In this document: one piece after another, positions 1-24,954 of the stretch
Numbering within the stretch: the stretch's first letter is position 1
How the letters are laid out: each line of letters starts with the position of its first letter
Source: a virus
Virus record (IMG/VR): IMGVR_UViG_3300025168_000625
Span: 1 to 24,954 of that record
Strand: one strand, 5' to 3'
DNA length: 24,954 nt
Made by a program: the position numbers and the translations under genes
Notes under the pieces: model-generated
Database searches by the model: none
Seen by the model: the letters and a program-made list of their open reading frames with translations, nothing else
Told to the model about the DNA's origin: nothing

Positions 1-600
1 ATTACATGGTGTATTTGCATTTAGATCGTAATCTGGAGAGAATACATCTGTACAACCATAAACATTGTCAGCGCATGAACCATCATCACATGTTGCGTTA
101 GCATCGTAATTATCATAAACAGCATCCATACAACCATATATACAGTATTCACATGTACCATCATCTGTATTTGCTAATGCATTATAATTCATAGCGGTTG
201 GATCCGTACAACCAGGTATAACATCTATACAACAATTAACTCCATCGTAACCGTTTGGAGCTCCACTATCATCAACGCAAGCCGTGTTAACGTCTAATTG
301 AGGAGATCCTGATGGGGTAATATAATTAAAAGCTAAAGTATCCAAACAACCAATAATAACTGGGTAGCATGAACCATCATCTACATTGGGCACAGGGTCT
401 TGTAGAGGATCAAAATTAAATGCTGTAATATCTGTACACCCATAAACAGGTAATATACATGAACCATCGTCATCTAAAGCACTTGCATTAAAGTTTAAGG
501 CGTTTGGATCCGTACAGCCCTCAGCTCCAGTCCAACAACTACCATCATCTATATTTGCGGTATCATCATATTCCGGAGACGATATGTCAGTACAACCATA
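1..600 (-). repeat. Seven GCTD...DDGSC protein repeats
   Basis: Within the giant protein, repeat units begin at bases 600, 519, 444, 354, 213, 138 and 60, that is every 25-30 codons except one 47-codon unit. The consensus is YGCTD-x-x-A-x-N-Y/F-N-x-x-A-N-x-DDGSC. Each full unit has one Cys near the start and one at the end, and an acidic Asn/Asp-rich stretch that resembles calcium-binding loops. Unit 4 (starting at 354) is longer and carries extra Cys (CVDDSG, then NCC). The last unit is cut by the window edge, so more may follow. Such repeats are, as I recall, common in secreted proteins of marine Flavobacteriia. Disulfide formation and calcium binding are inferences. Confidence 0.9.
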
Positions 601-3600
601 AATAGGGTCGTCTAAATCTCCAGTAAAACCTAACCCTTGTAAAGAAAACTCACCTGTATCTAAGAAATCACCATCACCTGCTTCACTATAACCTCTAACG
701 TAATTAAACCATTTGTTTTCTTTGTCAATAAACTCAGCCATTTGACCTTCTTGCAGATCAGTATATATGTTATGTACTCTCCAACCTAGTTTATGGTGAT
801 TATCATAGTAATCCTGCCCTATTGGAACTATAACCATAGTTGAAGGATCTATTATTTGGTGAAGATTAGATGTATCTTGAGTTACTCTTGCTTGAGTACC
901 CTCGTAATTAAGGGTTTTAAATCTTTTAACAGTGCCTTGTGCGCCGTTAAATAACACTTTAACCATAGAGTAAGAGTCAACATCATAGAATCTATTTCTA
1001 GCGGTTGTAAATGTTAATTCTGTATTAGTTATTATCCAAACACCTGTCTGTAGACCAATACCAAAGTTTAGTTGTATTAAGCAGTTACTACCATCGCAAT
1101 TTACTAGGTCGACTCTAGTATCTGTTGGTATACCATCTCCCTCTACATTCATACCAGGCAGTATAGTACCTTGACCGTCCGTAACGACAATATTTGGACT
1201 ACCATTGGAATTTGATGTAACAAGTCGTTTTAAATCTATATCTAAACTATGTTGGTAAATTTCAGCTGTATAATCTAAAACACCTAAAGCAGCTCCATAC
1301 GCATGTCCCCAAGGGTTGTTTGCGGTTATTCTGTTGTATTTATTAGATGGAAAGGTGTAATAGGTATTCTTATGACTAATACCACCTTGTTGAACAAAGC
1401 TTTTAAAACTAACCCATCCTCTTGTTTTTTCAGTATAACTAACGGTATAAGCTTTCTCGTTAGCATCTTGATCCATAGTTTCTATGGTTAAATTATATTG
1501 ATTGTCTCTATCATCGTAACTACCCCTTAATGATTTAGAGAACCTTAGGTTGTCTCTAAACCAATCTTTCATGCCTGCATCTGAAATAGGTGTCAAACCG
1601 TCCTTAGATAGTCTTAAAACAGATCCTCTATCTCTATCTGTAAAATATAGTCTATATGATTCTTGCGCAAAAGATTCTGGATTCTTTGATATACCATACT
1701 CACCGCCAAATGGAATTGATTGACCTAATACAGCTTGATTAGAAGTTACATTTGTATTTCCGTCAGCGTTAAATAATGCGTCCTTTTTAGCAAGTATTTT
1801 AAATACTTTGTTTTCACAAAATGTAACCAAGTCAGTATCTCTAGCAAATAATTTTTGAATTGAACCATTTATTGGATTTAGATCTTTAGTTATTGGCTCG
1901 GCTTGGATAAATTCATTTGTTCTATTAACACCACTAGTAGAATTATATATACCAGAAAATATCAAGCCACTACCTTTTCTCTCTTCTTTAAACTGCTCAG
2001 CTAAAGGCATGGACGCTTTAATACCCTTGTCTATTGTTATGGCATTAAAATCATCTCTTATTCTATTAGATTCAACTCCAGTACCGTAAGAATAGCAATT
2101 GAAATAACCTAAACCGTGTAGTACTTGATGGGTGTGACCCTGTAGATTGTTAAAGTCTCCAATTCTATAAGCTGAATTGCTTAAAACCTCAGTAACAGTA
2201 ACCTCAACCCACTCAGTATCGTTTGTAGCGCCATAATAAGTACCTTCTCCTTGCCAAATAATTTTCAAGGTCATTCCAACTCCTAAATCAGTTAACACAT
2301 CAGCGTCGTCCTCTATTATTCTATCAAAAAATATAACATCACCTTTAACAGCGCATATTTTCATTTCTTGAAAGCCATCAGCGATAACAGTTGAGCCGAC
2401 TTTTATTATCTCCTCGCTTCTGTGTGAGAAGTCATACCAATTAGCACCACTTGCGTCTACTTCATCACTACCAGTGTTTCCATCTGCACCAGTTAAATTA
2501 CCATCCCACCTATGTCTTTTTAATTGAATAGGATAAGAAGGGCTAGCCGCGTAATATATGTCTAAACCAACATCTTCCTTTGGTTCTGTTTCCCATATAG
2601 CTGGGTTGTTACTCATTGGAAAGTCTCTATCTTTACCAGTATACAAGGATATAACCTCAATAGTTGTTTCGTTTAAACCCCTTTCATGTAATCCAATATA
2701 TGCTTTAGGGTTATTAGTGTAGTAGGAATCGTTTATATCGTTTGGTTGAGAGTTTATACTTCCACCAGCTCCATTGGCCGCGTTCCAATAAGAATTAAGA
2801 TTATACCACGACTGCGAAGGTGGTGTGGCTCCATAAGTAGTGCTTAGATTAGGTAGGTCAGTACTATACTTCATCCTTCCTCTTTTTATATTAGAAAGAC
2901 CATCAACATCAACGTGATTTGTTATAGGGTGAAAAGCAGACGGACCCTCTGTACCTATTATTTTATCTAAAGTTATAGTGTATCTAACTCTACGGTTGTA
3001 TGGAGCGCCACCAGTTAACTTAGCTCTATTAGTGTGGTGGGTTTTACGCTCAACAACATCAGATATAAATGCCGTTGCACCAGCTAAATTGCTACCTTTA
3101 ACATACCCACCAAAAGGAGGCGCTAAACCACCCATCATTCCACCCCCACCTTTGACTTCAGTCCCATCATCTGAATAACCCCATGATCCTACGGGTGATT
3201 CATAATTCCATATATCTGGCTCAATTTCAGCTCTAGTTATAGTGTAAACGATTTGATCCGGATCTTGTTTAAACCTAAACATAGTACCAACAGTTGCCAT
3301 TGCATCTGCAAATAGAAGTTCAGAAGGCTGGTGTTTAGCTGCTAAAACAGTGTTAGACTCTCTATTATAAGAAGCCTCAGAGCCAACGCCCCAATATGAA
3401 ACTTGCATGAAAGACACATTTCCATCGTCCCATATACCAGCGCCACTACCTCCACTAGCTGCACCAGCTTTATCTATAAACCATCTATCAGGGTGAAAAC
3501 GACCTAAAGGCCAATCACTAAGTATGTCATCTCTACCTCTCCACAAGCTGTACCAGTGAACCCTTAGTTTGGTCATTGTGCTTAAATCATAATATGGTTG

Positions 3601-6600
3601 CTTTCCTTGTGGCCAAGCGCCACCAGCAGCAGCGGGATCTGATAGTAAATCACCTTGATTACCCCAAACAGCGGGTAAGGCAAATGGATTACCAGCAGTT
3701 GGATATAGCTTGCTATCTTTAGCATTAGCGGCTATAACAGCCCCTTCCGTACCAATACCACCAGTATAAGTCCAAGTATGAATAGGATCGGCTATGCAAT
3801 CCCCAGCTGTTTGACCGTTACCAGTACCACCAGCATCACATCCCATAGATAAATCAAGAATAGCACCATCCGGATAAGAAGTTGCAGACAAATAGTCATA
3901 TTGCATTGTACCAGCACTAACACTAGCCTTTTCACCAACCGCAAGCCCCCACATAGCTGGAGGGGCCCAAGCTAGGCTTTTAGGACCATAACTTGGCCAA
4001 CCGTGTAAAGATGGACTTGTGTCAGGAAATATTTTTGGATTACCAGATAAATAACCTAAATCAGCATTTACATTGTTCCACCAGTTGCCGTCTGGTCCTG
4101 GTTTTGTAAAAACACCATCTGTAAAGTTACTAGGTCCATAAGGCCAGTACGGAGAAGAAGAAGGTGGGAGTTGAACTGCAACTGCAGAATCTAAGTAAGG
4201 AGCTAATCTTCCTGCATACTTACCATAAGAACTAACCAAATGTGTTCTGTCTTGAGTAACTCCACTAGCCCAATCTAAATTAGGTGGTATATAGTAAGTT
4301 GGATCATGGTTCCAATCTTGTGTGCCTGGATGAGCAACACATATATATTTTAAATCTTTAGATTGTAGCACTTGGTACTTATCGCCTTCTACTCTTTGAG
4401 ATTGTACTATATTAGCCTCAACGTTAGCATCTCTTAAAACTTTAACAAAGAATCTACCCTGAAATTGAGCTTTCTCTTTTTCTTGCATGGTTCTAGCCTC
4501 TATAGATAAACCTCTAGCCATAGATATATTAGAGTTGGCGGTGTTAACTACGAAAGGTGTTATAACGGAATCAGACACACAAAACAAAGCATCATCACCA
4601 AAAGCTGTTTCAAGTGCTATTCTAACTAACCTAGTGGCTTGACCCTGCACTTCTTGCTCAAAACCATTTTCATCAAAATAAGTTTCAGTTGGAGGTCCAA
4701 TATAACTAATGTTAGCAACGTCATACCAATTAGTGTAATTTGTTAAATCACTAGCGACATCATTGTATGCTGATGGTACGCCTGGTGACTGTGTTATTCT
4801 AATCTGAGCTCCATTAAAACCAGATAAACCTTTTAACATTGTGGAATCAAAGTACTCTGCTATTACATCTATATTCATCCTATTAGGTAGCGGTAATCCA
4901 GTTGGATGTAACATACCAGTATCCCAGTTACCAACATGACCCCAGCCAGGTGGAGGTAACATTATTGGTGCTGATCCCCAATATTTAGCGTCTGTTTTTA
5001 TAAACTTAGGCGCGTTGTTTTTTATCGACAATACCTTGTAAGAAACATCATATTCGGTAAAAGCGTTAGAATCGTGTTTCTTTTTTAATATTAAATTGCT
5101 ATCTTCAGTTATTTTATTTCTCTCAGAAGAAGGGAAGGAAAGCCAAACGCCACCATCTTTAGCATTGTACCAGCGATCCATAGCTAGATTGTAATATTCG
5201 TTAGAAGTTTCTTTTATGTAAAAAGTGTATGATTCAGCCCAATAAGGTGGATCTGACATTAGTCTAACATTTAATCTATTTTGTAAGCTGGCAGCACGTT
5301 TTTGAATATCAACAGATCCTGATTTTGATGTTAATACTGGAGTTTCTCTACCATACTTATCTCTATATACAACTCCTAATTGGTATGTTCTTTGTGATTT
5401 TAAAGATTTAACTGGTTGCCCTAACTCACCATTATCTTCTACAGCATCAGTTTCTCCCCAAGGATTTAATTCTTCAACCTGTGTGAAAAACGATGGTTTA
5501 ATACTTACTCTTTCGTTTAAAGAATCAATTTTTTCTACATTGTATTGTTGTAAGTAGTTAGCAAATATTAATCTATTAGCGGTAACTTCTTGGGCTATAG
5601 CCTTTCTTGGCACATTATCCCAAGGTCTTAATAATTGATTAGAAGCAACAACCTTATGTATTAACTCTGTTTTAATGGTATACTTACCAAAATGACTACC
5701 ATTAGCGGGGGTGTCCCAGTAGTTCTGTGTTTCACCAGCTGGTATTGGATCATCTTTTTGGAATGTTTCTACCGTATAAACGTTTGGCGAGTTAGACTCT
5801 TTGTATAATATATCAATTTGAACAACGTCTTTAGGGCAATTACTTGGCCTCCAGTTTAAAACCTTCAAGAGTCTTAGAGCATTTTCCATGCCTAAGTTAT
5901 AACCTTTTTTAGGTGAGTAGTCAAATCCAGTTGGCACAAAAGCTATTTCAGACCAAGGTGCAAAAACAGAGTATTCTCCGTCTTCATATTTATATCTATA
6001 AGAAAATCTAGGGAATTTTACTTTAAATAAAGGCTCTATTTGTACTAATTCAACTTCGTATGCGTGGCTTCCTTTTGTTCCTAGTATTGGGAAGTTACCA
6101 GACATAGACATAATCTTAGCGTGAACAAATTTGTCAGCCCCATCACCAGGAAGTTTATACATACCCCAAGTAGCTTTTGTTCCCGGTGAAGGAAAGTTAG
6201 TTGGTGGATTTGTAGAGTGATGCGAATAAGGGCTCCAACTAGGACTTACCCAATCTTCACCACCCATACCGTCATCAATCCATCTCGTTTGAGCCGCTGT
6301 TATTATTTGACATCTACAAGTGGCTGTTTTTATGTTACCAAACCCATCATCATAATCATGCTTGATTATTAGTTGATCGTTTGCTTCCCAATCTTCACCC
6401 GATTGAGTTATATCTATAGGTATTATAACCTCATCGCCAGCCTTTTTTTGAACTTTATTTCTAGTGTAAAAAGCACTTATATTAGAACCATCAATACCTC
6501 TACCATAACCAGTTTGTAAAGGAGGCCAATTACCAGCTAATAACGTATCTATATCCTCTGTATAATTATGTGTAGAATCCATGTAACTTCCATAAAAAAC

Positions 6601-6897
6601 AGCTTTAGTAGCAACGCCTTCTGTTACATAGTTTGTGTTAGTTCCGTCAGCAAATTGATATAATTCTATATCTAAAGGCATGGTTGGACCCTTTCGAATA
6701 ACCGTCATGTGTTTTTCTAATACAAAAACAGGCCTACATGTTTCTGAAAATTCACACAGATCATTTACTTGAGGTCTAGGTTTTCCTAGTTCATTTATTT
6801 TTTCAATTCCAGAATTTATACCAGCTGATATAGTGGCCACCATCGTTGACATGATGGTTTGAAATTTTAATGGAGATGCTTTTTTATTTTTCATCAT
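1..6897 (-). CDS. Giant tail hub/stabilization-like protein, C-terminal end beyond the window (partial)
   Basis: One minus-strand frame stays open for 2,299 codons, from an ATG at 6897 to base 1, with no stop. The start forms a TAATG overlap with the stop of the preceding gene; a second ATG follows at once at 6894. Residues 61-75 (EKHMTVIRKGPTMPL), about 291-350 (FPRFSYRYKYEDGEYSVF and following), about 1601-1800 (GTGVESNRIRDDF up to GMKDWFRDNLR) and about 1991-2070 (FKTLNYEGTQARV, then ENKWFNYVRGY) match what I remember of the large stabilization/tail hub proteins of crAss-like and related marine phages. Residues about 637-1136 are rich in Trp, Pro and Gly and look like a variable insertion. 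From residue 2100 seven Cys/Asp repeats follow. It probably sits at the distal tail, where it may contact the host. Family assignment is from memory; the open frame is seen directly. Confidence 0.8.
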   Translation of the reverse strand, partial: MMKNKKASPLKFQTIMSTMVATISAGINSGIEKINELGKPRPQVNDLCEFSETCRPVFVLEKHMTVIRKGPTMPLDIELYQFADGTNTNYVTEGVATKAVFYGSYMDSTHNYTEDIDTLLAGNWPPLQTGYGRGIDGSNISAFYTRNKVQKKAGDEVIIPIDITQSGEDWEANDQLIIKHDYDDGFGNIKTATCRCQIITAAQTRWIDDGMGGEDWVSPSWSPYSHHSTNPPTNFPSPGTKATWGMYKLPGDGADKFVHAKIMSMSGNFPILGTKGSHAYEVELVQIEPLFKVKFPRFSYRYKYEDGEYSVFAPWSEIAFVPTGFDYSPKKGYNLGMENALRLLKVLNWRPSNCPKDVVQIDILYKESNSPNVYTVETFQKDDPIPAGETQNYWDTPANGSHFGKYTIKTELIHKVVASNQLLRPWDNVPRKAIAQEVTANRLIFANYLQQYNVEKIDSLNERVSIKPSFFTQVEELNPWGETDAVEDNGELGQPVKSLKSQRTYQLGVVYRDKYGRETPVLTSKSGSVDIQKRAASLQNRLNVRLMSDPPYWAESYTFYIKETSNEYYNLAMDRWYNAKDGGVWLSFPSSERNKITEDSNLILKKKHDSNAFTEYDVSYKVLSIKNNAPKFIKTDAKYWGSAPIMLPPPGWGHVGNWDTGMLHPTGLPLPNRMNIDVIAEYFDSTMLKGLSGFNGAQIRITQSPGVPSAYNDVASDLTNYTNWYDVANISYIGPPTETYFDENGFEQEVQGQATRLVRIALETAFGDDALFCVSDSVITPFVVNTANSNISMARGLSIEARTMQEKEKAQFQGRFFVKVLRDANVEANIVQSQRVEGDKYQVLQSKDLKYICVAHPGTQDWNHDPTYYIPPNLDWASGVTQDRTHLVSSYGKYAGRLAPYLDSAVAVQLPPSSSPYWPYGPSNFTDGVFTKPGPDGNWWNNVNADLGYLSGNPKIFPDTSPSLHGWPSYGPKSLAWAPPAMWGLAVGEKASVSAGTMQYDYLSATSYPDGAILDLSMGCDAGGTGNGQTAGDCIADPIHTWTYTGGIGTEGAVIAANAKDSKLYPTAGNPFALPAVWGNQGDLLSDPAAAGGAWPQGKQPYYDLSTMTKLRVHWYSLWRGRDDILSDWPLGRFHPDRWFIDKAGAASGGSGAGIWDDGNVSFMQVSYWGVGSEASYNRESNTVLAAKHQPSELLFADAMATVGTMFRFKQDPDQIVYTITRAEIEPDIWNYESPVGSWGYSDDGTEVKGGGGMMGGLAPPFGGYVKGSNLAGATAFISDVVERKTHHTNRAKLTGGAPYNRRVRYTITLDKIIGTEGPSAFHPITNHVDVDGLSNIKRGRMKYSTDLPNLSTTYGATPPSQSWYNLNSYWNAANGAGGSINSQPNDINDSYYTNNPKAYIGLHERGLNETTIEVISLYTGKDRDFPMSNNPAIWETEPKEDVGLDIYYAASPSYPIQLKRHRWDGNLTGADGNTGSDEVDASGANWYDFSHRSEEIIKVGSTVIADGFQEMKICAVKGDVIFFDRIIEDDADVLTDLGVGMTLKIIWQGEGTYYGATNDTEWVEVTVTEVLSNSAYRIGDFNNLQGHTHQVLHGLGYFNCYSYGTGVESNRIRDDFNAITIDKGIKASMPLAEQFKEERKGSGLIFSGIYNSTSGVNRTNEFIQAEPITKDLNPINGSIQKLFARDTDLVTFCENKVFKILAKKDALFNADGNTNVTSNQAVLGQSIPFGGEYGISKNPESFAQESYRLYFTDRDRGSVLRLSKDGLTPISDAGMKDWFRDNLRFSKSLRGSYDDRDNQYNLTIETMDQDANEKAYTVSYTEKTRGWVSFKSFVQQGGISHKNTYYTFPSNKYNRITANNPWGHAYGAALGVLDYTAEIYQHSLDIDLKRLVTSNSNGSPNIVVTDGQGTILPGMNVEGDGIPTDTRVDLVNCDGSNCLIQLNFGIGLQTGVWIITNTELTFTTARNRFYDVDSYSMVKVLFNGAQGTVKRFKTLNYEGTQARVTQDTSNLHQIIDPSTMVIVPIGQDYYDNHHKLGWRVHNIYTDLQEGQMAEFIDKENKWFNYVRGYSEAGDGDFLDTGEFSLQGLGFTGDLDDPIYGCTDISSPEYDDTANIDDGSCWTGAEGCTDPNALNFNASALDDDGSCILPVYGCTDITAFNFDPLQDPVPNVDDGSCYPVIIGCLDTLAFNYITPSGSPQLDVNTACVDDSGAPNGYDGVNCCIDVIPGCTDPTAMNYNALANTDDGTCEYCIYGCMDAVYDNYDANATCDDGSCADNVYGCTDVFSPDYDLNANTPCN

Positions 6898-8126
6898 TAT
6901 AACGAGTAATTTTGAGATTGATCTGGTTCTAACGCATCATCATCTAGAGTTAGTTGCGCCGCTCCAGAGTAACCTCCACTTCCAGTTGAATTAGCTAAAT
7001 CATCGATCCATTGCTCCTCTTGATTTAACAAAGGATTTGTATCGTCCACCGGTTCTGGTGGTGGTATTGGATCGTCAATATCTTTACTTTGAACCCAACC
7101 AGAACCATCGTCACAAACTAAATCATCTATAGCACAGTCATAAGTAACTTTTTCATCCGCAATTAAAACGGTGTGTTGTAAAAAATCATCTATTTTCATG
7201 ACAGGCAAGCTTTGATATCTACCTATTAAACCGGGCGTTGTTGACCACAAAGAGGTGTTACTACCCATTTTACTTCTTTTGATGTTTACTTTTTTTGGTT
7301 CAGAATAATTATCTGTCCAAAATATCATGCCATCAAGTATATTTATACCTGTTATGTTTCTATCAGGATCAAAGTTTAAGTTTCTATCTCCAAAAAATTC
7401 CACAACTCCACCAGTCCAATTTTCTACTCCAATAGAATTAGTTTGCACATAAATCCAACCACTAACATAGTCTACGTTTGTAATAAAACCTTCTAAAATA
7501 ACCCCATTAGCATCACTACTAAAAACTCTCATGCCCCATCTTAACTGATTCTTTTTATTTAGCGTAGCTGTTGGTGCTGGTATTAATTTAAACCTAATCA
7601 TATCACCACTATTATCATTACATAGCATCTCTGGAGTAACAGCCACGTCTTTTACGTAATAAATATCAACCATAACAGCTGATTCTTTAACTTGCCAATT
7701 AGCGTCAAGGGGTTTACTAGTATCAAACTCTACAATTCTATCCATCATCATTGTTACCATTGAGTTAGCCCCCGACCATTCATCTGCTATTAGTACTGAG
7801 TTAACAAATCTATATAATTTATCTGTCTGTGGGTCTACGGTAACAGCTATATGATTGTTTGTGAATTTATCAGTTCCTCCAAAAGCCCAAGATCCTCCTT
7901 CGTTTATTAGCTCGCCAGATAAAGTTGCATTATCTTGAGTTAAACCTTTAGTTGCCTCACTAACACGTATATTACCTAATATATTTTGAGCCGAACCAAC
8001 ATCAGATCCTTCTGAAGTTGAAACAGATATATTTAAAGCCTCTCTATAAAGACCATTTTGGACGATTCTCTCGTCTTGATCCTTTTCCATTTTACCACCC
8101 CTAAAAGTATGTTTTAACTCTGGCAT
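6897..8126 (-). CDS. Tail hub/stabilization protein, N-terminal part (409 aa)
   Basis: The N-terminus carries FRGGKMEKDQDERIVQNG, then YREALNISVSTSEGSDVG and AQNILGN. This is the typical opening of the large stabilization/tail hub proteins of crAss-like and marine phages, as I remember them. Near residues 260-290 INILDGMIFWTDNYSEPKKV continues that family pattern. In those proteins, as I recall, the chain goes straight on to a segment like EKHMTVIRKGP, but here that segment lies in the next gene. After about residue 330 this protein instead ends in an acidic, Pro-rich, low-complexity tail with a PIPPPEP stretch. It starts one base after the stop of the ring-like gene, and its stop overlaps the giant gene's start as TAATG. 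The two products probably assemble as one tail component. Split status is an inference. Confidence 0.75.
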   Translation of the reverse strand: MPELKHTFRGGKMEKDQDERIVQNGLYREALNISVSTSEGSDVGSAQNILGNIRVSEATKGLTQDNATLSGELINEGGSWAFGGTDKFTNNHIAVTVDPQTDKLYRFVNSVLIADEWSGANSMVTMMMDRIVEFDTSKPLDANWQVKESAVMVDIYYVKDVAVTPEMLCNDNSGDMIRFKLIPAPTATLNKKNQLRWGMRVFSSDANGVILEGFITNVDYVSGWIYVQTNSIGVENWTGGVVEFFGDRNLNFDPDRNITGINILDGMIFWTDNYSEPKKVNIKRSKMGSNTSLWSTTPGLIGRYQSLPVMKIDDFLQHTVLIADEKVTYDCAIDDLVCDDGSGWVQSKDIDDPIPPPEPVDDTNPLLNQEEQWIDDLANSTGSGGYSGAAQLTLDDDALEPDQSQNYSL

Positions 8127-8127
8127 A

Positions 8128-9510
8128 TTAGTGTTGTATATATTTAGATTTACCTCTCATCAATTGCGCAATTTCCTCAATTTTAATATTTGATAATCTT
8201 ATTTTTGCTTTTCTTGTTTCCGCTGCTCTTTCTTTTTTTAATCTCTGTATAACGCCTTCTGGAATATCTATTCTAGCAGAAGCACAACCATAAGCTATAT
8301 GCTTGTACATAGCTTCTTCTGCAAACTTATGTATCATAGAATCATTTTCAGTACCAACACCATCACTTAAGTATTTTAAAATTATAGTTTGCTCCGATAT
8401 ATTAGAACTAAAATGTATGTTACCGTTTAGGTCGTCGATATAATAACTACCATTTGTCTGGGCATGCTCTGCTTGTAAACCGTATCTTTGTCCTAAATTA
8501 TCATTACTTACACTACCTCCGCTACTAGCGTTTCTATATCTATCCCAAGAATCTGAAGTGTGGCTAGCGCTTTCAGGGCTAATAACTGTTTGAGATGGAA
8601 ATAGTCCTGATGCTGAGATTGTTGATGTAATATTTGCGGTTGATGTATTACTAATATGAGACCAAGGTCCATTCCCCATCTGAAAAAATACGTTTAAAGT
8701 AGGAGAAGTGTCTGTTACAGGAAAATTAGTCCAATTACTACCGTCATTAACACCGCAAGAATCAATGGAGGCAACCCCATTGTTGGCTAGGCAGTTACAA
8801 TAAGAATCTATAGCATCAAATAGTTTGTACCAATACGCAGTACGCCCTGGACTACCAACTCCATCAACATCAGTTCCATATACTCTATTTAAGTAATTTC
8901 TAGTTGCGCTAGCTCCTGCAATTTTTTCTGGATCAGCTGTATCACCATCAACTACCGTTGCTAGACTCCAGGATGTGTCATAAGAACACGTTACCTCACT
9001 CGCAGAGCAATCTATATCTTGATCTTCTAAATCAGAACCATTGTATACATAGGTAGCACCCGTGTCCCCACAGTCTTGACAAGTGTCTTCTGTTGTTTCG
9101 CCATCCGCTAGTGTTGTTGTGTAGTTTTGTTCTATAGCAAACGGGTTGCTAGTATGTCTCATTGGGTATAAGACGTGTTCTATACCGTTGCTATCTACAC
9201 TAGCTAATTTAACGTAATTAACATAATCATGTGGCAGTGGCATTATTAGGTTTGGGCAAACCTCTATTTCTTGCGATTTTATAGACTTAACAGTGTCATA
9301 GTGTAGTTCTTGCAATGCTCTATAAGCATGGAAAGTAACGTCTCCCTTAAGTACACTTTGAAGTATTTTACCCTCACCAACATAGGCAGCGGTAAAATTA
9401 TCTATTATTTCACTTATATATATAAATTGATACTCCCCATGGTTGTTACCTGGGTAATAAGTAGATGGAGATGTAGCGCCCCCACCGCCGCTTGCGTTTG
9501 TTAAAGCCAT
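8128..9510 (-). CDS. Ring/head-tail connector-like virion protein with Cys-rich insertion (460 aa)
   Basis: Residues about 26-123 (GEYQFIYISEIIDNF, DVTFHAYRALQELHYDT, PLPHDYVNYVKLASVDSNG) and 360-460 (LNGNIHFSSN, MIHKFAEEAMYKHIAYG, AKIRLSNIKIEEIAQLMRGKS) resemble a conserved tail tubular/ring protein of crAss-like and marine phages, recalled from memory. Between them, about residues 128-358 form a low-complexity insertion rich in Ser, Thr, Asp and Asn with seven Cys (144, 147, 168, 175, 238, 240, 252). The start ATG lies two bases after the preceding stop, with no Shine-Dalgarno. It probably forms part of the neck between portal and tail hub. Confidence 0.7.
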   Translation of the reverse strand: MALTNASGGGGATSPSTYYPGNNHGEYQFIYISEIIDNFTAAYVGEGKILQSVLKGDVTFHAYRALQELHYDTVKSIKSQEIEVCPNLIMPLPHDYVNYVKLASVDSNGIEHVLYPMRHTSNPFAIEQNYTTTLADGETTEDTCQDCGDTGATYVYNGSDLEDQDIDCSASEVTCSYDTSWSLATVVDGDTADPEKIAGASATRNYLNRVYGTDVDGVGSPGRTAYWYKLFDAIDSYCNCLANNGVASIDSCGVNDGSNWTNFPVTDTSPTLNVFFQMGNGPWSHISNTSTANITSTISASGLFPSQTVISPESASHTSDSWDRYRNASSGGSVSNDNLGQRYGLQAEHAQTNGSYYIDDLNGNIHFSSNISEQTIILKYLSDGVGTENDSMIHKFAEEAMYKHIAYGCASARIDIPEGVIQRLKKERAAETRKAKIRLSNIKIEEIAQLMRGKSKYIQH

Positions 9511-9512
9511 AG

Positions 9513-10205
9513 TTATTTATTTTCTTCTTGAGTGTTCACTGCATCCTCAGCTGCACCGGCAGAGTATAACTGTTGATCCTCTGTAGATATACCAGCCATC
9601 TTTAATATTTTAATAACAATATCTGCTTGTTCAGCTGGGTCTAAATCAATATTTTGCGTTGTACCAGGATTATATGTCGCTTTTTCATTTACAACTGTAT
9701 ATCCCCAGTAACACATAGCTGGCCTACCACTTATAACCTCAACTGTAACATTTGTGAGAATTTGTCCTGTTTTATCCCATACTTGAATTCTTTTGTGCCC
9801 ATCTTTAAAAAACACTGCATCAGTAAACCCCTGCTTATGCCATTTTGAAGCATAGAAATCAGAAACTAAATCTGGATCAATCTCTTTTAATGTTCTTCTA
9901 GTACCACCAGCCCCTAAAAAAATCTGCCCAGTATGTACTCCAGGTGGTAACGTTGTTCCACCCGTTACGTTAACAAATGAAGTGTATGCTTCTAATTTAC
10001 GCATAACAGTTCCAACAGAATCACCTAGCATGTCCATCTTTGGTCTTCTCTCGGTAAAAGCTGCTAAATCATATATGTACTGATCAAATATGTCGTTTAA
10101 TGCTTGATTAGCAAACAAGTTAAACTCTTGAGGCGTTATATAGCCTCTCTGCTCTTTGTTAGCCAAAGCTTGCACCGTTTGATATACTGTGTCTATACTA
10201 ATCAT
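9513..10205 (-). CDS. Head-tail connector/ring-like protein (230 aa)
   Basis: The N-terminal stretch VYQTVQALANKEQRGYITPQ, followed by EFNLFANQALNDIFDQYIYD, resembles a connector or ring protein placed after the capsid gene in crAss-like and marine Bacteroidota phages (memory of the family). The C-terminal part has a helix-like segment, DPAEQADIVIKILKMAGIS, then an acidic tail. The position, after capsid and before the second ring-like gene, fits a protein docked on the portal that starts the neck. The ATG is preceded by nine A residues within an A/T-only leader and no Shine-Dalgarno. The exact ring in the neck cannot be told from sequence alone. Confidence 0.7.
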   Translation of the reverse strand: MISIDTVYQTVQALANKEQRGYITPQEFNLFANQALNDIFDQYIYDLAAFTERRPKMDMLGDSVGTVMRKLEAYTSFVNVTGGTTLPPGVHTGQIFLGAGGTRRTLKEIDPDLVSDFYASKWHKQGFTDAVFFKDGHKRIQVWDKTGQILTNVTVEVISGRPAMCYWGYTVVNEKATYNPGTTQNIDLDPAEQADIVIKILKMAGISTEDQQLYSAGAAEDAVNTQEENK

Positions 10206-10213
10206 ATTTTTTT

Positions 10214-10375
10214 TTATTTATCGTAAGGAAAGAATCTATTTAATGTTTGTTGTCTTTTTTTACAACCACAATCTTTTTTAGTAACTTTACTTACATTATC
10301 TACTACTTTTTTTATTCCTAAGAATTTAGTAACCTTATGTATCGTATCACCTAATCCTTTTGATTTTCTTTTCAT
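10214..10375 (-). CDS. Small basic DCGC-motif protein (53 aa), function unknown
   Basis: I chose the ATG at 10375, giving MKRKSKGLGDTIHK and ending in RFFPYDK. A longer frame can start at 10417, but those extra 14 codons are the stem-loop at 10394-10417, so they are unlikely to be coding. The protein is strongly basic and holds a GLGDTI segment, DCGCKKRQQTLNRFFPY and three to four hydrophobic positions in the middle. Small proteins of this type occur in marine Bacteroidota phages near connector genes, as I recall, with no known role. The CGCKKR segment could bind a metal or nucleic acid, but two Cys are too few to claim a zinc finger. Confidence 0.65.
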   Translation of the reverse strand: MKRKSKGLGDTIHKVTKFLGIKKVVDNVSKVTKKDCGCKKRQQTLNRFFPYDK

Positions 10376-10393
10376 AAAATTAAATTTTAATAA

Positions 10394-10417
10394 ATGGTCG
10401 CCCCGAAGGGCAACCAT
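10394..10417 (-). terminator. UUCG stem-loop after the 283-aa gene (attenuator or weak terminator)
   Basis: On the minus strand ATGGTTGCCC and GGGCGACCAT pair over 10 bp, including one G-T wobble, around a TTCG loop closed by C-G. The sequence after it is TTATTAAAATTTA, a poor U-tract, so termination is likely partial; mRNA 3'-end protection is another possibility. It lies between the stop at 10427 and the 53-aa gene. Confidence 0.65.
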
Positions 10418-10426
10418 ATTATTTTG

Positions 10427-11278
10427 TTATTCATTCATTCTTTTTTCTATATTAGAGTAAATCTCCATACCTTCATCAGTTTTAAACCAATGCGCTAAAG
10501 CGGTATAAGGATGTTCATCAAACGGAATAGTCATTATTTTTCTTCCATTAGAACCCCATAAAAAGTTTCTTTGATCAGTTGATAGTCTTAGTATACCAGA
10601 TTCCACAGCTTTTATACCGAAGTTTCTTAGTATTACATTTTCATCGTCAGCTAATTCTAAAAATAACTTAGGGTTTTTTCTAGCAAAAACTAACAAATCT
10701 CTTCTAAGTTCTTTAGTGCTTAATCCAGACACTTCAGAGCCTTTTTCTACTCTCATTATAGCTTCAGCTGTATCTATATCTAAACTTTTAGCAGCAATAA
10801 GCGCATCAACCTGTATATGTAACACGTCTATTTCTTCAGCCGCTAACATCGCTGGTTGGTATTCTTTATACAAAATGTTTCTATCTGGGTGATATAAAGA
10901 TAATAATTTTTGTAAAACAGTTTGTTCTTTTGGAACAAACAAAGATCCAGATCTAAATATAATATGCTCTAATCTTTGATCACCTTTCATTTCATCTACA
11001 AAAGGCGTTTTTTGGTTTTGACAATACTTAAGCTCTCTTTCGTAACCTACTTTTTCATCAAACCAATAAATACCAGTGGCTTTAACAGATCTAGATAAAG
11101 GTTTTTTATTTCCTTTTAAATAGTACATTCTATCTTTAATTTCCCACTCGTTTTTAGGTTTTAATCTTTCTGTTGTTTTTGGTTGTTCTACAACCGGTGG
11201 AGTTTCAACTACCACTTGTTCCATGTGCTCATCTCCAGGGTCCGCCTGTGTAAGCACTTTTTCTTTTTTCTTTGCCAT
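10427..11278 (-). CDS. Conserved phage protein downstream of capsid (283 aa), function unknown
   Basis: After a charged, low-complexity N-terminus of about 45 residues comes a well-ordered region: MYYLKGNKKPLSRSVKATGI, ELKYCQNQKTPFVDEMKGDQ, RLEHIIFRSGSLFVPKEQTV, LQKLLSLYHPDR, then helices rich in Leu/Glu and a final segment GRKIMTIPFDEHPYTALAHW. I remember similar proteins just after the capsid gene in marine phages, but no function. Position suggests a capsid accessory or head-completion role (inference). The gene sits between two UUCG hairpins, and its leader shares 19 bases with that of the scaffold-like gene. Confidence 0.6.
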   Translation of the reverse strand: MAKKKEKVLTQADPGDEHMEQVVVETPPVVEQPKTTERLKPKNEWEIKDRMYYLKGNKKPLSRSVKATGIYWFDEKVGYERELKYCQNQKTPFVDEMKGDQRLEHIIFRSGSLFVPKEQTVLQKLLSLYHPDRNILYKEYQPAMLAAEEIDVLHIQVDALIAAKSLDIDTAEAIMRVEKGSEVSGLSTKELRRDLLVFARKNPKLFLELADDENVILRNFGIKAVESGILRLSTDQRNFLWGSNGRKIMTIPFDEHPYTALAHWFKTDEGMEIYSNIEKRMNE

Positions 11279-11290
11279 AATATAATATAT
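11272..11290 (-). promoter_or_regulatory. A/T leader shared with the 14054-14072 leader (copy 1)
   Basis: The 19 bases TATATTATATTATGGCAAA cover the start of the 283-aa gene and match exactly the leader of the scaffold-like gene at about 14053-14071. There is no Shine-Dalgarno. It may be a translation-initiation leader of the Bacteroidota type, or part of a phage late promoter; part of the match is simply the shared MAK start. Confidence 0.4.
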
Positions 11291-11308
11291 AATAAAATTA
11301 ATAAAAAT

Positions 11309-11338
11309 AAAGGGTCGAGGCCGAAGCCCCGACTCTTT
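11309..11338 (-). terminator. UUCG stem-loop terminator after the major capsid gene
   Basis: On the minus strand the arms AAAGAGTCGGGGC and GCCTCGACCCTTT form a 13-bp stem with one A-C mismatch and one G-T wobble, closed by a C(TTCG)G tetraloop. Transcription continues into ATTTTTATTAATTTTATT, a broken U-rich tract. It starts 14 bases after the capsid stop, in the only sizeable gap of this region, and fits a rho-independent terminator that is probably leaky, because essential neck genes lie downstream without an obvious promoter. Confidence 0.8.
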
Positions 11339-11351
11339 AAAATAATTGTGC

Positions 11352-12857
11352 TTATTTCAATAACATGAAATTGTTAGCACCTTGTGTAATTAAACATCTT
11401 TCAGTTAACATGTGGATTTGCATTGCATCTAAAGCAGACGTAGCAGCTCCAACAGAACCAGTTGTCCAAGTTTTCATTCGTCTGTCATCAGTTTGAGAAG
11501 CTCTGTAACGAACGTGTAAAAACGGACGTTTAAGATTTTTCCCTAACATTTGGTCATATACAGTTGAAGTTCCAGCTGGCACCATTATACCTCTAATAGC
11601 GTTATTTCCAGCAGTAGCATTAATACCACCTCTTGTAGCCTTGTCGTTTAAGTATCTGAAATCAGACTTGTAGAAGTCATAAGAACCTCTTCGGAAACCA
11701 GAAAAACCTAAGTTTAATGCCATATCTTCAGAGTTGTTAAATACACCGTAAGATGTACCGCCAGCACCGTAAGAATTCATTGCAGCAAGCATGTCATCCA
11801 TTGCTAAAGAAACAGATCTGTTTACAAACAGCATGTTTTCTTCAATAGCACCTTGAGAATCAAACTCAGCTAAGATAGAATCAAATTCAGCTAAATCAAT
11901 AAGAGCACTAAAACCAGTAATTCCAGAAGTAATATTACCTCTGCTTTCAATAGCAGCGAATAAACCTTCAGTACCAACAGTATCAGCAGCAGCTGTTCCA
12001 TTTAACCAAGCAGAACCATCTAAATCAGAAGTAGCGTCATTTTTCTCTGCTTCAAGCATAGCCATTTCAATGTAATCATTAAAACGAGCTCTAGTATCAG
12101 ACTCAGCTTTTAAGTACCACATGTATCCAGAAGCACCTTCTTCAGACGTAACTTCAACCCAACCAATTTTAGAAACATCAGATCCAGATACTTCGTAGTA
12201 GTCTTTCATGATGATTGGTTTGTTTGAGAACGTATGGAAGTCTGGCTCATTAGCACCTCTACTACTAACTTCAGTACCAGTACTTGATCTGTAACTATCC
12301 GCTTTACCGAATTCAGAACCAAAAACTAATACAGTTGATAGTCCAGTTCCAGGTCCATTTGCTAATACAAGCGCGCCATTAGCGTAAGGTACAACATCGA
12401 TTTGAGTTGCTGTAACAGCACCAACTAAACATTTTACAACTCCATTAATAGAGTCAGATACAATAACTGTATCATTAACTCTAATAGAGTGTCCAGCAGC
12501 GTTTAACGCTCTACCGTCGATATCACTTGTAAGCGTGATTCTCGAAGAAGCACCACCACCAGCACCAATAACTGTTCCACCACCAGTCGCTACAGTTGCC
12601 TTATAAGATAAGTGTAATCTACCTTGTTCTGACCAAATAACTTGATCAGCCGTCATAGATTCTTCAGCTCCAACTTGTTGTAAGAAACCTGATATTGTTC
12701 TTGGTCCGAAAACCTCAGCTTCTTTTTCCATTAGATCTGGTACATATTGTTGTCCCCACCCAGCTGCGCCGTTGAGGTCTAAGTAGTTTGTTGCTAGCGT
12801 TTGCTTAAAAGGAGCAGGCACGCTATTTAACAAACCACCAGGATTTGATATTGCCAT
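11352..12857 (-). CDS. Major capsid protein, crAss-like (501 aa)
   Basis: The protein forms the icosahedral shell. Residues about 30-85 (WGQQYVPDLMEKEAEVFGPR, then TISGFLQQVGAEESMTADQV and IWSEQGRLHLSY) and the C-terminus (RYRASQTDDRRMKTWTTGSV, MLTERCLITQGANNFMLLK) match my memory of crAss-like/marine phage major capsid proteins, which have the HK97 fold. About residues 88-180 look like a Gly/Ala/Val-rich β insertion (NAAGHSIRVNDTVIVSDS and following), plausibly a surface domain. Length is typical. It lies after portal and scaffold genes, as expected, and is followed by a terminator hairpin, which fits high expression. Its codons avoid A/T less than neighbours do (many GCA/GCT, GTA), consistent with strong translation, though I did not count them. 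Confidence 0.88.
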   Translation of the reverse strand: MAISNPGGLLNSVPAPFKQTLATNYLDLNGAAGWGQQYVPDLMEKEAEVFGPRTISGFLQQVGAEESMTADQVIWSEQGRLHLSYKATVATGGGTVIGAGGGASSRITLTSDIDGRALNAAGHSIRVNDTVIVSDSINGVVKCLVGAVTATQIDVVPYANGALVLANGPGTGLSTVLVFGSEFGKADSYRSSTGTEVSSRGANEPDFHTFSNKPIIMKDYYEVSGSDVSKIGWVEVTSEEGASGYMWYLKAESDTRARFNDYIEMAMLEAEKNDATSDLDGSAWLNGTAAADTVGTEGLFAAIESRGNITSGITGFSALIDLAEFDSILAEFDSQGAIEENMLFVNRSVSLAMDDMLAAMNSYGAGGTSYGVFNNSEDMALNLGFSGFRRGSYDFYKSDFRYLNDKATRGGINATAGNNAIRGIMVPAGTSTVYDQMLGKNLKRPFLHVRYRASQTDDRRMKTWTTGSVGAATSALDAMQIHMLTERCLITQGANNFMLLK

Positions 12858-12877
12858 AATTTTAAATTTTTAAATTT

Positions 12878-14059
12878 TTATTTGTTTTTGTTTTTAATTT
12901 TAAATTTGAAATCAGCAGTGGTGTCACCAAGCACTTTTACTTTTGTACCACTAGAACTAAAGCTATTGTTTAGCTCTTGTCTTGGGTCCATGTTTATGTT
13001 TTTAGAATTACTGACGCTTTCTTTTAACGCATCTGACTTTCCTTGTTCATAAAAATGATTAGCAATAGTATCTGGATTCATTGCGGTAAATAAAGCCCTG
13101 TGATAACCAGCCTCATCTGACATTTGTCTATCTTTATCAAGAAACTTTCCTATAAAGTTATTTATGTCACTTTGGTTTTCTTTTACTTTATTAACATCAC
13201 TTACGTTAAGTCTAAATTTCTTTTCTCCGATCTCATAATCAAAACCTTTGAATTGATCTCCAAAAAACCTATTGGTTTTATTTAAGAAAGTACTTTTAGC
13301 TTTTTCCTCGTATTGTTTTGTTTGCTCTGCCTCTTTCGAGTACTTATCGTAGAACTCTAAAGCTTCTTGCTGATCGTTAGTCAACTTGCTTCCGGCTTTA
13401 ATGTCCTCATAGTATTTAGACTTTTGCCCGTCTAAGTGGCTTTTAGCGTTGGCAACTTGCTCTTTTAACGCTAGTTTTTTTCTTTTAATATCTTTGTCTT
13501 CATCTTCTTCTTCGTCAAAAGAGAATTGATCTTCCATGAGGAAGTTAATCTCTTCGTTGTTTAAATGAGGTTTTGTTTGTTTGTAATACTCTTGTAGTAT
13601 ATCTTGATTATCCATTTCAGAATAATCCTTGTTTAAACTTACGTAATCGTTTAAATCACCGCCAGTTTCTTCCATAAAATCAACTAACTTTTGTATGTTT
13701 TCTGGTAAATCAATATTTTCTTGCATTGATTCTTTTATAGCTTTACTAGCTACACTTGCTATTTCTTCAGCCTTTTCTTCGTTACTAATGTCTTGTAAAG
13801 ATATTTCAGTTTCAACAACTTCTTCGGAAACTTTTTCAGAAACCTCTTCAATCTCTTCAGTTTCTTTTTTAGGTTCGTCAATGTTTACTTTAGTTATCGT
13901 TTCTTCATAAACCTCTGCTGGTTTAACCATTTTTTCTTTAACTTCAGTAACATCGCTTTTTGTTTCCTTACTATCTGGTTGTTTTTCAACTTTTTCTTTT
14001 ACTTTTAACGAGCCAGTATCGTTATCTACGATTGGTTCTTCTTTTTTCTTTTTTGCCAT
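12878..14059 (-). CDS. Probable scaffolding protein (393 aa)
   Basis: This is a highly charged, mostly helical protein with no recognisable enzyme motif. The first 120 residues are Lys/Glu/Val-rich low complexity. The middle holds NIQKLVDFMEETGGDLNDYV, QTKPHLNNEEINFLMEDQFS, an acidic DEEEDEDKD stretch and a coiled coil (KKLALKEQVANAKSHLDG and following). The end has DEAGYHRALFTAMNPDTIAN and a Lys-rich C-terminus. Position between portal and capsid genes and the coiled-coil, acidic nature are those of phage scaffolds; I recall homologs in the same slot in marine phages. No catalytic Ser/His/Asp protease pattern is evident, so a prohead protease is not supported. The function is inferred from context. 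Confidence 0.6.
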   Translation of the reverse strand: MAKKKKEEPIVDNDTGSLKVKEKVEKQPDSKETKSDVTEVKEKMVKPAEVYEETITKVNIDEPKKETEEIEEVSEKVSEEVVETEISLQDISNEEKAEEIASVASKAIKESMQENIDLPENIQKLVDFMEETGGDLNDYVSLNKDYSEMDNQDILQEYYKQTKPHLNNEEINFLMEDQFSFDEEEDEDKDIKRKKLALKEQVANAKSHLDGQKSKYYEDIKAGSKLTNDQQEALEFYDKYSKEAEQTKQYEEKAKSTFLNKTNRFFGDQFKGFDYEIGEKKFRLNVSDVNKVKENQSDINNFIGKFLDKDRQMSDEAGYHRALFTAMNPDTIANHFYEQGKSDALKESVSNSKNINMDPRQELNNSFSSSGTKVKVLGDTTADFKFKIKNKNK

Positions 14060-14071
14060 AATATAATATAA
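14053..14071 (-). promoter_or_regulatory. A/T leader shared with the 11272-11290 leader (copy 2)
   Basis: The same 19-base string, TATATTATATTATGGCAAA, precedes and overlaps the start of the scaffold-like gene. Both genes encode proteins that begin MAKKK. The A/T part before ATG is 10 to 12 bases and low in complexity, so chance is possible. Confidence 0.4.
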
Positions 14072-14086
14072 TAATAGTTAATAAAT

Positions 14087-16495
14087 TTACATACCCATGT
14101 CAAGCCCACCTAATGTATTATTACTTGTAGACTCAAAGTTTTTAGGTGGTTTTGAGTTAGTTCTCTGATCAATTAACTCGCTTTGTTGAGATGCTTGTAT
14201 TTTTGTTCTGTCGTCTTTACGGTTTTCAGCTAAAATTTGATTTTCTGATTTTGTTTTTGCCTCTAATTGCTTTAATTGCATGTTATATTGAAACTCTAAT
14301 TGCATTAGCTTTTCTTTTATATCTGCCTCTTGCTGTAATATTTTAGATTTACCGTTTGTTTTTAATTCTTCTAATTGTTTTTGTGTTTCCATTATAGAAG
14401 AATTTTTCTTTATTTCTGCCGCAGAAGCCGCTTCTGATGCTTTAGCTTGTGCTTCTCCTTGAGCTTTAGTTTGCTCCAAGGTTCTTTGTTGATCTTTGTC
14501 TCCCTTTTGTTTTCTTCTTATTTTTAAAACTTGATTAGCTAGTTTTACGTTTTTAATAGATCTTAAGTCAATAGCGTCTTCTAGTTCAATGCTACCTTGG
14601 CTTAAAGCCGTAGCAACGTTTTGCTCTAGCATTTGTTTTTCTTCCTCGTCAGGTTCTAACTCTAAAAATATTCCAAAATCATATAGATGTAAGTCGGACA
14701 TTTCGTCTAAAGTAGCTACATTGTGAGCGCCAATAGATTCTATAAAAGCATTTTTGGTAGGTGAGTATTCTATAATATCAGATATTCTTAAAGATAACTG
14801 CTCTGCAACTTCTGTAGTTAAGTACATTCCAGACTGCAATATATGCCTTGTTGCCGTATTAGAATTCGCTGCGGCCATTTTTTGAACACCTACTAAAGAT
14901 CTTTCCGCTGGAGTAGAGCCATCGCTAGCTTCATTCAAACCAGTTACATCTCTTATCATTTGCATGTAGTAGTTATACGTAGTTATTAAACTCTGCATTT
15001 TTTGACCACCATTGCCATTTTGTATTTCTTGAATAGGAATTTTACCAGGATTGCCATCGCCATCTCCAGTCATAGATCTACCAACAATACTACCAGTTTG
15101 GAAGAACATATTTAAAGCTTCTTGTGGGTTATAGTTAGTACCATTACCTAGATCAACCTCAGCTAAACCATCTACGTCTAAAAATATACCATCTGGAGTT
15201 ACTCTTGATAAAACTTGCTGTATTTTTAAATGAGTTAATTGTATCATATCAGCAAAACCAGTAACACGGTTTACTAATGAGTCTATTCTACCCTCGTACA
15301 TTCTAGGAGCTACAATAGCGTAATTCATTTTTACTTTAGTGTAATCACTTTTAGGACGCATCATGTTAGAAGATTTTTCCCACTTTATAAGTTTGTTTGC
15401 CCCTAATACATAAGCACCTTCATAAAGAACTTCTAACGATTTTGATACTTTTTCATATTTGTCATTAGCTTTACCAGGATTAAAGCTGTCATCTTTCTTA
15501 ATAATTTTTTGACCACCAGTGCCGGTTTTTTTCATTTTATAAACCTCATTCATATAAGTTTTATAATTGAAATATAATACGTCAACCTTATTATTATCAG
15601 CATCTATGGAAACATTAGTACCATTATAACCACTGTATTTAGTACTACCTCTAGAAGATACTATTTCTTCCAAATCCTCTTGTGATATATAAGGAAACTG
15701 TTTTTTAAGCTCGTTTACAGGTATTGTTTTAACCTCTCCAACATAGTATATATCGTCAAAAAATGGTGAATCTGTGTAGGAATAAACTAAGTTAGCTGGA
15801 TCAACATAGTCAACAGTAACTCCTTCAGAGGTGTTAAATGTTGTTTTAACACAACCAATACCACATACAACTAGATCTTGATAAAATCTTCTTTTTATCA
15901 AATCATACTGATTGCCTTTCATTAGCATGTTTATCGCTTGCTCTTCTGCCAACTCTATAGCTTGCTTATAAGTTAACTGCATATGTAAAGATAGTTCTTC
16001 TTCGGTAGCTGGTAATTCCTTCATTTGACTTTCTTTAGTGTTTAAGAAAAACTTTTCTTTAACAAACTTGTCAAACTCCGCCATTTTCATATCTTTCTGA
16101 ATTTGCTGCATGTATTCAGTTCTTTTAACAACACCGAAAGGATCTTGTGAATAAGCTTTTATATCATATAATCTTTCAGCTATACCATTAACAACTATAT
16201 CTACAAATTTAGAAATTATTGGAACAGGTGTCCAATCTAAATTAAGATAGGACAAATCACCGTTTATAGATAACTCATCCTTATATTTTTGTACAGACTG
16301 CTCACCTCGAGCGTATAATCTTAAATTATGAAATTTAGAACCATTGTGGTTGTACCTATTGTTTGTCCCATAAGTTTTACCGTACCATTCGTGTTGAATG
16401 GCTTTTGCAACTTTTTCGCCATAGTCAAAGCTCATTTTCTCTAAATCGCTAACAACTTGGCTTGGAAAATTTGTATTTATAACTGATTCCGCCAT
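14087..16495 (-). CDS. Portal protein, crAss-like (802 aa)
   Basis: The portal dodecamer sits at one capsid vertex, takes up DNA from the terminase and anchors the neck. Residues 61-75 (YARGEQSVQKYKDEL) and 79-105 (GDLSYLNLDWTPVPIISKF, then VDIVVNGI) are, as I remember, hallmarks of crAss-like portals. The middle (RMYEGRIDSLVNRVTGFADM, IRDVTGLNEASDGSTPAERS) fits the core. Roughly the last 140 residues are Gln/Glu/Lys/Ala-rich coiled coil, as for the barrel, ending in PPKNFESTSNNTLGGLDMGM. The gene starts two bases after the terminase stop with an A-rich leader and lies directly before the scaffold-like gene, the classical packaging-to-head order. Confidence 0.9.
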   Translation of the reverse strand: MAESVINTNFPSQVVSDLEKMSFDYGEKVAKAIQHEWYGKTYGTNNRYNHNGSKFHNLRLYARGEQSVQKYKDELSINGDLSYLNLDWTPVPIISKFVDIVVNGIAERLYDIKAYSQDPFGVVKRTEYMQQIQKDMKMAEFDKFVKEKFFLNTKESQMKELPATEEELSLHMQLTYKQAIELAEEQAINMLMKGNQYDLIKRRFYQDLVVCGIGCVKTTFNTSEGVTVDYVDPANLVYSYTDSPFFDDIYYVGEVKTIPVNELKKQFPYISQEDLEEIVSSRGSTKYSGYNGTNVSIDADNNKVDVLYFNYKTYMNEVYKMKKTGTGGQKIIKKDDSFNPGKANDKYEKVSKSLEVLYEGAYVLGANKLIKWEKSSNMMRPKSDYTKVKMNYAIVAPRMYEGRIDSLVNRVTGFADMIQLTHLKIQQVLSRVTPDGIFLDVDGLAEVDLGNGTNYNPQEALNMFFQTGSIVGRSMTGDGDGNPGKIPIQEIQNGNGGQKMQSLITTYNYYMQMIRDVTGLNEASDGSTPAERSLVGVQKMAAANSNTATRHILQSGMYLTTEVAEQLSLRISDIIEYSPTKNAFIESIGAHNVATLDEMSDLHLYDFGIFLELEPDEEEKQMLEQNVATALSQGSIELEDAIDLRSIKNVKLANQVLKIRRKQKGDKDQQRTLEQTKAQGEAQAKASEAASAAEIKKNSSIMETQKQLEELKTNGKSKILQQEADIKEKLMQLEFQYNMQLKQLEAKTKSENQILAENRKDDRTKIQASQQSELIDQRTNSKPPKNFESTSNNTLGGLDMGM

Positions 16496-16497
16496 CT

Positions 16498-18714
16498 TTA
16501 ATTTTTAATTATTTTACTCATATTGTTAGATTGGTCATATTTTGCGAAACTTATATTTACCGGTGCTTTATTTACACTTGGATTAGGCGCGTATAAATGC
16601 CTATTGTTTGCCATTATAGCTAAACCAGAACTTATAGACGCATCGTGTTTTGTTCTTTTGTTTATATCAAATCTACTCCAATCATTTAATAGCTCGTTGA
16701 AATATAAATTTCCAATATTACCTTCTCTATTTAAGCCAACGTGATCTTGAATGTACATTTCAATTGCTGCCGCGTGGGCTTGTTTTATATCTTCTGAAGA
16801 GTTGGGTATACCTCCTACTTCTTTTTCTGCTACAGATAGCTTGTTCCATATCTTATCAGGTCTATTCATACTAAACCCTCTGTATCCTCTACGCCTCAGA
16901 TAATACAAGAGGCGAGGTTTATTGTTCTCCGCGAGTATAGGCATCCCGTAAAATACTAAAGCCATTAGAACGTCCTCAAAGAAGATCTCGGCCGTTGGTG
17001 GTCTAGACAAGTATTCTAAAAAAAAGCTATTAGCTGGAGCATCTTCCATGCTAAACTTAGTTAGGCCGTGTAACGCTCCTTTTGAGCCAGCTCCATCAAC
17101 AGTTCCTGATATATCGTAGGAGTCACAGCCAAAACTACCCATGTGCTCATTACCCGGATATCTAATACCGTTTTTAATTATAACGTTATTTTGAATGTTT
17201 ACAGGTGGTACCCAACTAACTTTAAACCTACCTTTTGGATCTGGATAAAATATTACCTGTGTATCTTTTATTCCACTTACCCATTGAAAATTACCTTGAG
17301 TTATCCCTAATGTTCTAGACATTTCTTCATTGTAATCTATCTGTTCGTATATTTTAACAAGATTAAAAATACTCCCTCTAGCTTCATCTCTAAATGCGTG
17401 CTCTGTTGTTCTTGGAAACTGACGATAAAATTCATTTAAAGCGTCTGAATCTCCTTTTAAACCATCTACTTCATTTTGCCAATTATCTATTACACCTACG
17501 TCTATTAATTCACCACCTGGATCGAGGACATCGATATCAGGAGTAGTGAAAACTGGAACTCCGTGCTCGTCAATAAATCCTTCGTAGTTCCATTCCATTG
17601 GGATGAACAAAGAGTATAAACCAGACTTTGTCTGACCATTTCTATTTCGTTGAGTGACATCACTTGCATTGTATAGTTTTTTAAAGTTATCGCCTCCTTT
17701 ATCTAAAGCGTTAGACGTTGAACCCATCATACACTTACCAACTATTCTACTACCTAATCTTAGACATGTTTTTGTAACCCTCCAGTTGTTTAATATATTA
17801 TCAGGTCTTTCCCACTTACCACTTTCATCGTGTACTAATAATGCTAATTTTTCACCGTCATAACTATTATCACCCGTATTCTTCCAATCAATAGTTGTAT
17901 CTAAACCAGCTATATCCTCTAACTTTTCGTTAGCTGTGATTTTTCTTCTTGTAAATTTGCTAGCCGGCACTCTATATGCTAACTCTGATTTTGGCCGATC
18001 CATACCATCTTGGACGGGTTTAAAAAAGAAAGGGTAGTTAATTGATATAGGTACAACTTTATCAGTAAACATTTTTTTTGCATCTGCACCTGTTTTGGAA
18101 AGTATCCCATATCTACTATCACTTGCAAGTGTGGCTAAGTTAACTGTTTCTGCAGATGACATGAAAGAAAACCCTGATCTTCTGTTCTTTAGATAACACA
18201 TACCGTAACATCTTTTGTCTGCTTTGCAAGCTTCCCAGAATATATAAAATAATCTATTTGCCTCTCTAAAATCAGGCGCTCCAACATCAATCTTACTCCA
18301 CTGTAGGTACATGTAGTGAGTACCTGTTATCCAAGTTGGTTTACCTTTGTTTACAAACCAAAAGCCTTCTTCTCTTCTTTTGAACTCTTCATCTATATAG
18401 TCATACCATTGATCTTTTTGATCCTCAGGATACGCTTTCCAATCAAATATATTTTTTAAACGCTCTAGCTCTTTTGGTTGATCAAACTTAACCCACTTGT
18501 CATTAGGATTCTTATAAACGTTTTTAGGTGCTTTTGGTAAAGCTATTACTAAATTTTGTATTTCTATAATTTCACCTATTTGACCGCTGTGAGACAGCAC
18601 GATAATATCATGTTCTTTATTATACCCGTAATCCCACTTTTTACCTTTATTAAGTCTACTTATAGTAGTCTTTTTAACAGGCTCTATTGTTTTAACTAAA
18701 CTTTGCTCGTACAT
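16498..18714 (-). CDS. terL: Terminase large subunit (738 aa)
   Basis: The enzyme is the ATP-driven DNA-packaging motor and the nuclease that cuts concatemeric DNA. The ATPase part has THYMYLQWSKIDVGAPDFRE (about 132-151), the deviant Walker A-like KNRRSGFS (176-183), a Walker B-like LALLVHDE (about 290-297, Asp296-Glu297) and the coupling-motif-like CMMGSTSNA (about 328-336). The nuclease part has GCDSYD (Asp531, Asp534), FFEDVLMALVFYG (Glu580, Asp581), AENNKPRLL, and a late KHDAS (Asp691), fitting an RNase H-fold nuclease with acidic residues. The family pattern resembles crAss-like TerL. The ATG overlaps the preceding stop as TAATG, so it is probably coupled to the 91-aa gene. Walker A lacks the usual GxxxxGK[ST], which is seen in this group. 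Confidence 0.93.
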   Translation of the reverse strand: MYEQSLVKTIEPVKKTTISRLNKGKKWDYGYNKEHDIIVLSHSGQIGEIIEIQNLVIALPKAPKNVYKNPNDKWVKFDQPKELERLKNIFDWKAYPEDQKDQWYDYIDEEFKRREEGFWFVNKGKPTWITGTHYMYLQWSKIDVGAPDFREANRLFYIFWEACKADKRCYGMCYLKNRRSGFSFMSSAETVNLATLASDSRYGILSKTGADAKKMFTDKVVPISINYPFFFKPVQDGMDRPKSELAYRVPASKFTRRKITANEKLEDIAGLDTTIDWKNTGDNSYDGEKLALLVHDESGKWERPDNILNNWRVTKTCLRLGSRIVGKCMMGSTSNALDKGGDNFKKLYNASDVTQRNRNGQTKSGLYSLFIPMEWNYEGFIDEHGVPVFTTPDIDVLDPGGELIDVGVIDNWQNEVDGLKGDSDALNEFYRQFPRTTEHAFRDEARGSIFNLVKIYEQIDYNEEMSRTLGITQGNFQWVSGIKDTQVIFYPDPKGRFKVSWVPPVNIQNNVIIKNGIRYPGNEHMGSFGCDSYDISGTVDGAGSKGALHGLTKFSMEDAPANSFFLEYLSRPPTAEIFFEDVLMALVFYGMPILAENNKPRLLYYLRRRGYRGFSMNRPDKIWNKLSVAEKEVGGIPNSSEDIKQAHAAAIEMYIQDHVGLNREGNIGNLYFNELLNDWSRFDINKRTKHDASISSGLAIMANNRHLYAPNPSVNKAPVNISFAKYDQSNNMSKIIKN

Positions 18715-18989
18715 TACTTAGATCTACCTTCTGCGAATCCCTTAAAAACTTTTTCTTTTATATCTTCAGGTGCTTTGCCCTCAAGTAAGTTTTCTTCTTC
18801 TTGGATCCTGTTAAGTATTTCGAATGCGTCAAATATAGCTAGTTTTTTAGTAGCTGCTGCATTTTTTAATCTATCTGCTGATATATCATCGTCTGAATCT
18901 ACGATTGCCTCTTTAGCCACCTTAATCAACTCTTCAACTGCTTTGTGCCCAGCTTGGATTATATTCTTCTTCGTTTCCTTGATATTCAT
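18714..18989 (-). CDS. Small helical protein before terL; candidate small terminase subunit (91 aa)
   Basis: The protein is short and predicted mostly helical: KKNIIQAGHKAVEELIKVAK, an acidic DSDDDISADRLKNAA turn, then ATKKLAIFDAFEILNRIQEE and a Lys/Glu-rich tail ending FAEGRSK. I remember similar proteins directly before TerL in marine phages. Position and coupling to terL (TAATG) make a small terminase subunit a reasonable guess, but no helix-turn-helix is clear. The first 56 bases overlap the end of the GroES-like gene in another frame, and there is no later Met to avoid the overlap. Confidence 0.55.
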   Translation of the reverse strand: MNIKETKKNIIQAGHKAVEELIKVAKEAIVDSDDDISADRLKNAAATKKLAIFDAFEILNRIQEEENLLEGKAPEDIKEKVFKGFAEGRSK

Positions 18990-19524
18990 ATTTGATTGTA
19001 ATTAAATTAGATAAAACTCTATATAGTCTTTCACCATCCACGATAAATTCGTATTCACCACCTGGTCTAAAACCAACAATATCCCCAACCTCTACAATTC
19101 CGTCAGAATACTTAACAACACCTTGTAGTGGTCTTTCAGGTTTAATATTAAATTTATCTATAGATTTTAAAGGTTTAACAAAACAATAACCTTTTGGTGA
19201 TATCCACTTGTTTTTTCTTTTGTATAGAAATATTTGATCTTTGTTTATAAAGTAAACATCTTCTTTAAAATAACTTTTACTATTCTTTTCTATACCATTT
19301 ACATCATTCCATCTTCTAAAAACATTATGATGCAATATAACAGTGTCACCTGGCTTTATATTTGTATTACCAATAATAGGTGTTGATATAACTTTAGCCT
19401 GTCTATTGACATATTTGTGATTAAATATATCGGTGTTAAGTATTAGCTTTCCACCCTCTACGTCTATATTGTTATTATATCTACTACCCTCTGGTGATAC
19501 AACAAAGTTGTATACACTTTTCAT
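18934..19524 (-). CDS. Tandem GroES/Cpn10-like protein (196 aa)
   Basis: Two GroES-like units can be read. The first has GGKLIL (24-29), AKVISTP (43-49), IKPGDTVILHH (56-66) and an ending strand pattern DVYFINKDQIFLYKRK (89-104). The second has GYCFVKPL (112-119), QGVVKYS (134-140), VEVGDIVGFRPG (144-155) and EYEFIVDGERLYRVLSNLIT (157-176), like the Cpn10 order GxViaVG, vkxGDkVlf, ylilxxxDilai. If real, it could be a co-chaperonin for capsid folding through host GroEL. The typical GroES mobile loop and GGI are weak. I recall similar proteins in marine phages. It begins TAATG at the stop of the 73-aa gene and ends 56 bases inside the 91-aa gene. Confidence 0.6.
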   Translation of the reverse strand: MKSVYNFVVSPEGSRYNNNIDVEGGKLILNTDIFNHKYVNRQAKVISTPIIGNTNIKPGDTVILHHNVFRRWNDVNGIEKNSKSYFKEDVYFINKDQIFLYKRKNKWISPKGYCFVKPLKSIDKFNIKPERPLQGVVKYSDGIVEVGDIVGFRPGGEYEFIVDGERLYRVLSNLITIKYEYQGNEEEYNPSWAQSS

Positions 19525-19745
19525 TAGTATTCTAGATTATATTCTACAGATACCGCCATGTTTTTATTGAAGTCTTTCCAAAGAAGAATATCTTTGTTTT
19601 TTTTGATGTAAACAGAAAACTTATTCTCCTCCTCTACAATATCGCATATAACGTGACCGCCATATACTTCTTGTCCTACAGCGTAGTGCATGGCATCATT
19701 CTTATAATCTTTACCAATACTAATCTTTCTTATTAACTTCGCCAT
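19524..19745 (-). CDS. Conserved small phage protein (73 aa), function unknown
   Basis: The protein begins MAKLIRKISIGKDYKNDAMH and holds a likely β-rich core, YAVGQEVYGGHVICDIVEEE and KDILLWKDFNKNMAVSVEYN. I recall close relatives in uncultured marine phages, without function. It overlaps the previous gene by 26 bases and its stop overlaps the next start (TAATG), so it is tightly coupled to the GroES-like gene. Confidence 0.6.
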   Translation of the reverse strand: MAKLIRKISIGKDYKNDAMHYAVGQEVYGGHVICDIVEEENKFSVYIKKNKDILLWKDFNKNMAVSVEYNLEY

Positions 19746-20010
19746 TTTCTTTTGGATAATTTATAGTACCATCTTTAATGTTAATATCGTTAGTACCGTA
19801 ATCTTTGTTTAACTCGTCTTGCATTTTAGCTAACTCATCATTTATTCCAGCTAGGAAATGAAGAGCTTGATGTTTACGAGTTTCTAAAGCACCTATATCC
19901 ATTTGAGACCTATTAATAGTATCTACTAATTTTTGAATATTTTTTAACTGTTCTTCGGTTACTTTTTCTGCTTTTGGTTTTAAGTCTAAAACTTTTTCTT
20001 TTTTTGCCAT
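19720..20010 (-). CDS. Coiled-coil phage protein (96 aa), function unknown
   Basis: A short Lys-rich start (MAKKEKVLDLKPKAEK) is followed by a helical, coiled-coil-like region, VTEEQLKNIQKLVDTINRSQ to about residue 65, then YGTNDINIKDGTINYPKENG, which I recall in related marine phages. No function can be assigned. It precedes the 73-aa gene with 26 bases of overlap, and a 33-base A/T-rich gap separates it from the gene before it. Confidence 0.6.
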   Translation of the reverse strand: MAKKEKVLDLKPKAEKVTEEQLKNIQKLVDTINRSQMDIGALETRKHQALHFLAGINDELAKMQDELNKDYGTNDINIKDGTINYPKENGEVNKKD

Positions 20011-20043
20011 TTTTTATTTAATTTAAGTTAATTTAATTTATTT

Positions 20044-20832
20044 TTAATATTCTAATCCAAAGTTGAATTGAATTGGTCCTCTAAAGCATATTTCATCCCC
20101 ATCTGCTATCGCATCTATATGTGCAGATTCTAGAACTATAGTTCCATCTGTACCATCATGCGTCATTGATTTTATTACGCCTAGTTTTGCGCCATCTTGC
20201 ATTATAACTTCATCGCCTATTGCAAATACATTTCTAACGTCGGTTCCATCAACTATTAAAGTTGCTGTACCTAAAGCAGCTAAATCAGCAGCGTCAGCTT
20301 CGTTTAGTAAAACTCCAGTACCAAAATCTTCACCACCTTCAGTAGCCACCGCAGCTATCCATATACTTTGATAACCTGTTGTAGTACCCGGGTAATTTGG
20401 ATCTCCTTCTAATACAATATCTATTTGGTTTTGCACTTGATCCCCAACAACCAATTGATCCCACAGGTGATATCCTAACGTGTAAGTAGCAACATTCTCC
20501 ATCGCAGTTGCATCTAAAATTTTGTGACCTATTATATTATTTCTACAAGCGGTCCAAGTAGCTTTAACTCGCGAGTCAGCATTTGCCGCCGCGATTGATG
20601 TTGGTGCCACCCCATTTACACTTGTTGCAAAAAATATTTCCATATTCTTTCCCGCGGCAGCCGCTCCTTCTGTACCCGCTACAATCATATTAAATGATTT
20701 TATAGCGCAAGCACCTTTAGGTATTTCAAAACGATGCCAGTCAAATAGTACATCGTGCTGAGCGTAAGCAGTGGCTCCGGTTACATCTATATTTGGCCTT
20801 ACTTTAGCCAAGTGATATTCTCCTTTTATCAT
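20044..20832 (-). CDS. Probable virion protein (262 aa), function unknown
   Basis: The protein begins YHLAKVRPNIDVTGATAY (after MIKGE), followed by FDWHRFEIPKGA and a Gly/Ala-rich β-like body. Its last 70 residues (IVDGTDVRNVFAIGDEVIMQ to IADGDEICF) look like a small β-barrel of the kind also seen in the insertion of the capsid protein. I recall similar proteins beside structural genes in marine phages. Composition and position suggest a capsid decoration or fibre-type protein, but no motif proves it. It starts four bases after the holin stop. Confidence 0.55.
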   Translation of the reverse strand: MIKGEYHLAKVRPNIDVTGATAYAQHDVLFDWHRFEIPKGACAIKSFNMIVAGTEGAAAAGKNMEIFFATSVNGVAPTSIAAANADSRVKATWTACRNNIIGHKILDATAMENVATYTLGYHLWDQLVVGDQVQNQIDIVLEGDPNYPGTTTGYQSIWIAAVATEGGEDFGTGVLLNEADAADLAALGTATLIVDGTDVRNVFAIGDEVIMQDGAKLGVIKSMTHDGTDGTIVLESAHIDAIADGDEICFRGPIQFNFGLEY

Positions 20833-20836
20833 AATT

Positions 20837-21223
20837 TTATTTTTTTACTTTTTCTAGTGATCTACCGCCAAAGTAAGCGCCGATTACTGTTATTAATACT
20901 AGTTGTAATAAGTCTACCCACGAAGATTTAACTTCAAATTTGATAATACCAGCATCTATAAATATCAACAAAACTGTTGATACTACTAGAAATATTAAAA
21001 CCAGTGGTCTTATATTTTTACTTAACCAAGAATCGGATTGCATATCCATTTTCCATCTTTCGGTTACTTGTTTTTGCATCTCTGCTTCATAACCCATTAC
21101 TAGGTCTTTTATCTTTGCTTCTGCCTCTGCCTTCTCTTCAGACGACGTGTGCAGATTATCTATGATGCCACCAACGCCTTTTACCAGCTCAGCAGCTCCT
21201 CCTGAAAATAACTTACCTAACAT
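20837..21223 (-). CDS. Holin, three-transmembrane type (128 aa)
   Basis: A holin permeabilises the inner membrane at lysis. The protein has a Gly-rich hydrophobic N-terminal stretch (LGKLFSGGAAELVKGVGGII), a charged helix with VTERWKMDMQSDSWLSKNIR, then two clear membrane segments at about 71-89 (RPLVLIFLVVSTVLLIFI) and 103-120, and the ending GAYFGGRSLEKVKK. This fits the GTA-type 3TM holin family, as I know it. I chose the ATG at 21223, which overlaps the stop of the micro-ORF; a GTG at 21229 would add two residues. No endolysin is visible in this window. Confidence 0.8.
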   Translation of the reverse strand: MLGKLFSGGAAELVKGVGGIIDNLHTSSEEKAEAEAKIKDLVMGYEAEMQKQVTERWKMDMQSDSWLSKNIRPLVLIFLVVSTVLLIFIDAGIIKFEVKSSWVDLLQLVLITVIGAYFGGRSLEKVKK

Positions 21224-21267
21224 GAGCACTTGTGCAGCGATCTACCACATTTTTTACATTTTTTCAT
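21217..21267 (-). CDS. Cys-rich micro-ORF overlapping the holin start (16 aa)
   Basis: The frame reads MKKCKKCGRSLHKCSC and stops at TAG (21219-21217). Its ATG lies three bases after the stop of the 79-aa gene, and its stop overlaps the ATG of the holin. It fills an otherwise empty gap in a packed operon. Cys4, Cys7, Cys14, Cys16 and His12 resemble a small zinc knuckle. It may be a real peptide or a translation-coupling leader for the holin. Expression is unproven. Confidence 0.4.
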   Translation of the reverse strand: MKKCKKCGRSLHKCSC

Positions 21268-21270
21268 ATT

Positions 21271-21510
21271 CTATTCTTTATCTTTACTAGGATCGTATTT
21301 ACTACCAGGATCGTCTTTTGATTGCTTAATCTTATTTATTTCCATGTGGCCATCAAAGTTATTATCTTTAGCATTAGACATGTTTTCTATAATCTGCTCT
21401 TCTTTTTCGTCATAAGCATTTTTCTTTTCAGCTGTAGGTCCAACTGGTTTTTTAGTTAAATCTGTTTTATAAGGAAAACCTCCTTTTGTATATTTCATTC
21501 CGTATCCCAT
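21271..21510 (-). CDS. Small charged protein (79 aa), function unknown
   Basis: I chose the ATG at 21510 (MGYGMKYTKGGFPYK), ten bases after the stop of the HExxH gene. A frame from 21549 would overlap that gene and add 13 residues. The MGYGMKYTKG start recurs in marine phage proteins, as I recall. The rest is hydrophilic, with acidic and Lys-rich low complexity. No membrane segment or motif is seen. Confidence 0.55.
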   Translation of the reverse strand: MGYGMKYTKGGFPYKTDLTKKPVGPTAEKKNAYDEKEEQIIENMSNAKDNNFDGHMEINKIKQSKDDPGSKYDPSKDKE

Positions 21511-21520
21511 AGTTGTTATT

Positions 21521-21892
21521 TTAATGTTTTTCCCAAGGAAGTTCTTCACTACCTTCTGGGTGCCAACGTTCTTTATACTTAATCATACCTTCTAATCTAG
21601 CAAACTTTTCTCCATTCCATGTTATTTCGTCATCAGTATAACCAAGCTTACCAGTTTTCATATCAACGATATGTTTCATTTCGTGTAGTAATACTTTTCT
21701 TTCTTGAGGACTACCTGGTTCTATATGTTCTCCTATAAATATAGTGCCATCATCATTAGCCTCACCATCAATACCTGGTTCTAAATCTTTTCTAATAACT
21801 TTAACCCCAGGAACTGACGCGTCATCTGACTTGTCAAACGACATAGTTTGTTTATTTGACGTTCTACTTTCTTTACCTAGTTTAAATCCCAT
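21521..21892 (-). CDS. HExxH zincin-like protein (123 aa)
   Basis: Residues 70-74 are HEMKH within KVLLHEMKHIVD, a zinc-metalloprotease HExxH motif. The protein is short for a peptidase. The surrounding region (PGIDGEANDDGTIFIGEHIEP at about 39-59) resembles a β-sheet leading to the active helix. The third zinc ligand is not identified: candidate acidic residues lie at Asp77, Asp87-Glu89 and Glu113-Glu117. I recall related genes in marine phages beside structural genes. It may process or remodel a virion protein, or be inactive; that is inference. Confidence 0.6.
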   Translation of the reverse strand: MGFKLGKESRTSNKQTMSFDKSDDASVPGVKVIRKDLEPGIDGEANDDGTIFIGEHIEPGSPQERKVLLHEMKHIVDMKTGKLGYTDDEITWNGEKFARLEGMIKYKERWHPEGSEELPWEKH

Positions 21893-21899
21893 ATTATTA

Positions 21900-22703
21900 T
21901 TATGTTACAATTTCACCATCATCTCCAACACTGTTTAGCTCTGTTGACTCAATATCACCCTCAAACTGAGTTGCAACATCATTTGAAGCTATTTCCATGT
22001 TTTGTTTTCTTTGAGCAGTTAAAACCTCGCTATTAGCAACCTTTTGGTTGTTGACTTGGATTTGGCTCTCTGTTAACCTAGCGTTATCTGCATCTAATTT
22101 AGCTTGTCTTTCTGTTGCTGTAGTTTCTTTACCCTCAGCCTTCACAGCCTGCTCTTCTGCAAACACTTGTGACTTTTGAACAGCCATATCTTTTGAATTT
22201 TGAGCTCTCAAAGCATCACCACCAGCTCTACCATCTCCAGCTATAACAGCTGCTGCATCTTTAAACTGAGCTTCAACCTTAGCTGCATTACCACTATCGT
22301 GATGATCTTTAAACTTTTGCCATAGGCTTTTTTTCTCAGCCTTAGGTTCTTTAGTTTTAGCTTTATTTACTTTTGGTTTAGGTTTTTTAGTTACTGGACC
22401 ATCACCATCTGGTCTAGATGAAGTGTTACCCATTTTACCTGTATCTGCTATTTTAATTTCTTGAGGCTTTACTTTGTTAGTCTTTTCTTGGCCTTCAGTA
22501 GTGTCAATTGTTTTAATTTCTTTTGCCTTAAGATCTTTGTTTTTATTATCACCAAATCCACCGCTGTAGTCACCACTACCTTTTATGCTTAACGAACCCA
22601 TTTCTTTGAATGGTATCGCGTTACCTGATCTCATTTTAAAAGAACTCATTGATTCTGGCTTATCGCTATATTTTCTTGCTCCTGGTTTACTATTATAAGG
22701 CAT
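21900..22703 (-). CDS. Low-complexity, charged probable virion protein (267 aa)
   Basis: The N-terminal part is low-complexity with SMSSFKMRSGNAIPFKEMGS and several Lys/Pro-rich stretches (VTKKPKPKVNKAKTKEPKAE). From about residue 125 the protein is helical and Ala/Gln/Glu-rich, compatible with a long coiled coil. The MRSGN...FKEMGS segment recurs in other marine phage proteins, as I recall. It may be an internal or ejected virion protein, but no domain was recognised. Confidence 0.5.
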   Translation of the reverse strand: MPYNSKPGARKYSDKPESMSSFKMRSGNAIPFKEMGSLSIKGSGDYSGGFGDNKNKDLKAKEIKTIDTTEGQEKTNKVKPQEIKIADTGKMGNTSSRPDGDGPVTKKPKPKVNKAKTKEPKAEKKSLWQKFKDHHDSGNAAKVEAQFKDAAAVIAGDGRAGGDALRAQNSKDMAVQKSQVFAEEQAVKAEGKETTATERQAKLDADNARLTESQIQVNNQKVANSEVLTAQRKQNMEIASNDVATQFEGDIESTELNSVGDDGEIVT

Positions 22704-22704
22704 A

Positions 22705-23145
22705 TTATCTTTCTTTGTCTTTAATCATATCATCTATAGCTTTGTTGTAAACTTTATCTGTATATGATTTGTTATTGTAAAAAACACTTCGTTCTGATGT
22801 AGGAAGATCTTCCTCACCTAAAAGTATCCTATATATTCTACTTATCATTTGAGAGCATTTAAAAGAAGTCTTAAATATAGAGTACATTATAGTTGTTCTA
22901 TTTCTATGCCTCCAAGTTTCTATCCAACCTTCTCTTTTTAATCTCTCCCATCTTGCTTTATCCCACGAGTATGTATAAACTCCGTTGATAAAATCGTTTC
23001 GTGTAAATCTTTCTTTACAATCTAAGTATATTAATAATTCTAAATCTGCATCTTTTAACCCGTAAGTTTTACAGACCCACTTTCTAGTGAGCCTGTAATA
23101 CTTCAGGATATTCATATCACGCAGATCCTGCGCGGATAATCTCAA
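22705..23145 (-). CDS. Winged-helix-like protein (146 aa)
   Basis: The body reads LRLSAQDLRDMNILKYYRL, KWVCKTYGLKDADLELLIYL, then RFTRNDFINGVYTYSWDKAR, WERLKREGWIETWRHRNRTT, which fits the helix-helix-turn-helix and wing of MarR-like winged helices. It may be a transcription regulator of late genes. The start is uncertain: TTG at 23145, one base after the preceding stop, keeps the conserved-looking LRLSAQDLRDM; TTG at 23169 is longer; ATG at 23115 is shorter. No site upstream suggests its targets. Confidence 0.6.
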   Translation of the reverse strand: MRLSAQDLRDMNILKYYRLTRKWVCKTYGLKDADLELLIYLDCKERFTRNDFINGVYTYSWDKARWERLKREGWIETWRHRNRTTIMYSIFKTSFKCSQMISRIYRILLGEEDLPTSERSVFYNNKSYTDKVYNKAIDDMIKDKER

Positions 23146-23146
23146 A

Positions 23147-23971
23147 TTATACTCTCCATAAACCAACAATACCTAAATCATTATCGCCACTTAAAGAAGG
23201 CCCACCCAAAAAGGTTTCAACTCCATTAATGTCTAAATCATAAAAGGTTACCGCTTTATGGTATATGCCACAATTATTTATAGCCTCAAACGTTTTGCAA
23301 ACATCAACAAATTTACCGTGTTTGTGTATAACTCTAATTATATCATCAGTACCAGTGCCATCGTGATTAACAAAATGCAAATCAGTTTGATCTAAAGCTG
23401 TTCCATCCCAGTGACTACCGGCATAAGCAACAGGATTAGCTCCTAAAAAGTTTGTCATTGGATAAACATAAGCCCCAGATATACCATCAATTCCAGTAGC
23501 GCCATTACCAACAGTAAAGCCACTCTTTGTTTGCTCGATAAAAACCTTGTCAGCGGTTGTCATAGTAAAACCAGTAGCTGTAGTTCCAGCTGTACCAGCC
23601 GAAACATTGTTACCAATAGTTAAAACTTGAGAACCATCAACAATATAAGCACTTGTACCAGTAAGCTCTGTAACTGATCCTATAAATTTATCATCTTGGT
23701 TTTTGTCACCAGTAGTTGGGTCATTAAAAAGCTCTCCAGTTACAAAATCAGTTGTATAGTCAGTACCCCTAACATCATCTACTTGATCTCCACCCCTTAC
23801 AATAACTCTATAATCTAAAGTGTTAGTTGCAACGGTGTTGGCTTTTGATTTTAATAGCAAGCCACCATTTGCTATTGTTGTTGCTGTAAGTGCAGCTACG
23901 TTGGAAGTAGGCGCTACACCTGCTTGTTGGTAGTAACCTTTAGCTCCAAAATATACATAAGTTGTTTTCAT
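23147..23971 (-). CDS. Probable virion accessory protein (274 aa)
   Basis: A Thr/Ala/Gly/Asp-rich, mainly β protein with no recognised domain. Its start is directly after a run of A residues. The stretch DLHFVNHDGTGTDDIIRVIH is loosely like a segment in the 146-aa protein upstream. Composition resembles phage surface or head proteins. The role is unknown. Confidence 0.5.
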   Translation of the reverse strand: MKTTYVYFGAKGYYQQAGVAPTSNVAALTATTIANGGLLLKSKANTVATNTLDYRVIVRGGDQVDDVRGTDYTTDFVTGELFNDPTTGDKNQDDKFIGSVTELTGTSAYIVDGSQVLTIGNNVSAGTAGTTATGFTMTTADKVFIEQTKSGFTVGNGATGIDGISGAYVYPMTNFLGANPVAYAGSHWDGTALDQTDLHFVNHDGTGTDDIIRVIHKHGKFVDVCKTFEAINNCGIYHKAVTFYDLDINGVETFLGGPSLSGDNDLGIVGLWRV

Positions 23972-23985
23972 TTTTTTTTTTTTTT
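23972..23985 (-). promoter_or_regulatory. Run of 14 A directly before the 274-aa start
   Basis: On the minus strand 14 A residues precede the ATG with no Shine-Dalgarno. A-rich leaders support initiation in Bacteroidota; the run may also cause polymerase slippage. Confidence 0.55.
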
Positions 23986-23989
23986 AAGG

Positions 23990-24352
23990 TTATGCTTCAG
24001 TTACTCCAGCTTCAACATCACCTCCTTGTACTAAGGTTTGGCTAGGTAATTTTATGCCGTTAAGGGCATCAAATAAAACCGTGTAACCTCTGTGGTGTTG
24101 ATCAGAATTAATCCGTGCTACTATTTCGTCTACTAAAGTTCTACGTAGGTTAGCGTTTAGATGTGCTCCAGCGTGTGCAATTCCTAGAGTTACTAAAGCA
24201 TCTACGTCTAATGAACTTTGGACGTTTATATTTGTTTGAGTGTTAGTAGCATCCTCTATTGCTAGTACATCGTTTTGACCAAACATTACGGTTTCGTCAG
24301 CACCACCTAGTGAAGTAAGAACACCCTGCTCATTTGCAATTAAGTATTTCAT
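23990..24352 (-). CDS. Small probable virion protein (120 aa)
   Basis: The protein starts MKYLIANEQGVLTS, is β-like in the first half, then has a helix RRTLVDEIVARINSDQHHRG followed by a strand YTVLFDAL. That helix-strand order resembles EILKTVADMMANPHGGFVVV in the 146-aa protein, so the two may be paralogs. Function unknown. Confidence 0.5.
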   Translation of the reverse strand: MKYLIANEQGVLTSLGGADETVMFGQNDVLAIEDATNTQTNINVQSSLDVDALVTLGIAHAGAHLNANLRRTLVDEIVARINSDQHHRGYTVLFDALNGIKLPSQTLVQGGDVEAGVTEA

Positions 24353-24383
24353 ATTTATTTTTTTATATTTTTAAAGTTATTTA

Positions 24384-24824
24384 TTATGCGTCAACAGTTG
24401 TTATACCCACGGCAGTAACCGAAACAGCAGTTCCTGTTGATGCGATAGCTGGGTATCTAAGATCTGTAAATGCGGCGCCCATAGATGATCCATCTGTAGA
24501 GTAAGCAGTACCCAAGTCATCTTGTACCACTACAAAACCACCATGAGGATTTGCCATCATATCAGCTACTGTTTTTAAAATTTCAATAGTAGCATCTTCA
24601 GTGTGCGTTAGTGTAAATGTGTCAGGTGCAAAATCAGCACTAGCCGTATAAACAGTATCTTGAGGTCTAAATCTAAAAATAGTTGATGTACTATTTACTG
24701 GGACCGCCCCCATAAAATCACTTGCTTTAAAAATAGCTTGATTACCAGTTGCATAAGTTGCATCTTCTGCAACATACATATAAAGCTCTTTTTCTCGAGC
24801 GTTTAAGTTTGGTGTTGTTTTCAT
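24384..24824 (-). CDS. Small probable virion protein (146 aa)
   Basis: The N-terminus is MKTTPNLNAREKELYMYVAE. The middle (TLTHTEDATIEILKTVADMM, then ANPHGGFVVVQDDLG) is a β-helix-β pattern that I recall in proteins of marine phages. The C-terminus is Thr/Val/Ala-rich. A 69-base non-coding leader, with no clear promoter seen, precedes it. Function unknown. Confidence 0.5.
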   Translation of the reverse strand: MKTTPNLNAREKELYMYVAEDATYATGNQAIFKASDFMGAVPVNSTSTIFRFRPQDTVYTASADFAPDTFTLTHTEDATIEILKTVADMMANPHGGFVVVQDDLGTAYSTDGSSMGAAFTDLRYPAIASTGTAVSVTAVGITTVDA

Positions 24825-24893
24825 TCTTTTTCTTTTTTAATAATTAATTTGTTTTGTGTTTTAAGTTTAGTGGCTTGGGGTTTTTGGTTTAGG

Positions 24894-24953
24894 TTAATCT
24901 ACTAGGACCACGTCACCATCACGAATAACCCTATAAAGAGTATCTTTCCATGA
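24894..24953 (-). CDS. C-terminal end of an upstream gene (partial, 19 codons)
   Basis: The last frame-open codons at the right edge read SWKDTLYRVIRDGDVVLVD and stop at TAA (24896-24894). The rest lies beyond the window. Nothing can be said about function. Confidence 0.45.
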   Translation of the reverse strand, partial: SWKDTLYRVIRDGDVVLVD

Positions 24954-24954
24954 T

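What the first reader, a model, noticed from the sequence alone, without database searches (positions are those of the whole stretch)
21217..21267. Micro-ORF MKKCKKCGRSLHKCSC before the holin
A 16-codon frame with four Cys and one His exactly fills the gap between two genes, and its stop overlaps the holin ATG. Either a tiny zinc-binding peptide or a device to control holin translation.
Basis: partly seen in the sequence, partly recalled or inferred. Interest (0 to 1): 0.55.

Follow-up and report, generated by a model that had tools for sequence, protein, structure and literature searches.

The report
Cysteine micro-gene overlapping phage holin start
A 16-amino-acid gene with four evenly placed cysteines sits directly in front of a cell-bursting (holin) gene in marine phages; it is real and conserved, spreads as a tiny cassette, and probably both makes a metal-binding peptide and hands ribosomes on to the holin gene.

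Summary
The micro-ORF is real: minus strand 21267-21217, MKKCKKCGRSLHKCSC*, 7-nt overlap with the holin ATG at 21223. Pattern scans found the same 16-codon frame (CX2CX6CXC, same overlap) before the holin in 30 IMG/VR contigs (with the window: 20 distinct DNA sequences, 12 peptides). A scan that left codons 1-9 and 14 free found 28 of these; all 28 keep Cys4, Cys7 and Cys14, and no Cys-less version appeared. Synonymous changes are in excess (13 of 22, about 18% expected). It is patchy on the holin tree (22 of 166 rows, 15 changes). In the cleanest with/without pairs it is a 41-44-nt cassette placed exactly at the holin start. It takes over the A-rich start context; the window's own holin start scores below all 114 micro-less holin starts. 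The same cysteine motif also ends one longer gene before the holin (L219), with a near variant in L242. Most likely: a selected Cys4 (probably zinc) basic peptide whose translation is coupled to the holin. Zinc binding, translation and coupling are inferred. No cultured phage with it was found.

The parts
21217..21267 (-). 16-codon micro-ORF MKKCKKCGRSLHKCSC* (CX2CX6CXC)
   Evidence: conserved in 30 IMG/VR contigs
21217..21223 (-). 7-nt overlap ATGTTAG: holin ATG, micro-ORF codon 16 and stop
   Evidence: same layout in all 31 members incl. window
21268..21287 (-). A-rich start context of the micro-ORF (A at -3); scores at the median of holin starts that lack a micro-ORF
   Evidence: 57 of 114 score lower
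21224..21243 (-). Region just upstream of the holin ATG, inside the micro-ORF: 5 A and 11 G+C of 20, C at -3; weakest start context of the set
   Evidence: 0 of 114 score lower
20837..21223 (-). holin (128 aa)
   Evidence: PHROG 3427 'holin' E 2.5e-31; Pfam GTA_holin_3TM 22.5 bits, below the 24.8 cut-off
21271..21549 (-). upstream 92-codon frame, stop 3 nt before the micro-ORF ATG; a relative in L003 lies directly before a holin without micro-ORF

Best explanation
The micro-ORF is a real, selectively kept micro-gene: a mobile cassette of about 44 nt inserted exactly between the holin's A-rich translation start region and the holin ATG. It encodes a short, basic, acid-free Cys4 peptide that probably folds around one zinc ion. 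It also captures the ribosome entry region that served the holin, so the holin is now translated mainly by ribosomes that finish the micro-ORF and restart at the ATG lying 1 nt before its stop. Holin output is thereby tied to, and probably set below, that of the peptide. Shown here: conservation of the frame, of Cys4/7/14 and of the overlap; excess of synonymous change; insertion boundaries; patchy distribution; loss of the holin's own start context. Inferred: that the frame is translated, zinc binding, termination-reinitiation, and any effect on lysis timing.
For: 30 contigs plus the window, 20 distinct DNA sequences, 12 peptides, fixed CX2CX6CXC. Cys-blind pattern scan: 29 holin-linked hits, of which 28 hold the micro-ORF with Cys4, 7 and 14; the 29th (L253) has no micro-ORF; 0 of 37 non-holin hits have Cys at codon 14. 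Synonymous 13 of 22 codon steps at the codons left free, neutral 0.176, p 1.6e-5. The window's codons 10-13 and 15 have diverged yet Cys14 is kept. The module also occurs as the C-terminal tail of a 77-aa gene in L219 and, with X8 spacing, in a 31-aa gene in L242, both just before the holin, which argues for the peptide and not only the overlap. Coupling: clean 41-44-nt insertions at the holin ATG; holin start context lost (window below all 114; A at -3 in 85 of 114 micro-less holin starts, 15 of 20 micro-ORF starts, 0 of 10 holin starts behind a micro-ORF). A at -3 is a positive determinant of initiation in Flavobacterium johnsoniae (PMC6847099, passages).
Against: No direct evidence of translation or metal binding. 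Most relatives lack it (144 of 149 distinct loci), so it is dispensable. The 28 contigs are related and only 17 are distinct at DNA level; codons 10-13 vary little outside the window and L105, so part of the conservation may be recent common origin. The pattern scans required the Cys; only searches are free of that. The start-context comparison uses 10 distinct, related contexts, and the host being a bacteroidete rests on terminase similarity. No RNA structure stands out (z 0.05, -1.18, 0.34, 1.06).
Confidence: 0.62

Rival explanations
1. Pure translational device: the peptide has no function of its own; the micro-ORF only delivers ribosomes to, or throttles, the holin start.
For: Fixed 7-nt overlap in 31 of 31 members incl. 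window; holin start context lost; short ORFs that serve only to deliver ribosomes are discussed in a review (PMC12548453, passages).
Against: Cys4, 7 and 14 are kept while synonymous sites change; Cys14 kept in the window although neighbouring codons changed; the same cysteine motif exists without the 7-nt overlap as the end of a longer gene in L219 and, with X8 spacing, in L242.
Confidence: 0.18
2. Pure peptide gene: a zinc-knuckle micro-protein (for instance an RNA- or protein-binding regulator or host modifier) that merely sits in a variable slot before the holin; the overlap is incidental to tight packing.
For: Peptide-level conservation; 12 of 12 distinct peptides carry no Asp or Glu (read); patchy distribution; several upstream gene types (read).
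Against: Always directly before the holin and with the same overlap in the 31 members; holin start context degraded behind it, worst in the window.
Confidence: 0.14
3. Cysteine-sensing leader: ribosome stalling at the Cys codons under low cysteine changes holin translation (as in cysteine attenuators, recalled).
For: Four Cys in 16 codons, overlap with the regulated gene.
Against: Cys are at fixed ligand-like spacing and not in a run; Lys codons are as frequent; no notable RNA structures found; the motif also occurs in longer proteins.
Confidence: 0.04
4. Chance frame in an A-rich leader, not a gene.
For: A-rich leaders can mimic the 3' end: L020/L253 gives ...DFKKNYKC in the same frame without a micro-ORF.
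Against: 28 of 28 Cys-complete frames in the Cys-blind scan, synonymous excess, clean insertions.
Confidence: 0.02

Closest known systems
Translationally coupled overlapping genes (termination-reinitiation); short upstream ORFs coupled to a downstream gene; MS2 and fr coat-lysis coupling
   Same: Stop and start lie within a few nt; a lysis gene depends on translation ending just at its start (PMC12548453, passages).
   Different: Here the upstream frame is a 16-codon Cys4 micro-gene acquired as a cassette in front of a dsDNA-phage holin; overlap is 7 nt, against 38-50 nt in fr/MS2 and the common 1, 4 or 8 nt.
Zinc knuckles / short CX2C zinc-ribbon elements
   Same: Four Cys at ligand-like spacing in a basic peptide.
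   Different: No Pfam match for the 77-aa, 31-aa and L088 20-aa carriers; only weak PDB hits to designed zinc fingers through the KCPKCGK part of the L219 protein (E 0.039); the 16-mer itself is too short for these searches.
Holin/antiholin gene pairs with dual starts (lambda S, recalled)
   Same: A second product made at the holin start that could set lysis timing.
   Different: The micro-ORF is in another frame and has no membrane segment.
Small-gene catalogues of phages and microbiomes (e.g. PMC11364881, search listing only)
   Same: Unannotated conserved short ORFs.
   Different: Whether this 16-codon family is in them was not checked.

Membership tests
Translationally coupled gene pair | Start and stop within a few nt, same strand | tested here: met
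   7-nt overlap in 31 of 31 members incl. window
Translationally coupled gene pair | Downstream start weak on its own | tested here: met
   by sequence score only: window holin context below all 114 micro-less holin starts; 10 other contexts lower on average (0.82 vs 5.90)
Translationally coupled gene pair | Downstream translation falls when upstream translation is stopped | not testable with these tools
   needs reporters
Zinc knuckle / zinc-binding peptide | Four Cys/His ligands at conserved fixed spacing | tested here: met
   CX2CX6CXC; Cys4/7/14 in 28 of 28 micro-ORFs of the Cys-blind scan
Zinc knuckle / zinc-binding peptide | Sequence match to a known zinc family | tested here: inconclusive
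   longer carriers: no Pfam hit, PHROG hits only at E 0.69 and 0.84; 16-mer too short to test
Zinc knuckle / zinc-binding peptide | Binds zinc | not testable with these tools
   needs peptide and spectroscopy
Protein-coding gene | Excess of synonymous change | tested here: met
   13 of 22 steps synonymous, neutral 0.176, p 1.6e-5; third-position excess p 0.0017 (Cys-selected set)
Holin (downstream gene) | Match to a holin family | tested here: met
   PHROG 3427 E 2.5e-31; Pfam GTA_holin_3TM below cut-off
Antiholin | Shares the holin's frame or has a membrane segment | tested here: not met
   different frame, hydrophilic 16-mer (read)

The most novel reading that the evidence does not exclude
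A transferable micro-gene of about 44 nt that phages plug in front of the holin ATG to make lysis depend on metal or redox state: the nascent or finished Cys4 peptide binds zinc and feeds back on ribosomes restarting at the holin, giving a metal-tuned lysis timer.
Probability: 0.1. Interest if true: 0.85.

Novelty: new variant of a known kind. Interest (0 to 1): 0.52.

Why it matters
It is a very short phage gene whose reality can be argued from sequence alone, and it moves as a cassette that captures the start region of the gene deciding when the host bursts. It gives a simple test of whether a 16-residue peptide, its translation, or both set lysis timing, in phages whose likely hosts do not use Shine-Dalgarno sequences. 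Genes this short are easily missed by annotation.

Tried and rejected
Frameshift fusion of micro-ORF and holin: rejected by reading the sequences; the window has no slippery run and the holin frame is closed a few codons upstream in members with TTTAA there. RNA hairpin hiding the holin start: four folds unremarkable. Cysteine attenuator: see rivals. Relatives in named phages: 15 records hold a distant holin; I fetched five of those regions and saw no annotated equivalent; they were covered only by the general small-ORF scan, which ran over all loci held at that time and reported none in them. Peptide searches against phage records: 20-aa L088 peptide no match; L219 tail, L219 protein and L242 peptide only weak, unconvincing matches. 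GTDB genomes: one pattern scan, 0 matches. PHROG 37734 looked like a lead for the L219 tail, but it matches 12 of 14 control genomes and is just a generic motif. A pattern freeing the start codon found 21 further stretches, none with a holin behind it, taken as chance. Non-holin look-alikes (L082, L085, L091, L092, L097, L100, L101, L108, L113, L114, L116, L117, L119, L120, L122, L127) were left out of the family count; L088 too, as its context is different. Structure prediction was not used: the peptide is below the tool's 30-residue limit. Papers: seven searches listed nothing on a Cys micro-gene coupled to a holin; only open-licence PMC papers are covered.

Full report
Observation. The frame is on the minus strand, 21267-21217, MKKCKKCGRSLHKCSC followed by TAG; the + strand reading is closed. 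The upstream frame stops at 21271 and the holin starts at 21223, so the micro-ORF fills the gap and overlaps the holin by 7 nt, ATGTTAG. The stop codon lies 1 nt after the holin ATG; it is codon 16 that shares bases with it. In 200 first-order Markov copies of the window, 4 held any short ORF with a comparable Cys pattern.

The phage. The window is a 24,954-base virus record. Its terminase matches phages of Flavobacterium, Cellulophaga, Tenacibaculum and Maribacter: 87 records, the best a Manatee Spring podovirus at 63%. The gene after the micro-ORF is a holin by PHROG 3427, E 2.5e-31; the Pfam holin model stays just below its cut-off.

Relatives. The 80 best holin relatives in IMG/VR include two with a micro-ORF in the same place: L048 MKKCPKCKRFKKNCKC and L078 MKKCKKCGRFKKNCKC. 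Pattern scans raised the number of holin-linked members to 30 contigs; with the window, 31 members, 20 distinct DNA sequences, 12 distinct peptides, all 16 codons, all with the same 7-nt overlap, followed by a holin of 128 aa (117 in L106, where the fetched stretch ends). The scan allowed 15-27 nt between the second and third Cys, yet all holin-linked finds have 18.

Removing the ascertainment. Those scans demanded the Cys codons. Two tests do not. First, 176 holin loci fetched by holin similarity alone (149 distinct) hold the micro-ORF in 5 distinct loci, all with four Cys, and show no Cys-less equivalent in the same layout. Second, a pattern that fixes only codons 10-13 and 15-17 and leaves codons 1-9 and 14 free found 66 stretches: 29 before a holin, of which 28 hold the micro-ORF with Cys4, Cys7 and Cys14; the remaining one, L253, is the end of another gene plus an A-rich leader. 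None of the 37 other stretches has Cys at codon 14. At the freely sampled codons 13 of 22 codon steps are synonymous against 0.176 expected (p 1.6e-5; steps on a minimum spanning tree of codons, so approximate). In the window, codons 10-13 and 15 have changed but Cys14 has not. Cys16 is no evidence, since ATG TTA GG of the holin supplies it.

A mobile module. On a DNA tree of 166 holins (first seven codons left out), the 22 micro-ORF rows need 15 changes, at least 12 of them forced by well-supported branches; shuffled labels average 21.0. The label is thus scattered but more clustered than random. The window's nearest holins lack it. I compared 23 distinct members with their closest micro-less locus: in 13 the upstream flank is also alike (over 70%). 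In six of these (L093, L095, L096, L102, L103, L124) the alignment needs one internal gap of 41-44 nt, ending at or within a base of the holin ATG; the other seven need more than one gap. In L093 against L206 the leader AAATAAATT precedes the micro-ORF in one and the holin in the other. Upstream genes differ between members: a small membrane-type protein ending FEKVK/FAKK, a glycine-rich protein ending GGY, the HExxH protein (L105), and the window's own 92-codon frame (read).

The motif outside the micro-ORF. Among all loci then held (1.36 Mb), a scan for short ORFs ending in this kind of motif found two more carriers directly before the holin: L219, 77 aa ending KCPKCGKLKSQCGCNY with the same CX2CX6CXC, and L242, 31 aa, MPKARGYGNTRKKKCRKCGKMYTGSKCSCKK, CX2CX8CXC with a TAATG junction. 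These lack the 7-nt overlap, which favours a function in the peptide. Each is a single contig. L088 has a 20-aa MMAAMKKCKKCGKSSKACKC upstream of a portal-like gene, an occurrence away from any holin; the portal name is my reading of the sequence.

Start contexts. From 114 distinct micro-less holin starts I built a position matrix of the 20 upstream bases and scored by leave-one-out (loci whose start lies under 200 nt from the end of the stretch, without an ATG start, with the micro-ORF, and L219/L242 were left out). The window's micro-ORF start scores 6.58, at the median (57 of 114 lower). The window's holin start scores -10.09, below all 114. The ten other distinct holin contexts behind a micro-ORF average 0.82 against 5.90 (Mann-Whitney p 4.5e-4; contexts are related, so not independent). 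A at -3 occurs in 85 of 114 micro-less holin starts, 15 of 20 micro-ORF starts and 0 of 10 holin starts behind a micro-ORF. Among 20 listed window starts the holin is the lowest. In Flavobacterium johnsoniae, A at -3, -6, -12 and -13 favours initiation, and the phylum lacks Shine-Dalgarno sequences (PMC6847099, abstract and passages). Ribosomes that finish one gene can restart at a start codon close to the stop (review PMC12548453, passages). So the micro-ORF has taken over the entry region and the holin probably depends on restart. This is inference; no expression data were available. RNA folding gave nothing notable in four members.

What it most likely is. A Cys4, acid-free, basic micro-peptide gene, probably zinc-binding, translationally coupled to the holin, spread by recombination as a minimal cassette. 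That it is a coding, selected frame I hold at about 0.95; coupling at about 0.75; zinc binding at about 0.6; the combined statement at 0.62, with zinc the least certain part of it. I found no cultured phage with it: one pattern scan of GTDB genomes gave 0, and peptide searches of phage records gave no convincing match. Literature searches listed no description of such a gene; this covers open-licence PMC papers only.

Novelty. Coupled overlapping genes, short leader ORFs and zinc knuckles are known kinds. A Cys4 micro-gene that inserts at a holin start and takes over its initiation context is, as far as I searched, an undescribed variant.

Noticed in passing
L075 4175-4237; L079 3234-3296: A 20-aa Cys-rich ORF, MCNCKECNCGT(S/T)CECTCC(D/N)C, lies downstream of the holin in two contigs.
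   Followed up: no
L082 7032-7082 (-); L101 358-408 (+): A different 16-aa Cys-rich ORF, MKKCDCC(N/D)CC(D/N)CGCGC, with GGAG a few bases upstream, directly before a gene with a lipoprotein-like start.
   Followed up: no
L088 5975-6037 (-): A 20-aa MMAAMKKCKKCGKSSKACKC with AAGGAG upstream, followed by a small Lys/Pro/Ala-rich gene and a 587-aa portal-like gene: the same Cys spacing in a quite different phage.
   Followed up: partly
window 21521-21892 (-): 123-aa protein with an HEMKH (HExxH) motif two genes before the holin; relatives ending FPWE(D/N)DANNGN often lie directly before the holin. Its role in lysis is unknown.
   Followed up: no
window 1-6897 (-): One open frame of at least 2299 codons runs off the end of the record.
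   Followed up: no
L001-L080, region just upstream of the holin: The slot before this holin is strongly variable: glycine-rich, membrane, HExxH and MAFKMKG-type genes alternate before otherwise similar holins.
   Followed up: partly
window 10214-10417 (-): 67-aa basic protein ending KKDCGCKKRQQTLNRFFPYDK, with a CGC motif near its end; no Pfam hit.
   Followed up: no
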